Source of the DNA: Salinibaculum litoreum
GTDB taxonomy: Archaea; Halobacteriota; Halobacteria; Halobacteriales; Haloarculaceae
Length of the DNA stretch: 64,000 nt
Assembly (NCBI GenBank): GCA_009789175.1
Contig: CP046866.1
Coordinates: 620,001 to 684,000, forward strand
Reading direction: 5' to 3'
The notes beneath the pieces are model-generated. The model was given only the letters and a program-made list of their open reading frames with translations. It was not told where the DNA came from and did not search any database. Position 1 is the first letter of the stretch; each line of letters starts with the position of its first letter. Made by a program: the position numbers and the translations under genes. Shown here in pieces: positions 1 through 64,000 of the stretch.

Positions 1-314
1 ATCTCAGAGAGGCGTACGCAGACTTACTCGAAAAGAGATTTACCGTACTTACAGCAGCGGATGGGGAGGCGGCACTTGCAGCGATGACTGATAATGTTGA
101 CGTGCTATTATTAGACCGCCGGTTGCCTGGTCTCGATGGTGCTGATGTGCTGGACGAACTCCGCAAAAATGGCTACGACAGGCCTGTCGTCATAGTATCC
201 GCGGTTGACCCCCTGCTCCAGGAAATTGAACAACACGTTGAGGAATATCTGTTCAAGCCTGTCAACCGAGATGAACTCATCGAGGCTGTCGAGCAGGTGA
301 CACCACCGCAGTGA
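1..314 (+). CDS. Response-regulator receiver domain, 5' end outside window
   Basis: The frame is open from base 3 to the TGA at 312-314 and gives about 103 residues of a CheY-like receiver. The phospho-acceptor aspartate lies in LLLDRRLPG, followed by the switch Ser in VIVSA and the conserved Lys in LFKPV. The protein stops right after the receiver fold, so no HalX or DNA-binding output domain is present. It is probably a single-domain partner of the histidine kinases just downstream. It converges on the receiver gene at 457-867. The first 20-25 residues of the fold, including the acidic pocket, lie before the window. Confidence 0.85.
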   Translation, partial: LREAYADLLEKRFTVLTAADGEAALAAMTDNVDVLLLDRRLPGLDGADVLDELRKNGYDRPVVIVSAVDPLLQEIEQHVEEYLFKPVNRDELIEAVEQVTPPQ

Positions 315-456
315 ATATTTCTCTCTTCCTGATAGAACCTCGCTGTGTGACTGTATCGGCTGATTCGAGCAGCCCTGATTCTGACACTCCACAGTGACCG
401 ATACGCGCCCTGTATCGAGCAATCCAGTCCATGTGGTCTGCGCCCTCTTGTAGATG

Positions 457-867
457 CTATCCCGAGTGTGATTCCTGCATTGCAACCGGGTCTGAGACGT
501 GCTGTTCGACACACGCAATCAAGTCGCTCCCGGCAACCGGTTTGGTGAAATATTCAGTAAGACCGTCTGGTAAATCCACATCAGAATCAACCGCGGAGAC
601 CATTACGAATGGAACCTCGATACCGTGATTGCGGACTCGGGCAAGAAGTTCATCACCGGACGTGCCAGGCATACGCCGGTCACTAAAAACGATATCAATT
701 TCGTCGTCAATTAGTCCGAGGTCAACGTCTCCATCACTGGCAGTTTTCACTTGGTACTGTTGCTGAAGGCGGAGTTCATATATATCCCGAACATCAGGTT
801 CGTCCTCAACGATTAGGACAGTGGCAGATGCAGACGGAGTGTCTGAATCTGGTGAGGCTCGTGTCAT
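457..867 (-). CDS. Single-domain response regulator (receiver)
   Basis: A 136-residue CheY-like receiver. The acidic pair is in VLIVEDEPDVR (about residues 18-28), the phospho-acceptor Asp in VFSDRRMPG, the Ser switch in VMVSA and the conserved Lys in YFTKPVAGSDL. Apart from a short Ser/Asp-rich N-terminus there is only the receiver, so output is probably by phosphotransfer or protein binding and not by DNA binding. It resembles the receiver at the left edge of the window (DRRMPG versus DRRLPG). It is transcribed divergently from the PAS kinase at 1256 and is a plausible phosphorylation target of it. Confidence 0.85.
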   Translation of the reverse strand: MTRASPDSDTPSASATVLIVEDEPDVRDIYELRLQQQYQVKTASDGDVDLGLIDDEIDIVFSDRRMPGTSGDELLARVRNHGIEVPFVMVSAVDSDVDLPDGLTEYFTKPVAGSDLIACVEQHVSDPVAMQESHSG

Positions 868-1255
868 TAATTCTTGTTACTCATATGGGATGTATCAATA
901 CAAACCCTAACTAGTGGGGTTAGTTGGGAAGGCCGCAGCCTTCTCTGAACTGCCAACCGCTCCATTGCTCCAATGCCGACGGCTGATCCGGTAAATCGCC
1001 TCATGATCGCGCCCCGTAGCATCCACCTTGACTACCCGTGAATCGCTTGACTCAGGCGAGTTAGTGACCGATGAGACGCGTATCCCATCAGAAGTGCTGT
1101 GCAGGATACAGGGTGCGAGTCTCACATGAGGAGCCATCCCACCAAAGCCGAAGATTTGAATCATACAAACTATTCGGGTTTGGATGCTGCTCGGTACCGT
1201 CGTAGTTTACAGGCCTCACCACGGGGTTTTTCCATATCCATGCTGATTGTCAACT
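868..1255. other. Divergent intergenic region
   Basis: These 388 bases separate the divergent receiver and histidine kinase genes. An A/T-rich patch just upstream of the receiver start (868-905) and the tttttccatatcc tract at about 1227-1239 are the likely basal promoters. I see no convincing gene between them; short open frames here lack homology-like features. Confidence 0.5.
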
Positions 1256-3037
1256 ATGAGCGGGGGATCGTCGGACTCCGAAAAACAAGACTCTGACCAT
1301 GAGTACGGAGACACTCTCCGGCCCGACGACTACCAACAGTATGTTGATTTCTTTGAGAATGCCGCAATACCTATGCATTGGGTCGGACCGGATGGGACCG
1401 TCATCAACGCTAATACCGCAGAGTTGGACGCACTTGGATACACTCGTGAGGAGTACGTCGGCAATCACATCGCCGACTTCCATGCGGACCAGGATGTGAT
1501 CGACGACATTCTCGAACGGTTGCGGTTAGGTGAGGAGTTGCAGGAGTACGAGGCACGGATGGTGCGCAAGGATGGTTCCATTCGACACGTCCTGATCAAC
1601 TCAAGCGTGAACTGGCAAGACGGTGAGTTCGTCAACACACGTTGTGTCACGCGCGATATCACCGAACGCAAGGAGTACAAACGGGAACTTGAACGGCAGA
1701 ACGACCATCTGGAAGAGGTCTACGGACGGATCTCAGATGCGTTTTTTGCACTTGACAAGGACTGGCAGTTCACATATCTCAACAAGCAGGCCCACGACGT
1801 GATCAATCCGGACGGCCGCACACTCGAAGGCAAGAACGTTTGGGACGAGTTCCCGGCTGCGACTGAGCGGAAGTTCAAGCCGAAGTATGAACAGGCCATG
1901 TACGACCAGCAGACTGTCTCCTTCGAGGAGTATTATCCCGACCCGCTTGAGGCGTGGTTTGAAGTGCGAGCCTATCCGTCCGAGACGGGACTTTCCGTGT
2001 ACTTCCGCGACATCACTGAACGCAAGGAACATGAACGGGAACTCGAACAGGCTGAGGCTCGTTTTCAGGCGCTGGCGGAGAACTTTCCAAACGGAGGCGT
2101 ACATTACTTCGACGAGGACCTCCAGTACCAGTACGTCGCCGGGGCTGGCTTCGATTCGCTTGATACATCACCCGATGACCTAACGGGGAAGACTATCTAC
2201 GAAGTTGAACTGTACTCAGCAGAGGTTGTTGATATGCTTGAATCACTCATGGAGACGACCCTTGCAGGGAACGAGGAAGCCCTCGAGGTTACCTTTGAGA
2301 ATCACATATTCGAAATCCGGTCCGTCCCGATCCGAGATGGCGATGGAGAAATCATAGGGGGCTTTTTTATCACCCAAGATATCACGGACCAGCGCCGTCG
2401 GGAGCGCAATCTCGAACATCAGAACGAGCAGTTAGAGCAGTTCGCCAGTATTGTCTCTCACGATCTTCGCAATCCCTTGACTGTTGCTCAAACTCGATTG
2501 GAGCTGGCAGTCGAAGAGTGTGACAGCGAGCATCTCGACAATATTGAGGACGCACTTGATCGGAGTCAGGCACTGATTGATGATATTTTGACTCTCTCAC
2601 GAGAGGGTGAAGACGTGAGTGATATTGAGGCGGTGAAGTTCGGTTTCCTCGCCGAGAATTGCTGGCACAATGTCGAAACCACTGAGGCAACGATCACAGT
2701 AGAGACCGATCAGACGATTCACGCTGATCGGAGTCAGCTCCAGCAACTCCTAGAAAACCTCTACAGAAATGCGGTCGAACATGGAGGTGACGATGTGACT
2801 GTGACGGTTGGGGATATAGAGAACGGCTTCTACGTGGCCGACGACGGATCAGGAATCCCTGAAGGCGACCGCGAGAAAGTATTCGAACCAGGGTACTCAA
2901 CAAGTACTGACGGAACTGGATACGGGCTGCAAATTGTCAGAAAAATCGGCACCGCCCACGGCTGGGACGTTCGCGTAACCGAGAGTGACGATGGCGGCGC
3001 ACAGTTCGAAATTACTAATGTCGAAACCAGCAGATAA
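1256..3037 (+). CDS. PAS-domain sensor histidine kinase
   Basis: A 593-residue cytoplasmic sensor kinase with no membrane segment. Three PAS domains lie at about 22-140, 155-262 and 272-380, each ending in a DIT-type PAC signature (RDITERKE twice, QDITDQRR). A HisKA domain follows with the phospho-acceptor His in SHDLRNPL (about 400). The HATPase has an N-box in NLYRNAVEHG, a G1 box in DDGSGIP and a G2 box in GTGYGLQIV. It should autophosphorylate and pass phosphate to one of the neighbouring single-domain receivers. The ATG at 1256 is preferred to the in-frame TTG at 1247. PAS2 is closely similar to a PAS of the next gene, suggesting domain duplication. Confidence 0.93.
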   Translation: MSGGSSDSEKQDSDHEYGDTLRPDDYQQYVDFFENAAIPMHWVGPDGTVINANTAELDALGYTREEYVGNHIADFHADQDVIDDILERLRLGEELQEYEARMVRKDGSIRHVLINSSVNWQDGEFVNTRCVTRDITERKEYKRELERQNDHLEEVYGRISDAFFALDKDWQFTYLNKQAHDVINPDGRTLEGKNVWDEFPAATERKFKPKYEQAMYDQQTVSFEEYYPDPLEAWFEVRAYPSETGLSVYFRDITERKEHERELEQAEARFQALAENFPNGGVHYFDEDLQYQYVAGAGFDSLDTSPDDLTGKTIYEVELYSAEVVDMLESLMETTLAGNEEALEVTFENHIFEIRSVPIRDGDGEIIGGFFITQDITDQRRRERNLEHQNEQLEQFASIVSHDLRNPLTVAQTRLELAVEECDSEHLDNIEDALDRSQALIDDILTLSREGEDVSDIEAVKFGFLAENCWHNVETTEATITVETDQTIHADRSQLQQLLENLYRNAVEHGGDDVTVTVGDIENGFYVADDGSGIPEGDREKVFEPGYSTSTDGTGYGLQIVRKIGTAHGWDVRVTESDDGGAQFEITNVETSR

Positions 3038-3148
3038 AGTCAACGTACTGGACGAACTATCCAATAATATTAGGTAGCAATAAGTGTCCCACGCTATCCC
3101 TTAGCTCGCAATAATTAACAACGAGGGGATCAAAAAATGCCGAAGTAG

Positions 3149-5539
3149 ATGGTTGCAGGGGAGACACCAAAATTAGCCATTCGGACGCTCCTAATAGAGC
3201 CCGACACTGCTGAAGGGGAGGCGCTCGCGTCGCAACTCACCTACGCGGAACGCGACGATTTCGACCTCCGAACGGTTGCATCACTTGGCGAAGCACGGAC
3301 AGTGCTCGCTGAGGAGCAGATTGACTGTGTTGTCACTCGCCATGACCCACCGGTAATCGACGGCGTGGAAATCCTCTCAGCCCTGCGGGACGACTACACG
3401 GACCTGCCGATTCTGCTCGCCACTGGGACAGCATACGCCGACCACGTTCTCGACAGTTCGGCGACCGGCATTGTAGAGATGACTAACGGTGAGGTCCACG
3501 AGGGATTCGTTGCCAATCAAATCGAATCCGTCGTCTCGCGGGTACATGAACGCCGACAGTACGAAGCCCAATTGGAGGCAAGTCAGGAAACCCTTGAGCG
3601 ACTCCACCGAATCACGTCAGATCCGGACACATCGTTCACGGAGCAGGTCCAGCAGATGCTCGCATTCGGCTCTGACGTGTTCGGAATGGACATCGCATTC
3701 CTCGCACGTATCGACGACGAGGCAGGTGATTTCGAGGTCGTTGCGGCAGCGGGTGACCACGAACTGATTCAGGCAGGCGTCACCAGTGAGCTGTCGGAGA
3801 CATATTGTCGTCGAACAGTTGCTGACCACACCACCTCCCCACTGGCGGTACAGAATGCACCAGATGACATGGCGGACGACCCCGCCTTCAAAAAATTCGG
3901 CTTGGGCTGCTATCTGGGTGCACAGATCAACGTCAACGGTGAGTTATACGGAACGCTGTGTTTCGCCGACAACGACCCGCGACAACCCGGGTTTTCTGAA
4001 GATGAAAAGGCCCTCATTGAGATTATAGCGCAGTGGTTGCGCCAACAACTCGAACAGCGTGAGTACCGACGTGAACTGGAGACAGCTCGGGACAGATTCG
4101 AACAGACGCTCGAACGGGTTGACGATTCGTTCTTCGCTGTCGATACCGACTGGCGCGTTACTTACGTGAATGAGGTGGGGAAAGAGGTGCTTCGCAAAGC
4201 GATGGGTCTCGGTGACGGTGCCGATATCGTGGGGCGTCACCTGTGGGAGAACATCCCTGAAGCCGTTGAGACGACGTTTTACCAACAGTACCACCACGCG
4301 TTGGAGGCCCAAGAGTCGGTGTCCTTCGAATCGTATTTCGACCCGATGGACGTCTGGTTTGAAGTTCGAGCGTATCCGGATGAAGAAGGACTGTCGGTGT
4401 ATTTTACCGATGTTACCGAGCGCAAAGGGCAAGAACGTGAGCTCGAACGGTTTCAAAACCTCCTCAACCAGACTGAACGCGTCGCCGATATCGGTGGATG
4501 GGAGATCAATATCGAAACGATGGACGTGTTCTGGACCGAGCATCTCTTCGATCTGTTGGGGGTTGAGTACGACGAGGAACCGTCATATGACGAAGCGCTT
4601 GACGTCTATCACGAGGCCGACCGCCCGGTCGTCGAGCAGGCCGTTGAAGAGGCAATCGACGCCGAGGAACCATTCGATGTGGAACTGCGGTACTGGAAAT
4701 CCGACGACGACCTTCGCTGGCTCCGTGTGCAGGGCGTACCAATCACGAACGACGACGGTGAAGTTGTGATGGTCCGAGGCTCTGCCCAAGATGTAACCGA
4801 GCGCAAGGATCGGGAGCAGACACTGAACGCACTCCTCTCGGCCTCCCGGACGTTCATCGAAGCCGCGAACGAAGATGCTCTCGTTACTGCGCTCATTGAC
4901 GAAGTGGAGCGGATCTTCGACTACGATATCGCCTCGGTTCGTCTCCACGACGGGGACGCCGGGACGCTGCCGCCGACGAAATTTTCCCCGCAGGCTCGTG
5001 AACATGTTCCCGAGCCGCCGACCTACAACGATGACGAAGGTGTCATTGGGCACACATTCCAGTCCAAAGAACCGCTCGTCATCGATAGCCTCTCCGAGGC
5101 AACAGCTGTCGATTATGGCCAAGTCGAATCAGGCCTGTTCTTCCCACTGGGCGACCACGGCGTACTCAGTGTTGGGTCAGTCGAACCGGATGCATTCGAC
5201 GAGGAAGACGTCGCTCTCGTCGAACTACTGGCGCTGACAGCAGCGAGCGCGTTCGACCGTCTCGAACGGGAAACGGAGATGCGTCAACTCCAGCGTATTC
5301 TTAACCACCTCGAGGAAAAGGTGTTCCTACTGGCCGAGGATGGCGAATTGACGTTCGTAACCGAGCCACTGGCCACCTACCTCGGACGCGAGTCAGATCA
5401 CCTTGTTGGCACGACGCTCACGAGCCTCGTTCCGCCGACCGAACAATCGACGATCGAGGATGCACTGCAAACGATACGCACCGCATCATCCGAGAATGCT
5501 CCGTTGAATGCTGACGCCCTCTGCGGATTGTATCGCTGA
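3149..5539 (+). pseudogene. Large PAS/GAF sensor, truncated at the 3' side by an IS5-type element
   Basis: Translates to 796 residues. Order: degenerate receiver (about 8-125), GAF (about 150-300), PAS (315-425), PAS (435-560), GAF (565-720) and the start of another PAS (725-788). The expected HisKA/HATPase or Bat-HTH output region is missing. The frame ends a few codons inside the IS next door, so the last residues are IS-derived. The receiver lacks the acceptor Asp: the aligned position in VVTRHDPPVIDG is Arg. The conserved Lys is also absent, so this domain cannot be phosphorylated normally. No continuation is seen right of the IS. The gene is probably non-functional as a kinase, although a truncated sensor could still be made. 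Confidence 0.85.
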
Positions 5540-5569
5540 TTTCAGGGGATTTGGACGCCGTCTGGTGGT

Positions 5570-6385
5570 ATGGGACGGCTCAGGAACCTTACACAGGCAT
5601 TTCACGAGTTTGCCACGACCCACGTAGAAGAGTCAGACGTACCCGCCGTCGCCGACGGCGACGACGGGTACGATAAGGCCACGAAGATCGCGCTACTCTT
5701 GCTCAAAGAGGAGGTCAACAAACCGCTCCGGCAGTTCGAAGACTACCTGAACGAGATGCCGGGAATCCTCGACGTGTTTGACCTTGAGGAATCGCCTGAC
5801 TTCACGTCGTTCAGCGTGTGGGACGGTGAATTTCCGATGCAAGAGTTGCGCCGCCTGCTCCGCCGGTCAGCGGAGCAGGCGGGGCTGTCGGGAACGGCGT
5901 CGATTGACGCCAGCGGCTTCCAGCGCGATCAAGCCAGCTCACACTACCGCAATCGTGTCGGCTACTCGTTCAATGCCATGAAGACGACGCTGCTCGTCGA
6001 CACGGAGTCACTGGCCATCATGGACGCTCATTTCACGACGAAGAAAGCCTATGACGGCCATATTGGGCTGCAGGTCTTTCGGCGAAACGCCGAAGACCTG
6101 CAGGCACTGCTGGCGGACAAGATGTACTCATGGAGCGAACTCAGGGAAGCTTGTCGTGATGCATCAACGCGTCCAGTGATCAAACACTGCGAGCAAAACG
6201 CGCTCAAGAAAGCTCACAACGCTCGAATTGACGACGATGTCTACAATCAGCGGTCAATGAGCGAGACGGTGTTTGCGATGTTGAAGGACGACGGCGACGA
6301 GATCCGCTCCCGGAGTTGGCACGGCCAATTCCGGGAGCTCACGCGCAAGTGCATCGTACATAACCTAACGCAGGCGGCGAGTTAG
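5570..6385 (+). CDS. IS5-family transposase
   Basis: A 271-residue DDE transposase. An N-terminal helical region (1-100) is followed by the catalytic core: the first Asp in TASIDASGFQR, the second Asp region around LLVDTESLAIMDAHFTT, and the Glu late in RSMSETVFAMLKDD, in the Y-(2)-R-(3)-E arrangement typical of IS5-type enzymes (YNQRSMSE). It appears full length. An internal G/C-rich palindrome at about 5857-5888 and a perfect terminator-like hairpin at the stop codon may limit read-through from outside promoters. Confidence 0.88.
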   Translation: MGRLRNLTQAFHEFATTHVEESDVPAVADGDDGYDKATKIALLLLKEEVNKPLRQFEDYLNEMPGILDVFDLEESPDFTSFSVWDGEFPMQELRRLLRRSAEQAGLSGTASIDASGFQRDQASSHYRNRVGYSFNAMKTTLLVDTESLAIMDAHFTTKKAYDGHIGLQVFRRNAEDLQALLADKMYSWSELREACRDASTRPVIKHCEQNALKKAHNARIDDDVYNQRSMSETVFAMLKDDGDEIRSRSWHGQFRELTRKCIVHNLTQAAS

Positions 6386-6399
6386 AGCTCGCCGCCTGC
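6370..6399 (+). terminator. G/C-rich hairpin at the transposase stop codon
   Basis: GCAGGCGGCGAG (6370-6381) pairs perfectly with CTCGCCGCCTGC (6388-6399) across a short loop. The stem includes the stop codon region of the transposase. It could act as a terminator or as an mRNA-protecting or impinging-transcription block; no T-tract follows. Confidence 0.5.
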
Positions 6400-6692
6400 T
6401 CCCCTTCTCTGGACGTATCGAGGAGAGGCGTCGCCATCGTCCACCTCATACTTCGTGCGGTATCTTGTGAAACTGATGTTTTGGTCACCGCACAAGGCGG
6501 CTGAAATTGAATCGTCCGGTCTAAGAATCCGCTGAGAGAGCACCGCTACTGGTGGAAAGCTGAATATCATTATTCCAATACTAGCGCCGTCTTCCATTCA
6601 ACAGTGCACCAGAGAACGATAGGTGGCGATGCAAGGAAATGACGCGTCACGGTGACAACAATGACGAGCAGTCAGCTCATCTAGACCGCCGT

Positions 6693-6715
6693 CCATCGAC
6701 AGTCAAAGATGAGTG
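6693..6715 (+). promoter_or_regulatory. Island inverted repeat, weak copy
   Basis: CCATC at 6693-6697, then GATGAGTG at 6708-6715. The spacer is two bases longer than in the good copies, so this is a degenerate or decayed copy. Confidence 0.35.
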
Positions 6716-6773
6716 ACCGTGTCATCATGACGATAGCATCGCACTGCCCGACAAGACACACTGCACCCGCCAG

Positions 6774-6795
6774 TCATCACAGGCAAGATGGGTGG
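6774..6795 (+). promoter_or_regulatory. Island inverted repeat, copy 1
   Basis: TCATC (6774-6778), eight-base spacer, GATGGGTGG (6787-6795). It lies 137 bases before the first island gene and is followed at once by copy 2, so this gene has a tandem pair of sites. Confidence 0.7.
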
Positions 6796-6840
6796 AAGGA
6801 GTGTCGCGTCGGTCGCAACACCGAGTCGCACAGTACCGCC

Positions 6841-6865
6841 CACCCATCACAGGGAAAATGGGTGG
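6841..6865 (+). promoter_or_regulatory. Island inverted repeat, copy 2
   Basis: CACCCATC (6841-6848), eight-base spacer, AATGGGTGG (6857-6865). The arms CACCCAT and ATGGGTG are exact complements. The site ends 67 bases before the ATG at 6933, leaving room for a real 5' leader. Confidence 0.75.
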
Positions 6866-6917
6866 ACAGGTTGGTTCCGCCGAGCACGTCGTGATACGCG
6901 ACACCTGCACTCCAAAC

Positions 6918-6928
6918 AGAGGTTATCC
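6918..6928 (+). promoter_or_regulatory. Strong Shine-Dalgarno site
   Basis: AGAGGTTATCC lies five bases before the ATG at 6933 and matches nearly all of the complement of the 16S rRNA 3' end. The paralogous gene at 8084 has the same arrangement. Such sites are uncommon in haloarchaea, where many mRNAs are leaderless. Confidence 0.6.
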
Positions 6929-6932
6929 AGAT

Positions 6933-7664
6933 ATGAACATCGCACTTGAGTTCCACGGTTACAGCATCAGCAACGACTACACGTATGAAAGCACCGCAGA
7001 GGTGGTCGCCAGCGTCCTCGACAAACTCGACGCGCAACTCCCCGTCGGCCTCGCCGGCGTGGACACGCTCGTCACCGGCGTCCACGAACACATCGCTAAC
7101 GAAATCGAGGAGGCACTCGAGGCTCGCAACGAAGAGATCACCTTCGAACGTCGGTACCCGCGCATCACCAACTGGATGGACGGCACCGAGGACGACCTCG
7201 ACGACTGGTACGAAGCGAAGGTGGCAGCCTTCGACAAGCGAGACGCCATGCTCTGCAAAGAGGGCTACAACCACCCAGACATCGACCGGATGGTGCTGGC
7301 GACTGACTCCACGGGGAGCGGCGCATGGCAGGCCCGGCACGCAATCAGTCACGGCGTGCTCGTGTCCTACGTCTCCACCCAGGAGTTCATCGACTGGGAC
7401 GCAGCCCTCGAACGCGACGACAGCGAAAGCGAGTCTGACAGCGAAGGCGAGGCCGACAGTTCCGACATCAACGTGGCAGCAGACAGCCTCCTTGGCATCA
7501 CGCACATCGGGCCGACGAAGAAAGGCAAGCTGGAGGAAGCTGGCTACGAAACCCCTGAGGACGTGGCCACCGCAGAGCCTTCCGAGCTCGCCCAGACCGA
7601 GATGGTCGGCGAAGCGACGGCCGCCGAGATGATAGCCGACGCCAGCGGCGAAGCAGTCGCGTAA
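6933..7664 (+). CDS. Acidic protein with C-terminal helix-hairpin-helix module; paralogue of the 8084 gene
   Basis: 243 residues, function not recognised. The first 165 residues form an alpha/beta domain starting MNIALEFHGY and ending FIDWD. A Ser/Asp/Glu linker (about 168-190) leads to a helix-hairpin-helix module of the DUF4332 type (LLGITHIGPTKKGKLEEAGY, about 195-240), which usually binds DNA or nucleotides. The gene at 8084 is a paralogue of the N-terminal domain (MEIALEIFGD; ends FIDYD) without the HhH tail. The start is supported by AGAGGTTATCC at 6918-6928, an unusually good match to the archaeal anti-Shine-Dalgarno. Two island repeats lie upstream. Confidence 0.8.
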   Translation: MNIALEFHGYSISNDYTYESTAEVVASVLDKLDAQLPVGLAGVDTLVTGVHEHIANEIEEALEARNEEITFERRYPRITNWMDGTEDDLDDWYEAKVAAFDKRDAMLCKEGYNHPDIDRMVLATDSTGSGAWQARHAISHGVLVSYVSTQEFIDWDAALERDDSESESDSEGEADSSDINVAADSLLGITHIGPTKKGKLEEAGYETPEDVATAEPSELAQTEMVGEATAAEMIADASGEAVA

Positions 7665-7910
7665 GCCACTTCATCAGCAGCTATCAGTGGCTAAACTGAG
7701 CGCATAGTTTTCTACTAAGCTACCTAACTGCAACCTGCTTAGGGACACAAGCACCCGAACGAACACACGCACAGACCGAGAAGCTCCCATCTGCGGCGTG
7801 TGTCTGTTCGGGCCGGGGTGCAAGGCCCCGCCTAGGCATCCCCGCACCCGACGGCACACTCGTTTTTCACAACCCGTCGTCGTGGTCCGGGGCCGCGCAG
7901 AGACCCGCCA

Positions 7911-7935
7911 TCATCACAGTCAATTATGGGGGCGG
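7911..7935 (+). promoter_or_regulatory. Island inverted repeat, weak copy
   Basis: CATC at 7912-7915, the spacer acagtcaa shared with other copies, then ATGGGGGCGG. The right box is GGCGG in place of GGTGG and the spacing is one base longer. Confidence 0.35.
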
Positions 7936-8001
7936 TCTCGTTGCAGTGACCGGCAGTGTGTGTACTCGCACACGCCGCGGTAGCCCGAGACACAGCAGCC
8001 G

Positions 8002-8023
8002 CCATCACTAACAAGATAGGTGG
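8002..8023 (+). promoter_or_regulatory. Island inverted repeat, copy 3
   Basis: CCATC (8002-8006), eight bases, GATAGGTGG (8015-8023). It ends 60 bases before the ATG at 8084, the same leader-type spacing as the paralogous gene at 6933. Confidence 0.75.
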
Positions 8024-8069
8024 CAGAAGAAAAGTCGGTTCGCGTAGAGGCGTTGCTCTCACCCCAATC

Positions 8070-8080
8070 AGAGGTAATCC
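8070..8080 (+). promoter_or_regulatory. Strong Shine-Dalgarno site
   Basis: AGAGGTAATCC ends three bases before the ATG at 8084 and closely matches the complement of the 16S rRNA 3' end. It is the counterpart of the site before the 6933 gene. Confidence 0.6.
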
Positions 8081-8083
8081 ACT

Positions 8084-8575
8084 ATGGAAATCGCACTCGA
8101 AATCTTCGGCGACGTAAAGAACCCGAAGAAACGACAGCAGGACAGCTCGCTCAGCGAAGTCGTCGTCGGTCTTCTGAACAAGCTCGAACAGGAGCCTGAA
8201 ATCGACAACATCAACGACATCGACACCATCCACGTCGGCTTCGACCAGACCGTGCGAGAAGCCGTCGAAGAGGCAGCAGAATGGTTCGACTTCGAGGTCG
8301 AACGTGCCGACCAGTTCCTCCACGACGACGACATCGAGGAGTTCAGACGGAGAGCCCGAAACTCCAACTGGTCGCTGATGAGTGAGGAGGCAGAAGAGTT
8401 CCCAACTGTGGACCTCGTCGTCTCGGGCCGTGACGCCTCCGCGTCCGGCGAAGCCTTCGGGCGAGACATCCGACGCTTCGACGCCCGGAACATCATCCTC
8501 TCGACGAGTCGCTTCATCGACTACGACTCTCCTGCCTTCGAGTTCAACGAGGGCAGCGCAGAGGCACCGGCCTGA
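8084..8575 (+). CDS. Acidic island protein, paralogue of the 6933 gene N-terminal domain
   Basis: 163 residues, function unknown. It begins MEIALEIFGD and ends with a conserved-looking strand IILSTSRFIDYD, corresponding to the MNIALEFHGY start and FIDWD end of the 6933 product. The helix-hairpin-helix tail of that protein is missing. The two genes also share a strong Shine-Dalgarno and a similar distance from an island repeat, so they arose by duplication of a whole transcription unit. A middle segment rich in Asp and Glu is typical of haloarchaeal solubility adaptation. No catalytic motif is evident. Confidence 0.75.
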   Translation: MEIALEIFGDVKNPKKRQQDSSLSEVVVGLLNKLEQEPEIDNINDIDTIHVGFDQTVREAVEEAAEWFDFEVERADQFLHDDDIEEFRRRARNSNWSLMSEEAEEFPTVDLVVSGRDASASGEAFGRDIRRFDARNIILSTSRFIDYDSPAFEFNEGSAEAPA

Positions 8576-8690
8576 CGCGGTGCTGGCCACTCCCGGCACG
8601 GCTCTCCCAACGCGGCCCACCCTGACACCCGCTTTCCCCGCTGGCGTCGCTTTTCGGCCCGCCCCGCTCACCACCCGGTCGTGATTTTCA

Positions 8691-8975
8691 ATGCCAAACA
8701 TTAGACTCAGTCCAACCGAACTCATCGCGTTGCGCCGCGAGTGTATCGACGTTGCTCCACCGCCCGCCTTCGAAGAGACGGAGTGCAACAACCGTCACGA
8801 CTACCGCAAGGCATATGCCCTCGAGTTGGCCGTTGCCCAGCTTCGAGACATCTGCGCGGTGTGTGGCAACCCTGACTGCGACCAGCCCGTTTCGTTCGAT
8901 GGCATCCCCACCCACCAAGCCATCAAACCAGCGGCCATCGCCAGTGACGCCGGTCAAGGACTCGTTGACAGTTAA
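8691..8975 (+). CDS. Small cysteine-containing hypothetical protein
   Basis: 94 residues, family not recognised. The first half is helical and charged. A Cys cluster CAVCGNPDCD at about 60-69 could bind zinc (CxxCxxxxC). The start ATG at 8691 is the first in frame and follows a G/C-rich 115-base gap after the 8084 gene. No island repeat directly precedes it, so it may be read with the gene upstream. Confidence 0.65.
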   Translation: MPNIRLSPTELIALRRECIDVAPPPAFEETECNNRHDYRKAYALELAVAQLRDICAVCGNPDCDQPVSFDGIPTHQAIKPAAIASDAGQGLVDS

Positions 8976-9144
8976 AAGAGTTCCCATAATAACATTTTTC
9001 TTATACTTGACGCAAAACTAACAGACTGAGTGCTACAGTCAGTACAGTACCGGTTATATATACCCTATATGAATTGGTAAATAGTACAATACATTTGTTT
9101 TCTTATGTAGCTAATTTAAGCATCTAGAGTGTCATATCCTAGTT
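8976..9144. other. A/T-rich intergenic segment
   Basis: About 170 bases that are markedly more A/T-rich than the rest of the island, with ttatatataccctatatg near 9052-9069 and several T-runs. The segment contains a TATA-like taatttaag about 27-35 bases before the TRAM gene. It is probably the TRAM promoter. An A/T-rich unwinding element of a replication origin is an alternative, but I see no iterons here. Confidence 0.45.
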
Positions 9145-9600
9145 ATGCGCCTGCCCGACGCCCGCTTTGCCACGCACGTCACCCAACGCGATGGCGACCT
9201 GTACCTGGAAATTCCAAGCGACATCGCTGTTGAACTAGCGCTCGCTGATGAAACGCCCGTCCTCGTCAGTCTCGACAGCCTTGACGGAGTCCACACCCCC
9301 GGTAACGGAACCAACCTGTCCGCCTCTAACACAGACAGTGAGTCAAAATACTCACCGGAACTCCTGCGGCAAAAAAGCGATGGTGGCACGCGACGACAGA
9401 CGCAAGCCAGTGATGGGCCGCCCGTGGACGAGGGCGAAACCATCTCGCTCGACATCGAAGAGCTTGGCGACCACGGCGACGGTATCGGATTCGTCGATGG
9501 GTACACGATCATCGTCGACGGGGCCGACGTGGGCGACCGCGTCAAAGCTCACATCGAATCGACCGAAGCGAACTACGCGTTCGCTACGATTGCCGACTGA
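9145..9600 (+). CDS. TRAM-domain protein
   Basis: 151 residues. The C-terminal 55 residues form a TRAM domain (about 93-150): GETISLDIEELGDHGDGIGF followed by DGYTIIVDGADVGDRVKAHI. TRAM is an RNA-binding OB-like fold found in RNA-modifying enzymes. Stand-alone TRAM proteins are common in archaea and several act as RNA chaperones. The N-terminal half (1-90) is not recognised: a beta-rich start and a polar linker. It is preceded by an A/T-rich promoter region and lacks an island repeat, so it is probably expressed independently of its neighbours. Confidence 0.82.
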   Translation: MRLPDARFATHVTQRDGDLYLEIPSDIAVELALADETPVLVSLDSLDGVHTPGNGTNLSASNTDSESKYSPELLRQKSDGGTRRQTQASDGPPVDEGETISLDIEELGDHGDGIGFVDGYTIIVDGADVGDRVKAHIESTEANYAFATIAD

Positions 9601-9659
9601 CCAGCAGGCCAGTAGCCGGCCACCCGGTCCGTGGCTCTCCTGACCCAACTCAGCTAGCA

Positions 9660-9853
9660 ATGTCCAGTAACGATTCGCCCCCACGACCGTGCCCGTACCG
9701 ACACCGCTGCACTCACCGACCGACTGACGTTCCGTATCACTGCCCCCCAGCGTGAAGCCCTCGACGCCATACTGGCAGACCCAGCCTGTCCGGATACCCG
9801 AGGCCGTGATTCTACGCCGAGCCCTCCAGCAATATCTGGGATGCGGCGGGTGA
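9660..9853 (+). pseudogene. Decayed ribbon-helix-helix (antitoxin-type) gene
   Basis: No single frame is open, but two pieces join into a recognisable ribbon-helix-helix protein. One frame reads DRLTFRITAPQREALDAIL (from about 9718). After a one-base shift near 9795-9805 a second frame reads EAVILRRALQQYLGCGG and ends in TGA at 9851-9853. This is the usual beta-strand, helix and REALRxYL-like second helix of haloarchaeal CopG/RHH regulators. A candidate ATG at 9660 is separated by another frameshift. It probably represents a lost antitoxin or repressor; no partner toxin is adjacent. Confidence 0.6.
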
Positions 9854-9972
9854 TAACTGAGCAGCCACGCTCAGTTGAATCCTCAATACTCAGTCCAAAT
9901 GGGGCCTATCACACGGCGCTGACACCCCCCTGAATCGCTGCGGTGAGTGAGAGGAGAGTGACAACTCAACCG

Positions 9973-9997
9973 CCCCATCGCAGTCAAATATCGGTGG
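9973..9997 (+). promoter_or_regulatory. Island inverted repeat, copy 4
   Basis: CCCCATC (9973-9979) and ATATCGGTGG (9988-9997). The spacing is 13 bases between CCATC and GGTGG, one more than usual. It ends six bases before the ATG at 10004. Confidence 0.75.
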
Positions 9998-10003
9998 ACA
10001 AAT

Positions 10004-10348
10004 ATGACACTCCAGAACCCGATAGCGCTCCTCCACGTCAAGACAGACCCGTACAATTCAAATCCAGTTCATGGGGGCAAGTCAGACCCTGTGACCGAAC
10101 TATTCAAAGTTGGCTGGCTCCCACCGCAATCTGAGACTGCCAGCAACGAGGACCCGTCAGCGGAATCAGTGCCGGCCCTGTTCAAATTCCGCAGCGACTC
10201 TTACGCCTTCCTGGAGGCCATCGACTGCGAGACCGACGACCGCAGCGCCGTCATCGACGAGGCGACAACACGCGTTCTGGATTACATCCTTGACCGCGAT
10301 GTGCGAGATGTCCAAGTCACTGAACGGCCCGCGCCGGAGGACGCCTAA
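10004..10348 (+). CDS. Island hypothetical protein
   Basis: 114 residues, not recognised. It begins MTLQNPIALLHVK and contains a predicted helix-rich C-terminal half with a short strand FKFRSDSYAFLEAI. The protein is acidic with no membrane segment or metal-binding cluster. The start follows an island repeat by six bases. The next gene begins two bases after the stop codon, so the two are almost certainly co-transcribed. Confidence 0.7.
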   Translation: MTLQNPIALLHVKTDPYNSNPVHGGKSDPVTELFKVGWLPPQSETASNEDPSAESVPALFKFRSDSYAFLEAIDCETDDRSAVIDEATTRVLDYILDRDVRDVQVTERPAPEDA

Positions 10349-10349
10349 G

Positions 10350-10643
10350 ATGGACCACAACACGATAGCCACTGGCGACATCGTCTCGTTCGACGAGGAG
10401 TATTACGTCGTGACAGACCTCGACGGTGGCGGTCGGTACGGGCCGACGGCAACGCTCATCCCCCTCGAAAACTATCTCAGTGGCACCAGCGACGAGTGTG
10501 ATCCAACCGTCGCCGACGTGATGCAGGTGGCCCGCATCAGACAGGCGTCAGCCCTTCCGGACTCCATCTGGGACGGCGATAACGAACCAAGTGCCGAGCA
10601 ACGAGACGCACTAGCAGACCTGCGTCTCGAACTCGACGACTGA
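10350..10643 (+). CDS. Small beta-rich island protein
   Basis: 97 residues, not recognised. The first 50 residues look like a small beta-barrel (IATGDIVSFDEEYYVVTDLD), an SH3- or PUA-like pattern often seen in small binding modules. The rest is helical and acidic. The ATG follows the stop of the upstream gene by one base and the next gene starts 22 bases downstream, giving a three-gene unit with the ASCH protein. Confidence 0.68.
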   Translation: MDHNTIATGDIVSFDEEYYVVTDLDGGGRYGPTATLIPLENYLSGTSDECDPTVADVMQVARIRQASALPDSIWDGDNEPSAEQRDALADLRLELDD

Positions 10644-10665
10644 ACAGCCACCAGACCACATATCA

Positions 10666-11355
10666 ATGTCAGCTCAACCAGGGACTGAGACTGCTGTCGA
10701 TGAGACCACGTCGGACTCGGTCGCCCGACGGGTAGCAGAATGGATACGAGATGTAAACAGCCGCGAGACTGCTGCCCAGCCGCTTCGATGGGTGAGCGGG
10801 CACTACCATATCGCAGCAGGCATCACCCACGTCTGGAACGACGAACGCGACGAGCACCTAACGACACAGCAGATGGCTGCCTGCCTGACCGAAATCCGTG
10901 ACAACCCTCTGAAGTACGGGCTCAACATCAACTACCGGGTGGGATCGGACGGGGTAGGCCGCTGGCAGCCCTACAAGGGCGTCTTCAGGACAGTCACCGA
11001 CGGAAACGGGCTCAAGACACTCACCTTCGACCCGGCATTTATCGACCCTATCCAGCGCGGCGAGAAGACCGCGACCATCCGCTACGGTGATGAAAAGGAA
11101 ATCAGCGACGGCGACCGGCTCCGGTTCATCACACCCGACGAAACCCTAATCGGGTATGCCACCGCCCACGTCGTCGAGATGACGACCGTCCGAGAGGCAC
11201 CCCGGCGCGTAGCAGCACTCGACGCCAAGCACGGCGCTGACTCGTGGAGAGAGCTGCGAGACTCGTTGGAGACGTACTACGACGACGACATCACCGCAGC
11301 GACACCCGTCAAGCTCATCATCTTCTCACTCGACAGTGTGGCCAATGCCCAGTGA
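10666..11355 (+). CDS. ASCH-domain protein
   Basis: 229 residues. The C-terminal part (about 122-225) is an ASCH domain, a PUA-like fold. The diagnostic elements are a buried strand before IQRGEKTATIRYGDE, the step GDRLRFITPDETLIGYATA and the late SWRELRDSLETYY. ASCH proteins bind RNA or modified nucleosides and some have amidohydrolase or nuclease activity. The N-terminal 115 residues are a helical domain not recognised. With the EVE-like protein at 22672 the island has two PUA-superfamily readers. A small zinc protein gene overlaps its stop codon. Confidence 0.82.
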   Translation: MSAQPGTETAVDETTSDSVARRVAEWIRDVNSRETAAQPLRWVSGHYHIAAGITHVWNDERDEHLTTQQMAACLTEIRDNPLKYGLNINYRVGSDGVGRWQPYKGVFRTVTDGNGLKTLTFDPAFIDPIQRGEKTATIRYGDEKEISDGDRLRFITPDETLIGYATAHVVEMTTVREAPRRVAALDAKHGADSWRELRDSLETYYDDDITAATPVKLIIFSLDSVANAQ

Positions 11356-11483
11356 TATGCCGCAATCCCGCCGACAGCGAGACAAGCTACACCTGTACGG
11401 CGTGTGGCGCTGTGTACAATACCGTCCTCAACCAAAGCTGGTTGCCCACCCAATGCTGGCAGTGTAGCACGACAGGCTCCTGA
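11352..11483 (+). CDS. Tiny zinc-ribbon protein
   Basis: A 43-residue frame starting with GTG in a GTGA overlap with the stop codon of the ASCH gene. It has two CxxC knuckles, CTAC (about 16-19) and CWQC (about 35-38), in the spacing of a minimal zinc ribbon. Very small zinc-finger proteins are common and functional in haloarchaea. Translational coupling to the ASCH gene is likely. The overlap and paired knuckles are the main support. Confidence 0.55.
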   Translation: MICRNPADSETSYTCTACGAVYNTVLNQSWLPTQCWQCSTTGS

Positions 11484-11609
11484 CGTGCGAACGGGGCCGT
11501 CGAGTACGTCGACGCCCAGTGACCAGCCGTCTCTCACCCACGCACGACGGTACCACCGCAAAAGCCCACCGTCTCAGCGGCGGGTCGCAGACTAACCCCG
11601 ATTGACTGC

Positions 11610-11632
11610 CCCATCACCAGAAACATGAGCGG
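11610..11632 (+). promoter_or_regulatory. Island inverted repeat, copy 5
   Basis: CCCATC (11610-11615), eight bases, CATGAGCGG (11624-11632). The right box is GCGG in place of GTGG. An in-frame ATG lies inside the right box, so either the start is at 11634 or the site overlaps the coding region. Confidence 0.7.
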
Positions 11633-11633
11633 A

Positions 11634-12098
11634 ATGGAACAAACAGTTTCAGAGCCTGACTCGACTACCATCACAACCAAGACCAGACACGACGAAGCAC
11701 TCGCCATCCTCACCCGGCGAGGCTACGACACTGAGTGGGTCCATGAGAACCACGACGCAAGCGCCTCCGACCACGTGAACAAGGCCGACTCCGTCGACGA
11801 CCTCGGCTTCGAGGACAGTCACAGAACGCTCGATTGGCTCGAGGTCGAAGGGCAAGTCCTAGACGGCGTCTTCGAGAACGGTGGCCCACTCGACTTCCGT
11901 GAACTCTTCCAGTTCGACGGGCTCGTCGGGCGGATGCTCTACTGGCAACTTAGAGTCTACGGCCCGGCCTACACCTACGACAACCTCCTCGACGACCTGA
12001 CGAAGCTCGTCGATAGCTATCCGAATTTCCAGTTTACCGTCACCGACTGCGTCCAGGAGCAGCGAGGGACGGCCCATCTCCCTGACTGTCAATGGTAG
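11634..12098 (+). CDS. Island protein, paralogue of the 24472 gene
   Basis: 154 residues (157 if translation starts at the ATG inside the repeat, 11625). Function unknown. The C-terminal 75 residues contain VGRMLYWQLRVYGPAYTYDN, which matches VGRLVYFQVRVWGASYTFND in the 63-residue product of 24472-24663, followed in both by LLDDLTKLVD or LTDDLETALD. This gene adds an N-terminal domain with a helical, charged region. The shared core may be a small structural or binding domain of the island's system. A long gap with an IS200/IS605-type end follows. Confidence 0.75.
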   Translation: MEQTVSEPDSTTITTKTRHDEALAILTRRGYDTEWVHENHDASASDHVNKADSVDDLGFEDSHRTLDWLEVEGQVLDGVFENGGPLDFRELFQFDGLVGRMLYWQLRVYGPAYTYDNLLDDLTKLVDSYPNFQFTVTDCVQEQRGTAHLPDCQW

Positions 12099-12145
12099 CA
12101 AACCTGCGCGCGGAACGCTGTAGCTCACAAAAGTTGGTCACAGGA

Positions 12146-12166
12146 ACTCTGGGACAAGCCCAGAGT
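12146..12166 (+). terminator. Hairpin downstream of the 11634 gene
   Basis: Perfect inverted repeat ACTCTGGG, loop ACAAG, CCCAGAGT, 47 bases after the stop codon. No T-run follows, so it could alternatively be an RNA-stability hairpin. Confidence 0.4.
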
Positions 12167-12263
12167 GCGATGTCTAGGCAGGCAAGCCGCGATTAGTAGC
12201 AGCTTACCAGCAGTTTCGGGTAATCGCGGAGTTCGTAAAAAGCTGTCGGGACCACACAGCAGG

Positions 12264-12300
12264 TGTTGACATCCTGCCCGCACTAAAGCGCGAGGATTCC
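12264..12300 (-). repeat. Solo IS200/IS605-type end (reverse orientation)
   Basis: Read on the minus strand this is GGAATCCTCGCGCTTTAGTG followed by a GATGTCAAC ending. Haloarchaeal IS200/IS605 elements typically finish in a hairpin of the CGCTTTAGCG type followed by GGATGTCAA. No transposase gene is attached, so this is a remnant or a solo end. Confidence 0.45.
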
Positions 12301-12503
12301 AACGCGAAACAGCGGGTCGGGTAAGACGACAGCCCCCGAGCCCAGCCAAGGGCACGCTTCGTCGCAGTGTCTCAGGCGTCGTATCGACTCGTCAGTCACG
12401 AACAGCTCAGTTCCAAGTCAATGCTTCAACAGAACACAGCCACATCGATACAGCAGCATCACCAGCGACTAACACTCTCACGGGACAGCGCCGGTGGGAA
12501 ACG

Positions 12504-13088
12504 ATGAACCGGGATATAGTTCAGCGCATCAGAGGTACCTACGACGACCCACAAGTCCGCGTGTGGATGCACCCGACAAAGGTAGAACAATCCACCAAAC
12601 CTCAAGGGGATTACTTCATCGACGTCACCGAAAAGCAACACTTCGATGCCGCACTCGCAGAAGCAGCCGACATCGTCCGACGGGAACCGACCGCTGAAAA
12701 CAAGTTCCTCATCGCCATCGACGGCTACGAACTCTTCCCGTTCGAATTTGACGCCTACTCACCCCACCACGACGTTCCCGACCACTTCAAGACCGACCCA
12801 CGAAAGGTAAGGGACCTCCCGGCCACACCCGACGAGGTCGATACCATCTACCAGGAGGTGCTCACGCTGCCCGCCTACCTCCGTGTCTACGCTGACCCCA
12901 AGGAGTTGCTCCCCATCGTCGCCTATCACCGTGGCGACCGCAAAGAGCTCTACACCACGCTCCGTGACCACCCGAGTCCTGCGCCCACGTACGAAGCCCT
13001 CGTCGACGAACTCGGCGAAGACGCATTCCACAGTGTAACACACCCCCACGAAGACGACGGTGGGGCGAGTGAGGAGGCACCAGCATGA
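12504..13088 (+). CDS. Island hypothetical protein
   Basis: 194 residues, not recognised. The N-terminal half alternates strands and helices (RVWMHPTKVEQ, FLIAIDGYELFPFEFDAY). A central segment DVPDHFKTDPRKVRDLPATP is proline-rich, and the C-terminal 25 residues are an acidic tail. The ATG at 12504 follows a region with no island repeat. Its stop overlaps the start of the next gene (ATGA at 13085), so the two are translationally coupled. Confidence 0.7.
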   Translation: MNRDIVQRIRGTYDDPQVRVWMHPTKVEQSTKPQGDYFIDVTEKQHFDAALAEAADIVRREPTAENKFLIAIDGYELFPFEFDAYSPHHDVPDHFKTDPRKVRDLPATPDEVDTIYQEVLTLPAYLRVYADPKELLPIVAYHRGDRKELYTTLRDHPSPAPTYEALVDELGEDAFHSVTHPHEDDGGASEEAPA

Positions 13089-13591
13089 CGCTCGAAGACT
13101 TTGGGGTGGACTGCCCCGAGCCCGACGCCACCGCAGCGAGTGGCTCAGGGGCATACGATACCAGCGGCAGTGGTGACCGCTGTATCGCCCTGACGAAGGA
13201 CCGAAAGCGGTGTTCGATGAGTGCAGCCCGAGGCCATCCCGTCTGTCACGCCCACATCCCCGACGCTGACGAATCGCTGGAGGACATCCTGACTATCTAC
13301 AGCGACCCCCGACATCTCATCCGAACGGATGGGTGGTCCAGTGCCACCTGCCGAGCGAAGCTGGCCACCCGGGACGAACGCTGTACGTCCTCAGCACGGA
13401 CGTTCGGCATTGTGTGCGCCACGCACCAGCCGGTCGAAGAGGCCGACCTCGTCACACCCGACCCCGACGAACTCCAATTCGAGTGGATTGAAAGCGCCCT
13501 CCAGTATCTGGACGCCAACGAGTCGCCGCACGTCGGGAACACGCTACCGGACGGGCTTCGAGCAGACGAAGCATCGTCAACTCAGATATGA
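13085..13591 (+). CDS. Double DUF5763-like zinc-binding protein
   Basis: 168 residues with two copies of a short zinc motif. Copy one (about 33-58) runs CIALTKDRKRCSM with later CHAH. Copy two (about 87-113) runs CRAKLATRDERC with later CATH. The C-x8/9-C-x(9-11)-C-xx-H pattern is that of DUF5763-type modules found in small phage and plasmid proteins, where they may bind nucleic acid. The two halves are clearly a tandem duplication. The gene overlaps the stop of the preceding gene and is followed 4 bases later by an island repeat. Confidence 0.72.
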   Translation: MTLEDFGVDCPEPDATAASGSGAYDTSGSGDRCIALTKDRKRCSMSAARGHPVCHAHIPDADESLEDILTIYSDPRHLIRTDGWSSATCRAKLATRDERCTSSARTFGIVCATHQPVEEADLVTPDPDELQFEWIESALQYLDANESPHVGNTLPDGLRADEASSTQI

Positions 13592-13596
13592 CACCT

Positions 13597-13618
13597 CCAT
13601 CTCAGCCAAGATGGGTGA
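13597..13618 (+). promoter_or_regulatory. Island inverted repeat, copy 6
   Basis: CCATC (13597-13601), eight bases, GATGGGTGA (13610-13618). The last base deviates from GTGG. An in-frame ATG at 13611 is inside the right box; the next, at 13620, follows it directly. Confidence 0.7.
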
Positions 13619-13619
13619 G

Positions 13620-14039
13620 ATGGAGGAGACTCTCAATTCAGACGACCAGACAGAACCGCTGCCGCCACAGCCACAATCCGACGCCGAGTTGACCATCACC
13701 CTCGACACAATTCCCCACGGCTGGCGGCTCAAGGCCCACGACACCCTACCCAACGCCGAGACGGTCCTGTTCGTCGGCGTCTTCGAGTCCCTCGCCGGCG
13801 TCCGCGAGTTCTCCGTGACGGTCACCGAACTCCGAAATGGCTGGCAAGCGCTCCGAACAGAGTACACCCAGACCGAAACCACGCAAGTAGAACTGGCAAC
13901 TGGGTCAGCTGCGACAGCTCTCTCCGAGGCCGTCGCGGAAATGGAGCGCCTCGCCAGTTCCTGTGGGTCGCCACAGCAGACTGCGACGAGCGCTGCCGCT
14001 ACCACTACGCCGGGTGACGCCGTCCCGACGCCAGGATGA
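13620..14039 (+). CDS. Island hypothetical protein
   Basis: 139 residues (142 from the ATG at 13611 inside the repeat). Not recognised. After a polar N-terminus (1-25) comes a compact beta-rich domain (LTITLDTIPHGWRLKAHD, ETVLFVGVFESL, FSVTVTELRNGW) and a helix, then a Ser/Thr/Ala-rich tail. It is probably a small globular binding protein. The gene ends next to an IS200/IS605-like end, and a 390-base gap follows. Confidence 0.68.
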   Translation: MEETLNSDDQTEPLPPQPQSDAELTITLDTIPHGWRLKAHDTLPNAETVLFVGVFESLAGVREFSVTVTELRNGWQALRTEYTQTETTQVELATGSAATALSEAVAEMERLASSCGSPQQTATSAAATTTPGDAVPTPG

Positions 14040-14075
14040 CATCCTTCCGGGGCTGAACGGCAGGACTCTCTCGTT
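14036..14075 (-). repeat. Solo IS200/IS605-type end
   Basis: GATGACATCCTTCCGGGGCT at 14036-14055, followed by gaacggcagga, resembles the complement of haloarchaeal IS200/IS605 right ends (GGATGTCAA preceded by a small hairpin). There is no transposase beside it, and it overlaps the stop of the preceding gene. Confidence 0.4.
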
Positions 14076-14426
14076 GTCAAGTGTATCACGCTCCCTGCTC
14101 GTGGCGAACCTATAGTACGTCGCTGATTTCAAAACGGACGGTTGGGGAAGTGGAAAGGAGGGTACTCCCCCTTACCCCTTCCCTCATGCGCGTTTACGGA
14201 GCAGGTACGGCGTGGGGGGTCCGTGCCCGCCCCGCATTCCAGGATTTTGCTGGGAGACGGAATGTCACCAAGCGTGGACAGGCGCTCGACAAGGGGATAA
14301 ACCTGTACCATGTCCACAGGATGTCTGGAGCTTCACGCTCCACCGGCCCTTTCCAACCACTAGTACGAAAAATTTTCTATCAAGAGAGCATAGGAGTTAG
14401 GGGCGTTCAGGAGATACCTCTCCCCA
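14076..14426. other. Promoter region of the ASST-like gene
   Basis: About 350 bases without a supported gene. GAAAAATTTTC at about 14368-14378 is the only A/T-rich, TATA-like element and lies 50-60 bases upstream of the next start. GGAG at 14410-14413 may be a Shine-Dalgarno, so the mRNA is probably leadered. G/C-rich palindromic tracts fill the rest. Confidence 0.4.
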
Positions 14427-15932
14427 ATGGGACGAGACTGGCAGGGCAGGCTCGCCGCCGGGATTCGGCGGCGAATCACGAAACGGCGGCTTCGTCTCGC
14501 GTGTCTATGCACGCTCGTGGTGCTTCTGTTTCCGGTCGCATACAACGGGCTAGTGACGGCATCACCGGGGGAATTTACGACCATCAACGACACCGACGCG
14601 GTCAACGCGAGCTCGTCGCTGACGGTCACGACAACACATACGGGCTACGGCACTGGTGAGACCGGAGCCCTCGCCGTGTTCGACGAGAACGGCACCCGCG
14701 TCTATCAGAACACGACCTACGACCGCTACTACGATGTTGATCCAGTCTCGACTGGCAAGTACGACATCATCTACGTCGCCCAGACAGACCGCCAGCCGGC
14801 AGCGTGTGGGTTGCAAACAGGCGCACTCCAGAACTGCGTCACCCAGCACATCAAGCATACCAATCTCTCGACAGATGAGACACGAACCGTCTACGAGACG
14901 ACTATCTTCGTCACCGGCGGCTCCGACAGCTGGCACGACGTCGACCGGCTCGACGACGACCGGTATCTCGTCGCCGACCTATTCGAGGACCGCGTCTTCA
15001 TCATCAATACATCGACGGGGGTGAAAGAATTCGAGTGGGCCGTCGACGAAGACTATCCGCTCACCAGTGGCGGGCGAAACAAAGCGGACTGGGCACACGT
15101 CAACGACGCCGATATGGTCCGCAACGGGACGGTCATGGCCAGTCTGCGTAATCAGGACCAAGTCGTCTTCATCGACACCGACACTGGGCTTCAGGAGAAT
15201 CTCACGCTGGGGACCGACGGCGACTACGGCACGCTGTACGAGCAACACAACCCAGACTACATCCCCCGCGACCGAGGCGGGCCAGCCGTCCTCGTAGCCG
15301 ACTCCCAGAACAACCGCGTCATCGAATACCAGCGCAACGCGACGACTGACTCCTGGGAACAGTCGTGGGTGTACGAGCGGAACCTCGCGTGGCCCCGTGA
15401 CGCCGACAGGCTCCCCAGCGGCAACACGCTCATCACCGACACGCACAACAATCGCCTCATCGAAATCAACCAGTCTGGCGACATCGTCTGGAAGGCGGAC
15501 TTCCTCTTTCCCTATGACGCCGAGCGACTGGAGACAGGGAAAGGCAGCCAGGGCGGCAAGGCCGCCAGCGCGCTGAATCTGACGAGCGAGACTGAGACGG
15601 CAACAGCGAGCGACGGCGGTGGCGGGTCAGCACTCTCACACTTGAACAACTGGTTCAATCGCCACGTGCCGGCGAAACTCCAGCATGGCGTTCTCTGGGT
15701 CGCCCCGCCATGGATGACGCTTCTCGATGTCATCCTGGTTGGCTGCGTCGCCGGTCTCACCCTCGCGTGGTTCATCGCTGAATGCCGGTGGGCATCGTGG
15801 ATAGCGCTCCAGTGGCCGGTTAGTATCTCTCCGAACAGGCTCACCAGAGCAATTCAACAATGGGCACGGCCAGTCACCACCCGAATCGGTCGGACAGACG
15901 ACGACCCACCACCCGAGGGTGCAGACGAGTAA
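14427..15932 (+). CDS. Arylsulfotransferase-like (ASST) membrane-anchored beta-propeller
   Basis: 501 residues. A basic N-terminus and membrane segment (about 24-44, LACLCTLVVLLFPVAYNGLV) point to an anchored or exported protein. The bulk (60-375) is a beta-propeller of the arylsulfotransferase (ASST) type with repeated blades: WHDVDRLDDDRYLVAD, ADMVRNGTVMASLRNQDQVV and AWPRDADRLPSGNTLITDTH. A second hydrophobic segment (about 430-455) leaves a short cytoplasmic tail. Whether the haloarchaeal members transfer sulfate is uncertain. It is the only clearly envelope-associated protein in the island and could act at the cell surface. Confidence 0.82.
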   Translation: MGRDWQGRLAAGIRRRITKRRLRLACLCTLVVLLFPVAYNGLVTASPGEFTTINDTDAVNASSSLTVTTTHTGYGTGETGALAVFDENGTRVYQNTTYDRYYDVDPVSTGKYDIIYVAQTDRQPAACGLQTGALQNCVTQHIKHTNLSTDETRTVYETTIFVTGGSDSWHDVDRLDDDRYLVADLFEDRVFIINTSTGVKEFEWAVDEDYPLTSGGRNKADWAHVNDADMVRNGTVMASLRNQDQVVFIDTDTGLQENLTLGTDGDYGTLYEQHNPDYIPRDRGGPAVLVADSQNNRVIEYQRNATTDSWEQSWVYERNLAWPRDADRLPSGNTLITDTHNNRLIEINQSGDIVWKADFLFPYDAERLETGKGSQGGKAASALNLTSETETATASDGGGGSALSHLNNWFNRHVPAKLQHGVLWVAPPWMTLLDVILVGCVAGLTLAWFIAECRWASWIALQWPVSISPNRLTRAIQQWARPVTTRIGRTDDDPPPEGADE

Positions 15933-16251
15933 CCACAGGCGCTGTCAGCCCGCCGCTGTGCCTGCGAGGCGGAGACGTACATGCCGACCGGCCTGTCGGC
16001 GGTCGCACGCGCTCACGACCGCGCTGTGCGGCCAGACGCCCCTCGCAGCACAGGACGACCACCCGGTCACTGCTACCGGCACCGACGACCACGAGCTATC
16101 AAGCAAGTCATCAAGAGTTACTAGCAGTGCATTGAAGTGCATAGGGGGTACACCTTTGGCTACCAAAGTGTCCTAGAAACTGTCACTGTCGGACCCGTTG
16201 TGGTGGGTGTTTGCGGCAGATGACGACGTCGGACACGCCGAATCGGAAGCC
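15933..16251. other. Intergenic region with a hairpin
   Basis: About 320 G/C-rich bases with no supported gene. ACACCTTTGG (16150-16159) and CCAAAGTGT (16163-16171) form an almost perfect hairpin 80 bases before the next start, and GTGCAT is repeated just upstream. It could be a terminator for the ASST gene or an operator for the next unit. Confidence 0.4.
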
Positions 16252-16743
16252 ATGAGCCACAAACAAACGCCATCGGCACGTGCATCGACAGACCAGCCCG
16301 ACCTCGAAACCGACCCAGCAGCGACCACGGACTCCGAAGACGCCCACTCTCGGCGAAGCGAGGATTACACCAACCCCAACTACCAGCGGACGGTCCAGTA
16401 CGCCGATTTCATCGTCGAGGAGTGTAAACCGCCCGATGAAACGTTCGATGCCAGCGACATTGGCCAGTGGGCCGTGGGCAACCTGCGAGCGCTTCAGACC
16501 GATGGGTTGATTGAGGCCGTCGGCGAGCGGACGCATACCTGGGGCACTGGCGATACGAGCATCATCAACGTCTACCGAATCAACCCGGCAGTCTTTAGCG
16601 ACGCCCAAGACATCGTCAAAGAGCGCTCGGCGTACCTCCCCTGTGGCCACAGCGGGTTCAAAAATCTCAACGGCGACACCTACGTCTGTGGATACGACCA
16701 CTGCACCGAGCAGTATTCACGTGAGGACGTCTCGCTCAAGTGA
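16252..16743 (+). CDS. Winged-helix-like protein with zinc cluster
   Basis: 163 residues. After a polar 40-residue start, the segment YQRTVQYADFIVEECKPPDE to DGLIEAVGERTH (about 45-100) looks like a winged helix. The C-terminal part has a CGHSGF...CGYDHC cysteine/histidine cluster (about 129-150), probably a zinc site. It may be a DNA-binding regulator of the island, but no family is recognised. The ATG at 16252 is chosen because the open frame upstream is low-complexity. Confidence 0.65.
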   Translation: MSHKQTPSARASTDQPDLETDPAATTDSEDAHSRRSEDYTNPNYQRTVQYADFIVEECKPPDETFDASDIGQWAVGNLRALQTDGLIEAVGERTHTWGTGDTSIINVYRINPAVFSDAQDIVKERSAYLPCGHSGFKNLNGDTYVCGYDHCTEQYSREDVSLK

Positions 16744-16827
16744 GTGTTCTCTCCCGGCAATCAGCCGTGCGGTCAATCGCTGACCGTTTTGACTCCGGTT
16801 GTGCCCTGTGGTTAGTGATTGTCCCGC

Positions 16828-16850
16828 CCCATCACCGAGAATATCGGTGG
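16828..16850 (+). promoter_or_regulatory. Island inverted repeat, copy 7
   Basis: CCCATC (16828-16833), then AATATCGGTGG to 16850, with 12 bases between CCATC and GGTGG. It lies 86 bases before the ATG at 16937, one of the long-leader arrangements. Confidence 0.75.
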
Positions 16851-16936
16851 CGTAAAATCCCGACATATACTGGTGGCTCCGGTACTGCCGGTCACCAGCG
16901 ACATCTCTTGATGCAATCCCAACGGAGTTGACACAG

Positions 16937-17713
16937 ATGGGCGCATACCTATTTTTCAAAGTCGACGACCCGAGTACCGCCGCGCAAGCAAACGAAATCG
17001 TTGCCGACCACCCGGCGACTGAGACCCTCGAAGACATCGAATACGCACAACGCGTCTGGTTCAAAGAGGAAGTCGACGAGTCGACGTATTCCTACCTCGA
17101 GGAAGGCGAAGGCGACGTGAAGACCAGCTGCCTGCACGAACGCAAAGATGCGGCACTCGAAGCCTACACCCGAATTTTCGAAACGCTTCACGACACCGAC
17201 GGCATCGACCTGAAGATTCTCACACGGAGCTGTTCGCTGCGACTCTTGACATTCTCATTCGAGCAACTCTGCCGGCTGACCGACGACGGTACCGCACTCT
17301 CCGGCGAGGGGAAGACGGCGTACCAGACGATGATTCAGAAAGGGCTCCACGCCGATGAGTTCCCAACGGCATTCCCGGATGCTGTTCTCAGCGGCGACGT
17401 GGACCCCGATGCGCTCCTGGCCGATGTCTATGGCGTCTCCCCGACGCCCGCCATCGTGACCGTCCTCGACGTGTTGCTCACCCTGTTCACCGAGAAGCAT
17501 AGCGTGGACGCAGTAGCTTCGGTCGTCGACATTGACGAGGCAGCTGTCGAAGCCGCACTCGAAGACCTCGTCGACGGCAACTTACTCTACGAGTCCGTCG
17601 GGTCGTACGGGTTCAACACCGACCACCCGGCGTACACGGACTTGCGAGCCACGCATGACGCCTGCATTGGGTTCGACGACGCCGACATCCCAGCCACGAC
17701 GCTGGAGGGGTGA
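16937..17713 (+). CDS. Island protein with C-terminal winged-helix-like domain
   Basis: 258 residues, not recognised. The N-terminal 100 residues begin with a strand (GAYLFFKVDD) and are charged. The middle is helical. The C-terminal segment TVLDVLLTLFTEKHSVDAV to LVDGNLLYESVGSYGF (about 172-230) has the helix-turn-helix plus wing pattern of an archaeal transcription regulator. It could be the DNA-binding regulator of the island repeats, but nothing shows this directly. An in-frame TTG at 16928 is a less likely start. Confidence 0.68.
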   Translation: MGAYLFFKVDDPSTAAQANEIVADHPATETLEDIEYAQRVWFKEEVDESTYSYLEEGEGDVKTSCLHERKDAALEAYTRIFETLHDTDGIDLKILTRSCSLRLLTFSFEQLCRLTDDGTALSGEGKTAYQTMIQKGLHADEFPTAFPDAVLSGDVDPDALLADVYGVSPTPAIVTVLDVLLTLFTEKHSVDAVASVVDIDEAAVEAALEDLVDGNLLYESVGSYGFNTDHPAYTDLRATHDACIGFDDADIPATTLEG

Positions 17714-17764
17714 ATCCGCCCAGTGTCGCCACCTCCCTGCGTGGACACACCGATTCAAACCACA

Positions 17765-17786
17765 CCATCACCTTGAAAATCGGTGG
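17765..17786 (+). promoter_or_regulatory. Island inverted repeat, copy 8
   Basis: CCATC (17765-17769), 12 bases, GGTGG (17782-17786), preceded by CCACA. The ATG of the next gene begins one base later at 17788, so the repeat occupies the whole initiation region. Confidence 0.78.
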
Positions 17787-17787
17787 A

Positions 17788-18111
17788 ATGAGTTCAAACT
17801 CAAGTGAACAGGTCGAGGAGCGGCGTCTCATCATCAGTATCGACGAGGTCGCTACCGCCCCCGAAGACTCGGTCGAAGAGCTCTACGAGCAGGTCATCGC
17901 CCAAGCCCTCCACAGCGAAGGGTTGCGCGGGTCGAATATCCGCGCCGAGATTGGCGGTCGGGTCGTGGGTGCAGACGACGTCGACGCACTCGACACCGCG
18001 CTCACCACCATCGAAAATGGAGATGGAGTCGGGGTCGCACGGGCAGAAGACGATATGCACCGAACCGTCCGCAAAATCGTCACCGACGACGCCGACGGAG
18101 ACCAATCGTAA
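17788..18111 (+). CDS. Small island protein
   Basis: 107 residues, not recognised. It starts with strands RRLIISIDEVA and continues with helices and a second strand pair (NIRAEIGGRVVGADD), an alpha/beta pattern without catalytic motifs, and ends in an acidic tail. It starts one base after an island repeat. The next gene starts 16 bases after its stop and a third follows six bases after that, so 17788-18771 is a three-gene unit. Confidence 0.68.
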   Translation: MSSNSSEQVEERRLIISIDEVATAPEDSVEELYEQVIAQALHSEGLRGSNIRAEIGGRVVGADDVDALDTALTTIENGDGVGVARAEDDMHRTVRKIVTDDADGDQS

Positions 18112-18127
18112 CGACCCATCTAACACA

Positions 18128-18490
18128 ATGGCAAACATGCAATGCGCGACCGTCAGTTCAGGCGCACAGCTTCACGACGACCACGAAATCGACCGGATTC
18201 GAGACGCCTACGACCTCGGCGGGCTCTCATTGGAGGTCGAGGATGGGAAAGTGTCACTCCACGGCTACAACGTACTCGCTATCCACGATAACCAGGAACG
18301 CCGCTGCGACACACGATTCCTCACCGAACTAGCCGAGCAACTGGCTGACGGTGAAGAGCTCATCATCCAGTCCGTCGGGTTCACAAAACTACGATTCCCA
18401 GCTCACGCGGTTCAATACAAGCTCAAGTCAGGTGAGGTCACCAAAGATAGCCTCGGTGGCGACGAACAAGAGATTACTGTCAGTCTCTGA
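18128..18490 (+). CDS. Small island protein
   Basis: 120 residues, not recognised. It alternates strands and helices (LSLEVEDGKVSLHGYNVLAI, then ELIIQSVGFTKLRF) and may be a small alpha/beta fold. One cysteine at position 6 and one at about 60 do not suggest a metal site. It is the second gene of the 17788-18771 unit. Confidence 0.66.
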   Translation: MANMQCATVSSGAQLHDDHEIDRIRDAYDLGGLSLEVEDGKVSLHGYNVLAIHDNQERRCDTRFLTELAEQLADGEELIIQSVGFTKLRFPAHAVQYKLKSGEVTKDSLGGDEQEITVSL

Positions 18491-18495
18491 ATACC

Positions 18496-18771
18496 ATGAC
18501 AGACGAGACACCCTCCGAGACCGACTCCGAGTCCGACAATACCTCCGATGCTGACCCAGCACCGCTCGTTGGCGCACGAATCGAGAACGTGCGACGGATG
18601 ACCGACAGCGAGATGGAAGACGAGATGTGGGAACACAGTAACCGTCACGCACCGGTCATCGAACTCTCCAACGGCATTGTGCTCTATCCAGCAGCAGACC
18701 CAGAAGGAAACGCCCCAGGAGCGCTGTTCACCCGTGAGGGTAGCGACCGATACTACGTCGCTCCAGAGTAG
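18496..18771 (+). CDS. Small acidic island protein
   Basis: 91 residues: a disordered Asp/Glu/Ser N-terminus (1-23) and a small beta-rich domain (APLVGARIENVRRM, VIELSNGIVLYPAADPEG). Not recognised. The last gene of its unit; about 150 bases of non-coding DNA follow. Confidence 0.62.
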   Translation: MTDETPSETDSESDNTSDADPAPLVGARIENVRRMTDSEMEDEMWEHSNRHAPVIELSNGIVLYPAADPEGNAPGALFTREGSDRYYVAPE

Positions 18772-18923
18772 TAACTAGCGACCACTCCCGGGAGTAGTTC
18801 GCACGGACAACCCACGACAACAGCCATGCTTCCAGCGCGTCAGACGTGTTTAGTAAGATTGTCACCCCAGCGACAGACCTTACTACCTCGATACAAATAC
18901 CTATACAAGACAAGGCCAGTCCA

Positions 18924-19721
18924 ATGACCAGTTCAGATACGTCACCCACCGATGTCGACATTGAGGCCGATGCTGGTGGCGGTGCCAGCGCGATGCAAGC
19001 CCGTATCGAATCCGAATTCGGCTCGCTCGAAGCGTTCATTCGACACGACGATGTCGATGTCGAGTGGGAGAGCATCATCCAGGCCGAACTCGCCAACGGA
19101 ACACTCAGCCTCAACGAACGGTCCCGGCCAGACACACTCTATGGCGTGACCCAGTGCATCACGACGGGCTACGGCAAGCTCTACGTCAATATCAACGAGG
19201 ACCCCAACACCGGCGAGCCCTTCGAGGTGTTCTGCAACATTGGCGATTCGGGGAGTTTCGCCGGAGCATTCACTGAAGCACTGGCGAAGACCTGCTCAAC
19301 AGCCCTGCGTGCCGGTGTGGACATCAACGAACTTATCGACGCCCTCGAAGGTATCCGCTCGCCAAAAATCAACCACGACAACGGCAACACTATCTACTCC
19401 ATTCCCCACGGCATCAGCGTGGCCCTCAAGCGCTACCAGGACGGGACCATCCCCCGCTATCCGCCACAGCAACAGCGCCTCGACGACATCGGCAAGCAGG
19501 CAGCGGCCAGCGACAGCAAGACTACGGCCACGGTCAGCGGCGACGACACCAGCGACGCTGCCGACAAAGCCGCGGCAACGGCCACCAGCGATGGGTCTAC
19601 GTCGCCAGCCGGCCATACCAACACCACCAGTACCGAGCCCTGCCCAACCTGTGGGAGTGTCCACATCGAATACTCCGAAGGGTGCAAGACGTGCAGTGAC
19701 TGTGGGTGGTCGGAGTGCTGA
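18924..19721 (+). CDS. Stand-alone TSCPD-domain protein with class II ribonucleotide-reductase-type cysteine tail
   Basis: 265 residues. Residues about 70-180 match the TSCPD domain found at the C-terminus of B12-dependent ribonucleotide reductases (NrdJ): TTGYGKLYVNINEDPNTGEP, PFEVFCNIGDSG and ALRAGVDINELIDALEGIRS. The family's SCPD box is SIPHGISVAL here. A Ser/Thr/Ala linker (190-237) leads to the tail CPTCGSVHIEYSEGCKTCSD then CGWSEC, the cysteine pattern of the NrdJ redox arm. The catalytic barrel is absent. It may bind nucleotides, complement a partner reductase in trans, or act as a dimerisation/redox module. No island repeat lies directly upstream. Confidence 0.82.
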   Translation: MTSSDTSPTDVDIEADAGGGASAMQARIESEFGSLEAFIRHDDVDVEWESIIQAELANGTLSLNERSRPDTLYGVTQCITTGYGKLYVNINEDPNTGEPFEVFCNIGDSGSFAGAFTEALAKTCSTALRAGVDINELIDALEGIRSPKINHDNGNTIYSIPHGISVALKRYQDGTIPRYPPQQQRLDDIGKQAAASDSKTTATVSGDDTSDAADKAAATATSDGSTSPAGHTNTTSTEPCPTCGSVHIEYSEGCKTCSDCGWSEC

Positions 19722-19802
19722 TGGCAGCTGACCAACACCGGTCCGCCACCGGCCACCAGCGCGAGCACCCCACTGTGGTTCGACCGCCAGACACCACACA
19801 GT

Positions 19803-19825
19803 CCCATCACCGACAAGATGGGTGG
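19803..19825 (+). promoter_or_regulatory. Island inverted repeat, copy 9 (near-consensus)
   Basis: CCCATC (19803-19808), eight-base spacer ACCGACAA, GATGGGTGG (19817-19825). CCCATC and GATGGG are exact complements. It ends 14 bases before the ATG at 19840. Confidence 0.8.
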
Positions 19826-19839
19826 CAGAGGAGAGATAT

Positions 19840-20220
19840 ATGACAGATGTCACCATCCCAGGCCAACTCGAAGCATTGTTCAACAAAACGGAACTCGAAA
19901 ACATGCGTGCACTCCGTGGTTGGGCGACTGGCACTGCCGCCCTCATCGGTGAAGACGGCGCTGAAAAAGAAACCTACGAGGACTGCTGGATAGAATTGCT
20001 CAACGGCGACGGGAAAGCCGGCCGATTCACTGGTGTTCGCTTCCACCATGTCGATACCAGCGTCGAGTACGACCCCGAAGAACCCTGGGCAGACGACGGC
20101 CTCACAAAAGGGTATGCCTACGGCCGAGAAGCAGCAGCCACAGACGCAGAGCCACCCTACGTCGTCATCACCGACTACGATCAAGAGGACATCGACATCG
20201 GCCCTGCGACGCCGCCATGA
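19840..20220 (+). CDS. Small island protein
   Basis: 126 residues, not recognised. A helical start (PGQLEALFNKTELENMRALR) is followed by a beta-rich domain (EDCWIELLNGDGKAGRF, FTGVRFHHVDTSVEY, YVVITDYDQED). No metal-binding or catalytic motif. Start chosen at ATG 19840, 14 bases after the repeat, over an in-frame GTG inside the repeat. Confidence 0.68.
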   Translation: MTDVTIPGQLEALFNKTELENMRALRGWATGTAALIGEDGAEKETYEDCWIELLNGDGKAGRFTGVRFHHVDTSVEYDPEEPWADDGLTKGYAYGREAAATDAEPPYVVITDYDQEDIDIGPATPP

Positions 20221-20306
20221 GACGAAAGCGCGACAGCTGAAGCTCACGCTCTGGTCGTCTTTTCAGGCACGTCAAAGGGGGTTGTGATGAAGTCGTTACT
20301 GGAGAG

Positions 20307-20654
20307 TTATTGGTCGGCTAGGTCTTCGAGGGAGGTGTGTTCCTCGGAAGCAGCCATTTTACCAAGAGCGACGTTTTTGTCGGTGTCGTTCTCGGTACTC
20401 TCGTCGGCGGTGTTTTCGTCTGATGCATTCTGGAGTTCGTCACGGACATCTTTGATGTCTTCATCAGTGACATTCTCGATGCCGTAGGGACCCGGAGTGT
20501 AGCCGTCCTGGTTCTCGACTTGGCTCTCGAGGAGCTCTTCGTCGGTTTTGCGAACATCGGAGGTTCGCGTGAACAGCCGAGGGTCGGTGTTGTCGAACGC
20601 TTCGAATGCATTGTTGAGTTCGGTGCTGTAGCTAGCGGTTTCGCTCTGTGACAT
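20307..20654 (-). CDS. Acidic hypothetical protein on the minus strand
   Basis: 115 residues, very rich in Asp, Glu and Thr, probably largely helical or disordered; not recognised. It is one of three genes in the island that oppose the general direction, and has no island repeat. Its start region (complement of CTCTGTGACATAGCA, 20644-20658) is repeated exactly at 20780-20794, also opening a short MSQS frame. This suggests a local duplication of its 5' end. Confidence 0.55.
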   Translation of the reverse strand: MSQSETASYSTELNNAFEAFDNTDPRLFTRTSDVRKTDEELLESQVENQDGYTPGPYGIENVTDEDIKDVRDELQNASDENTADESTENDTDKNVALGKMAASEEHTSLEDLADQ

Positions 20655-20794
20655 AGCAAGCTAGAGTAGACAATAGGGAGTGATAAAAGTTCACAGGAGC
20701 GCACAGCTGGGGACAGCATAACAGTTTTCAAGGCAGCTACCAAAGACAGAACTGCCCCAACACGGGGCCGTCGGCGGCACTCTGTGACATAGCA
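20644..20794. repeat. Pair of 15-bp direct repeats at a gene start
   Basis: CTCTGTGACATAGCA occurs at 20644-20658 and 20780-20794. On the minus strand both copies carry ATGTCACAGAG (Met-Ser-Gln-Ser). The second copy opens only a 17-codon frame. It is either a duplicated leader or a regulatory repeat. Confidence 0.5.
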
Positions 20795-20918
20795 TTACAG
20801 ACGTGACAGCACCCCGCACCGGGGTGTTGTCCCGCCGCAAAGAGGCGTTCTCCGTCACCTGTGTCCGATGAGAGCCATCAGGCACCTCTCTCGGATTGTC
20901 AGGACACGTTTCTCCGCA

Positions 20919-20940
20919 TCATCGCTGGGAATATTGGTGG
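20919..20940 (+). promoter_or_regulatory. Island inverted repeat, copy 10
   Basis: CATC (20920-20923), 12 bases, GGTGG (20936-20940), with the GAATATTGGTGG form of the right box. A possible GTG start lies in the right box and another at 20952. Confidence 0.7.
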
Positions 20941-20951
20941 ACGCGATTCCC

Positions 20952-21377
20952 GTGGAAGAGAGCCGAACGTCGGTCGAGGGCAGAGGCTACACGGACGATG
21001 ACGAAGTGCTTCACATCATCACCGAAGAGAGCAGCGTCTCCGGGGTCACACTCGATGACTGTCACCCAGCCTCGCTCGTCCCTGGTGGCCCCTTTAATGC
21101 TCGCGGGTGGAAGGAAGACAGCTGGTGCCACGGGTATCTCGGCGAGGCAAACACGGTATGCTGGATGAATACAGACAAAGAGGCGCGACTCAAGGAGGTA
21201 ACAGGGAGAACCGCCGAGTTCCTTCGGAGCAATGCCTACCTGCCCCCAAGCGACAGCCTGACTAAGGGGCCATCGCATCCAGTGTTCTACGACATCCCAA
21301 CGTGCCAGTCGTTGGGGTCATCGCACCCTACTATGCAGACAACTGAGGAGACTGCGCTGTCATCCATAGCCGTCTGA
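20952..21377 (+). CDS. Island hypothetical protein
   Basis: 141 residues from GTG 20952; an in-frame ATG at 20868 would place the island repeat inside the gene. Not recognised. It has strands DEVLHIITEESSVSGVTLDD and a central region with Trp, His and Cys (GWKEDSWCHGYLGEANTVCW). The start is uncertain and rests on the position of the repeat seen at other genes. Confidence 0.6.
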   Translation: MEESRTSVEGRGYTDDDEVLHIITEESSVSGVTLDDCHPASLVPGGPFNARGWKEDSWCHGYLGEANTVCWMNTDKEARLKEVTGRTAEFLRSNAYLPPSDSLTKGPSHPVFYDIPTCQSLGSSHPTMQTTEETALSSIAV

Positions 21378-21391
21378 CCACACGGCCACCG

Positions 21392-21415
21392 CCCCATCGC
21401 AGACAAGATGGGTGG
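21392..21415 (+). promoter_or_regulatory. Island inverted repeat, copy 11 (near-consensus)
   Basis: CCCCATC (21392-21398), spacer GCAGACAA, GATGGGTGG (21407-21415), preceded by CCACCG. It ends 13 bases before the ATG at 21429. Confidence 0.8.
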
Positions 21416-21428
21416 AGTTGATTCTCAC

Positions 21429-21821
21429 ATGTCAGTCCGCAGAGACGCAGCACTCGACGAACAGTTCATCGACTATCAGGACCGCGCCATTCAGACTGTA
21501 GCCCAAGCGTTCATCAGAGGGTGCTTCCGTGACATCGACGCCGGTCTCGCCACAGTGGCGCTTCCCGAGCGGACGCGTCATTATCTGGTCTTGCCAGTGT
21601 CACAGCAGCAGGCTGTCATCCGGTCTGTCATCGAAACGCCGGATGGCTTCGAGGTCAACAGCGAGTTCGGCCCGCTCTCACCGTCACAAGCACAGACCTA
21701 CGTCACGTCGTTCTTCCGCGCTCACAGCAACCGTGGGGGCGCGGCCCCACAGCAATACCGCCTCTCGACGGCCCCGGCAGTCACCCAGCGGGTCTGCCAG
21801 GCCGTCGCGCGCAAGCTCTAA
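21429..21821 (+). CDS. Island hypothetical protein
   Basis: 130 residues, not recognised. The first 55 residues are helical (FIDYQDRAIQTVAQAFIRGC). A strand pair follows (RTRHYLVLPVSQQQAVIRSV) and the end is basic for this island (RQ-rich, AVARKL). An in-frame ATG inside the repeat (21408) is less likely than 21429. The next gene starts 11 bases after its stop, so the block 21429-24044 is probably one transcript ending with the DNA methyltransferase. Confidence 0.68.
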   Translation: MSVRRDAALDEQFIDYQDRAIQTVAQAFIRGCFRDIDAGLATVALPERTRHYLVLPVSQQQAVIRSVIETPDGFEVNSEFGPLSPSQAQTYVTSFFRAHSNRGGAAPQQYRLSTAPAVTQRVCQAVARKL

Positions 21822-21832
21822 CAGAGGTGCAC

Positions 21833-22675
21833 ATGACACCAGAACCCAGTGACAGCCCACCAGCCGAGGCTGCGACGGTCTCCGTGGCCCCACCCATCGG
21901 CGGCCGCCGGGACAGTTGCGGCGTCTGTGGCAAGGCGATTACCGACCGACACGTCGCCACAGTTGCCCTCAACGGTTATATCTGCGAGAGTTGCACCCTC
22001 AATATCGGGGCCTACACGCCGGTCTGGTACGCCATCGGCATGGCCGGCCAAGAAACTCTCCAGTGCTGGGAGTATGGCACCTATCTCGGCGGGCCATTCG
22101 AGGGGAGTCCGAAGGGGCTCGTCTATCTCGATTTCGACCCCGGGACCGCCGACAGCATCGCCGAGCGCGTCAAGGCCCGCCGCTACTGGTATGCCTCGCT
22201 GGACGAGGACGTGCAAGAGCTCATCTGGACAGTCGGAACGGATGCACTCCCCGACCGCTATACGGTCCTCCAGCCTGACTATCTCGACGATTACTCCCAC
22301 TGTCGGTACTTTTCCCCGCGGTCGTTCGGCAACTTCTCGCGGGACGACCGCGACGACCACCCGCTTACCGAGGTGCTGTCGTATCTACCGCGGCCGTTTG
22401 CTGTGACCTCTGAGCAGATTATCGCCCCTGCCGACCGCTTACCACCCCACATCGACGCGCTCCTGTCGGCAGACGGCCAGGACCCCACCGACGCCGCTTA
22501 CCACAACGTGGCCGATGACTGGGAGGGGGCTGGCACTGCTTCAGAGCCGGCGGACACCGATGGTGCCTCCGAAACGTCAGCGTCAGCGGCGACGGCAACG
22601 GACGACGATGACCAGAGTGACACCTCCGAACAGGCAGGCCTCGGGAGCTTCGGAGTCGGGAGTGAGAACGCATGA
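21833..22675 (+). CDS. Zinc-knuckle island protein
   Basis: 280 residues. After a polar start there is a treble-clef-like site CGVCGKAITDRHVATV then CESC (about 27-52). The middle domain (60-190) has many aromatic residues (TPVWYAIGMAG, RRYWYASLDED) and is not recognised. The C-terminal 80 residues are a low-complexity Ala/Ser/Asp tail. It overlaps the EVE-like gene by four bases (ATGA), so its product may work with the reader/methyltransferase pair. Confidence 0.68.
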   Translation: MTPEPSDSPPAEAATVSVAPPIGGRRDSCGVCGKAITDRHVATVALNGYICESCTLNIGAYTPVWYAIGMAGQETLQCWEYGTYLGGPFEGSPKGLVYLDFDPGTADSIAERVKARRYWYASLDEDVQELIWTVGTDALPDRYTVLQPDYLDDYSHCRYFSPRSFGNFSRDDRDDHPLTEVLSYLPRPFAVTSEQIIAPADRLPPHIDALLSADGQDPTDAAYHNVADDWEGAGTASEPADTDGASETSASAATATDDDDQSDTSEQAGLGSFGVGSENA

Positions 22676-23193
22676 CCGCAAGCGAGGCTGATGACCAGCC
22701 ACAGCTCTTTCTCATCCCCGCGGCGGGGCCACTCGCACAGGCGAACTTTGAGCGGACGGTCCTCGAACTCCGACACGCAGACCAGCTCCCCGCCGATGTC
22801 CCCTTCGACGCCGACACGCCACTCTGGGGGACCGACGAGCGCAACGAGGTGGAGTTCCAGGCCATGCAGCCCGGCGATGTTCTCGCCTTTTATACTGGTG
22901 ATTTCACCTATTCTCGCGTCGCTCGTATCCAAGAGACCTGTGTCGGTGCAGCCATCGCCGAGCAAGTCTGGGACCACAACGACGGCAGCCGGTCAACGTG
23001 GCCGTATCTCATCGTCCTCGACGCGGTGACCGAAACCGCTCTCGATTCCCGCCAGCTCCACGACGACCTCGGCTACGACTCCGACTGGCCACAGGGCATC
23101 ACCCGCGTCCGAGACCGCTACGTGGCGAATCTCCGCGACCACGCAGGCAGTCTCGACGCCTACCTCAGCCAGACCGGGGGTGCGTGGCAGTGA
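22672..23193 (+). CDS. EVE/PUA-like domain protein
   Basis: 173 residues forming a single EVE- or PUA-like domain: the opening strand QLFLIPAAG, the loop LWGTDERNEVEFQAMQPGDV, the strand VLAFYTGDFTYSRVARI and the later TWPYLIVLDAV are the usual landmarks. EVE-type domains bind modified bases in DNA or RNA and are common in modification-dependent restriction proteins. No nuclease domain is attached. It overlaps the downstream Dam-type methyltransferase (GTGA), so a reader and a writer of base methylation are translationally coupled. The assignment is by pattern and not certain. Confidence 0.65.
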   Translation: MTASEADDQPQLFLIPAAGPLAQANFERTVLELRHADQLPADVPFDADTPLWGTDERNEVEFQAMQPGDVLAFYTGDFTYSRVARIQETCVGAAIAEQVWDHNDGSRSTWPYLIVLDAVTETALDSRQLHDDLGYDSDWPQGITRVRDRYVANLRDHAGSLDAYLSQTGGAWQ

Positions 23194-24044
23194 TTGGCGT
23201 TGCCGACGAGCCTTGTGAGGCGACGACCTACTCCACGTTCCCGTACCCTGGCGGGAAAGGGCGGAAGGTGCAGGCCATCCTCGATGTCCTTCCAGCACAC
23301 CAGACGTTCATCGATGCCTTCGGGGGCAGCGGGTCGGTCATCTATCGCAAGGAGCCAAGCCCGACGGAAATCTACAACGACCGAAACACGCGCCTGACGG
23401 CGTTTTTCCAGACCATCGGTAAAGAATACGAGGCCGTCGCCAAGGAACTCGCTGGCATCCCCTACTCTCGAGCGCTGTACGCACAGTTTGCCGACGAATA
23501 CGGGACCAACCGCGAGCCCACGAACCCGGTCATTCGTGCCGCCCGTGAGTTCTTCCTTCGATTCGCGTCCGTGGACAGTGGCATCGAGGGCGGGTTCAAA
23601 GCCTCCGCCACGCGGAATGCCGCCCAGTCCTACAGCAATGGCATCCGCCGACTCTCTGACATCCAGCGCCGGTTCAGTCACGTCGTCATCGAAGAGAAGG
23701 ACGTGCTCTCGCTCATCGACGACTACGGGGAGACAGCCCGCGATGGTGACCCAGAACGGTGTTTCTTTTTCGACCCGCCGTATCGGGGGAAGGACGTCTA
23801 CGGTGTGCCCTTCGAGTGGAAGTCGTTTATCGACGCTGTCCGCGACCTGGAGAGTTATTGGATTCTAACCTGTGAGACGCTACCCAGCGAACTCGAGGAG
23901 TATCCGCGGTCCGAGCGAGCCATCCAACGGCGGGTTCACACGGACAGCGCCGACCGTGTGGAGTACATCATTCGGAACTTCGGTGACGACGTCGCCGGGA
24001 CCTTCGGCGGGCCAAACGCCTCGCTGAGCGATGGCTTCGGGTAA
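23190..24044 (+). CDS. Dam-type (D12 class) adenine-N6 DNA methyltransferase
   Basis: 284 residues from GTG 23190 in a GTGA overlap; GTG 23184 is an alternative. The alpha-class landmarks are in order: YPGGKGRK (about 18), motif I DAFGGSGSV with SAM-binding glycines (about 40-48), EIYNDRN, and the catalytic DPPY in FFFDPPYRGKD (about 192). The target-recognition region lies between. It should methylate adenine in a short DNA site. No restriction endonuclease is adjacent, so it is either an orphan methyltransferase or half of a modification/reader pair with the EVE-like gene. Last gene of the 21429-24044 block. Confidence 0.9.
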   Translation: MIGVADEPCEATTYSTFPYPGGKGRKVQAILDVLPAHQTFIDAFGGSGSVIYRKEPSPTEIYNDRNTRLTAFFQTIGKEYEAVAKELAGIPYSRALYAQFADEYGTNREPTNPVIRAAREFFLRFASVDSGIEGGFKASATRNAAQSYSNGIRRLSDIQRRFSHVVIEEKDVLSLIDDYGETARDGDPERCFFFDPPYRGKDVYGVPFEWKSFIDAVRDLESYWILTCETLPSELEEYPRSERAIQRRVHTDSADRVEYIIRNFGDDVAGTFGGPNASLSDGFG

Positions 24045-24118
24045 GTAGCGCCCGCCAGTCAGTAGTAGGAGCCCGTCAGTGTAGAACTGCGTGAGAAAGA
24101 GTGATTATCCAGTCCGCC

Positions 24119-24142
24119 CCCATCGCCCAGAAATATGGGTGG
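24119..24142 (+). promoter_or_regulatory. Island inverted repeat, copy 12
   Basis: CCCATC (24119-24124), 13 bases, GGTGG (24138-24142), with an ATG inside the right box. The next ATG at 24144 follows by one base. Confidence 0.75.
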
Positions 24143-24143
24143 T

Positions 24144-24470
24144 ATGCAATCGACTGTCGAATCCGACGCCTGTCTCGACACCGAACCACTCCCCGACGAA
24201 GCAGTCGCCTTCGTCAACGACCAGCTCCCCGACCAGCTCAACGAGCGTGGGCAGGCGTTGATGGGTCGTGCCCTGGCCCACAGCTGGGTCGACGTCGCTC
24301 CCGACGACGACGTCATCAAGTTCCACCGCAACCCGATAGCGTCACTCGTCGGCGAACTGTTCCAAGAGAAACTCACCGATATGCGACGCGAAATCCAGCG
24401 CGGTGACCGCAGTGACTACACCGTGACAGACATTGACCGATTCCAAACTCACGTCACGGAGGAACTATAG
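24144..24470 (+). CDS. Small island protein
   Basis: 108 residues, mostly helical and acidic, not recognised (LPDEAVAFVNDQLPDQLNER, DDDVIKFHRNPIASLVGELF). It starts directly after an island repeat and its TAG stop is followed by one base and the ATG of the next gene, so it is coupled to the 24472 gene. Confidence 0.66.
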   Translation: MQSTVESDACLDTEPLPDEAVAFVNDQLPDQLNERGQALMGRALAHSWVDVAPDDDVIKFHRNPIASLVGELFQEKLTDMRREIQRGDRSDYTVTDIDRFQTHVTEEL

Positions 24471-24471
24471 G

Positions 24472-24663
24472 ATGGAGGACGTCAGCGAATACGATGGGAA
24501 AGTCGGTCGCCTCGTGTATTTCCAGGTCCGCGTCTGGGGCGCGAGTTACACCTTTAACGACCTCACCGACGACCTCGAAACCGCACTCGACGGACTGGAT
24601 GTCGGGTTCGACCCCGTGACGGTCAACCTGACGCCACCAGCCGACGCACCCACCTCAGTGTGA
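24472..24663 (+). CDS. Short paralogue of the 11634 gene core domain
   Basis: 63 residues. VGRLVYFQVRVWGASYTFND is clearly related to VGRMLYWQLRVYGPAYTYDN in the 11634 product. Here the domain stands alone. The start ATG at 24472 lies one base after the stop of the preceding gene. Recurrence of this core as a stand-alone and a fused version suggests a shared partner or ligand. Function unknown. Confidence 0.7.
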   Translation: MEDVSEYDGKVGRLVYFQVRVWGASYTFNDLTDDLETALDGLDVGFDPVTVNLTPPADAPTSV

Positions 24664-24684
24664 CTACCTACTCAAAGAATATCC

Positions 24685-25044
24685 ATGCACCCACCACGCA
24701 AACCCGAGTTCTTCAACGACGACTGCCCGCTCACCGACGAGGACATACCCGCAAAATGGGATGGCGGTGGAGTCCGCCATACAGGTGGAAACATCTGGTT
24801 GCGGACCTGGAGTCGGCCACTGCCCGATGGCCGCCGACTCGAAGTCGGTTACGGGTCCGACCCCAAAGGTGTCGGATTTAACCACTATCCCGACGCAGAT
24901 AGCCACGGTGTCGACGAGTCCAGCGGGGGCTTGGCAGGTTTTCGCCCACATCTCGATGCCGAGGTCCACTCCGACGAGGGCTACGCCGACGCGGCGAAGT
25001 CACTGATGCGACTTGTCAACATCGCGCTCGGTGACTCCGTGTAA
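24685..25044 (+). CDS. Small island protein
   Basis: 119 residues, not recognised. The central region is rich in Trp, Gly and His (AKWDGGGVRHTGGNIWLRTW, GVGFNHYPDADSHG), with a C-terminal helix. No cysteine cluster. It follows the 24472 gene by 21 bases and is probably in the same transcript. Confidence 0.64.
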   Translation: MHPPRKPEFFNDDCPLTDEDIPAKWDGGGVRHTGGNIWLRTWSRPLPDGRRLEVGYGSDPKGVGFNHYPDADSHGVDESSGGLAGFRPHLDAEVHSDEGYADAAKSLMRLVNIALGDSV

Positions 25045-25264
25045 CCCAATGCGACTCGCACTGGACCGCTGTAGCCACGCCCATCAAGCACGACATCAAC
25101 TCCGAGGACTAGGTCGTGCGGTTGGTCGACGATAGTCTCCTCACTTCCGGGGAGGAAATCCACGCGGCCGCCGAGACGTATCGACAATCGTGACGCTCCA
25201 GCGTGAGAGCAGTCCCGTCGAAATCCAGAACAGTCTGTAGAGGGAAGTTCTCGGTCGGTTCACT

Positions 25265-25286
25265 CCATCACAGTTGATATGTGTGC
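25265..25286 (+). promoter_or_regulatory. Island inverted repeat, degenerate copy
   Basis: CCATC (25265-25269), 12 bases, then TGTGC where GGTGG is expected. It is placed just before the start of the next gene like the good copies, so it may be a decayed site. Confidence 0.35.
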
Positions 25287-25290
25287 ACCT

Positions 25291-25626
25291 ATGAAATTCG
25301 AAATCAGTGCAGTCGCAGACGACCGCTACCACGGCACTAGCTACGACTTCAACGGCGATACACCGATTGCCGGTCTCACAATTGAGGAGGCTGAGGGAAC
25401 TATCACCATCCACGACGAGGAAATCGAAACCCTCCTTCGAGACTGTCTTGCGATGGAACGAGACCGGCTACTCGGATTCGGCGACGATGAACTCCATCGA
25501 AATCCCAGAGACGTCGTCAAGCAGCTCACGGCAGTCCTCGCCGCCCTGGACAACGATGTGGACGAGCTCGTTCTACCAGGCGACCAAGAGAGACTGCCTG
25601 TGGACTTCGACAACATCACCGCATAG
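25291..25626 (+). CDS. Small island protein
   Basis: 111 residues from ATG 25291 (115 from ATG 25279). Not recognised. A strand-rich first half (MKFEISAVADDRYHGTSYDF) is followed by ITIHDEEIETLLRDCLAMER and a helical end. Stands alone between gaps of about 240 and 70 bases, behind a degenerate repeat. Confidence 0.62.
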   Translation: MKFEISAVADDRYHGTSYDFNGDTPIAGLTIEEAEGTITIHDEEIETLLRDCLAMERDRLLGFGDDELHRNPRDVVKQLTAVLAALDNDVDELVLPGDQERLPVDFDNITA

Positions 25627-25698
25627 CGAGCGCAGGCGCTCACTCCAGTCTGTCCCACAACCACACCGACGATACAGTCACTACGACCCCACCAAATT

Positions 25699-26235
25699 AT
25701 GCCAGAGACCAAACCTCCCGTCCCAGTCCTCGAAACAGGCGACTTCGTTCGCCTCAAACAGCCGTACCGCCCCTCAGATATGATGTTCGATGGCCCCCTC
25801 GGCGAGACCTTCGGTAAGCTGCTCGACAGCGACGCCGACGGTGAAAGACGAGAGCCCACCGCTCGTGCCCGTCGCGCATACCGAAGCGACTCATCGTCAC
25901 TGTTCGAGTTCACACATGGCGTCGTCGTCGAGGAACTCGAGCACGCGAGTCGGTCGCCGCCTGAGATGCCGCCAGACGTTCGAGATGGCTATGCTGCGGC
26001 CGAGACGCTCCCGACGATGCGTGTCTCGTTACACCTGTTCAACCCAGCGACGGGCGTGATGTACGTTGGTGGACATCCAGACCAGCCGGGGAAGCCAGAA
26101 TACGTCGACGACCATATCGCCAATCTTGCCCTCGTCCACAAGGCGAGAGATACGTGGGGCAACGAATACGACCTTGACCTCGCCGAACTGTACCAGTTGT
26201 GGGGGTATCAGGTCCCCGACTACAACGATAAGTGA
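25699..26235 (+). CDS. Island hypothetical protein
   Basis: 178 residues, not recognised. It opens with a KOW/PUA-like strand set (LETGDFVRLKQPYRPSDMMF), continues with an acidic linker and a beta-rich domain (TMRVSLHLFNPATGVMYVGG) and ends in helices with Trp and Tyr (YDLDLAELYQLWGYQ). The sequence accccaccaaattATG before the start resembles that before the 34100 gene (accccaaattATG), a possible second promoter type. Confidence 0.64.
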   Translation: MPETKPPVPVLETGDFVRLKQPYRPSDMMFDGPLGETFGKLLDSDADGERREPTARARRAYRSDSSSLFEFTHGVVVEELEHASRSPPEMPPDVRDGYAAAETLPTMRVSLHLFNPATGVMYVGGHPDQPGKPEYVDDHIANLALVHKARDTWGNEYDLDLAELYQLWGYQVPDYNDK

Positions 26236-26244
26236 GAACTCGCT

Positions 26245-26679
26245 CTACAGCCGCTGGTCACTGACAGCATGTCGCACCCCGTCGAGGCTGTCGGTGACCG
26301 ACCGGTCGGTGAAGTAGGGGCTGAAATTACAGAAGTGGCGCACCGGCACTGTGCGATGCTCTATCTGCTTCTCTCTGGCGTCTGACAACGGTGCGTCGAT
26401 GCTCACGATGTACTCAGTATTGACGTACTCAATGTTGAAATCAACCGCCTCATCGTCATCGACGAGTCGGTCGTGAGATTCATTGAAGTACATCACAGGC
26501 GTAGCCTCTGGGAATATTGGCCCACCAAGCAGGTCGGTCACACTGTACTCGTCAGCAATGTCGGTCGCTGTAATTACTAACGCCCAACGAGACTCGCTGT
26601 GAGTAACAGCAACCGCACACTCGCGGGTCTCACCACCGCGCAGCGTTATCGTGACATCGTTGAACGCATCGGCTGTCAT
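26245..26679 (-). CDS. Hypothetical protein on the minus strand
   Basis: 144 residues from the ATG at 26679 (149 from 26694); a TATA-like TTTTTATGC lies 28-36 bases upstream of the former. Not recognised. It is beta-rich (FNDVTITLRGGETRECAVAV, WALVITATDIADEYSV). It converges with the 25699 gene, whose stop is only 9 bases away, and does not carry an island repeat. Confidence 0.55.
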   Translation of the reverse strand: MTADAFNDVTITLRGGETRECAVAVTHSESRWALVITATDIADEYSVTDLLGGPIFPEATPVMYFNESHDRLVDDDEAVDFNIEYVNTEYIVSIDAPLSDAREKQIEHRTVPVRHFCNFSPYFTDRSVTDSLDGVRHAVSDQRL

Positions 26680-26694
26680 GGGAATATGTAGCAT

Positions 26695-27224
26695 CTATCG
26701 AGAGTGCATAAAAACTACAGGCTTGGGTGGCAATGCGACACATAGCGGTGGGGGTCACGAGCTCAATGGACAATTTATCCCCAGTAGTGACCGTCACACG
26801 AAATAGAACAAGCATCAAGAGGCCATAGACCCGAGCCGCACGCCCTGTGGTCACTGCAATCGCGGGCTGTTCGACCCAGCCGTCACGACCCGCCCCCGCA
26901 GTCGGGTTTACACATCGATAGAGGGGTGTCACGCCGTCCTAGTGTTTTAAGTAGGCTGGCCCAGAACGAGGACAGCAACAAGCACGGCTACCAGACTAAC
27001 CCATAGAACGAGGGGCGAGTCAGGAGTGTCCAGCCATCAACTTGGCACTCCCGACTTATTCCCTTGTTCTGTGCCACGGCGTAAAAGCGTTTCCCCATAG
27101 AGCCATCTCTGTGCGTGAAACGCACCCACACGCCCCCTGCCGACCCCGAGCAGCGACTGCTGCTATCGGTGAGCAACGGGAGCGACTGGTCCAGGAGCCT
27201 ATGCTTGTCAGGAGCGACCACACC
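26695..27224. other. Long intergenic region before the largest island gene
   Basis: About 530 bases. No gene is supported on either strand. It contains the divergent promoter area of the minus-strand gene and the upstream region of the 1042-residue protein. Some T/A-rich words (tgttttaagtagg at about 26943-26955) could be promoter elements. If the large protein is a replication initiator, an origin would be expected here, but I see no iteron array. Confidence 0.4.
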
Positions 27225-30200
27225 ATGGCCACAGGACGGGACGAGACCGCGGTAGATGCACCACCAGACACTGAGACAACGGATGACGGGACCGACGCAG
27301 ATGCGAATGACCCACAGACTACAGCGTCACAGCCAGTCGACTGGCACCAGCAATTGAGTGTCACCAGCGGTCGGGGGGCGCTGGGTCTGTTCGACGATGC
27401 GTTCGCGGGTGCTGCCCAACACGTCGGTGTCGACCATCCAGGGGCAGCACTCGTCGAGACTCTGGCCCAGGAGCGGGTCGATGCATTTCAAGACCAACTC
27501 GAATCGTGTTCACTGCCGACTGCTGGGTCGCTCACGCTCACTCTCAACCAGCACCTTGCCCCCGACCACCGCCTGACGGTAGACGAGGACTGCCCCAGTC
27601 CGACAGCCATCCAGGCAACACTGTTCGATGCCGACGGGGAACTGACGACCGCCCTGGTCGACGCGCTGAAACACCACGCAGCCAATGCAGACAGTGCTCT
27701 CGTCTCGTACTTCATCGATGCCGGCGTCACGGCCCTTGATGGCGTGTATGCCCGCCTCGCTACACAGGCCATTATCGCGCTCGCCCGGGGGCAATCTCCC
27801 CCCGTGTGGAAATTTCTCGCCGTCTCACAGCACCTCGGCGGGCAGATAGAAGGCGACCTCAACTCCAGCCTTGACGACATCCGAACTGGGCCGGTCGCCC
27901 TGCTGGCCACGACAGACAGCACGCCGACAGTCGAAATCGAACTAGAGCGGGGGTTTTTCGAGGCCAACTCGACGCTTCGAGAGCGGTTTATCAACCATCT
28001 CGTGCGGCTCATGCCTGGCGTGGACATCCGTCTCGTTGGCACTCGCACCTGTCTGCGTCAGCTGCTGGATGCCCACGGTGACCAGCTCCCGACATCTGTG
28101 AGTGAGAACGCAAAACAGTCCCTCCGTGCGCGACCAACAGCGCGGTCACTCACGGCAGAGCGGGCAGCGCGTGCCCAGGCAGCGCTGGACCAGCTTGGCC
28201 GTGAGCATCCAGCGTGGGCTGTCCTGGCAGCACTCGCCGACGCTCGCCGTGAACAACGCGCGTATAGCGACCTTTACGACGACGAGCGCTTCGACGTATC
28301 AGCATCTGCGATTCGTCGCCGCCTTGGGGCACTCCGAGACGTCGATTGCGTTACCTCAACGCGCTGTAACGGTGCGATGCACGCCACACTCACACCCGTC
28401 GGCCACGCTGCCCTCGTCGCGCATCCATCATACGATGTCGGCGAAACACGAGCATCACCAACATCATCTCGGCCCGGATGGGCTGGCAGCCGTGACAGCA
28501 CCGCTGATGGTGCGACGACGGCTACGACAGCAAGCGTGACGGACCCGCGAAATTCTCTCAACAGTACCGTGTGTTCCAGCGAGACGGGAGGGGGCAGGGG
28601 ACAGTCGTCCACGGACCGCCCCGCCGAGGCGGACGGCCATACCGACGCAGACACGGCCGTGCCGACCACCAAGTTTCTCTCCACCGCCGAGCATCACGCA
28701 CTCACAGCAGCGGCAGCAGACGGCCATATCGCCCTGCTTGAGCGGTCTGTTCCCGCCGCCGAGCGCGACCGCCGGCAACCCCGCTTCAGTTTCGACAGTG
28801 CCCGTGACGAACTTATCGCCAGTGTCGATTACTCCCCCTGTCTGGCCCTGACAGCGGTCCGCTTGTGCGCTGCGTTACTGAGCGACCCGGCATTCGACCA
28901 AGTACTCACGGAGGACCGTCTCGCAGGCCAGTCCACAGCCGAACTCGGTGGGCTTGCAGTTTCCGACATCCTCCAGCTTCGTGATGGGGCCTGTCTAGGG
29001 TGGCTACCAGATGGTATCACTGCCGCCGAGTTCCGCACACGACTCCAGCAGGCGAAACGTGGGCTCTTACGGGCGACGACGGACCTCACCGACGACACCG
29101 GCCAAGTCGATGGGGCAGTCGCCCGAACCATCCTCAAAGAAGCCCACGGGTTGATGGGTGTCGCCACCCGTGTGTACGACTTCTTGGGCGTCGACATCGT
29201 CCGCGAACTGCGATTCCCCCGACGCGTCCCCACTGATACACAGCGTCGCCGTGATTTACAGCGGTTTCTCGCCACCGCAAGCAGTATCGGCGGTCGCTAC
29301 GACATCTACTCCGCCTATCGCGTTCTCCACGAGGGCTCCGAGTCGAACCGGGAGCAACTCCTGTCCACACCGGCTGTTGACCCGCACGACCCGGTCGGGA
29401 CGCTCCTGGGCGCATTCGTTCTCACCGGCACGGGCGCAGCCGACTTCGAAGACGCCCTTGCTGACGGCGATAGCGGGCTCACACTCCAGCAAGACGCGAC
29501 ACACTACGCCCCGTTTGTCCTTAATGGTGACATCATCGACGCGAGCCGACGGTCTGCTATCGGCGAAGCAGCGACCCGGGTGCTGGTTGATACAGACGGC
29601 CTTGGGCCAGACCGACAGGCACTCTCAGTCTTGGCAGCACTGGCCGGCGACGTGGTCACCGCAGCGACCGCTCTCACGCGACTTGGCGGTGAGGATGAAC
29701 CACGGCGACTCGATATGCAGGATGTCAGGTACGGACTTTCGACCATACCCGCCGACCGGATTGTCCCCGAACTCGGCGGGCAGGTAGTCTCGAAGGTCAT
29801 CGCAGCACTCATCGACAGCCAAGAGCCCCTGACGACAGCAGCGCTGGCTACCCGCGCTGGGTGTTCACAACGCGCTCTGACGACAGCATCGAACGCACAG
29901 CTATTCGCCGAACTCGAGGCCGCTGGACTCCTCCAGCGAACCCAACAGGGACCAGGGCAAGCAACACTGTGGCGACTCCGCATGCCGTTTCGCAGGGAGC
30001 GACACGACAGCGAACCGCTCCCGACGATGCTCACCGGACGAGTGACGGGGCCGTTAGGTGGCGAATGGCACCTCAGCGATGCGCTCTGTGCGGTCCTGAC
30101 GACGGCACACGACAGCCACGGTATCACGTATCCACTGGCCTTCAACAGCGAGAGAGCTACCGCCGCGTTCACTGGGCCACCCGACACCCGACAGTTACAA

Positions 30201-30353
30201 CCGCTGCTCAATCGTCTCCCACAGCTCCGGCCACTCAGTAGACTGCTAGCGATGCTGCTGGACCAACCACTCCCCTCCAGCACACCGAGTAGCCTCTCGC
30301 TGGGCGAGCATCCATACCCGGCCCAGCAGGCACTCACCGAGGTGGACACGTGA
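27225..30353 (+). CDS. Very large island protein with two winged-helix-like segments
   Basis: 1042 residues from ATG 27225 (GGAG 12-15 bases upstream); in-frame ATGs at 27201 and further upstream are less convincing. It is soluble and acidic, with an Asp/Thr-rich first 45 residues and a low-complexity Ser/Thr/Gly region near 405-480. One winged-helix-like segment lies at about 330-395 (AVLAALADARREQRAYSDLY, SASAIRRRLGAL) and another at about 845-915 (TTAALATRAGCSQRALTTAS). No ATPase, primase or nuclease motif is visible. Size, acidity and context resemble plasmid replication or maintenance proteins of haloarchaea such as RepH. That is a hypothesis only; a large regulator is equally possible. 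Confidence 0.7.
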   Translation: MATGRDETAVDAPPDTETTDDGTDADANDPQTTASQPVDWHQQLSVTSGRGALGLFDDAFAGAAQHVGVDHPGAALVETLAQERVDAFQDQLESCSLPTAGSLTLTLNQHLAPDHRLTVDEDCPSPTAIQATLFDADGELTTALVDALKHHAANADSALVSYFIDAGVTALDGVYARLATQAIIALARGQSPPVWKFLAVSQHLGGQIEGDLNSSLDDIRTGPVALLATTDSTPTVEIELERGFFEANSTLRERFINHLVRLMPGVDIRLVGTRTCLRQLLDAHGDQLPTSVSENAKQSLRARPTARSLTAERAARAQAALDQLGREHPAWAVLAALADARREQRAYSDLYDDERFDVSASAIRRRLGALRDVDCVTSTRCNGAMHATLTPVGHAALVAHPSYDVGETRASPTSSRPGWAGSRDSTADGATTATTASVTDPRNSLNSTVCSSETGGGRGQSSTDRPAEADGHTDADTAVPTTKFLSTAEHHALTAAAADGHIALLERSVPAAERDRRQPRFSFDSARDELIASVDYSPCLALTAVRLCAALLSDPAFDQVLTEDRLAGQSTAELGGLAVSDILQLRDGACLGWLPDGITAAEFRTRLQQAKRGLLRATTDLTDDTGQVDGAVARTILKEAHGLMGVATRVYDFLGVDIVRELRFPRRVPTDTQRRRDLQRFLATASSIGGRYDIYSAYRVLHEGSESNREQLLSTPAVDPHDPVGTLLGAFVLTGTGAADFEDALADGDSGLTLQQDATHYAPFVLNGDIIDASRRSAIGEAATRVLVDTDGLGPDRQALSVLAALAGDVVTAATALTRLGGEDEPRRLDMQDVRYGLSTIPADRIVPELGGQVVSKVIAALIDSQEPLTTAALATRAGCSQRALTTASNAQLFAELEAAGLLQRTQQGPGQATLWRLRMPFRRERHDSEPLPTMLTGRVTGPLGGEWHLSDALCAVLTTAHDSHGITYPLAFNSERATAAFTGPPDTRQLQPLLNRLPQLRPLSRLLAMLLDQPLPSSTPSSLSLGEHPYPAQQALTEVDT

Positions 30354-30463
30354 CACCAGCAGACAGGCGACGCGGCCGCTTCCAACTGATGGAATCGATA
30401 CCATTAAGAGCGAGTGACAGGTGTCCGCAATTATCAGAACCCGTGTGGTGGCCAGTGTCCATC

Positions 30464-30485
30464 TCATCACTCGGAAAATTGGCGG
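30464..30485 (+). promoter_or_regulatory. Island inverted repeat, copy 13
   Basis: TCATC (30464-30468), 12 bases, GGCGG (30481-30485). It lies 14 bases before the ATG of a 27-codon frame at 30500 that is coupled to the 30580 gene. Confidence 0.68.
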
Positions 30486-30499
30486 TGAACCATCTAACT

Positions 30500-30583
30500 A
30501 TGGCAGTCTCAGTCTCAATTGCAGAGTGCTGTCGTCTGCTGGCGACCAGCCATCGTCGACACCGACACGGAGAGTGGCCATGA
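30500..30583 (+). CDS. Possible 27-residue leader peptide
   Basis: ATG 30500 sits where gene starts usually lie relative to an island repeat. The short frame ends in TGA at 30581-30583, overlapping the ATG of the next gene in ATGA. It is rich in Arg and His at its end. It may be a leader that couples translation of the DUF6884-like gene. A chance frame cannot be excluded. Confidence 0.35.
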   Translation: MAVSVSIAECCRLLATSHRRHRHGEWP

Positions 30584-31098
30584 GCGAGCGGACAGCATAC
30601 ACGACGCTCGACCGACCGCCAGTCGAGTCGCTCACGGGCGTCATCGGATGCTCGGCGTCGAAAGTCGGTGACGACGACCCCGCCCGCCGTGACGAGCTCC
30701 TGCCGGCGACAGAGCGCTACGATTCCTGGCTGTTCGACAAGCGACAGGCAGCCGTCGACGCCCACTGTGACGACTGGTGGATTTTCAGCGGCCAGTTCGG
30801 CGCGGTCACGCCGGAGGAAGAACTGCCCTGGTACGACAAGCGACTCGACGATAACCCACCAGCTATCCAGCGGATTCTCGCCCGGCAGGTAGTCGCGCAG
30901 CTCCCCGATGTCGACTGTATTCTGATCCTCGCTGGGAGAGACTACTGGGAGCCCCTCGATGCCGTCCTCCCAACCGATGTCGCCGTCTGGGACCCGCTTC
31001 GAGGCGTCGGCCTCTTCGAGCAGCGCAGCAAGCTCAAGGAGTTAGCAAACAGGGCGACCGACGAGAGTTCCACAACTGCAACAGGCCATGACACGTAG
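30580..31098 (+). CDS. DUF6884-like protein
   Basis: 172 residues. It shows the DUF6884 landmarks: a strand ending in VIGCSASKVG (CS.K motif), a helix before WWIFSGQFGAVTPEEELPWY (SGxxGxxxP), and later CILILAGRDYWEPL. Proteins of this type are small, single-domain and frequent in phages, plasmids and genomic islands. Their chemistry is not established to my knowledge; the conserved Cys, Lys and SG(Q/K)xG residues suggest a nucleotide or nucleoside site. It is the only member of its unit with a recognised family. An IS200/IS605-like hairpin directly follows. Confidence 0.72.
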   Translation: MSERTAYTTLDRPPVESLTGVIGCSASKVGDDDPARRDELLPATERYDSWLFDKRQAAVDAHCDDWWIFSGQFGAVTPEEELPWYDKRLDDNPPAIQRILARQVVAQLPDVDCILILAGRDYWEPLDAVLPTDVAVWDPLRGVGLFEQRSKLKELANRATDESSTTATGHDT

Positions 31099-31103
31099 CG
31101 GGC

Positions 31104-31138
31104 AGAAGCCCACCCCTTCAGGGGTGAGGGGATGTCAA
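31104..31138 (+). repeat. Solo IS200/IS605-type right end
   Basis: AAGCCCACCCCTTCAGGGGT at 31106-31125, then GAGGGGATGTCAAC. The hairpin CACCCC-TTCA-GGGGTG and the GGATGTCAAC ending are typical of haloarchaeal IS200/IS605 right ends. No transposase lies upstream; the preceding sequence is the DUF6884-like gene. It could also serve as its terminator. Confidence 0.5.
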
Positions 31139-31196
31139 CGCCTGGTCCGAGGATTCGGCCACGGTCGCGTTCAGCTGTGGTGTCGGGTTCAACCCA

Positions 31197-31218
31197 CCAT
31201 CACCAGGAATATACGTGG
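31197..31218 (+). promoter_or_regulatory. Island inverted repeat, copy 14
   Basis: CCATC (31197-31201), 12 bases, CGTGG (31214-31218), with GAATATACGTGG as the right half. It ends seven bases before the ATG at 31226. Confidence 0.72.
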
Positions 31219-31225
31219 AATCACC

Positions 31226-31522
31226 ATGACCGACGACCCTTCAGAGTCGAGTTCGAGTACAGCAGACGACACAGCCAACGAGATGATGTATCTCTCCCTC
31301 GCCGGCGTCAACCCCGAGCAGTTCAACTCATTGGAGCTTGCATCGCTAGTCGCAGCGGTCCACGACATACTTCACGAAGACCACCATATTGAACCCGACT
31401 ACGTCGAAGCGCTGGTTGCCGGCGACGGCTCGCCTAACCTCCAGGTCGTCGGACAACTCACGCCTCACGACTCAGGCAGTGGTAGCGAAGCAAGCACAGG
31501 TGGCGAGAAGATAGAGGGGTGA
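31226..31522 (+). CDS. Small acidic island protein
   Basis: 98 residues: polar N-terminus, then a helical core (ANEMMYLSLAGVNPEQFNSL, ELASLVAAVHDILHEDHH) and a disordered tail. Not recognised. It starts seven bases after an island repeat and is followed five bases after its stop by the 31528 gene. Confidence 0.66.
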   Translation: MTDDPSESSSSTADDTANEMMYLSLAGVNPEQFNSLELASLVAAVHDILHEDHHIEPDYVEALVAGDGSPNLQVVGQLTPHDSGSGSEASTGGEKIEG

Positions 31523-31527
31523 CACCG

Positions 31528-31836
31528 ATGGCCCGTCCGACACACAACCCTGACGCTCGCGACCGCGACCAAATTTTCGGCTCAACCTACACCCGACCGG
31601 ATTCAATCAGCGCGGCGTGCTGGAATCGGCCTTACCGCTACTTTGTCGTTCGGACGGACGACGAGCGACTGTCCCGTCTCGATGACCACCCGGAAGGGCG
31701 GATTATCGTTACCTTCCACACTCGGCACAACGCCGTCGGGGCGAAGGGACGATATGACCGGGTCGGGAGCGGAACATATATCGTCGCTGCCGAGCCCAAC
31801 CCCTCCTACGAGGGCGACCGGCCAGACGGCAGCTGA
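31528..31836 (+). CDS. Small island protein
   Basis: 102 residues, beta-rich and not recognised (RPYRYFVVRTDDERLSRLDD, GRIIVTFHTRHNAVG, YDRVGSGTYIVAAEPNP). The ATG at 31528 is chosen over an in-frame GTG at 31519 that overlaps the previous stop. The next gene begins 21 bases downstream. Confidence 0.64.
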   Translation: MARPTHNPDARDRDQIFGSTYTRPDSISAACWNRPYRYFVVRTDDERLSRLDDHPEGRIIVTFHTRHNAVGAKGRYDRVGSGTYIVAAEPNPSYEGDRPDGS

Positions 31837-31857
31837 ACTGAGGTGTAGGCACGTCCA

Positions 31858-32199
31858 ATGACTGACGACGACGCGGAAGACGAACGCAAGCGGTTCAATG
31901 ACAAGGCTAACGACTGGTTAGCAGCGAACCTCGGCGAGCCGTTCGTGTCCTACCACACCGATTTGCGGTATCGAGGCATTACCGTCTACGACACCTGTTC
32001 TGAGGAAGACCTACCGTCCACACCGACTGACGAACACGTTCGCGCCGCGTGCCTCGCATGGGCACGAACCGCACTCTTCGAGGAGAACGCCAAGATGCTC
32101 CTGTCGACAGAAGACCCAGGGTGTGACCACGACCTGGACGACGCAGCCCTCCGAAGTTACCCCATTACAGGGATGGATTGTTTAACAGGGGAGATGTAG
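31858..32199 (+). CDS. Small island protein
   Basis: 113 residues, mainly helical and acidic (ERKRFNDKANDWLAANLGEP, HVRAACLAWARTALFEENAK), not recognised. Last gene of the 31226-32199 unit. About 215 non-coding bases follow. Confidence 0.63.
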   Translation: MTDDDAEDERKRFNDKANDWLAANLGEPFVSYHTDLRYRGITVYDTCSEEDLPSTPTDEHVRAACLAWARTALFEENAKMLLSTEDPGCDHDLDDAALRSYPITGMDCLTGEM

Positions 32200-32414
32200 G
32201 GCCGTCAAGGAGTGCGTCCACACGCACGGGTCGTACCTCGGAGGGGAATAACTGGGCACTAACTACAGCCCACCGAGCAGCGTGAGTCAGCAGTCGCAGA
32301 CTCACCCAGACCAGCGCGGAGAATCCCCAGACAGCATGAGGCCAATGAGGGGCATCCGGGGGTGAGCACTTAAATACCCAAACCATCATATTCAACCCCG
32401 GCCATCAACTCCGC

Positions 32415-33320
32415 ATGGCGGCTATCGAACGAGCACAGTACAAAAGTGACCCAATGCTTGCGCTGGAGACCGCCTACCAAATTGCGTCAACATTCGGTCC
32501 TGACAGCATCGGCAGCGAACACGGCCTTGATGCTGGGAGTGCGCGCAGCGAGCACAGTATCACCTACCGGCTGTTCTTCGAGGACACTGGTGAGTTGCAC
32601 TGTGCTGTTACTGACGATTATAGCGATGTCACATGGGAATTGGACGAAACCGACGAGAATTTTGGCGGCCTGGCCCACGGAGAGAAACCGGGCCAGCGGC
32701 GGGTAACCATCACGTGGGGGGACGGGCCGTTCATCACCATCAAAGCGGTGTTCGACAAATCCTTCTGTTACAGGCCGTATAAATTCCAACTTGAGCGCTA
32801 TGGCTGGGAGCGGACCTTTGTTCCCAGTGAGTATCGGGGTCAGGTCCTCCCACAGTATCGAATCTCGCTTGACCACCTCAAGGAATGGTGGCGGCGGTTT
32901 GTCGCTGCGGACCCACGACCTGTGCGTGACGAGCCTGACCTGACCTTCGTTGCTGGCGATGATGTCGCCACGCAACTTGCAAATGAACTCGTCGGGTACG
33001 TTAACTCACTCCCGCTGCATGGGGTTGTGACACAAGAGCACCTCTTTACCCCGAGCTACGTCTACGAGCTACTCGATATTGACCCCGGGTTCTATAGAAC
33101 AGTAGAAAACATCGTCTGCAATAAAGGCGGCCCGCTGGTCCGAGTCTGGGGAAAACCCCCGGAGGAGCGAAGTTCAGGAACGAGAGGCCCGTTCAAACCC
33201 GGGTATCGATATGTGTTGGGTCACCCGCGGTACTGGGTGTATGACCAGACCTACGATTGGTCATCGCATTACTACCGAGGCGCTGACCCACTCCACACGG
33301 GGAAACTCTGGATTGCCTAA
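32415..33320 (+). CDS. Island hypothetical protein
   Basis: 301 residues, not recognised. A beta-rich N-terminal domain (ITYRLFFEDTGELHCAVTDD, RRVTITWGDGPFITIKAVFD) is followed by an aromatic-rich segment (CYRPYKFQLERYGWERTF), a helix with two Trp (LKEWWRRFV) and a C-terminal part rich in Tyr and Trp. No catalytic motif. CCATC at 32402-32406 and GGCGG at 32417-32421 bracket the start, but with 10 bases between them in place of 12. This may be a decayed island repeat or chance. Confidence 0.68.
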   Translation: MAAIERAQYKSDPMLALETAYQIASTFGPDSIGSEHGLDAGSARSEHSITYRLFFEDTGELHCAVTDDYSDVTWELDETDENFGGLAHGEKPGQRRVTITWGDGPFITIKAVFDKSFCYRPYKFQLERYGWERTFVPSEYRGQVLPQYRISLDHLKEWWRRFVAADPRPVRDEPDLTFVAGDDVATQLANELVGYVNSLPLHGVVTQEHLFTPSYVYELLDIDPGFYRTVENIVCNKGGPLVRVWGKPPEERSSGTRGPFKPGYRYVLGHPRYWVYDQTYDWSSHYYRGADPLHTGKLWIA

Positions 33321-33436
33321 GCCACCACCTGGGAAATTCGCTATGCACCCCCGTGTGGCCGTCTGAACATACCGTCGATGGCGGTGGGGGGTCCAGTTCC
33401 AGACAGTGTGAGGACATGGATTGTTTCTCCCCCGCT

Positions 33437-33459
33437 CCATCGCAGCGGAAAATTGGTGG
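33437..33459 (+). promoter_or_regulatory. Island inverted repeat, copy 15
   Basis: CCATC (33437-33441), 13 bases, GGTGG (33455-33459), right half GGAAAATTGGTGG. It ends 14 bases before the ATG at 33474. Confidence 0.75.
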
Positions 33460-33473
33460 ACTGAAACATCACT

Positions 33474-34067
33474 ATGCTCGACCCAACTCATCTCGTCTGG
33501 CTCACACCCGACGGGACTGTCCGGAGTATCGCCGGCGACGACGATGTCGATGTCGTTGCCGTGGACCGCGTCGACGGCCCGCGTGACCCCGACGACGGGA
33601 TGGAAGCGTGGCACCCGGCCAGCGATGTCCACTACAGTATCTCGACGCCGACAGACTCGTTTTACGTCCGAGAGGAAGACGTCGCCGCCATCACACCTAT
33701 CAGCGACATCCCCGGCGGGTTGCACACCCGTGAGACCTGCATCAGCGACGAAGCCTACATCGGCAATACGGTGTCCTGGGAATTCGATGGTGAGAGTGCC
33801 GTCGAACGCGTTGTCTGCCCTCAATGCAGCCGCGTCTACGAGTATCACTATGCGTTCGAGGGCTACTTCGACGACCAAGAACGTGAGTACGTCGGCCGCA
33901 GCGGGCTCGGCGACCTCGACATCGACAAGTTCGACGACAACCAGGAGGCCCGCTACAAGGACGGGCAGGCAGTGTCGATTCCCCACCCCGAGAACGAACG
34001 CTACGAGGCAGTCTACATGCTCAAGCGGCTCAGCGATACCGTCGGGTCAGTCATCCATGACTTCTGA
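33474..34067 (+). CDS. Island hypothetical protein with a cysteine pair
   Basis: 197 residues, not recognised. The first half is beta-rich (THLVWLTPDGTVRSIAGDDD; ISTPTDSFYVREEDVAAITP). A CPQC knuckle near 119-122 follows VERVV, and one further Cys lies at about 86, so a zinc site is possible but incomplete. The C-terminal part is charged. It follows a repeat and leads a unit containing a zinc ribbon and the beta-class DNA methyltransferase. Confidence 0.66.
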   Translation: MLDPTHLVWLTPDGTVRSIAGDDDVDVVAVDRVDGPRDPDDGMEAWHPASDVHYSISTPTDSFYVREEDVAAITPISDIPGGLHTRETCISDEAYIGNTVSWEFDGESAVERVVCPQCSRVYEYHYAFEGYFDDQEREYVGRSGLGDLDIDKFDDNQEARYKDGQAVSIPHPENERYEAVYMLKRLSDTVGSVIHDF

Positions 34068-34099
34068 GCGTGTTCTGACCATCCGATAGACCCCAAATT

Positions 34100-34351
34100 A
34101 TGACAGAACAACCATGTCCCTGCTGCGGTAGTTCGACGAGCCTCTCGCTGAAAGACGAAGCAGGCTACGCCAAGTTCTGGTTCTGCTGCCACGATGTCGA
34201 GGACTGTGGGTGGGAGAGCCGGACGTTCCGTGGTCCATCACGGCCAGAATCGGAAATCGACGAGATAGGCTACGACCGCCACTGCGAACGGTTCCGCGCC
34301 GCTGCCTACGAGAAAGCAGCAGAGATAGACACCAGCGACCTCCCGGCATGA
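34100..34351 (+). CDS. Zinc-ribbon protein coupled to a DNA methyltransferase
   Basis: 83 residues. The N-terminal CPCC pair (about 6-9), with CC (29-30) and CGW (about 36), gives the CxxC...C/CxxxxxC pattern of a Com- or Lar-like zinc ribbon, used by some phages and plasmids as partner of a DNA-modification gene. The ATGA overlap with the methyltransferase at 34348 supports a joint role. The rest is a helical tail. The Com/Lar comparison is an inference from pattern and context. Confidence 0.66.
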   Translation: MTEQPCPCCGSSTSLSLKDEAGYAKFWFCCHDVEDCGWESRTFRGPSRPESEIDEIGYDRHCERFRAAAYEKAAEIDTSDLPA

Positions 34352-36072
34352 CTGCCTCATCACTTATGGCACGAGTCTCGGCACTCACGGCCCGCCTCAC
34401 GGACCGCCCCGATACCGCCCGCGACCCTGTTTATCGCAGCGAAGCTTGGCTGACTGCACCGTCACCGGACATCATCAGCGACGAACTGTGGCCGGTTCCC
34501 ATTTTCGAGCGCCAACGCCAGCACCAAGTCATCGACATCGGCGGGACTGAAATCAGGCCCGGCGACGTCCTCGAGAACCTTCAGCCAACGCACGTCGAAG
34601 CGCTCCTAGTCTGTGCCGTCCTGCCCGAGCCCATCTCCACCCCAGCACAGACGGCCGCCGCCAGTTCTCGGCTCCTCTGCTATTCCGATGAGTTCCAGTG
34701 CTATCGAGTTCTCTCGGCGAAGGGATTGGTCCCGAAAGCGGGCAATCCACAGGTGTTGACGGTCAATGGCGGAGACGATATGTACTACGTACACACCGAC
34801 GTTGCTGACCCGCTGACGTTTTGCGGAGCCAGCAAGAGAGATGCCGAGCGAACCTATCGGCGGTGTCCGGGTGACGAGCGGCCGGTCGTCGCTGACCGTG
34901 ACCGGTACCCCAGCCGGACCCGGCCACTCCCGGATGGCGAAGACAGTCCCCGCAGTCGCGTACTCGAAGAGGCTGCCGGCTCAATTATCGCAGGCGATGT
35001 CCGCGAGATTCTCCCAGACCTGCCGACAAACAGCGTCCACACGGCGATAACCTCCCCACCGTACTGGTCGCAACGGGACTATGGCGACACCGACCAGCTG
35101 GGCCAGGAGCCAACCGCCGACGCATATCTCTCGACGCTGTGTGACGTCCTCGACGAGACGATGGCGGTTCTCAGAACCGACGGGCTGTGTTGGCTCGTTA
35201 TCGACGACGTCTACGAGAACGGAGCGCTGGTCGGGATTCCCCAGCGATTGCATCGGGCTATCGAGGCGATGGGCTATGAGGTCGTCCACCACAGCCCCTG
35301 GGTCAAGACCTCTTCACGGCCAGACGCAGCAAGCAGCCGCCTAGGACAGTCCCACGAAAAGGTATTGGCTATCGCCCACGAAGGCAATGACCACTATTTC
35401 ATCAGGGAGGAAGCGCCCTCGGATACCGACGTGTTCATCGTCGACTCCTCCTACGAGACAGACATCGACCACGACGCGATGTATCCGCCAGAGCTCGTGC
35501 GACAGCTCCTCGAACCGTCAGTCCCCAAGCGCGTCTGTCCGGTGTGTGGCACGCCGCACGAACCACAGTACGAGGTGACGGACATCCGCAATCTGGATAC
35601 CTCGCGGCCGCAGGCCAAGACAGCACTGGAAAAGGCTGCCGAGGCAAACCTTTCTGACGACCACCTGGAAGCACTGCGGGCCGTCGGCCTCTCCGATGTT
35701 GGCCAGGCAAAGCGCACACAGGACGGGGCCGGGAAGAACGCCGCCGACACCGAAGTACTCGCCGCCGAGGCCCGTGAGGAGCTCGGTTCGTACGCCCGCG
35801 AGTTCGTGTCCCCGGAGAAGGACCTCGTCGGCTTCGACCCGCAGTGTGACTGCGAGGCAGATGGCTTCGAGTCAGGTATCGTCCTCGACCCGTTTGCCGG
35901 CAGTGGCACGACGCTCTCGGTCGCCAAAGAGCACAATCGCCGCTTCATCGGCATCGAGGTGAACGAAGAGTACATCACCGAGGCGGAACGGCGAGTCGGG
36001 CTCTCCGTGTCAAATCCCCAAACACTACGGGATGTCAGCCAGAAGGGAATAGACTCGTTCAACAATGGATGA
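34348..36072 (+). CDS. Beta-class DNA methyltransferase (N4-cytosine or N6-adenine)
   Basis: 574 residues from ATG 34348. The first 200 residues are an extra domain not seen in short methyltransferases. The catalytic motif IV TSPPYW (about 235) comes before the SAM-binding motif I DPFAGSGTT (about 515), the order of beta-class enzymes. TSPPY favours N4-cytosine methylation but N6-adenine is possible. The region between (270-500) contains a CPVCG...CDC cysteine set and a target-recognition segment. No cognate endonuclease is adjacent. A remnant of a second, related methyltransferase lies at 36903-36968. Confidence 0.9.
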   Translation: MTASSLMARVSALTARLTDRPDTARDPVYRSEAWLTAPSPDIISDELWPVPIFERQRQHQVIDIGGTEIRPGDVLENLQPTHVEALLVCAVLPEPISTPAQTAAASSRLLCYSDEFQCYRVLSAKGLVPKAGNPQVLTVNGGDDMYYVHTDVADPLTFCGASKRDAERTYRRCPGDERPVVADRDRYPSRTRPLPDGEDSPRSRVLEEAAGSIIAGDVREILPDLPTNSVHTAITSPPYWSQRDYGDTDQLGQEPTADAYLSTLCDVLDETMAVLRTDGLCWLVIDDVYENGALVGIPQRLHRAIEAMGYEVVHHSPWVKTSSRPDAASSRLGQSHEKVLAIAHEGNDHYFIREEAPSDTDVFIVDSSYETDIDHDAMYPPELVRQLLEPSVPKRVCPVCGTPHEPQYEVTDIRNLDTSRPQAKTALEKAAEANLSDDHLEALRAVGLSDVGQAKRTQDGAGKNAADTEVLAAEAREELGSYAREFVSPEKDLVGFDPQCDCEADGFESGIVLDPFAGSGTTLSVAKEHNRRFIGIEVNEEYITEAERRVGLSVSNPQTLRDVSQKGIDSFNNG

Positions 36073-36159
36073 GAGTCACCTGCGTCGGCAGTGACAATCC
36101 ATAGAGGGTAATAAACCAATGCAGATTAAACAAGACACGTCAATAGTCCATAGGTAACC

Positions 36160-36903
36160 ATGAGCAAGCCAAGTCAAACCCAATACGGCGATGTCGAATT
36201 CGGCATGATAATGCGTCTCAGCCTTGCGATTGGAGGTCGGACCAAATCAATCGGTCAGACACCACTCCAGAATTTCACCCTACATGAGAACGTTGATTTG
36301 CGAGTGGCCCACCAGTGTCGGAGTGAGAATATCGACTGGGCCACCGAACCATCATCGGTGGCCTATCTCATTGTGGGGTTCGAACCTGGGACGAACATCG
36401 CACACGCAGAAAACGAGTTAGAGAAGGTCCTCGACGCGCCCCCAGGGCCTCAAGCAGCACAGGCTGTAAATATTCCAGAACCGCCAGAGGGGGTAGAAGT
36501 CCTCGGAGCTGGTACACATGACAGTGGGGAAACAGTCCTCGCAGTCGGATTTCCCGAACCGGGCTTCGAAATCAAGGGTAAAACCCTCACAGCAGAACAG
36601 ACAGCACGACTATGTCAGAAAGCCGTCGATGCCAAGTTTCCGACAGAGACAGCACCAAGCGGCCTATTCGACAAAGAAGAGATGGAACAGCAGATGGAAG
36701 TCGAGCGCTACGCTCACTACCTCATCGGCATCACGCATGCCGCCCCCAACGACGACAGCAACGGTTCCGACTATAACTTCTGGATGACGGAATTCGGCGA
36801 AGAACTCAGTGAGAAAGGGTTATTGATGAGCTATGTACACGCAATGCTACACCTAGTCCAAGAAGGGGGCGGCGAATATCCAAACGAACGCATCGAACCC
36901 TGA
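36160..36903 (+). CDS. Hypothetical protein inserted between methyltransferase sequences
   Basis: 247 residues, not recognised. It has a beta-rich start (DVEFGMIMRLSLAIGGRTKS), a Pro/Gly middle (NIPEPPEGVEVLGAGTHDSG) and a helical C-terminus (MEQQMEVERYAHYLIGITHA). Its base composition looks more A/T-rich and less typical of the island than its neighbours (eye estimate). It lies between the intact methyltransferase and a remnant of a methyltransferase 3' end, so it may have been brought in with, or have replaced, a second methyltransferase gene. Confidence 0.65.
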   Translation: MSKPSQTQYGDVEFGMIMRLSLAIGGRTKSIGQTPLQNFTLHENVDLRVAHQCRSENIDWATEPSSVAYLIVGFEPGTNIAHAENELEKVLDAPPGPQAAQAVNIPEPPEGVEVLGAGTHDSGETVLAVGFPEPGFEIKGKTLTAEQTARLCQKAVDAKFPTETAPSGLFDKEEMEQQMEVERYAHYLIGITHAAPNDDSNGSDYNFWMTEFGEELSEKGLLMSYVHAMLHLVQEGGGEYPNERIEP

Positions 36904-36968
36904 CGAGCGAGGACTACGTTACCGAGGCAGAGCGGCGAGCCGACCTGCCTCTCCTTATCAGACCCTGA
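36903..36968 (+). pseudogene. 3' remnant of a second beta-class DNA methyltransferase
   Basis: The frame from 36903 reads SEDYVTEAERRADL and ends in TGA at 36966-36968. It matches NEEYITEAERRVGL near the C-terminus of the intact methyltransferase upstream but is clearly diverged. Nothing upstream of it in this frame belongs to a methyltransferase; the 36160 gene is there instead. Confidence 0.6.
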
Positions 36969-37118
36969 CGCGATTCGAGCCGCCTTCGGAGGGTGAGCCG
37001 GTCGGGCCGACGAGGTGAACTCGTGTGGCAGCGCCCGCCACGAGAGAAGACCGAACCGATTGAGAATAACGCAGACAACCCTACGCTCACATCGTAGCAA
37101 CACCAAACACATCATACA

Positions 37119-37673
37119 ATGACAGACCACGACACCGACCCCAGAACGATTTCAAAACCCGCTGTCTTCGCTGTGGGTGCGAAATTGTGCGTCCGGTACC
37201 GCTCCGTGCAGGAAACACGGCAAGACGAATCGAAATCAGCAGTCGGGTTCGTCATCACAGAAGAGGATGGCGTCCTCGTCGTCGAGGAGTATCACAACTT
37301 CGCTCGGCAGAACGAGCATCGCCACGTCCTCGTGGACACCGACGACAAGAACGTCTACTCGCAGACGGAAAAGCAAACCAGTCGAATGGGGCAGGTAGAC
37401 GAACTGACCCTCTGGGCTCCGCCATGGCCGTCGACGTACGACACGTTGGCTGGTGGGCTCGGGAGTGTGGTGAGAATCCAGTCCCAGGCACCGAACCACT
37501 ACATCGAGGAGGGTATCTACAAGTACCCCGACCCAGCACAGCTGGATGCGCCAGATGGATGGCCCGGCAAGTACACTGTCGACGACCCGCTGCCCGAGGA
37601 GATGCAGTCTAAGAACCCGGAGACCGCGTACCACCCCGAGGTTTCCATCGACGCAATCCAAGACATTTCGTAA
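37119..37673 (+). CDS. Island hypothetical protein
   Basis: 184 residues, not recognised. It is beta-rich throughout (FAVGAKLCVRYRSVQETRQD, SAVGFVITEEDGVLVVEEYH, ELTLWAPPWPSTYDTLAGGL). One cysteine only. The start ATG follows an A-rich stretch; no island repeat precedes it. It converges with the minus-strand gene at 37766. Confidence 0.66.
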   Translation: MTDHDTDPRTISKPAVFAVGAKLCVRYRSVQETRQDESKSAVGFVITEEDGVLVVEEYHNFARQNEHRHVLVDTDDKNVYSQTEKQTSRMGQVDELTLWAPPWPSTYDTLAGGLGSVVRIQSQAPNHYIEEGIYKYPDPAQLDAPDGWPGKYTVDDPLPEEMQSKNPETAYHPEVSIDAIQDIS

Positions 37674-37765
37674 ACGGACCCGTCGGGCCTGCGCTCGCCA
37701 TTCCCAGTGCGAGTCCAACGGATGAGCGGTGGTGTTGGCACACCTCTGAGAACCCACTGCCGTGG

Positions 37766-38098
37766 TTATGCGTCATCGTGAGGGACAGCAAGACTACGTT
37801 GTTCAACCGTTACCAGCCGCGTCGTTGCAGCGATGAGCAGCAGATACCCGAAGAGTCGCACCGGCGGCAGAGCGGTCATTCCCACACCGAAGGCAAGCGC
37901 GAACGCTACCCCGAGCCCAATACCACACGGAGCGCGATAGCCACAGGCCGGACAGCGTGGCTCACCAGGTCGTACAGGAGCCTGACAGAGCCGGCAGACG
38001 GTCTCGTTGGCCTCGTATTGCGCGTCGCCCTGTGGCTCCGTGATGCCTTCGGCACGGCAATGGTCGCGCCATGATGCTGTACCCGCCCGTCCAGTCAT
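37766..38098 (-). CDS. Small zinc-ribbon membrane protein
   Basis: 110 residues. A four-cysteine zinc ribbon (CRLCQAPVRPGEPRCPACGY, about 35-54) is followed by two hydrophobic stretches (GIGLGVAFALAFGVGMTALP and LFGYLLLIAATTRLV), probably a helical hairpin in the membrane. Zinc-ribbon plus two-TM proteins are common and uncharacterised in archaea. It opposes the direction of the island and lacks the repeat. Confidence 0.6.
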   Translation of the reverse strand: MTGRAGTASWRDHCRAEGITEPQGDAQYEANETVCRLCQAPVRPGEPRCPACGYRAPCGIGLGVAFALAFGVGMTALPPVRLFGYLLLIAATTRLVTVEQRSLAVPHDDA

Positions 38099-38279
38099 TA
38101 ACAGTAGCTCACAGCACGGTACAGCCGAGCATAACAGTATCGGAGCCCAACAGCACGCTTCGACCCGTCCACACCGGCCGCACCGCTCAGTGGTCTGGTT
38201 TCGAGAGGTGCCCGTGAGGGCAGGCTAACCACGTAGACAACGGAGCAGGCGCTTGTTAAGTGTTTCCGGTCGGCCGCCA

Positions 38280-38301
38280 CCATCACCGAGAAAATGAGTG
38301 G
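38280..38301 (+). promoter_or_regulatory. Island inverted repeat, copy 16
   Basis: CCATC (38280-38284), 12 bases, AGTGG (38297-38301), preceded by CCGCCA. It ends eight bases before the ATG at 38310 and is the last copy before the island's right edge. Confidence 0.75.
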
Positions 38302-38309
38302 AATCATTC

Positions 38310-38987
38310 ATGTCTGATAGTAGCCATCAACACGAGAGTCCAACGCCAGCCGATGCCGTCACTCCCAACCTCGATGCCGCGCCGACACCGCCGGTCGTCG
38401 GAGAGCGACTGTACGGTATCCTGAACACCAACCGACACGAACTGGTCTTCACCAACCGACAGTCCGGGCTCGAACAGTCCAGTGTCGGTCCGAACCCCGC
38501 TATCGTCCGCGACGACGACACGCTCGAACTCCAGCTTGGTCGTCAGCAACACGCCTTTGGTGTCGACCACCTCGGCCCCGTCACGCTCGATTTGCTCCCC
38601 TACGACACCAGCGGGAGCAACGGCACCATCGACGACGTGCAGCACATGCCACGGATGCTGCTCGGAGTGGTTATCAACGAAGTCCTCGACGGGTCGCCAA
38701 CGGTGCGGTCACGGCACGGTGCCCAAGACAAAGCTCAGGCCGTGTACGCTGCGTTGCTCATCCGCGACGCCCACGATAGGGAGTCTCTCGAGTTCGTCCG
38801 GCAGCGCCGCGCGGAAATCTACGACGCGCTGTTCAGCAGCGTCGATGCCCCACTTGAGGGCACTGGTGTGGGCACCCCGGACGAATTTTTCGACAATATC
38901 GAAGCTGACTGCCGCGAGCTCGGGCTCCTCTCGGTCCGACCACGGCGGGAGACAACCTACGTCGAGTCCGCACACAGCGATGACTGA
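38310..38987 (+). CDS. Island hypothetical protein
   Basis: 225 residues, not recognised. After a polar start, a beta-rich region (LYGILNTNRHELVFTNRQSG, TLELQLGRQQHAFGVDHLGP) precedes a helical half (HMPRMLLGVVINEVLDGSPT, AQAVYAALLIRDAHDRESLE). No known motif. It overlaps the next gene by eight bases and is the last complete island gene on the right. Confidence 0.68.
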   Translation: MSDSSHQHESPTPADAVTPNLDAAPTPPVVGERLYGILNTNRHELVFTNRQSGLEQSSVGPNPAIVRDDDTLELQLGRQQHAFGVDHLGPVTLDLLPYDTSGSNGTIDDVQHMPRMLLGVVINEVLDGSPTVRSRHGAQDKAQAVYAALLIRDAHDRESLEFVRQRRAEIYDALFSSVDAPLEGTGVGTPDEFFDNIEADCRELGLLSVRPRRETTYVESAHSDD

Positions 38988-39681
38988 GTGGACGACGCTG
39001 GATGACTTCGCTGGTGAGGAATCAACAGGTGAGTCGGGCGTCGCCGACGACTCGGCCACGGCTGCCGCGACCGGGGACTCCCCCAGTGACAGCAGTCAGG
39101 CCACCGACCAGGCCAGCGACCGGACCAGTGACCAAGCCGACGAGACTGGCACTGACGGCCAAACGTTCTACGGCGTCGGGGCTGGGCGACAGCGGACGCT
39201 CGCTGCTATCGAAGCGGCTGACCAGCTCGACGACATCGACACACCCGGCGAACTCAGCGACATCGTGGCTGCGCTCCGTGCCATCAGCCTCTCGTACAAC
39301 GACCGAACGATACTGTCGCCACCGACCGACGCCATCGAGACGGTCACCGCCATCCACACCGACCTGCCAGCAGACGCTGCGGACGCCTTCGTCACGGACG
39401 ACACACTCAGAAAGCGTATCAACACTGCCCGCAGGCGGTACAACGACTGGCTCGGCAAGACGAAGCGCGCAAAGGAAATCCCATCACCCTCAGCACGGCC
39501 GGTATCGACATCGAGGGCGCACGCGAATCCGGCGCACTCACCTTCTATACGGTTCAGGAGACCTATCTGCGCGACGGCGAGTTCGATACCGATGAGATGC
39601 TCTCGTTCTACGGTGAGACCGTCGACGGCCTCGACGAGGACTACTCCGCACTTCGCATCGTCGCCGAGACGTCATGGCTAG
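38980..39681 (+). CDS. Island protein whose 3' end runs out of frame into a foreign gene
   Basis: A 233-residue frame from ATG 38980, but only about 165 residues belong to it. The authentic part is an acidic Ser/Thr-rich N-terminus (1-55) and a helical domain (LAAIEAADQLDDIDTPGELS to RKRINTARRRYNDWLGKTKR). From about base 39480 the DNA encodes, in another frame, the MEDS domain of the downstream regulator. The last 65 residues are therefore out-of-frame read-through rich in Ser, Arg and Pro. The gene has lost its true 3' end at the junction. It may still yield a stable truncated protein. Confidence 0.65.
   Translation: MTEWTTLDDFAGEESTGESGVADDSATAAATGDSPSDSSQATDQASDRTSDQADETGTDGQTFYGVGAGRQRTLAAIEAADQLDDIDTPGELSDIVAALRAISLSYNDRTILSPPTDAIETVTAIHTDLPADAADAFVTDDTLRKRINTARRRYNDWLGKTKRAKEIPSPSARPVSTSRAHANPAHSPSIRFRRPICATASSIPMRCSRSTVRPSTASTRTTPHFASSPRRHG
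39470..39490. other. Recombination junction: right edge of the island
   Basis: Left of about 39480 the DNA is coding in the frame of the 38980 gene. Right of it, coding sense switches to the frame of the Bat-like regulator, starting within its MEDS domain (LSTAGIDIEGA). Both genes are broken at this point. I see no direct repeat or IS end here. Confidence 0.65.
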
Positions 39682-42677
39682 AGGAGGATGCGACCACGGT
39701 CGAGCAGTTCATGGCATACGAATCCCGTATCAACGACCTCTTTGCCGGTACAGACTGTCTCGCGCTCTGTCAGTACGACCGCACCAGGTTCGACCCCGAT
39801 ATCGTCCGGACAATCGTCCAGACACACCCTCACCTCATCTATGACGGCACAGTCTGTCACAATTTCTATTACACCCCACCCGAGGAGTTTTTCGGCGCTG
39901 ACGAACCCGACTGCGAGGTCGACCGGATGTTGGGGACACTCCGGGACAGAACAGAAGCCAAGGCGTCGCTCCGGCGTCGAAAGAAGTTCCTGCAGGACCT
40001 GTATGACATCACATCGGCAACGGACCACCGGTTCGACGAGAAGTTACAGGCGCTGTTCGACCTGGGATGTGAGTGGTTCGGTATGGATGGTGGGGGTCTG
40101 GCTCGCATCGACCCCGAGACGGACAGCTTCGAGGTCGAAGCGGTCAGTAGCCAACTCGACGCGTTCGCCCCGGGTGACGAACTGCCCCTTTCGGAGACGT
40201 ACTGTCGTGTCACCGCCCGCACCAGCGTCGATGGGTGTCTCTCCGAGCCTGTTGTCGTCGATGACCCGGCCGACAACGGTTTCGAGACGGCTGCCTGTGT
40301 CACTGACCTTGGACTCGAAGCCTACCTCGGTGCTCGCCTCCCCATTCAGGGAGCTGACGACCGGACCTTCTTTTTCGTCTCCGAACAGTCCTGTCTGGAC
40401 CCGGTCTCCGAGGAGGAACGGACCTTTCACCGGCTGATGTCTCAGTGGGTCACACACGGACTGGAACGCCGCGAGCGCGAACGCTTCCTCCGGGAGAGCT
40501 ACCAGATAACCTCGGACCCTGACCGTGCCTTCGAGGAGAAACTCGAGGACCTCCTCGCACTGGGTATTGACTGGATGGGCCTGGATGTCGGCGGTCTGAC
40601 CCACCTCCCTGCTCGCGGGGGTGAGTTCCTCAACGAATACGTCGTCGCCGACGAGGACCTCCGCGGCACGTGGACCGACCCCGACGAGGGCTGTTTCTGC
40701 CGGAAGGTGATGGCAACAGATGGACCAGTCGGACAGGCGGATGTGCGCGGGACCGCCTGGGAAGACGACGACATCTATCGGGAGTACGGTCTCGCCTCTT
40801 ATCTCGGGACCCGTGTCTGCGTCGGGTCGACCCTCTACGGGACACTCTGGTTGGGAAGCCGGCAGCCACGCGAGCGGCCCTTCTCGGAGGTGGAGCGAAC
40901 CTTCATCGACCTCATCGAGCAGTGGGTCAGCTACGAACTGGAACACTCACACCGCGAGACGCGCCTTGAGTCACTGAACGCTGTCGGCTCGGAATTACTC
41001 GATGCCGAAACAGCACAGGAGGTCGCTTCGGGCGTTATCGACACGCTGACTGACACCCTTGACAGCCCCGTTGCGACGGTGGCACTCTACGATGAGTGTT
41101 CCGGGCAGCTTCGTCCCGTTGCTGAGACTCCCGTCGCGGAGACGCTGCTCGATGCCGAGACACTGCTGGGGCGAAGCGACAGCCCCGGCTGGTCAGCGTT
41201 CATTGACGGCGAGCGCAGACAGGTCACCGGCCCATTCCCCGAATCGCTGCCCGAGAACACCGTGCCGTCGCTTACGGCCGTTACCATCTATCCGCTCGGC
41301 ACTCACGGCATCTACGTCGTCGGCTCGCAGTCCGTCGACGAGTTCGGCCGCGGCGAACACGGCGTCAGTGAGGCCGTCACGGCGAACATCCGCGCGGCGC
41401 TTGACCGCACCGACCGCGAACAGAAACTTCAGGAACGTGAGAGCGCCCTCGAGGAGCGCAACCGGACGCTGACGCGGCTCAACCGCATCAACGACACTAT
41501 CCGGAACATCGACCAGGCACTGGTCGAGGCCTCCACCCGGGACGAGATTCACCGCGTCGTCTGCGAGGAACTGGCCGATAGCGGTCCCTACGAACTCGCC
41601 TGGGTGGGCAAGCGTGACGGCATCGACGGCGAGGTTTTGCCTGTGGAGTCAGCCGGGGCTGCTGGTGGCTACCTTGACGACATCACGGTGACGACCGACG
41701 ACAGCAAGACCAGCCGTGGGCCGGCCGGCCGCGCGGTCCGGACCGGCGAGCCACAGGTCGTCAACAACATTTTGACCGACCAGTCTTTCGAGCCGTGGCG
41801 CGAGGACGCACTCGGTCACGGCTTTCAGGCCACGGCCGCGTTCCCGCTGCAGTACGACGGGACGCAGTACGGCGTGTTGAACCTCTATGCAGGCCAGCCA
41901 CAGGTCTTCGACGAACTCGAACGCCAGGTGCTGGCTGAACTCGCAAACACTGTCGGCCACGCCATCAACGCCATCGAGAGCAAGAAGGCGCTTCTCAGCG
42001 ACGAGGTCATCGAACTGGAGTTTTCCGTGACCGACGAATCGCTCCCTGTCGTCGAAATGACTCGCACCCTCGACTGTGAGTTCTCCCTGAAGCGGGTCCT
42101 CCAGCGGTCAGCGGACGAGGTCCGGGCTTTCTTCGCGACCCAGGGCGTCGCAGCCGAGGAAGTCCTTGACTTCGAATCCCGGCTCCCGGTGTCGGATATG
42201 GCCCTTGTCTCCGAGTCCACAGATGGCTCGACAGGGGTCTTCGAGGCTGTCCTCGAATCGGACAGCATCCCGACGACCGTACTCGAACACGGTGGACAGG
42301 TTCGTGCCCTTGAGACCGACGATGGGGCTGCGGAGGTCACTGTTCATCTCGCAGGTGACGCGGCCGTCCGCGAGTTCGTCGGGATGTTCCAGTCCAAGTA
42401 TCCCGATTCCGACCTCACTGCTCAGCGCACGCGAGATGTTCCCCAGCAGACGGTCCTCGAATGCACGGAGATGCTCACGGACGGCCTGACAGACCGCCAG
42501 CAGGAAGCCATCCAGACGGCCTACTTCAACGGCTACTTCGAGGAACCACGCTCCCGGACCGGTGCAGAGATTGCGGAGTCGATGGACATCTCACAGCCGA
42601 CGTTTAATTCCCACGTGCGTGCTGCGATGCGCAAACTCTGCCGGGGGCTGTTCGAAGACGCGTTTCCCTCCACGTAG
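39597..42677 (+). CDS. Bacterio-opsin-activator-like regulator, N-terminally truncated
   Basis: 1026 residues from the first in-frame ATG; homologous sequence begins upstream at about 39480. Order: end of a MEDS domain (CQYDRTRFDPDIVRTIVQTH, about 58-77), three related GAF domains (about 125-275, 290-440, 445-600), a fourth GAF (620-785), the BAT association domain (790-950) and a C-terminal HTH_10 (LTDRQQEAIQTAYFNGYFEE and SMDISQPTFNSHVRAAMRKL). Such proteins sense redox, light or small ligands and activate transcription. About 80 N-terminal residues of MEDS are missing because of the island junction, so promoter and start are lost and expression is doubtful. GAF1 resembles the GAF of the interrupted sensor at 3149. 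Confidence 0.88.
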   Translation: MLSFYGETVDGLDEDYSALRIVAETSWLEEDATTVEQFMAYESRINDLFAGTDCLALCQYDRTRFDPDIVRTIVQTHPHLIYDGTVCHNFYYTPPEEFFGADEPDCEVDRMLGTLRDRTEAKASLRRRKKFLQDLYDITSATDHRFDEKLQALFDLGCEWFGMDGGGLARIDPETDSFEVEAVSSQLDAFAPGDELPLSETYCRVTARTSVDGCLSEPVVVDDPADNGFETAACVTDLGLEAYLGARLPIQGADDRTFFFVSEQSCLDPVSEEERTFHRLMSQWVTHGLERRERERFLRESYQITSDPDRAFEEKLEDLLALGIDWMGLDVGGLTHLPARGGEFLNEYVVADEDLRGTWTDPDEGCFCRKVMATDGPVGQADVRGTAWEDDDIYREYGLASYLGTRVCVGSTLYGTLWLGSRQPRERPFSEVERTFIDLIEQWVSYELEHSHRETRLESLNAVGSELLDAETAQEVASGVIDTLTDTLDSPVATVALYDECSGQLRPVAETPVAETLLDAETLLGRSDSPGWSAFIDGERRQVTGPFPESLPENTVPSLTAVTIYPLGTHGIYVVGSQSVDEFGRGEHGVSEAVTANIRAALDRTDREQKLQERESALEERNRTLTRLNRINDTIRNIDQALVEASTRDEIHRVVCEELADSGPYELAWVGKRDGIDGEVLPVESAGAAGGYLDDITVTTDDSKTSRGPAGRAVRTGEPQVVNNILTDQSFEPWREDALGHGFQATAAFPLQYDGTQYGVLNLYAGQPQVFDELERQVLAELANTVGHAINAIESKKALLSDEVIELEFSVTDESLPVVEMTRTLDCEFSLKRVLQRSADEVRAFFATQGVAAEEVLDFESRLPVSDMALVSESTDGSTGVFEAVLESDSIPTTVLEHGGQVRALETDDGAAEVTVHLAGDAAVREFVGMFQSKYPDSDLTAQRTRDVPQQTVLECTEMLTDGLTDRQQEAIQTAYFNGYFEEPRSRTGAEIAESMDISQPTFNSHVRAAMRKLCRGLFEDAFPST

Positions 42678-42689
42678 CCCCACCCGCGG

Positions 42690-44036
42690 ATGGGAATGTT
42701 CCGCCCGAATACTGTTCCCAGTTCCGCTGGTAGCCCTGTTGTGCGCCAGCTACAGATTCTCGTCCGCGAGGAACAGGTCGAGAACCTGGTCGACCTTCTC
42801 AGAGCCGAGGATATCGACTTCATCCGCCAGGAGGTCCTGCTGGATGACCAGCCTCGCTGGCTCGTGACGGCTCCAGTGCCGACGGACGCCATCACCTACC
42901 TCTTCGAGCAACTACACGACGCTGGCATCGAGAGCGAACAGTACATGGTTGTCTCCAGCGTCGAGGCAGCAATTACGCCCAACGTCGAGACGCTCCGCGC
43001 CCGCTTTGCAAGTGACTTTGACCCACTGACCGAAGCTGCACTCCGGTCGAAAGTCCTCGATTTGAGCCGCGACAAATGGTCGTTTCTCCCGATGCTGTTT
43101 TTTAGCGCTATCATCGCCACGGCGGGGTTGCTCGTCGACTCGCCTGCCATCGTCGTCGGGTCGATGGTCATCGCTCCCATCGTTGGGCCGGTGCTTACGG
43201 GTGCTGTCGGTGCGACGACCGGTGACCGTGAGATGCTTCTCGATAGCATCTGGTTGCAGAGCACGGGACTGGTGGTCGCCATACTCGGGGCCTGGCTGTT
43301 CAGCGCTGGCCTGCAGGCGACCGGCTTCCTGCCATCGACGCTCGACATCTCCTCTCTCAGCCTCATCGCCCTTCGCATCTCCCCGGGACTGCTCACCGTC
43401 TTCGTCGGGCTCGCATCGGGTGCAGCAGGGGCCTACGGCGTCGTGACGAAAGGTCCGACCTCACTTATCGGCGTGATGATTGCGGCGGCGTTGATTCCCG
43501 CTGCGGCCACCGTCGGCATCGCGACGGCCTGGGGACAACTACGGATTGCAGCCGGGTCGCTTCTCTTGCTCGTGCTTACCGTATTACTAATCAACCTCGG
43601 TGCATACGTCACCCTCCAGCGATTTCCCTACGGACCGGACACATCCGGGTGGCTGTTCGGGGCCGAGTCACGGCGTGAGGTTGCCGTTCTGTCTGTGACT
43701 GCACTGCTTCTGGTCGCGCTCGTCGGCGTCGTCGGCGTCGTCTCCTACCAGCAGATCAGCTTCGAGCGAACCGTCAACGAGGAAGTCCAGACGACGCTTG
43801 ACCAACCGGAGTACGACTCCGCTCAGGTCGTGGCAACCCGTATCCAGTATGGTGGTCCCGACGCGTTCACCGAGCCAGAGACAATCACGGTTGTTGTGAG
43901 CAGACCCGCAAGCGGTGAGCCGCCAGCAATAGCTCAGGCACTCGAAGCACGCATCACTGCGGCTACCGACCAGAATGTGACCGTCCGTGTCCAGTTTCAG
44001 GAATACCAGCGCACCGATGAGAGTTCGGGTTCGTAG
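42690..44036 (+). CDS. DUF389 family membrane protein
   Basis: 448 residues. A cytoplasmic alpha/beta domain (about 18-95) is followed by six or more hydrophobic segments between 128 and 355, including MLFFSAIIATAGLLVDSPAI and the polar GSMVIAPIVGPVLTGA loop typical of DUF389. The hydrophilic C-terminal domain is at 360-448. The family is widespread in haloarchaea and actinobacteria and of unknown function. It starts 12 bases after the Bat-like gene, so it may have been its co-transcribed partner. An alternative ATG lies two codons downstream at 42696. Confidence 0.88.
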   Translation: MGMFRPNTVPSSAGSPVVRQLQILVREEQVENLVDLLRAEDIDFIRQEVLLDDQPRWLVTAPVPTDAITYLFEQLHDAGIESEQYMVVSSVEAAITPNVETLRARFASDFDPLTEAALRSKVLDLSRDKWSFLPMLFFSAIIATAGLLVDSPAIVVGSMVIAPIVGPVLTGAVGATTGDREMLLDSIWLQSTGLVVAILGAWLFSAGLQATGFLPSTLDISSLSLIALRISPGLLTVFVGLASGAAGAYGVVTKGPTSLIGVMIAAALIPAAATVGIATAWGQLRIAAGSLLLLVLTVLLINLGAYVTLQRFPYGPDTSGWLFGAESRREVAVLSVTALLLVALVGVVGVVSYQQISFERTVNEEVQTTLDQPEYDSAQVVATRIQYGGPDAFTEPETITVVVSRPASGEPPAIAQALEARITAATDQNVTVRVQFQEYQRTDESSGS

Positions 44037-44103
44037 TCCTGCTCGGATATGATCTGCTTCCACTACGGACCCTTGTTTGGATATTTGAGTGGGAACAAAT
44101 TAT

Positions 44104-44121
44104 TTGAACGAGAGAGTTCAA
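44104..44121. promoter_or_regulatory. Operator-like palindrome before the HTH gene
   Basis: TTGAAC, six bases, GTTCAA: a perfect inverted repeat 12-29 bases before the ATG at 44133, overlapping the TATA-like AAATTATTT. It is a likely site for autoregulation by the HTH protein. Confidence 0.65.
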
Positions 44122-44132
44122 GACCTAGTAGA

Positions 44133-44672
44133 ATGGCTGAATCAAACCGGGGATCGTGGACGGAAAGTATGAGTGGACGTGAGCGTGTCCGGCATGTTGC
44201 GGAGCTGCTGGACGAGCCAACGCCGGTGCAGGAGATCGCAGACCAGGCAGATGTCTCGCGTGCGACAGCCGACGATGAGCTCCAGCGACTGCAGAGTGAC
44301 GATTGGGTCACTGAAACGACCGTCGACGGGACGAAAGCCTACGACCTGAACCCTGTGCGGATGCTCTTCGACGAGGTAACTGGCCTGATTGAAGCCAACT
44401 CGCGTGACGAACTGGAGAGCCAGCTCACAGAGCTGAAAAAGGAACAGGAAGAGCTGGCGACGGAGTACGATGTCACCTCACTCAATGCGTTCCGGGAGCA
44501 ACTCGCTGACGAGGACCTGTCGGCAGAGGAGCTTCGTGAGCGGCGCAACGTGATCGCCACATGGGACGCAATCAATACGGAACTCGGGCTCGTAAAGCAC
44601 GCCCTCCACCTGTATGATGATGTGAGTGAACTCTCGTCACCGGGGACAGACTCACCCTCGACACTCGCCTAA
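44133..44672 (+). CDS. Winged-helix protein, putative antitoxin/regulator
   Basis: 179 residues from ATG 44133; an in-frame upstream ATG at 44049 precedes the promoter and is rejected. The N-terminal winged helix (about 12-75) contains VRHVAELLDEPTPVQEIADQ and SRATADDELQRLQSDDW. The C-terminal half is a coiled-coil-like helical region (ELESQLTELKKEQEELATEY). This type of HTH is common in haloarchaea directly upstream of a small TumE-like gene, as here (TAATG overlap). It is probably the antitoxin and autorepressor of the pair. Confidence 0.75.
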   Translation: MAESNRGSWTESMSGRERVRHVAELLDEPTPVQEIADQADVSRATADDELQRLQSDDWVTETTVDGTKAYDLNPVRMLFDEVTGLIEANSRDELESQLTELKKEQEELATEYDVTSLNAFREQLADEDLSAEELRERRNVIATWDAINTELGLVKHALHLYDDVSELSSPGTDSPSTLA

Positions 44673-45181
44673 TGGTTGTCTTCCTCGCAGATCGGACGAA
44701 CCTGCAGAGCAAGCGGCTCCACGACCGCATCCAGAACCGACTCAGCGGCGAGTTCGACAACGTTCGGCGACGACGTGCCGAACCCCGCGAAGCTGGCCCG
44801 CATCGGGTTGTCGCTGACGTTGACCCACGTCAGTTCCTTGGTGACGACGAGTACCCGGCGGCGACTGCGCGCGTCGAGATTGGCTTTCAACTGCAAACGG
44901 GTGAGCCGTACGAGTATTACTGGTTCAATTGGATCGAACCGGATCGGAGTATGCTCGTCGGGTGGCATCAGGACGACACGCACGATGACTGTGGGCCAGT
45001 CCATCTACAGGTCAACGATGGCGCGACGCCCGTCGCACACGAACCAGCACACTTCATCGACTCACATCCGTTGGATGTCGTCGAACACAGACTCACCTCG
45101 CTTCAAGACGCAGTCCTCGCGGTCGAGTGGGAGCAGGGACGACCCGTCGGACTTGCTGCCGCTGCTCCTGTACGTGAGTAA
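44672..45181 (+). CDS. TumE/DUF6516-like protein, putative toxin
   Basis: 169 residues. The central part resembles TumE-type toxins: ARVEIGFQLQTGEPYEYYWF, the polar WIEPDRSMLVGWHQDDTHDD (aligned with the family's RxDNxxHH) and a late H-S-H with VEHRLTSLQDAV. The N-terminal 60 residues are an addition not recognised. Its start overlaps the stop of the HTH gene. The family match is by motif pattern and gene order, so toxicity is an inference. Confidence 0.6.
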   Translation: MVVFLADRTNLQSKRLHDRIQNRLSGEFDNVRRRRAEPREAGPHRVVADVDPRQFLGDDEYPAATARVEIGFQLQTGEPYEYYWFNWIEPDRSMLVGWHQDDTHDDCGPVHLQVNDGATPVAHEPAHFIDSHPLDVVEHRLTSLQDAVLAVEWEQGRPVGLAAAAPVRE

Positions 45182-45285
45182 GCCACCATTTTGGTGAGTT
45201 CTGAGCGACACCAGACGTCAGGTGGTTACTCGTGTGTCTGGGTATGCACGCGAGTACGTCCAATCTGACATTCATACTGAATCGC

Positions 45286-46334
45286 CTACAGCCGGGACTT
45301 CGCTTCCTCCCAGATTCGGAGGAACTTGTCCAGGTCTGGCATGCCCGTGTAGAACCGTGATTTGGAGACGATATCCGGGATGTCGTCGACGCGTAACACC
45401 GCGCGTTGGCGTCTGTTCAGTCTGTTTATCGAGGACTGATGGGGGACCACATTGGTGCCGCCGACAGTTGGCCACATGAGGTTTTTGGCCGTTATTCCGT
45501 GTTGCATGTATGCCAGGTAATTGTCGGAGACGCTCGGATGGTCTCCTTTCAGCATCGCCGTCGTTTCGACCCAGATGACGCCACCCTCTTCGGGAATCTT
45601 GGCCTCGTACTGGAAGTTTCCACCACGGCGGAGTATCCCGTTTATCCAACTGCCAGAGATGAACCCGATGTCGATGTCATTGTTTCGCAACGCATCTTTG
45701 AGCGACGCGATGTCCGGCAGCAACATCTCTGCGTTGTCGAACAGGTCGAACGTCGCCTGCCGGCCCTGTTCGACCTCCTCGTCCGTGTGTGTCTTGTACG
45801 GCTCGATCCCCTCTCGGAGCATGATAATCTGGATGGCCAGAACGGCAGGTCGTAGATGCCGACCGTGTAGTCTTCGGACCAGGCCGCGTCGTAACTCTCT
45901 GCGTCGGAGTCGGCGACTACGTTGGTGTTCACGGCGAACGACGCCCAGCCGAACCGCTGTGGCACCCCGTACATCGTCCCGTCGACATCGAAGGAGTAGT
46001 CGTCTTCGTTGAGGAAGGCGAACTTGTACCCCTCGGATTTCTTGAACATGTCGGTGTACTTATCGAACGTGTATGGCTTCCACTCCTCGTATTTCAGTGG
46101 GCGTATCAGCCCCGCTTCCGCCAGATTCGGGAGCCAGGCCATGTCAAAGGTGGCGTGGTGGAAATCCGACCATTCTCCGGAGTCCAGTCGGTCGAATGCC
46201 TTCGGATTCGACGTGAACAGATCCAGTTCCGTATCGAAGTTGAACTCCTTGCGCTTTAGCGCGGGGAGGGTGTCAATTACGGAACTGCGTGATGTTTCGT
46301 CGCCGATTCGCCTGTCGTTGTCCGGACTTCTCAC
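45286..46334 (-). pseudogene. PotD-type (polyamine) substrate-binding protein, frameshifted and 5'-truncated
   Basis: Two minus-strand frames join into one protein. The 46334-to-45850 part reads DLFTSNPKAFDRLDSGEWSD, WLPNLAEAGLIRPLKYEEW and YGVPQRFGWASFAVNTNVV. The 45840-to-45286 part continues IQIIMLREGIEPYKTHTDEE, FISGSWINGILRRGGNF and PEEGGVIWVETTAMLKGDHP. A one-base deletion near 45835-45860 breaks the frame. This is the spermidine/putrescine-binding family. The N-terminus with its signal peptide is missing and is replaced by an IS200/IS605-type end. It may once have served the permeases at 60341-61923 (inference). Confidence 0.82.
46246..46275 (+). repeat. Solo IS200/IS605-type right end
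   Basis: CCTTGCGCTTTAGCGCGGGG (46247-46266), then AGGGTGTCAA, closely matches haloarchaeal IS200/IS605 right ends (GCGCTTTAGCGC hairpin plus GGATGTCAA). It lies exactly where the PotD pseudogene loses homology, so an excised or decayed element probably removed its 5' end. Confidence 0.6.
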
Positions 46335-46379
46335 GATGCGGTCTCTCGACCCGACTGCGTAGACGCCGAGGAAACTATG

Positions 46380-46400
46380 TATGTGTAGGACCTACACATA
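46380..46400. promoter_or_regulatory. Operator-like palindrome at a toxin-antitoxin start
   Basis: TATGTGTAGG, a central A, CCTACACATA: a perfect 21-bp palindrome ending three bases before the ATG at 46404. This is the expected position of an autoregulatory site for the antitoxin-like gene. Confidence 0.7.
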
Positions 46401-46403
46401 GAT

Positions 46404-46796
46404 ATGGCCGAAGAGAAAACCCGCGTCGATTTCAACGCCCCAAAGTCCCTCGTCGAGCGTGCTGACAGCGTCGTCGAAATCCTCGACATCTCTCGGACGC
46501 GCCTTCTCATCGACGCGCTTGAGGACGAACTCGAAGATCTGGCAACCGACGAGGAATTCCGTCGGCGGCTGAGCGACGCCTACTACGATGGCCGTGTCAC
46601 CTACGACACGGTCGAAGCAATCCTTGGCCGCGAAGAAGCGATGCGAATGAAACTTCTCCGGGAGTCCATCGACCGAACACCTGCCATTCCCACACTCAAA
46701 GATGGGCTTCCGAGTGACGATGCCTTCTACGACGGCGAAATCTCCGAATGGAGGGATGCGGGGTCGTCTAATTCCGATGACGAATCACATGCCTAA
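46404..46796 (+). CDS. Ribbon-helix-helix antitoxin-like protein
   Basis: 130 residues. The N-terminal 45 residues fit a ribbon-helix-helix DNA-binding fold (TRVDFNAPKSLVERADSVVE then LDISRTRLLIDALEDELEDL). The helical C-terminal part would bind and neutralise the toxin. It starts next to a perfect palindrome and is followed two bases after its stop by a PIN-domain gene, the standard VapBC-type order. It is longer than most VapB proteins. Confidence 0.8.
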   Translation: MAEEKTRVDFNAPKSLVERADSVVEILDISRTRLLIDALEDELEDLATDEEFRRRLSDAYYDGRVTYDTVEAILGREEAMRMKLLRESIDRTPAIPTLKDGLPSDDAFYDGEISEWRDAGSSNSDDESHA

Positions 46797-46798
46797 CA

Positions 46799-47359
46799 AT
46801 GTCGGAGCGCGCCGTTGCTGTCGTCGATACGAACGTGCTGTTGAACCTCGCCACACCGGTCGTTGACGGTCGACCACAGGCACCCTCAGGCGGGGACCCA
46901 CTCAAAGCACTCCTCACCGCGTACGATGTCCACACACCTGCCAGTGTCATCGGTGAGGTCACCGACGCAACAGGGGGTGATGACCTCCTCGCCGCGGCTG
47001 CTGACCTCGTACTCCAAGCAGCCCACCACCTGACGACGCACGATATCGCTGATCGAACCGACGGGCCGCTTGACTACGGGCTCGATCGGGGCGAATCTGA
47101 GGGAGTCTGGATGGCCAACGAGTTGGAGGCGGATCTCTTCATAACGGACGAATTCAATTCGACCAACTACTTATTCATCAATCTCGTTCTCGACGACCGG
47201 AATACGCTTTTTACGACACCACACATCCTCTGTACGCTCGCAACCCACGAGGTCTTGCCCGTGGAATACGTTGATGCTGTACTCACCTACTACGTCGAAA
47301 CCAAAGGCTGGGACCCACAGTATGTTTCCCAGCTCCGACAACACCACCTCGAGCAGTGA
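46799..47359 (+). CDS. PIN-domain (VapC-like) ribonuclease toxin
   Basis: 186 residues. PIN acidic residues are recognisable: Asp in AVVDTNVLLNLA (about 9), Glu in SVIGEVTDATGG (about 53), and Glu/Asp in LDRGESEGVWMANELEADLF followed by ITDEFNS (about 98-122). These form the metal-binding site of an RNase H-like fold that cleaves RNA. It is likely held inactive by the ribbon-helix-helix protein encoded just upstream. The 3' end abuts the remnant of an IS6-like element, which may have replaced original downstream DNA. Confidence 0.82.
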   Translation: MSERAVAVVDTNVLLNLATPVVDGRPQAPSGGDPLKALLTAYDVHTPASVIGEVTDATGGDDLLAAAADLVLQAAHHLTTHDIADRTDGPLDYGLDRGESEGVWMANELEADLFITDEFNSTNYLFINLVLDDRNTLFTTPHILCTLATHEVLPVEYVDAVLTYYVETKGWDPQYVSQLRQHHLEQ

Positions 47360-47377
47360 GACGAAGGCATCCATTGA

Positions 47378-48052
47378 GAGTTGCCGATACCATTCGGTGG
47401 TGCGGGGTGGTGTTCGGATTCGCTGATTCCATGCGAAGGCGAATGCTTCGATCCAGTCGTCGGCAGTTTCTCGCTCGGTGTTGCTAAAATAGTTTGGGAA
47501 CAAAATGGTATATCTTTCCCCCATACAACAAACATGTATGGGACTGTCCAATCTCTATGGTGTTCGTCTCTGAAATCGAGACCGTGTCGCTTGCAGACGT
47601 CTTTCAGTGGGGTCGCGCTATCGGCGAGACATACGGCTCGACGACGCCGTGTTTCTCGCGGAAATTCGCGAAGAATGCGTGAGCGATGACAGTGTTTCGA
47701 GTCGGCTCAAGCGTTGTATGTAGTAATTCGTTTGTTTCGGGATCGATGGTCGCGTACAGCCAGTAGTACTCGTCGTTGAGTTGAATCACGAGTTCGTCGA
47801 CCGCGATGTGATCTGATTCGCATCCGTTTTGGGGCTGTAGATCGACCTTGTGTACTCAGTTGTGTACGGTGGCTCGAGCGCGTTGGTCACAGAAATATCG
47901 AGAAACAAGACAGTATTTGAAAGAGATAATACAGTCGGGCATAGCTGACTACTGTGTTTCATTAGCAGTCGAGGTGTCGCTTCACGCTCCACAAACTCTA
48001 ACTCGATCTCGTCTCCACAACCGTTGAAGTGGGCGGTTTTTGCATGGATCAT
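47378..48052 (-). pseudogene. Decayed IS6-family transposase
   Basis: Minus-strand fragments in several frames. The start is MIHAKTAHFNGCGDEIELEF (from 48052). The central catalytic part IQLNDEYYWLYATIDPETNE, LLHTTLEPTRNTVIAHAFF and NFREKHGVVEPY (47604-47789) follows in another frame. The C-terminal ERYTILFPNYFSNTERETAD and WIEAFAFAWNQ lie at about 47430-47525. Frameshifts and a gap of missing sequence between centre and end make it inactive. It belongs to the haloarchaeal IS6 group but is a different subtype from the intact copy at 61978. Confidence 0.75.
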
Positions 48053-48365
48053 TAAAAACCGTCTGCCCCTCGCCTGCTGTGACTTCCAGCTACTGCACTA
48101 ACTCACCACCAACCCCCTACAGGAGAGCGGCCGTCTATTTGTGTCGACCATTGGGTGTCTCAAACACCCTCTGGTATAGACACTGGAGTTGACCGTACCT
48201 GGAATCCGACGACCCACAACGGCTGTACACAGCGTGTCATCGATGTGTACACGTCACAACGAGAGTGGACCAGTAACCATCGACCACTATACTCAGACGG
48301 TGACCGTCAACCATTCACCGACTAACGGTCACCGTCCTGCCATTGGCCGAACGGCATATCCCAAC
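48053..48365. other. Region of gene debris between an IS remnant and a small gene
   Basis: About 310 bases without an intact gene. It includes an aldehyde dehydrogenase 3' remnant at 48277-48312; the rest I cannot identify. Confidence 0.45.
48277..48312 (+). pseudogene. Remnant of an aldehyde dehydrogenase 3' end
   Basis: CCATCGACCACTATACTCAG (48278-48297) is identical to bases in the last codons of the aldehyde dehydrogenase at 49001-50524, followed by a diverging match. In frame it reads IDHYTQTVTVNHS against IDHYTQTKTVNFS. It is the tail of another copy, so the locus once held a duplicated dehydrogenase or was a recombination site. Confidence 0.65.
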
Positions 48366-48737
48366 TCACTCGCCTGAGCCGAACGAAAAATGCTGTGGGT
48401 CCGTCGACTGAATCGTTTCGTTACTCGGGTGCTGCGCGACGACAGCAGACCCGGCGTCGTGTGCCCGAGCGAACCGCCGGACAATAGTCTCATCGCTGAA
48501 AGCGTCGGGAGCGTCGACATTGATTCGGTCGGTTAGCCCATCACACTGGAGAGTTGTCCAGCCTGCAAGGGCGAGATCAACGGACGGGTCCCGCGCTTGC
48601 GGGTCCTCAACGATGCGATTGCGGAGCCTGTCGTGGGCTCCTGACGGAACGACATACGTCGTCCCATCGGGTGCAACGGTGATGGTCTCTGTGTCCGGAC
48701 TGCCAGTCAGCTCCGGGAACGGAATGGATTCAACCAT
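48366..48737 (-). CDS. Small hypothetical protein
   Basis: 123 residues from the ATG at 48737. A TATA-like TTTTTATAC on the minus strand lies about 25-32 bases upstream, fitting a leaderless start; the frame further upstream is therefore rejected. Not recognised. It begins MVESIPFPELTG and has a beta-hairpin ETITVAPDGTTYVVPSGAHD, then a helix-rich part (FSDETIVRRFARAHDAGSAV). Confidence 0.65.
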   Translation of the reverse strand: MVESIPFPELTGSPDTETITVAPDGTTYVVPSGAHDRLRNRIVEDPQARDPSVDLALAGWTTLQCDGLTDRINVDAPDAFSDETIVRRFARAHDAGSAVVAQHPSNETIQSTDPQHFSFGSGE

Positions 48738-48969
48738 GGTAGACTGACTTCGGTGACATTCGTATAAAAACCTTGACGACAGTTCGGTTGCCTGCATGTC
48801 TCACTCCTGTGGGGTGCGCTGGCGTGTTCGGTTCTGCGCGAGTGTCTCCAGTGTACACCACAGCCGTCGCAGACCACTTGCCTATCGCCGTTACAACGAT
48901 GTGAAAAATACCCACGAGAGAAAAATACCATCCTAAACCGAGGTATCGATTTCAAAACGACCGGAAGCT

Positions 48970-48978
48970 ATTTATTAT
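48970..48978 (+). promoter_or_regulatory. TATA box of the aldehyde dehydrogenase gene
   Basis: TATTTATTA is centred about 27 bases before the ATG at 49001, the distance expected for a leaderless haloarchaeal transcript. Confidence 0.6.
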
Positions 48979-49000
48979 GCCACGCAGACATTTGTGTTGC

Positions 49001-50524
49001 ATGTCCGTTGATGAGTCAGACTCATCGGTAGAACGAGCATCGGCTATCGAGCAACGACACGAGCAGACAGCATCGGAAGTCCTGCCCGACCACAAAGAAC
49101 TGTACATCGGTGGTGAGTGGGTGACGAGTTCGGACGGCAAGACCTTCGAGACGCGTGACCCGACGACAGGGAACACGCTCGCAGAGGTACAGGCAGGCGT
49201 CGCCGAAGACATCGACGCGGCGGTCGATGCGGCGTGGGACGCGTACGACGACGTTTACAGCGACTACTCCACAGCCCAACGGCAGGCACTGCTCCACGAG
49301 ATAGCAGACCGCGTCGAGGAGAACAAAGAAGAGTTCGCAAAGCTGGAGTCGCTGGACAACGGGAAACCGATCACCGAAGCGCGCATCGACATGACCCTCG
49401 TCATCGACCACTTCCGGTACTTCGCTGGAATTGCCCGGGCCCACGAGGGCGAGACTGTCGAGACCGACGACAGCCGCAACCTCCAGACGTACAACGAGCC
49501 CTACGGAGTCGTCGGCCAGATCATCCCCTGGAACTTCCCGCTGCTGATGGCGGCGTGGAAACTCGGCCCGGCACTGGCCGCCGGGAACACAGTGGTTCTC
49601 AAGCCCGCCGAAGAGACGCCACTGACGATACTCAAACTGATGGAAGAGGTCGACGACGTGGTGCCCGACGGAGTCGTCAACGTCGTGACCGGCTTCGGCG
49701 AAGACGCTGGTGAACCGCTGTCGGCTCATGAAGACATCCGCAAGGTCGCCTTCACCGGCTCGACAGCGGTCGGCAGCCAGGTGATGAAAAGCGCAGCAGA
49801 GAATATCACCGACATCACGCTGGAACTCGGTGGCAAAAGCCCCCTTATCGTCTACCCCGACGCCGACCTCGAACAGGCAGTCGAGACGACGATTACAGCG
49901 ATTTTCTTCAACACCGGCGAGTGTTGTTGTGCCGGCTCCCGGCTGTTCGTCCACGAGGACATCAAAGAGGAGTTCCTGGACAAACTGGCAGACGCCGCAG
50001 AAGACCTGACAGTCGACGACCCGCTGCTGGAATCGACGGACCTGGGTCCAAAGGTGACCGAAGAACAGGTCCAGAACACGATGGGCTACATCGAGGAGGC
50101 CCGCGACTCGGGTGCAACCTTCGTTGCCGGCGGCAACCAACCCGACGACGAGGCGCTCGCGGACGGCTGTTTCGTCACCCCGACACTCATTGATGAGATC
50201 GACCACACGAACAAGGCCGTTCAGGAGGAAATCTTCGGCCCGGTTCAGGAAGTGTTCACCTGGAGTGACTACGACGAGATGATCGAGCTGGCAAACGATG
50301 TCGACTACGGACTTGCAGCCGGAATTCTTACCGAGAACCTCAACAAGGCACAGCAGACCGCCAAAGACATCGAGGCAGGCATGATCTGGGTCAACACCTA
50401 CAACGACTTCCCGGCTGGCCAGCCCTTCGGCGGGTACAAGCAGTCCGGTATCGGCCGCGAGACGGCACAGGAAGCCATCGACCACTATACTCAGACGAAG
50501 ACAGTCAACTTCTCGCTCGACTGA
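49001..50524 (+). CDS. NAD(P)-dependent aldehyde dehydrogenase
   Basis: 507 residues. It oxidises an aldehyde to the acid in the cytoplasm. Landmarks: GQIIPWNFPLLMAAWKLGPA (cofactor-binding region, about 170-190), KPAEETP, FTGSTAVG (Rossmann turn), catalytic Glu in LELGGKSP (about 270) and catalytic Cys in NTGECCCAGSR (about 306), then EEIFGPV and the C-terminal FGGYKQSGIGRE. The start ATG 49001 is supported by TATTTATTA at 48970-48978, about 26 bases upstream. It most resembles betaine/gamma-aminobutyraldehyde-type enzymes and is paralogous to the gene at 52882. The substrate cannot be fixed from sequence. Confidence 0.93.
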   Translation: MSVDESDSSVERASAIEQRHEQTASEVLPDHKELYIGGEWVTSSDGKTFETRDPTTGNTLAEVQAGVAEDIDAAVDAAWDAYDDVYSDYSTAQRQALLHEIADRVEENKEEFAKLESLDNGKPITEARIDMTLVIDHFRYFAGIARAHEGETVETDDSRNLQTYNEPYGVVGQIIPWNFPLLMAAWKLGPALAAGNTVVLKPAEETPLTILKLMEEVDDVVPDGVVNVVTGFGEDAGEPLSAHEDIRKVAFTGSTAVGSQVMKSAAENITDITLELGGKSPLIVYPDADLEQAVETTITAIFFNTGECCCAGSRLFVHEDIKEEFLDKLADAAEDLTVDDPLLESTDLGPKVTEEQVQNTMGYIEEARDSGATFVAGGNQPDDEALADGCFVTPTLIDEIDHTNKAVQEEIFGPVQEVFTWSDYDEMIELANDVDYGLAAGILTENLNKAQQTAKDIEAGMIWVNTYNDFPAGQPFGGYKQSGIGRETAQEAIDHYTQTKTVNFSLD

Positions 50525-51162
50525 TCGCCGCGCGAAACGACCTCGTTGCGGTTGTCATTTTCTCCTCCTTCTCGAAGATATCGGTGACTGTCGCTGTTCG
50601 GTGTTCCGTGTCCGATTCCACTGCGACCACCTTAGCAAACAGACTGATAGGATGAGCTCTCATGGCCTGCGGGCCCCGTCGTTCGATACCTTTGTAGAGT
50701 TGCTTCTGGAGTGGTGTCCCGAACGTCACCGGGGTTGATTTCTGGCATACACACTGCTATACGTATATCGTGTGTTATTCCTATTCCACATCTAATCTCT
50801 CCCTGGTCGAAGAGCAGAGTGCCCACTGGTCACGATGGGTCAGAAACGGAACAATTCACTGTTGGAACGTGTTTCGGTGGCTCCGGTACAAAAGTCCCTC
50901 CCGGAGATGAACAATCCTACTGTGTCAGAGGCTGGTCCGAGGCTGGGATAGCTGTCACTGGGAGGGTGGGCATACGACACCACGGTGAACGGGACACTGT
51001 AACGTGTGCGTCCTTCAGCCGTGGTAATTCTGCTTAGAGGAATCAGGTTCATCAATCTATCGATTTCGTGGGAAGGTATCATGCCACAGACCGACCACTG
51101 GCTGATGATAGACACATGTTTCCGAGGAGGTGTTCCCAGGGAATACGCTGGGGATGTCTCTG
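50525..51162. other. Long intergenic region, no convincing gene
   Basis: About 640 bases between the aldehyde dehydrogenase and the terminator of the convergent alcohol dehydrogenase. Short open frames on both strands (for example minus 50505-50729 and plus 51006-51443) have no family resemblance, and the latter is mostly antisense to the dehydrogenase. Its A/T content is higher than average. It may be decayed DNA. Confidence 0.45.
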
Positions 51163-51182
51163 CACCCCGCCGACGGCGGGTG
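51163..51182 (-). terminator. Hairpin after the alcohol dehydrogenase gene
   Basis: CACCCCGCCGACGGCGGGTG forms a strong stem just 13 bases past the stop codon of the minus-strand dehydrogenase. Confidence 0.5.
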
Positions 51183-51194
51183 TATAGAGCGTGT

Positions 51195-52262
51195 TTAGCT
51201 ACTGAAGTCGGTACAGACCGGGATACCGACGGTGTTGAAGTCGGTCATCGCTTCGAGTTCGTCCGGCACCTGGTGGATGTCGATCGTTTCGCTGACGAGG
51301 GCCTGGGGGTCGAGTTTGCTGGTCTCGACCATACTCAGCATCTCGGAGTACCGCGAGGGCTGCAGGCCCAGCGACCCCTTGAAGTCGATCTCTTTGGCGA
51401 CGAACTCGTCAGTCGGGAGGGAGATGTATCCTTCCTCTTCTGAGGTCGTCAGGCCGACCTGAACGTGCGTCCCGTTTTTACCGAGGGAATTGACGGCGTT
51501 GAGACAGGTTGTCTCGATACCCAGTGCGTCAGCAGAGATGTCGGCTCCGCCGTTGGTGATGTCCACGACTTCCTGTGCCGGGTCGTCGACTTCCCTGGCA
51601 TTGACCGTCTCGATGGCGCCGAGTTCTTCGGCCAACTCGAGTTTCTCGTCCATCAGGTCGACAGCGATGACGTTGCCACCGAGCGCGTTGGCAATGTGGA
51701 CGGCAGAGAGACCGATGCCACCACAGCCGTGGATGACGACATCGTCACCGGATGTGACTGGGGCGCGGTGGGCCATCGCGTGGAACGATGTCATGAACCG
51801 GCAGCCACAGCCTGCGGCCGCTTCTGCATCGATACTGTCGGGCAATGGGACAGCGTTGATGTCCGCGTTGGGAATGTGGACCTCTTCGGCGAATGCACCG
51901 GGCGCTTCGTTCATAAAGCCCAGACCGATGTGGTTCTCACAGATGTTCTCGTGTCCGTTCCGACACAGGTCACAGGTCCCACACGCGAAGTTGAACGGGA
52001 TGGCGATCTCGTCACCCTCCTCGACGTGTTCGACCTCGTCGCCGACTTCAACGATGCGACCGGTCGGCTCGTGGCCGAGCGTGTGCGGCGGGTCAGGTCG
52101 GTAACCGAACCATTCCCAGTCACCCTGCCAACAGTGCCAGTCGGAGCGACACACACCACAGCCCACGACTTCAGCAACGGCGCCATCCGGATCCGGCTGG
52201 GGGCGCTCGATATCTTCGACTTCTAACGGTTCCTTAAACTCTTTTAGTCTTACTGCCTGCAT
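51195..52262 (-). CDS. Zinc-dependent alcohol dehydrogenase (MDR family)
   Basis: 355 residues. Catalytic zinc ligands are in CGVCRSDWH (about 36-44), GHEPTG (about 63) and a later Cys in AAAGCGCRFMTS. The structural zinc lobe is CGTCDLCRNGHENIC (about 94-108). The Rossmann motif is GCGGIGLSAVHIA, with an Asp after the second strand (VIAVDLMDEK) favouring NAD. It should interconvert an alcohol and an aldehyde. It is the last gene of a minus-strand group with a DUF4242 protein and an aldehyde dehydrogenase, so alcohol to aldehyde to acid is a reasonable route (inference). Confidence 0.92.
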   Translation of the reverse strand: MQAVRLKEFKEPLEVEDIERPQPDPDGAVAEVVGCGVCRSDWHCWQGDWEWFGYRPDPPHTLGHEPTGRIVEVGDEVEHVEEGDEIAIPFNFACGTCDLCRNGHENICENHIGLGFMNEAPGAFAEEVHIPNADINAVPLPDSIDAEAAAGCGCRFMTSFHAMAHRAPVTSGDDVVIHGCGGIGLSAVHIANALGGNVIAVDLMDEKLELAEELGAIETVNAREVDDPAQEVVDITNGGADISADALGIETTCLNAVNSLGKNGTHVQVGLTTSEEEGYISLPTDEFVAKEIDFKGSLGLQPSRYSEMLSMVETSKLDPQALVSETIDIHQVPDELEAMTDFNTVGIPVCTDFSS

Positions 52263-52445
52263 GGCAGTTTACACGTTGAGAGGATAGGGTCTTAAAACTA
52301 GTGGATAATATTAAAAAGGGATCTCGGCAGCCGTTGTCGAACCTTGGGCAACACCTGCAGCGATGTGTCGTGATTCGACTGTTCACACACGACTGAAGGC
52401 GATCGAAAACGAGTCCTGTCCGGGCAGTCTCGTCAATATGGTGGA

Positions 52446-52745
52446 CTATTCACCGGCAAGTGGGTCACCGCGTCGCTCGACCCGCGTTGCTGGGAGACCT
52501 GCCCGTTCAGCGTGTTCTCGGATTGCCGTCTCGTCTTCGGCTCGATAGTGACAGAACGTTCCAATCACCTCACCGTTCTCCGTACTTAGCACCTCGGAGT
52601 CGACCCATTCGATGCCGACTCCTTCGTCTCTGAGCGCTCGGAGGACGTTTCCGGATTGGTCGGCTGCATCGTTGAGCTGTTCTCGTGTGATAGGCTCGTC
52701 GAGGTCTCGAAGGACCAAGAAGTCCTCCAGATTGTCTTCGGACAT
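52446..52745 (-). CDS. DUF4242-family protein
   Basis: 99 residues from ATG 52745. It shows the DUF4242 ferredoxin-like pattern: FLVLRDLDEPITREQLND, WVDSEVLS, then GEVIGTFCHYRAEDETAIRE and HAERAGLPATRVE. Some relatives are annotated as nickel-binding small proteins; the function is unknown. It lies between the alcohol and aldehyde dehydrogenase genes in the same orientation, with gaps of 183 and 136 bases, so it may or may not share their transcript. Confidence 0.75.
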   Translation of the reverse strand: MSEDNLEDFLVLRDLDEPITREQLNDAADQSGNVLRALRDEGVGIEWVDSEVLSTENGEVIGTFCHYRAEDETAIREHAERAGLPATRVERRGDPLAGE

Positions 52746-52881
52746 AGGCTGCACTTGCTCAATCTACCGCATACCCAATAAAAGTCACGCGCGCAGACAA
52801 ATCAGGCGGACGACGGTGCTGTGGCAGCCAACGGGATTTCCCGTGACTCTGTGAGACGACTAATGGGTGTCTCACTAAGTC

Positions 52882-54426
52882 TCACTCGTCGGCGGGGACC
52901 GTTTCCTCTTCGAGTCCAATAGTGATCGTCTTCGTCTGGGTGTACTCATCTAGGGCCTGCGCGGCGACCTCACGGCCCATTCCCGACTGTTTCGTGCCAC
53001 CAAAGGGTTGGCCCGCGGGAAACCTGTTGTAGGTGTTCACCCAGACGTTGCCGGCGTCGACATCATCTGCTGCGCGGTAGGCCCGGTCGATATTCTCGGT
53101 GATTATGCCGGCCGCGAGACCGTATCTGACATCGTTGGCGGCCTTGATGACCTGGTCGTAATCACTCCAGGTGAACACGACTTCGACGGGCCCGAATATC
53201 TCCTCTTGAACAGCCTGGGTATCGTGTGTGATGTCTGTAATAATCGTCGGGGCGACGAAACACCCGTCACTGAGTGGCGGCTCGTCCGGTTCGTAGCCCC
53301 CAGTCAAGACGCGGACATCCGAGTCTTCGAGCGAATTGATGTACTGCATCGTCTTGTTGGCCTGCGAGGGCGTTATCTGCGGGCCGAGGTCGGTCTCTTC
53401 GGCCAGTGGGTCACCCATGGTCAGCCCTTCGACTTCCGTGATGAAGGCGTCGAAAAATTGGTCTCTGATATCCTCGTGAACGAACAGTCTCGTCCCGGCT
53501 GAGCAACACTCACCGTTGTTAAAAAACATTGCCCGGACGACGATGTCGACGGCTCTGTCGATGTCCGCGTCGGGAAAGACAATAACTGGGCTCTTCCCAC
53601 CCAGTTCCAGCGTGATGTCGGTGACCTGCTCGGCAGAGCGTTTCATGACGCCCTTGCCGACCTCCGTCGAGCCGGTAAAGGCCAGCTTCCGTATATCGTT
53701 GTGAGTGACCAGGGGGGCACCGGCTTCGGGACCGTGTCCTGTGACGACGTTGATGACGCCTGGCGGAACGAATTCCTGTATCTCTCGCATCAGTTCGAGG
53801 ATAGAGAGTGGCGTCTCCTCGGCTGGTTTCAACACGACAGTGTTGCCAGCCGCCAGCGCTGGGGCCAGTTTCCACGCTGTCATCAGCATCGGGAAGTTCC
53901 AGGGGAGGATTTGACCGACAGGTCCGTAAGGCTCGGGTGTCGTCTGAGTCTTGATCCGATCTCCCGTTGTGACGGTGCTCCCGTGGTGAGAGCGACAGAC
54001 CCCCGCAAAGTACCGGAAATGGTCGACGAACAGGTCGATATCCTCACGTGACTCTCTTATCGGCTTCCCGTTGTCCAGTGTATCGATGATTGCAAACTGC
54101 TCTTTTTTTTCTTCGACAGCATCGGCAATGGCGTTGAGCAACCGTTGTCTCTCCGGTGGTGTCGAGTCTGCCCACTCTCTCCGAAAAGCGTTTTCTGCTG
54201 CAGTGACTGCTTTATCCACATCCACGTTCGTTGCCCCTTGTGCCTCTGCGAGAACGTCTCCCGTCGTCGGGTTGTGGGTTTTAAACGTTTGTTGGCTCTC
54301 GGCCTCGACCCACTCGCCGTCGATAAAGAGCCTCCGTTTTCGCCTCGAGAGCGTGTGAGAAGCGGCCTTCCGATGACGGCGGCCAATACTGTCACTGTTA
54401 CTGTCACGGAGAATGTCAGTAACCAT
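52882..54426 (-). CDS. NAD(P)-dependent aldehyde dehydrogenase
   Basis: 514 residues from ATG 54426, chosen because AACTATATTA on the minus strand lies about 24-33 bases upstream; the open frame extends further but would cross this promoter. Landmarks: GQILPWNFPMLMTAWKLAPA, FTGSTEVG, catalytic Glu in LELGGKSP, catalytic Cys in NNGECCSAGTR, EEIFGPV and FGGTKQSGMGRE. It is a paralogue of the gene at 49001 with the same class of active site. The winged-helix gene directly upstream in the same orientation is the obvious candidate regulator. Confidence 0.92.
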   Translation of the reverse strand: MVTDILRDSNSDSIGRRHRKAASHTLSRRKRRLFIDGEWVEAESQQTFKTHNPTTGDVLAEAQGATNVDVDKAVTAAENAFRREWADSTPPERQRLLNAIADAVEEKKEQFAIIDTLDNGKPIRESREDIDLFVDHFRYFAGVCRSHHGSTVTTGDRIKTQTTPEPYGPVGQILPWNFPMLMTAWKLAPALAAGNTVVLKPAEETPLSILELMREIQEFVPPGVINVVTGHGPEAGAPLVTHNDIRKLAFTGSTEVGKGVMKRSAEQVTDITLELGGKSPVIVFPDADIDRAVDIVVRAMFFNNGECCSAGTRLFVHEDIRDQFFDAFITEVEGLTMGDPLAEETDLGPQITPSQANKTMQYINSLEDSDVRVLTGGYEPDEPPLSDGCFVAPTIITDITHDTQAVQEEIFGPVEVVFTWSDYDQVIKAANDVRYGLAAGIITENIDRAYRAADDVDAGNVWVNTYNRFPAGQPFGGTKQSGMGREVAAQALDEYTQTKTITIGLEEETVPADE

Positions 54427-54466
54427 GCTTGGAACACACGCTACATTGGTAATATAGTTACGGCCA

Positions 54467-55021
54467 TCAGCGCGTCGAGTCGAGATAGTCCTCGCCTCCG
54501 TCGCGCTGTGAGAGTATATCGTCGAGAATAGTCGCATCTACTCCGAACTTGTTGATGTTTTTCAGAGCAGTTCGGTCCATCTCGGCGATGATGTCGCCAT
54601 TTCGCTGAAAGAAGTCGTTCCTCCACTCGTTGCTTGCTTCCTCCGTTCGAAACTGCGTGATGAACTGCCACCGATAGTACCGCTCTGCAGTGAAAAATAT
54701 GATGACGTGAGGGTCACGAACCAGATCAGTGTAACACTCTTCCCACCGGTTTCCGAATTCGGGATAGTGAAACGAGACCTGAAAGAGATACTGCTCGAAC
54801 AATGCTTCGTTTAGCATTGCTGAAAACCGATAGAGTCCATCGGATTTAAACTCTCTTAGGATGTCGTTTATACGGTTGTGGGACAGCGAGATGTCGTACT
54901 CGGATTCCAGCACGTCGCGGAGTTCTCTGACTGATGCAGTCGGATATTTGATTCGGGCTTTCAGGATAGTGATATCTCTGGGCGAGCAATCGATATCCAT
55001 TGTTCTGTTGGACTCGGTCAT
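54467..55021 (-). CDS. Winged-helix regulator (Lrp-like N-terminus)
   Basis: 184 residues from ATG 55021, supported by TATTATTAC-type A/T-rich DNA 22-31 bases upstream. Residues about 10-60 read RDITILKARIKYPTASVREL then DISLSHNRINDILREFKSDG, a helix-turn-helix of the AsnC/Lrp type. The C-terminal domain (VSFHYPEFGNRWEECYTDLV, FFTAERYYRWQFITQFR) may be a ligand-binding ACT-like module but is not a clear RAM domain. It sits 40 bases upstream of the aldehyde dehydrogenase start and probably controls it. Confidence 0.78.
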   Translation of the reverse strand: MTESNRTMDIDCSPRDITILKARIKYPTASVRELRDVLESEYDISLSHNRINDILREFKSDGLYRFSAMLNEALFEQYLFQVSFHYPEFGNRWEECYTDLVRDPHVIIFFTAERYYRWQFITQFRTEEASNEWRNDFFQRNGDIIAEMDRTALKNINKFGVDATILDDILSQRDGGEDYLDSTR

Positions 55022-55189
55022 GGAATGACAACTCTCATGCGTGCTATTATTACACATGGATTAATACATTTTGCCGTTATATCGTCATAATCGAGGGACG
55101 AGAGTGCGGTGTACATTGTAATGCCGAATGGAGCTGAGCGGTGGGTTTTTGTAGTAGTCTGATACCGTTTTCTATACTACGGTTAATAC

Positions 55190-55606
55190 ATGAAAGAGCC
55201 AAAGTCTGGTCCAGCACAGCCGAAGATGACAAGTCCACTCGAGTCATATCTGACATACAAACTTTCTGGTGTCGACCTCGCTGACGACACATCCACCAGA
55301 CCAATGTGTTCTCTCTGCGATATAAAAGGTGAATCGAAAAATAACCTCCTCATCGAAACAGGAGAGCCAGTCTACGTCTGCGCCTCATGGCGTGAATACG
55401 TGGGATGGAAGCTATTCGGAATCTATCACAGAAGTCATGATGTGTCTGACATCAGTGATTCGGACACTCCTCGACCAGTCGCACTGCTTGAAGGCGAACT
55501 CGAAAAAACTGAGAACAGAACGTATGATGAGTCCCCGCCGGACTCCTGTACACTCAGGAACTTGTCACTGGTCGACGTGAGCTATCCGGGGGCACTTGAC
55601 TACTGA
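55190..55606 (+). CDS. Small cysteine-containing hypothetical protein
   Basis: 138 residues, not recognised. A CSLC knuckle (about 40-43) and a Cys at about 64 followed by Trp (VYVCASWREYVGWKLFGIYH) suggest a possible zinc site. The end is polar. Divergent from the regulator gene and isolated by gaps on both sides; codon use is less G/C-rich than in most neighbours. Confidence 0.6.
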   Translation: MKEPKSGPAQPKMTSPLESYLTYKLSGVDLADDTSTRPMCSLCDIKGESKNNLLIETGEPVYVCASWREYVGWKLFGIYHRSHDVSDISDSDTPRPVALLEGELEKTENRTYDESPPDSCTLRNLSLVDVSYPGALDY

Positions 55607-55783
55607 TACTGTCGGCAGTACGGATGTAACTCGCTGTCTCCTGTTTGTTCTGTCTTGTGGACTTTGACCGACCTTTCGACGACGGCCGTACAGACGGCAG
55701 CCGACAGTCGGAGTGCGTCTTCACCAGTTCAGGAAAGCAGCCCCGTCGTCGGCCTGGATCACTTCGTGACAAAAGCGGGTAAT

Positions 55784-57607
55784 TCAGACTGATGCCGGAC
55801 GGTTCGAGACCACGTCCCAGTGGTCCGGTCTAATGATGTGGCCGTTGAAGTCCTCGATTTCTGGGTAAGCGGACGTAACGATGAGTTCGGACTTCCCGGT
55901 GAGGAAGTCGACGACTTCGTGGTAGTTCGTATTCGAGAGTTCAGTCAATCCATCGAGCAAGAGACACGGGACTCGCTCGCTGACGTTGAACGTCTCGTAG
56001 CCGGCCAGGGCGGTGACGATACCGAGTAATTCTACCTCACCCTCACTGAGGGCAGAAAGGTCCGTTTCACGACCTTCACGGGCGACGATCAGGTCGAAGT
56101 CGACGATTTCCCCATCCTCGTTCGTCTTGGGGTCCAGTCTTGCAGATTCGAATCCGGGCTCCAGCGCGTCGATAATGGTACCCATCGTCGCTTCGAACTG
56201 GTCGGCCAGTTCTTGTTTCTTCTCCTTTCGGCGCGTCCGCAACGCTTGAATTTCTTCGGTGAGTTCCTGTTTCTCCGTGGCCAGTTGTTCGCGGTGGTCG
56301 GCCTCACGTTCCAGTCGTTCTAGCTTCTCACGCTTGCGCTCGAGTTCACTCTGTTTGTACTTGATGTCACTCTCGATGTCGGTCAGGTCGTCGTTGAACT
56401 GTTCGACGTTCTCTCGGAGATTGGCAAGTTCGGTTGAGATTGAGTTACGTCGTTCTTTCAGATCGGAGAGCTGGGAACGATTCTCCTCTAGACTCGCTCG
56501 GAGTTCACCGATGTGAGTTTCCAGGTCGCGTTTCTGGCGCCTTTTCTGTTTGGCTGTCTGTCGGCGTGTCTGAATCTCTTCGACCTCCTCTTGTAGCGTC
56601 GCTTTTTCGGCACGGAACTCCTGGACGCGGTCGTTGATGGCGGCCAAACGTTCCTCTATCGTCGCCTGCGAGGTCTGCTCGCCACAGACCCAACAGTCGA
56701 ACTCATCTCCAGTGATCTGTCTGTCGATGTCCGTAACGACTCCCTCCCTGTTCTCGTCGACGACGCGTTTGTTTACCCTGTGGATGTCTTCGAGCAGATC
56801 GATGTTCGTCGTCAGCTCTCTGATGCGGCTGCGTTTGTCGTCAATGTCGGTCGTCAACTCGGGTTCGTCTGGAACGGACAGCTCTTCGAGTTCTGTTTCT
56901 TTCTCGGCGAGTTTCGACTCCTGCCGGTCGATTTTGTTCTCGAGTGTTTGTATCTGGTCGGTGAGTTGCTCTTGTTTGGCTCGTTTATCACTCAAGACAT
57001 CGCGGTCGTCCTTTCCGTCCCCGCCTTCGGACTCGGCTCGCAGTTTCTCCCGTTGTGTCTGGAGGTCTTCGATATCTGATTCCAACTCGGTCACAGTACT
57101 TTGCATCGATGGGACCTGTTTTGCTGCCTTCTCTGCCCGCTGTAGTTCCGTGGTAACCGACTGACGGTCGGCTTTCAGTTCTGCCAACTGCTCGTCGATG
57201 TCCTCTACGTCGAGTGGCTGTGTCAGAAGCGACGCAAGATCGCTACGGGTGCGGACAGCTTCCCGTATCGGGTTGTCCTCACCGAGAAATGCGAAAAGAC
57301 GCGCGGAAATCTGATCCTGTTTGTCTGTGAGATAAACCTCGCCCCGACGGTGGACGCTGTTTCCTTGCCTCACAAGTGTCGTCTCGTAGCTGTCGTCTGC
57401 CCGCTCCAGTTGAACGTGACCTTCGGACGCACCGTCGGTGAGCGGATGTCCGTCGTCGTCCCACCCTGTCGTCCCCATGACGACTTCGAGGGCCTTCATG
57501 AAACTAGATTTCCCCTGCCAGTTCTCTGCCCGGACGACGTTTATGCCGGACCGAAGCTCTGCGTCCCCCCGCCTGATACCAGCTATATTCTCTATGTCAA
57601 TATTCAT
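55784..57607 (-). CDS. Archaea-specific SMC-related (Rad50-like) coiled-coil ATPase
   Basis: 607 residues from ATG 57607; a TTTTATG TATA-like box lies about 26 bases upstream. Walker A is ENWQGKSSFMK near residue 30. A long coiled coil (about 165-500) is interrupted by a CWVC zinc-hook (about 310-313). The ABC signature LSEGEVELLGI (about 540) and Walker B CLLLDG follow. It is shorter than Rad50 and SMC and belongs to the archaea-specific SMC-related group. It should form hook-linked dimers that bind or tether DNA, or take part in cell-shape control. It is divergent from rdfA, a pairing often seen in haloarchaea. Confidence 0.85.
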   Translation of the reverse strand: MNIDIENIAGIRRGDAELRSGINVVRAENWQGKSSFMKALEVVMGTTGWDDDGHPLTDGASEGHVQLERADDSYETTLVRQGNSVHRRGEVYLTDKQDQISARLFAFLGEDNPIREAVRTRSDLASLLTQPLDVEDIDEQLAELKADRQSVTTELQRAEKAAKQVPSMQSTVTELESDIEDLQTQREKLRAESEGGDGKDDRDVLSDKRAKQEQLTDQIQTLENKIDRQESKLAEKETELEELSVPDEPELTTDIDDKRSRIRELTTNIDLLEDIHRVNKRVVDENREGVVTDIDRQITGDEFDCWVCGEQTSQATIEERLAAINDRVQEFRAEKATLQEEVEEIQTRRQTAKQKRRQKRDLETHIGELRASLEENRSQLSDLKERRNSISTELANLRENVEQFNDDLTDIESDIKYKQSELERKREKLERLEREADHREQLATEKQELTEEIQALRTRRKEKKQELADQFEATMGTIIDALEPGFESARLDPKTNEDGEIVDFDLIVAREGRETDLSALSEGEVELLGIVTALAGYETFNVSERVPCLLLDGLTELSNTNYHEVVDFLTGKSELIVTSAYPEIEDFNGHIIRPDHWDVVSNRPASV

Positions 57608-57829
57608 TGGCCGAATTTGGACTGGCAAAGGCATAAAAGCACTCCCTTCGTTAGGTTGTATGGCCGTACCCGTCACACAACAGGACACAGAGGGCTCGGT
57701 GTTCGATACAGGTCCATTAGATTCGAAATCCGGTGAGACGCTGTATCGACATCCACAGCATCACAGCGACTAATTGCGAGAACCGGAATTACTAAACGTT
57801 CTCGAACACATTATTCTGTAGGTTGAGAC

Positions 57830-58480
57830 ATGGATTGCTGTAAAGTTGGGGTGGTAGCGGAGAAGCGAAGCCTCACTGTCAGTGCTGACGACGATATTCA
57901 CGAGTACCTCGTTGCCAGGTGGGTAGGTAAGGATAGCTACCCGGAGATGGGGGTTCGAAAGTTGGCCGATTGGTTCAACAGAAAGTTACTCCGCACTGAG
58001 TACACCCGTCATGACCGGACCGTGACAGATGTCCGGATTACCAGTGAATACGAGGCACTGACGGGAGACGACGATGTCAAGCGAGGCGAGGTTATCGACG
58101 ATCTCAAGTCGGATGGCATAGATGGCGAGTTGCTGATTGATGACTTTGTCTCCCGCAGTACGATGCGCCGGCACCTCACGAACTGTCTTGATGCCTCGAA
58201 AACCACCCAGAACGGTGAATCAAATAGCAACTGGGAGGCCGATCAAATAAATCACAGTCGACGCCACTTTGAGAAGAAAGTCGACGAAGCTGTCACCTCA
58301 CTCGCTAATAAGGGGCAGTTACCCGGTGGAACGGAGGCAACTATCGAAACCCCGATCTATCTCTCCTGTCCCGAGTGCGCGACGAAAGTCCGTCTCAAAA
58401 CAGCCCTCGAACGTCAGTTTATCTGTAAAGAACATCTCGGCCCATCGACACTCATCGACTCCGAAACAGTCGTGAGATAA
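57830..58480 (+). CDS. rdfA: Rod-determining factor RdfA-like protein
   Basis: 216 residues. The N-terminal region (CKVGVVAEKRSL, YLVARWVGKDSYPEMGVRKL, ADWFNRKLLRTEY) follows the RdfA pattern of a short basic start, an RW element and an RxLADxxN helix. The C-terminal domain has CPECATKVRLKTALERQFIC (about 182-201), a four-residue zinc-type site with the later C. In Haloferax, RdfA promotes rod shape; paralogues are often encoded on plasmids next to the SMC-related ATPase, as here. This copy may be a plasmid paralogue with a different role. Confidence 0.78.
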   Translation: MDCCKVGVVAEKRSLTVSADDDIHEYLVARWVGKDSYPEMGVRKLADWFNRKLLRTEYTRHDRTVTDVRITSEYEALTGDDDVKRGEVIDDLKSDGIDGELLIDDFVSRSTMRRHLTNCLDASKTTQNGESNSNWEADQINHSRRHFEKKVDEAVTSLANKGQLPGGTEATIETPIYLSCPECATKVRLKTALERQFICKEHLGPSTLIDSETVVR

Positions 58481-58614
58481 CCTCTCAGACCACTCATCCC
58501 CCTGACCAAAAGTGATTGTAGTATCCACTTGACGAACGAGGGTCGACGGCGAGAGCAGCCGTCCGGTGGCTCGGCTGGATTGTTCCTACCAGTTTTGCCC
58601 GCGTAGGTACTGAC

Positions 58615-59775
58615 TCACATATCGGGCCAAGCTCGCAGTCCACGACTGAGACCAGTGATAGAGACGATCCATCGGACCGCAATGGCTTTTTTCAGTGTCT
58701 GAGCAGGGAATCCGCCGAAGGTTTCGAACGGGATGTACTGAACGTCGTGAGCGACTGCATCCTCGCCTACTGAAATTGCCGTTCCTTTCGATTCGAAGGT
58801 CCACTTTTCGAGGTCCTCGCCACGTATCTGTCGGGCGATATTCTTGCCGACGTGATCGGCAGCCTCCCAGGCGGCTTCCGCCGTTGGCGGTGCGACGGTG
58901 TCGTTTGGCTGGTCGATAAGCGCGCAATCGCCGATAGCGAAGACGCGTTCGTCGTCCGTCTGGAAACTCATCGCTGCATTGAGTCGATGATTTCTCTCGT
59001 TTTTAGTGACTTCGACATCCTTGATGCATTCCCGACCAGTGATACCCCCTGTCCAGATGAGGACATCATACTCCAGTTCGGTGTCCTCACCGACATAGAC
59101 GGTGGTCTCGTCTACTCTTTCGACGAACTCCCCGGTCAGAATGTCGATGCCGAGTTCCTCAAGCCGTGTCCGAAGCTCGGTTTGTACGCTGGAGTCGTTG
59201 TTGGGGAAGATGCTATCCAACCCTTCGACGAGATGGATGTCGATTGGTTCGTTCCACTCGTCGCGAACCTCGGCTATCTCACCAGTCGTCTGGATGCCAG
59301 AGAGACCAGCGCCGCCAACGATGACCTGTGCTGGCTCGGACGGTGTCGCATCTTCGACTGCGGCCTCTAATTCCGCCCGGATACCGCGGACATCGTCCAG
59401 GCTATTGACCGTGTGAGCGTACTCTTCGAGTCCATCGATGCCGAAGAATGCCGTCTGGGACCCGACTGCAACGAGGAGATAGTCGTATTCGACACTGTCA
59501 CCATCGGCGAGTGTGATACGTCGTTGTTCGGTATCGATATCCGTTGCAAATCCCTGTATGAAGTCCGTTTCGGGAGATTTGATATCTTCTATCGGGATGG
59601 CTATCTTGTCCTCGACAGAGGGGTCACGGAGACACCGATGAACTTCGTGAAGAACGAGGTGATACTCCGTATCCGAAATCCAGGTGATGTCGAGACTACG
59701 ATCTAGCTCAGACTCGAGGCTCTGGACCGCACCAGCGCCTGCATAGCCAGAGCCCAGGACTACCACATTGGGCAT
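58615..59775 (-). CDS. NDH-2-like FAD/NAD(P) oxidoreductase
   Basis: 386 residues from ATG 59775; the open frame extends upstream, but MPNVVVLGSGYAGAGAVQSL at 59775 is the standard N-terminal FAD-binding start. The NAD(P)-binding fold is VIVGGAGLSGIQTTGEIAEV (about 162-181), and the second FAD contact is VFAIGDCALID (about 295). Together with the C-terminal EAAWEAADHVGKNIARQI this is the type II NADH dehydrogenase or sulfide:quinone-oxidoreductase-like group. It would pass electrons from NADH to a membrane quinone and could reoxidise NADH made by the neighbouring dehydrogenases (inference). Confidence 0.87.
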   Translation of the reverse strand: MPNVVVLGSGYAGAGAVQSLESELDRSLDITWISDTEYHLVLHEVHRCLRDPSVEDKIAIPIEDIKSPETDFIQGFATDIDTEQRRITLADGDSVEYDYLLVAVGSQTAFFGIDGLEEYAHTVNSLDDVRGIRAELEAAVEDATPSEPAQVIVGGAGLSGIQTTGEIAEVRDEWNEPIDIHLVEGLDSIFPNNDSSVQTELRTRLEELGIDILTGEFVERVDETTVYVGEDTELEYDVLIWTGGITGRECIKDVEVTKNERNHRLNAAMSFQTDDERVFAIGDCALIDQPNDTVAPPTAEAAWEAADHVGKNIARQIRGEDLEKWTFESKGTAISVGEDAVAHDVQYIPFETFGGFPAQTLKKAIAVRWIVSITGLSRGLRAWPDM

Positions 59776-60340
59776 ACAATCACAGTAAATAGGCAACACT
59801 ACAAAAAATTTGCACATATAAAAAAGTATATACGACACCCGAATATGATAGTATTATAATTGTTTGAGTCGGCCTAAGCACGTCTCAGAAGTGGCCATGG
59901 AATATCGTGGGGGCGGCCAAGTACCCCCACAACTGACCTCTATCGCCGTCTCCATGCCACATGGTGGCACTGACTTCACGACAGAGGCTGAGTACAGACA
60001 CGTCCAGTCGAGGACTGACACCACTCTTTCAGTGCCAGTTGTCCTTTTTGCGCCAAGTGACTGGCGCACCTAATTGTTGGATAGTATACCATTTAATGCT
60101 TTCGGATGGGAAGCGAGTCCCTTCACAGCACTACTCAGACGGCCCGTTCGTTTCGGGACGGCCATAATGTGAGAGACAGACGTTTGGCTCGTCGAAGAAG
60201 GTGTGGGGGCCACACCTGTTGAAACTGCCAGACGACCTGAACTAGGTCAGCGTTCAACTGGCTCACTGGGCCGTGGATGTTGCCATAGGGCAACATGCGG
60301 AAATGCTGTTGCAGGCAAATAAGGCTTGGGGTATACTCGG
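59776..60340. other. Intergenic region with hairpins; remnant upstream of the permease genes
   Basis: About 565 bases. GTGGGGG (59907-59913) pairs with CCCCCAC (59924-59930), and TGCGCCA (60049-60055) pairs perfectly with TGGCGCA (60062-60068). A GCAAATAAG element about 20-27 bases before ATG 60341 may be a TATA box. The missing N-terminus of the PotB-type permease is not found here. Confidence 0.45.
60049..60068. promoter_or_regulatory. Perfect inverted repeat
   Basis: TGCGCCA, AGTGAC, TGGCGCA after a short T-run. It could be an operator, or a terminator read on the minus strand. Confidence 0.35.
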
Positions 60341-61120
60341 ATGACAATGCCGAAGACAAGTCCTCTCAACAGGGGACAGTTCACGCGAAGTGGGATTCGA
60401 CGGGGATGTTGGGAGGACCGTCTCCCCCTGGTCGCCAGCTCCGTCCCGAGGCTGTGGGACTCGGTGAAAGCCAGCATTATCACGACTCTGGTCGTCTTGC
60501 CCTTCGGCTACACGCTGGGGTATTTCCTTGCACGTACCAAGTCCAAGTTGATGCCGGTCTTGCTTGGTCTCGTTGTCGTGCAGTTCTGGGTTCCACTGGT
60601 CATACGCACGTATGCGTGGATCACGCTGCTCGGACAAAACGGAGTCATCAACCAAGCGCTCATGAGTATTGGCATCGTGAACGAGCCGATCCAGTTGCTC
60701 TACACCACGAATGGGATGATTCTTGGCCTTGTCGTGAGTATTATGCCATTTATGGTACTGCCAGTCTATTCTGCAGTATCAACTATCGACGAGGAAGTTA
60801 TCAACGCCGCAAAGACCCTCGGGGCAAGTGACTTACGGGCCTTTTACGAGGTGACGTTGCCACTGTCGTGGCCCGGTATTGTTTCAGGGATTCTCTTTAC
60901 GTTTATTCTCTCTGCAGGCTCGTTTGTCGCACCGACGCTACTCGGCGGCCCAGAGGATCGACTGATTGCACCAGTCATCGCTACAGTCTTCACAACTGAT
61001 TTCAACTGGCCGTTTGCTGCCGCGCTGTCGATGGTATACGTGCTCCTCCTCGCAGGAATGCTGTATCTGTTCACGCGGAAGGCTGACCTCGAAGAGGCAC
61101 TGGAGGGAACGCAACTATGA
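60341..61120 (+). CDS. PotB-type ABC transporter permease, N-terminus probably replaced
   Basis: 259 residues from ATG 60341. It shows the inner-membrane permease fold of spermidine/putrescine importers: membrane segments from ASIITTLVVLPFGYTLGYFL onward and the EAA loop AAKTLGASDLRAFYEVTLP (about 155-173) that contacts the ATPase. The family usually has about 285-300 residues with a first membrane helix near residue 20. Here the first 45 residues are polar and unrelated, so the original TM1 and loop appear lost. The stop overlaps the next start (ATGA). No ATPase or intact binding protein is in the window. Confidence 0.85.
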   Translation: MTMPKTSPLNRGQFTRSGIRRGCWEDRLPLVASSVPRLWDSVKASIITTLVVLPFGYTLGYFLARTKSKLMPVLLGLVVVQFWVPLVIRTYAWITLLGQNGVINQALMSIGIVNEPIQLLYTTNGMILGLVVSIMPFMVLPVYSAVSTIDEEVINAAKTLGASDLRAFYEVTLPLSWPGIVSGILFTFILSAGSFVAPTLLGGPEDRLIAPVIATVFTTDFNWPFAAALSMVYVLLLAGMLYLFTRKADLEEALEGTQL

Positions 61121-61923
61121 GAGGATCAAACCGCTGGAACTGGCCCGCGATCAAGGGCGTGTCATTGCTCGTGTACGTGAGCATGCTTGTCCCGCTTGCA
61201 GTCATCGTCATCAACTCGTTCAACGCTGCGCGGATTCCCAGTTTCCCACCGACGGAGTACAGTCTCAAATGGCATAAGGAATTCTTCGCAGACGACGTGT
61301 TCATTAACTCCCTGTTCAACCGCGTTCAGGTCGGCATCTGGTCTGCAGTCATCGCAGGTCTGATTGGGACAGTAACAGCGATGGGGTTCGTGCGGAAGAA
61401 GTTCCCGCTCAAGAACATGCTGTCCATCGCCATGCTCACGCCGATGCTCGTTCCGCCAGTCATCATCGGAGTGTCTTCGACGATATTCTTCGTTGAGATT
61501 GGCTGGGAACGGTCAGTCTGGTGGCTTATCGTGATGCACGCGCTGATAGCATTGCCCTATACCTTCCTTATCATGCGGAGTCGGTTCTACATGTTCGATG
61601 AGTCGCTTGAGGACGCCGCGATGACCCTGGGCGCAGACCGGCTCACGACATTCCGAGAAGTTACCTCCCCACTGGTTGCACCCTCGATCGTGACGGCGAT
61701 GGTCCTTGCCTTCGTTATCTCATTCGGTGAGTTTACCGCAACCCAATTCTGGGTGAAGCGGACGACAACTACCGTCCCAGTGGTTATCTACTCGATGGTC
61801 AGAACGCTCATCACACCGAAAGTGAACGTGCTAGCCACACTCGTATTGGGTGTCACGATTCTTATCCCGATTATCGGCATCATTATTCAACGCTTTGTGT
61901 TGTCGAGAGGTGGGAGAGCGTAA
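61117..61923 (+). CDS. PotC-type ABC transporter permease
   Basis: 268 residues, full length for the family, with six membrane segments starting at LLVYVSMLVPLAVIVINSFN (about 17-36) and the EAA loop DAAMTLGADRLTTFREVTSP (about 167-186). It would pair with the upstream PotB-type subunit to import polyamines or a related cationic solute. Translationally coupled to it by an ATGA overlap. The cluster stops at the IS6 element 54 bases downstream, which may have replaced the ATPase and other genes. Confidence 0.88.
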   Translation: MRGSNRWNWPAIKGVSLLVYVSMLVPLAVIVINSFNAARIPSFPPTEYSLKWHKEFFADDVFINSLFNRVQVGIWSAVIAGLIGTVTAMGFVRKKFPLKNMLSIAMLTPMLVPPVIIGVSSTIFFVEIGWERSVWWLIVMHALIALPYTFLIMRSRFYMFDESLEDAAMTLGADRLTTFREVTSPLVAPSIVTAMVLAFVISFGEFTATQFWVKRTTTTVPVVIYSMVRTLITPKVNVLATLVLGVTILIPIIGIIIQRFVLSRGGRA

Positions 61924-61977
61924 GACAACTCCACAGGAATCCCAAAATGTGTTTGTTTGGTAGTGTTTAATTTGGAA

Positions 61978-62720
61978 GGCACTGTCTAGTTCTGAATCTC
62001 CTCGGCTGGCGTTCGTCCGTTGAGCGCCTGATTTGGTCGTTCGTGGTTGTAGTGGTATCTGAACCGTCGTAACCATTGTTTCGCGCTTGACTGACTGCCC
62101 CGCCAAAACGAGTGAAAGCGGTCGATTCGCATGGTGACGGTATGAAACCATTTTTCGATGTGGTTTCGCTCTCGGTAATCGAGCTGACCGCTCAACTCAC
62201 GACGTGCAAGGGCAGTCAGATAGCCCGCAGCATCGACGAGAAACTCTGTGTCGGCGACATCGTGTTTCTCAGTGAGTCGGTGCAAAAACGCCGCCGCGGG
62301 GTCGGTCCCGCGGCGACTGAATACGTCAATCTCGAGCAGCAGCCGTGATTCTATGTCGATAGCGGCGTAGAGCCACTTTTTCTCACCGTCAACCTCAATT
62401 TGTTTCTCGTCAACCGCGACCTGCGACGGCGACGCCGTCGGCGGGTCGCTCTGTGCCTCAGAGAGCGTATGAACCCAATTCCAGACAGCACCGTGAGACC
62501 GATCGACACCCAACAAGTCTAAGATTGCCACCGTCTCCCTGATCGACAGCCCCGCCGTGTGGAGACGCACCCCAAACCGCCGGACGGGTGTCGGGGTGCG
62601 CTCGTTCTCCCAAACGTCTTGACTGTCCTCCTCTAACGTCTCTCTGAGCAGGTCTGCGAGTTCCATGAACAGTTCTCGCTACGACCTGCTCACTTCTCAA
62701 TCCCTCAACTAGACAGTGCC
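61978..62720 (-). mobile_element. Intact IS6-family insertion sequence
   Basis: 743 bp with perfect 14-bp terminal inverted repeats: GGCACTGTCTAGTT (61978-61991) and AACTAGACAGTGCC (62707-62720). It holds one transposase gene. The eight bases on either side, ATTTGGAA and TAGTTCCC, are not a target duplication. This fits IS6-type replicative transposition followed by deletion of adjacent DNA, or recombination between two copies. Consistent with that, the gene on its right lacks its 5' end and the transporter operon on its left is incomplete. Confidence 0.92.
61986..62666 (-). CDS. IS6-family transposase
   Basis: 226 residues. An N-terminal helix-turn-helix (RETVAILDLLGVDRSHGAVW, about 43-62) precedes the DDE core: first Asp in VAVDEKQIEV, second Asp in FLVDAAGYL, Glu in NHIEKWFHTVTMRID, then the C-terminal NHERPNQALNGRTPAEEI. 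Apparently intact and able to transpose. It is diverged from the decayed IS6-like gene at 47378-48052. Confidence 0.92.
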   Translation of the reverse strand: MELADLLRETLEEDSQDVWENERTPTPVRRFGVRLHTAGLSIRETVAILDLLGVDRSHGAVWNWVHTLSEAQSDPPTASPSQVAVDEKQIEVDGEKKWLYAAIDIESRLLLEIDVFSRRGTDPAAAFLHRLTEKHDVADTEFLVDAAGYLTALARRELSGQLDYRERNHIEKWFHTVTMRIDRFHSFWRGSQSSAKQWLRRFRYHYNHERPNQALNGRTPAEEIQN

Positions 62721-63768
62721 TAGTTCCCAAAAGAATCAGGCGCGTGAAGATGTCAAGGAGATGTGGGACCGGATAAATATAAAGGAAGTAACAAAGCGTC
62801 GGGGAAAAGGCTCTAACAAGACAGAGACGACTGTATACAAATTACAGGGGAGTATCAAACACGCAAATAAGGTACTCCGAGAACTGCAGGAGAAAGACAA
62901 AACCGCCCGGAAAGTTAGCACTGCAGATGCCACCGAAGCCAGCGATGTCCATTCCACCATCAACGCTGGAGCAAAAGAACTCTGGAAAGAAGAAGCCGGT
63001 GGTCAAGTTTCAATCCAGTGGAAGGCTGACGATTCCCACCAGATTATGAACTACTTTGCCGGTAAAAATCTGGACTTAGACGAAAACAAGTGTATGACAC
63101 TCCAGTACGCTGGCGACGATCCAGACAACTGGGAGTACAATGTCTCTGGGGTTCCTGAAGCGTGGGAGGAAGCGCTCCAAGAACCGGGCCGGCGGTACAC
63201 TCACGCTCATGACCCAATTACTCAAATCGGCGTTGCCCACCGTTGGGCTCAAGACTATATGGTTAACTCACAGAATGCCGATTCCCAGCTCAGTACGTAC
63301 AAAAATATGGGATATGCATTGCATTTCCTAGCTGACATGGGGAATCCGATGCACACAGGGAACTTCGATGAGCAGATAACTAACCAATGGGTTCACCACA
63401 CTTATGAGATATCGGCTAACGATCATCTCATGTTCGAGTCAGAGAATGAATCTGGGGTCAGGAATTTCCTCCTCAACAACGTCAATTTCGACATGCACCC
63501 CGAATATGGTCCGAACAGCTACGAGGAAGTCAAGGATCCAGGACAGTTCCAATTCTGGGATAAGTGGGCGCACCACGCAGTTCGACTCGCACGCAAGTCT
63601 CACGATTACTCCACTGAGCACGTTCAACGGACGTACAATATCGGCGCGTATAAGGATGTCTTAGAAATAAACACAACACTTGAGACCCAAGTGGAGTATC
63701 TCCACGCAGAGACAATGAAATACATGATGGGGTTCGTCGAGGAGTACAACAGCGACATCTCATACTGA
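62716..63768 (+). CDS. Zinc-dependent phospholipase C-like protein, 5' end removed by the IS
   Basis: 350 residues from a GTG that lies inside the IS terminal repeat; the true start and any signal peptide are lost. The metal ligands of the zinc phospholipase C family are present: a His in ADDSHQIM, His/Asp in YTHAHDP, H-x3-D-x5-H in LHFLADMGNPMH and H-x3-E in HHTYE, the same spacings as His118, Asp122, His128, His142 and Glu146 of bacterial enzymes. It would hydrolyse phospholipid or phosphate esters outside the cell, but without a signal peptide it is probably stranded. Residues 1-80 are polar and unrelated to the core. Confidence 0.78.
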   Translation: MPSSQKNQAREDVKEMWDRINIKEVTKRRGKGSNKTETTVYKLQGSIKHANKVLRELQEKDKTARKVSTADATEASDVHSTINAGAKELWKEEAGGQVSIQWKADDSHQIMNYFAGKNLDLDENKCMTLQYAGDDPDNWEYNVSGVPEAWEEALQEPGRRYTHAHDPITQIGVAHRWAQDYMVNSQNADSQLSTYKNMGYALHFLADMGNPMHTGNFDEQITNQWVHHTYEISANDHLMFESENESGVRNFLLNNVNFDMHPEYGPNSYEEVKDPGQFQFWDKWAHHAVRLARKSHDYSTEHVQRTYNIGAYKDVLEINTTLETQVEYLHAETMKYMMGFVEEYNSDISY

Positions 63769-63853
63769 CGTATTTGGAATTTTTCTCAAGTGGATTTTTC
63801 ACCACCATAAAATACTTAAATAACTGACTCGAAGCAGACAATATTCGGATTCA

Positions 63854-64000
63854 ATGACGGACCGTTCAACTTGGCAACTTGCCGTCCTCGTCGTGGGCCT
63901 CACCATCTCACTATCGGTAAGTGGGTGCATTGGTGGCGAGGATTACACCGTTTCGGTCAGCGACCCGGAAACCGGCGAGGTCTTCGGAGAGGTGACCGAA
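63854..64000 (+). CDS. Lipoprotein, cut by the window end
   Basis: 49 residues visible. The hydrophobic segment LAVLVVGLTISLSVSGC ends in a lipobox (VSGC, Cys at residue 25), so the mature protein would be lipid-anchored outside the membrane. The following GGEDYTVSVSDPETGEVFGE looks like the start of a beta-domain. ATG 63854 follows the phospholipase-like gene by 86 bases with a TACTTAAATAAC promoter-like stretch before it. Confidence 0.75.
   Translation, partial: MTDRSTWQLAVLVVGLTISLSVSGCIGGEDYTVSVSDPETGEVFGEVTE

Follow-up and report, generated by a model that had tools for sequence, protein, structure and literature searches.

A stand-alone C-terminal NrdJ protein on a predicted mobile element of a haloarchaeon with a complete NrdJ

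The window, i.e. the whole stretch of 64,000 nucleotides that was analysed, corresponds to G000:C1:620001-684000 in a haloarchaeal genome of 3.73 Mb. A protein of 265 amino acids is encoded on its plus strand at positions 18924-19721. The frame is open from the ATG at 18924 to the stop codon at 19719-19721; an alternative upstream start, the GTG at 18846, would add 26 residues. The gene lies in a region of low GC content (0.50-0.62 compared with 0.65 just before it), where two DNA methylase genes are also found. The following features were assigned.

18924-19721, plus strand: stand-alone NrdJ C-terminal protein, 265 amino acids, with TSCPD domain and six-cysteine tail (translation; Pfam, NCBIfam, PHROGs)
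18972-19094, plus strand: helical linker, residues 17-57, equivalent of the NrdJ stretch preceding TSCPD (model helices 17-32, 35-39 and 42-57; NrdJ alignment)
19158-19436, plus strand: TSCPD (IscU-like) domain, residues 79-171, with extra C104 and C124 inside and C78 one residue ahead (PF12637; pLDDT >90 over most of it)
19641-19718, plus strand: six-cysteine tail, residues 240-265 (invariant cysteines)
18496-18771, plus strand: upstream neighbour, 91 amino acids (homologues on elements with other stand-alone tails)
27042-30353, plus strand: RepH-type replication protein of the carrier element (phrog_17376, E = 1e-117; related proteins in haloarchaeal plasmids, phiH and phiCh1)
30421-31098, plus strand: DUF6884 protein (homologue on Haloplanus-type elements)

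PF12637 (TSCPD) was the one significant Pfam domain, at residues 79-171 (E = 3.9e-18; 66 bits against a cut-off of 22.8). The NCBIfam model PRK08665 for B12-dependent RNR aligned to residues 61-265 with only its positions 592-758 of 759 (E = 3.2e-33), and the PHROGs family phrog_23565, annotated as 'ribonucleotide reductase' with a profile length of 199, covered residues 68-265. The tail reads C240-x2-C243-x10-C254-x2-C257-x2-C260-x4-C265, and an alignment of 39 homologues, drawn from haloarchaea, haloviruses and bacteria, showed its six cysteines to be invariant. The catalytic barrel with its B12 and substrate sites is absent from the ORF. The protein is a detached NrdJ C-terminal part, composed of linker, TSCPD domain, flexible tether and six-cysteine tail. 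An earlier note on this DNA had described TSCPD landmarks and an NrdJ-like C-terminal cysteine array without a catalytic barrel, and had identified the protein accordingly. The profile searches and the alignment confirmed this description far beyond chance, and PF12637, PRK08665 and the six cysteines showed the identity to be correct. The literal landmark is SIPDA in haloarchaeal NrdJ versus SIPHG in the window protein, where the conserved Asp is replaced by His. By analogy with a characterized tail (PMC5704485), C240, C243, C257 and C260 were assigned as putative zinc ligands and C254 and C265 as the putative redox pair.

An AlphaFold2 model was built on a 37-row alignment, with two rows left out. 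It had a mean pLDDT of 80.7. Helices within residues 17-57 corresponded to the NrdJ linker, followed by a confident alpha/beta domain at about 73-173 and a confident tail; the tether between domain and tail was disordered (pLDDT <50 at 203-235). No meaningful solved homologues were obtained by sequence search, and a PDB search with the model gave weak matches to SufU (E = 0.28-0.5, probability about 0.2). The good matches in a viral model library were C-termini of phage RNRs, among them short proteins of 122-184 amino acids, so that short stand-alone forms exist in phages. The domain that precedes the tail in class II RNRs has been described as IscU-like (PMC9669993). The use of the fold for nucleotide binding, which the earlier note had offered as an option, found no support, since the fold is IscU-like (PMC9669993) and the weak SufU matches of the predicted structure were the sole hints from the PDB.

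Genome searches with PF12637, PRK08665 and PF02867 found one further locus, at C1:1548-1551 kb. It encodes a complete NrdJ of 1048 amino acids with its own TSCPD domain and six-cysteine tail, and its C-terminal end reads CPDCGSLSLYYSEGCKTCESCGWSEC. This chromosomal NrdJ was the sole PF02867 match, giving the genome one catalytic RNR. Whether the host NrdJ misses its own C-terminal part, as the earlier note had proposed to check, could thus be answered: it does not. Because the host NrdJ is complete, the window protein is an additional tail, and its being the other half of a split enzyme was ruled out. The idea that the protein complements a reductase in trans therefore fell in the sense of a missing half; trans action on a complete enzyme may still occur, and published studies support a relay role of the tail that can extend across subunits (PMC5704485, PMC4520616). 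The note had also held that a complete host NrdJ combined with unconserved cysteines would speak against its proposal. The host enzyme is complete, but all six cysteines are conserved.

Known stand-alone NrdJ tails form one half of a split enzyme (PMC3653736). In Pseudomonas aeruginosa, the separate tail subunit NrdJb forms an (NrdJa-NrdJb)2 complex in which it performs dithiol exchange on behalf of NrdJa, and NrdJa, which has no tail, is useless in vivo without it (PMC4520616). NrdJb resembles the window protein as a separate polypeptide with an IscU-like domain and a zinc/redox tail (PMC4520616). However, the catalytic chain of P. aeruginosa is tail-less, whereas the sole catalytic chain of the window host is full length with a tail; no tail-less NrdJa partner, the mark of a split-subunit enzyme, was found in this host. 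YS40_042 (199 amino acids) of the Thermus phage phiYS40 is likewise a stand-alone TSCPD domain with tail in a mobile element, and phrog_23565, with its 199-position profile, matches the window protein. In the phage, the N-terminal ORF of this split NrdJ lies immediately ahead of YS40_042, a partner that the window protein does not have. The cysteine-rich tail of Stackebrandtia nassauensis NrdJd (Cys-920, 923, 933, 936, 939 and 945) has its six cysteines in the same order and with near-identical spacing, but it is fused to the catalytic barrel whereas the window tail is free (PMC5704485). Tail spacing of this kind was shown to bind zinc and to shuttle electrons. In NrdJd all six cysteines are needed for TCEP-driven turnover, electrons pass between subunits, oligomerisation depends on the C-terminal domain, and thioredoxins and glutaredoxins do not interact with the enzyme (PMC5704485). 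A separate tail domain, which was poorly soluble, did not restore TCEP activity to the tail-less NrdJ (PMC5704485). The open-licence papers found contain no account of a free tail that lacks a catalytic half of its own, recurs on archaeal elements and coexists with a complete enzyme in the host.

To gauge constraint, 45 cellular haloarchaeal NrdJ C-termini were compared, a column being counted as conserved at 95% or more. The window protein differed at 33 of 115 conserved columns. Within the TSCPD part, 22 of 80 were changed (including W151H and D162H), while none of the six tail cysteines was. Cysteines 78, 104 and 124 are extra; the region is cysteine-free in 44 of the 45 relatives. They may provide an additional redox or metal site. 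With the loss of W151 and D162, both conserved in NrdJ, and the IscU-like fold (PMC9669993), they would fit a repurposed protein with a metal, Fe-S or redox role unrelated to RNR. Such a role appears quite improbable, as cysteine at position 104 is usual in bacterial NrdJ, the new cysteines lie off the IscU ligand-type positions by our reading of the alignment, and the RNR-specific tail has been retained.

The strong divergence of the window copy also agrees with a decaying fragment, an nrdJ piece captured by the mobile element and now drifting, for which a donor is at hand because haloviruses and plasmids carry full-length nrdJ. Against this, 265 codons have stayed free of stops and the six cysteines intact. 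When neutral drift from the host sequence was simulated with indels ignored, the frame stayed open and kept all six cysteines in 0.12% of simulations at half of the observed nucleotide distance and in 1.4% at a quarter. The argument against a relic is modest, given that indels were ignored and that conservation of the whole tail did not significantly exceed that of the other conserved columns (P = 0.14; 0.004 for a core picked post hoc). A neutral relic is nevertheless unlikely as judged from the sequence, and decay as an explanation for the gene is given a low probability.

No close relatives of the window copy were found in 392 genomes of the order, in 146 of the family or in viral contigs. 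The next matches were NrdJ C-termini with about 42-53% identity. In the tree the window protein stood on a very long branch among cellular NrdJs, away from a clade of stand-alone tails on plasmids. Because the branch is long, the AU test rejected neither a single clade with these plasmid proteins (p-AU = 0.49) nor a grouping with NrdJ from the same genus (p-AU = 0.48). Some other genomes contain short NrdJ frames, which were not accepted as clean stand-alones because they lay at contig ends or in masked stretches or were broken, and the haloviruses HCTV-1, HCTV-5 and HVTV-1 were dismissed as precedents, as they encode full-length NrdJ. Separately, two NrdJ C-termini with identical scores occur 13 kb apart in another genome (G121:C1:977550-978335 and 990911-991696), which could reflect a recent duplication or a repeat in the assembly.

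Stand-alone tails were present on plasmids of Halorarius halobius, Haloplanus rubicundus and Haloplanus sp. HW8-1, and also in genomes G337 and G418 (five loci, L051-L053, L056 and L057). The loci have a common gene neighbourhood, with ParA and integrase genes in four of the five. Like the window protein, these tails consist of TSCPD domain and tail without a barrel, with a full-length host NrdJ frame alongside; the three hosts examined as whole genomes (G066, G337 and G418) each have one. Unlike the window protein, they have no linker helices and are nearer to ordinary NrdJ (about 62-72% identity). They are 75-100% identical to each other and form one 100/100 clade within the NrdJ of the Haloferacaceae type. 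Between distinct members of this group dN/dS was 0.15-0.21; these sequences are under purifying selection, which argues against decay. In favour of decay, locus-tag gaps at the plasmid genes (e.g. NL112_RS22515 to RS22525) suggest that the NCBI pipeline flagged them as pseudogenes. The plasmid copies are missing from NCBI-derived gene tables. The tails at L053:7986-8606, L056:7406-8026 (minus strand) and L057:7249-7869 have a GTG start preceded by an in-frame TGA; the Halorarius copy runs on upstream of this point.

The carrier of the window gene is, by its sequence, a plasmid-like element integrated in the chromosome, with a RepH-type replication gene and DNA methylases. The 91-residue neighbour and the DUF6884 gene represent two neighbour-gene families in common with the Haloplanus/Halorarius-type elements, which shows the two settings to be related. 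A scan covering 27 small neighbours and a set of large ORFs recognised no viral structural genes. The vicinity of the tail gene yielded neither a nucleotide-metabolism gene nor any sign of a defence or regulatory setting.

For class II RNRs with a zinc tail, a naturally free tail beside a complete NrdJ offers a test case, both for electron delivery in trans and for tail-driven oligomerisation. The extra tail probably assists or tunes the complete host enzyme from outside. As a tentative model by analogy with NrdJb, we propose that it is an accessory subunit of the mobile element that may dock on the host NrdJ and re-reduce the active site in trans, alter oligomerisation, or both. The TSCPD part would dock on NrdJ dimers or oligomers. 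The C254/C265 thiol pair, held by the zinc site, would then re-reduce the active-site disulfide and add relay capacity to a target already bearing a tail. With or instead of this relay, the free tail could shift the oligomeric state of NrdJ. For its own replication the element would gain dNTPs or escape allosteric damping.

The accessory subunit is supported by the tail spacing and the six cysteines shared with S. nassauensis NrdJd (PMC5704485), by P. aeruginosa NrdJb, which does the job in trans (PMC4520616), and by the model, in which a confident domain and tail are joined by a disordered tether. Further support comes from the complete host NrdJ, the improbability of the frame and cysteines under drift, the selection on the plasmid tails in hosts with a full-length NrdJ frame, and a carrier that replicates its own DNA (RepH). 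It is weakened because the target already carries a tail, which leaves the need unclear, and because the separate, poorly soluble domain failed with tail-less NrdJ (PMC5704485). Moreover, the strongest changes fall in the TSCPD part, which is expected to dock, the gene has no recognised nucleotide-metabolism neighbour, and selection is gauged only indirectly, no orthologue of the window copy having been found.

The same observations bear on a decoy or inhibitor. Here the free domain would enter host NrdJ oligomers or capture the electron donor, and dNTP synthesis would be lowered or re-tuned for copy control or against competing viruses. A complete host enzyme needs no help, the docking-type domain is altered with the tail cysteines kept, and this domain drives NrdJ oligomerisation in S. 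nassauensis (PMC5704485). A pure decoy, however, does not need all six tail cysteines, and the missing defence or regulatory context also speaks against it; we consider it unlikely.

If the accessory subunit is real, it would show that a mobile element can steer dNTP synthesis of its host through a single small subunit rather than a complete enzyme. More generally, and with considerable doubt, haloarchaeal mobile elements might have detached the NrdJ C-terminal module, perhaps repeatedly, as an autonomous trans-acting effector of intact host NrdJ (electron relay or oligomer switch). We know of no description of class II RNR control by a free tail subunit.

Further observations concern the surroundings of the gene. 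A 620-residue DNA methylase ORF at window positions 34210-36072 (plus strand) has a conserved C-terminal methylase segment at 554-593 and N-terminal matches at about 249-373, with a long unmatched stretch between them. The low-GC island (0.50-0.62) extends over about 550-684 kb of G000:C1 (L081-L084 and the window). One ORF of 381 amino acids, probably a transposase, is repeated in it at 552 kb (minus strand), 584 kb and 615 kb with an identical N-terminus, which suggests that the island is a composite of several insertions. An oriented motif of 21 nucleotides with the consensus CATCNCNNNNAANATGGGTGG, often hairpin-capable, was located as follows.

Window 6773-6795, 6843-6865, 8001-8023, 13598-13618 and 16828-16850, plus strand: 21-nucleotide motif
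Window 17766-17786, 19803-19825, 20920-20940, 21393-21415 and 38279-38301, plus strand: 21-nucleotide motif
G000:C1 562182, 567623 and 571773 (outside the window), plus strand: 21-nucleotide motif

Thirteen of the 14 copies in the genome lie at 562-658 kb, all on the plus strand, and the reversed control gave 0. The tail gene has no copy; most copies lie within about 20 nucleotides of a start codon, and the motif may serve the mobile element as a common 5' control sequence.
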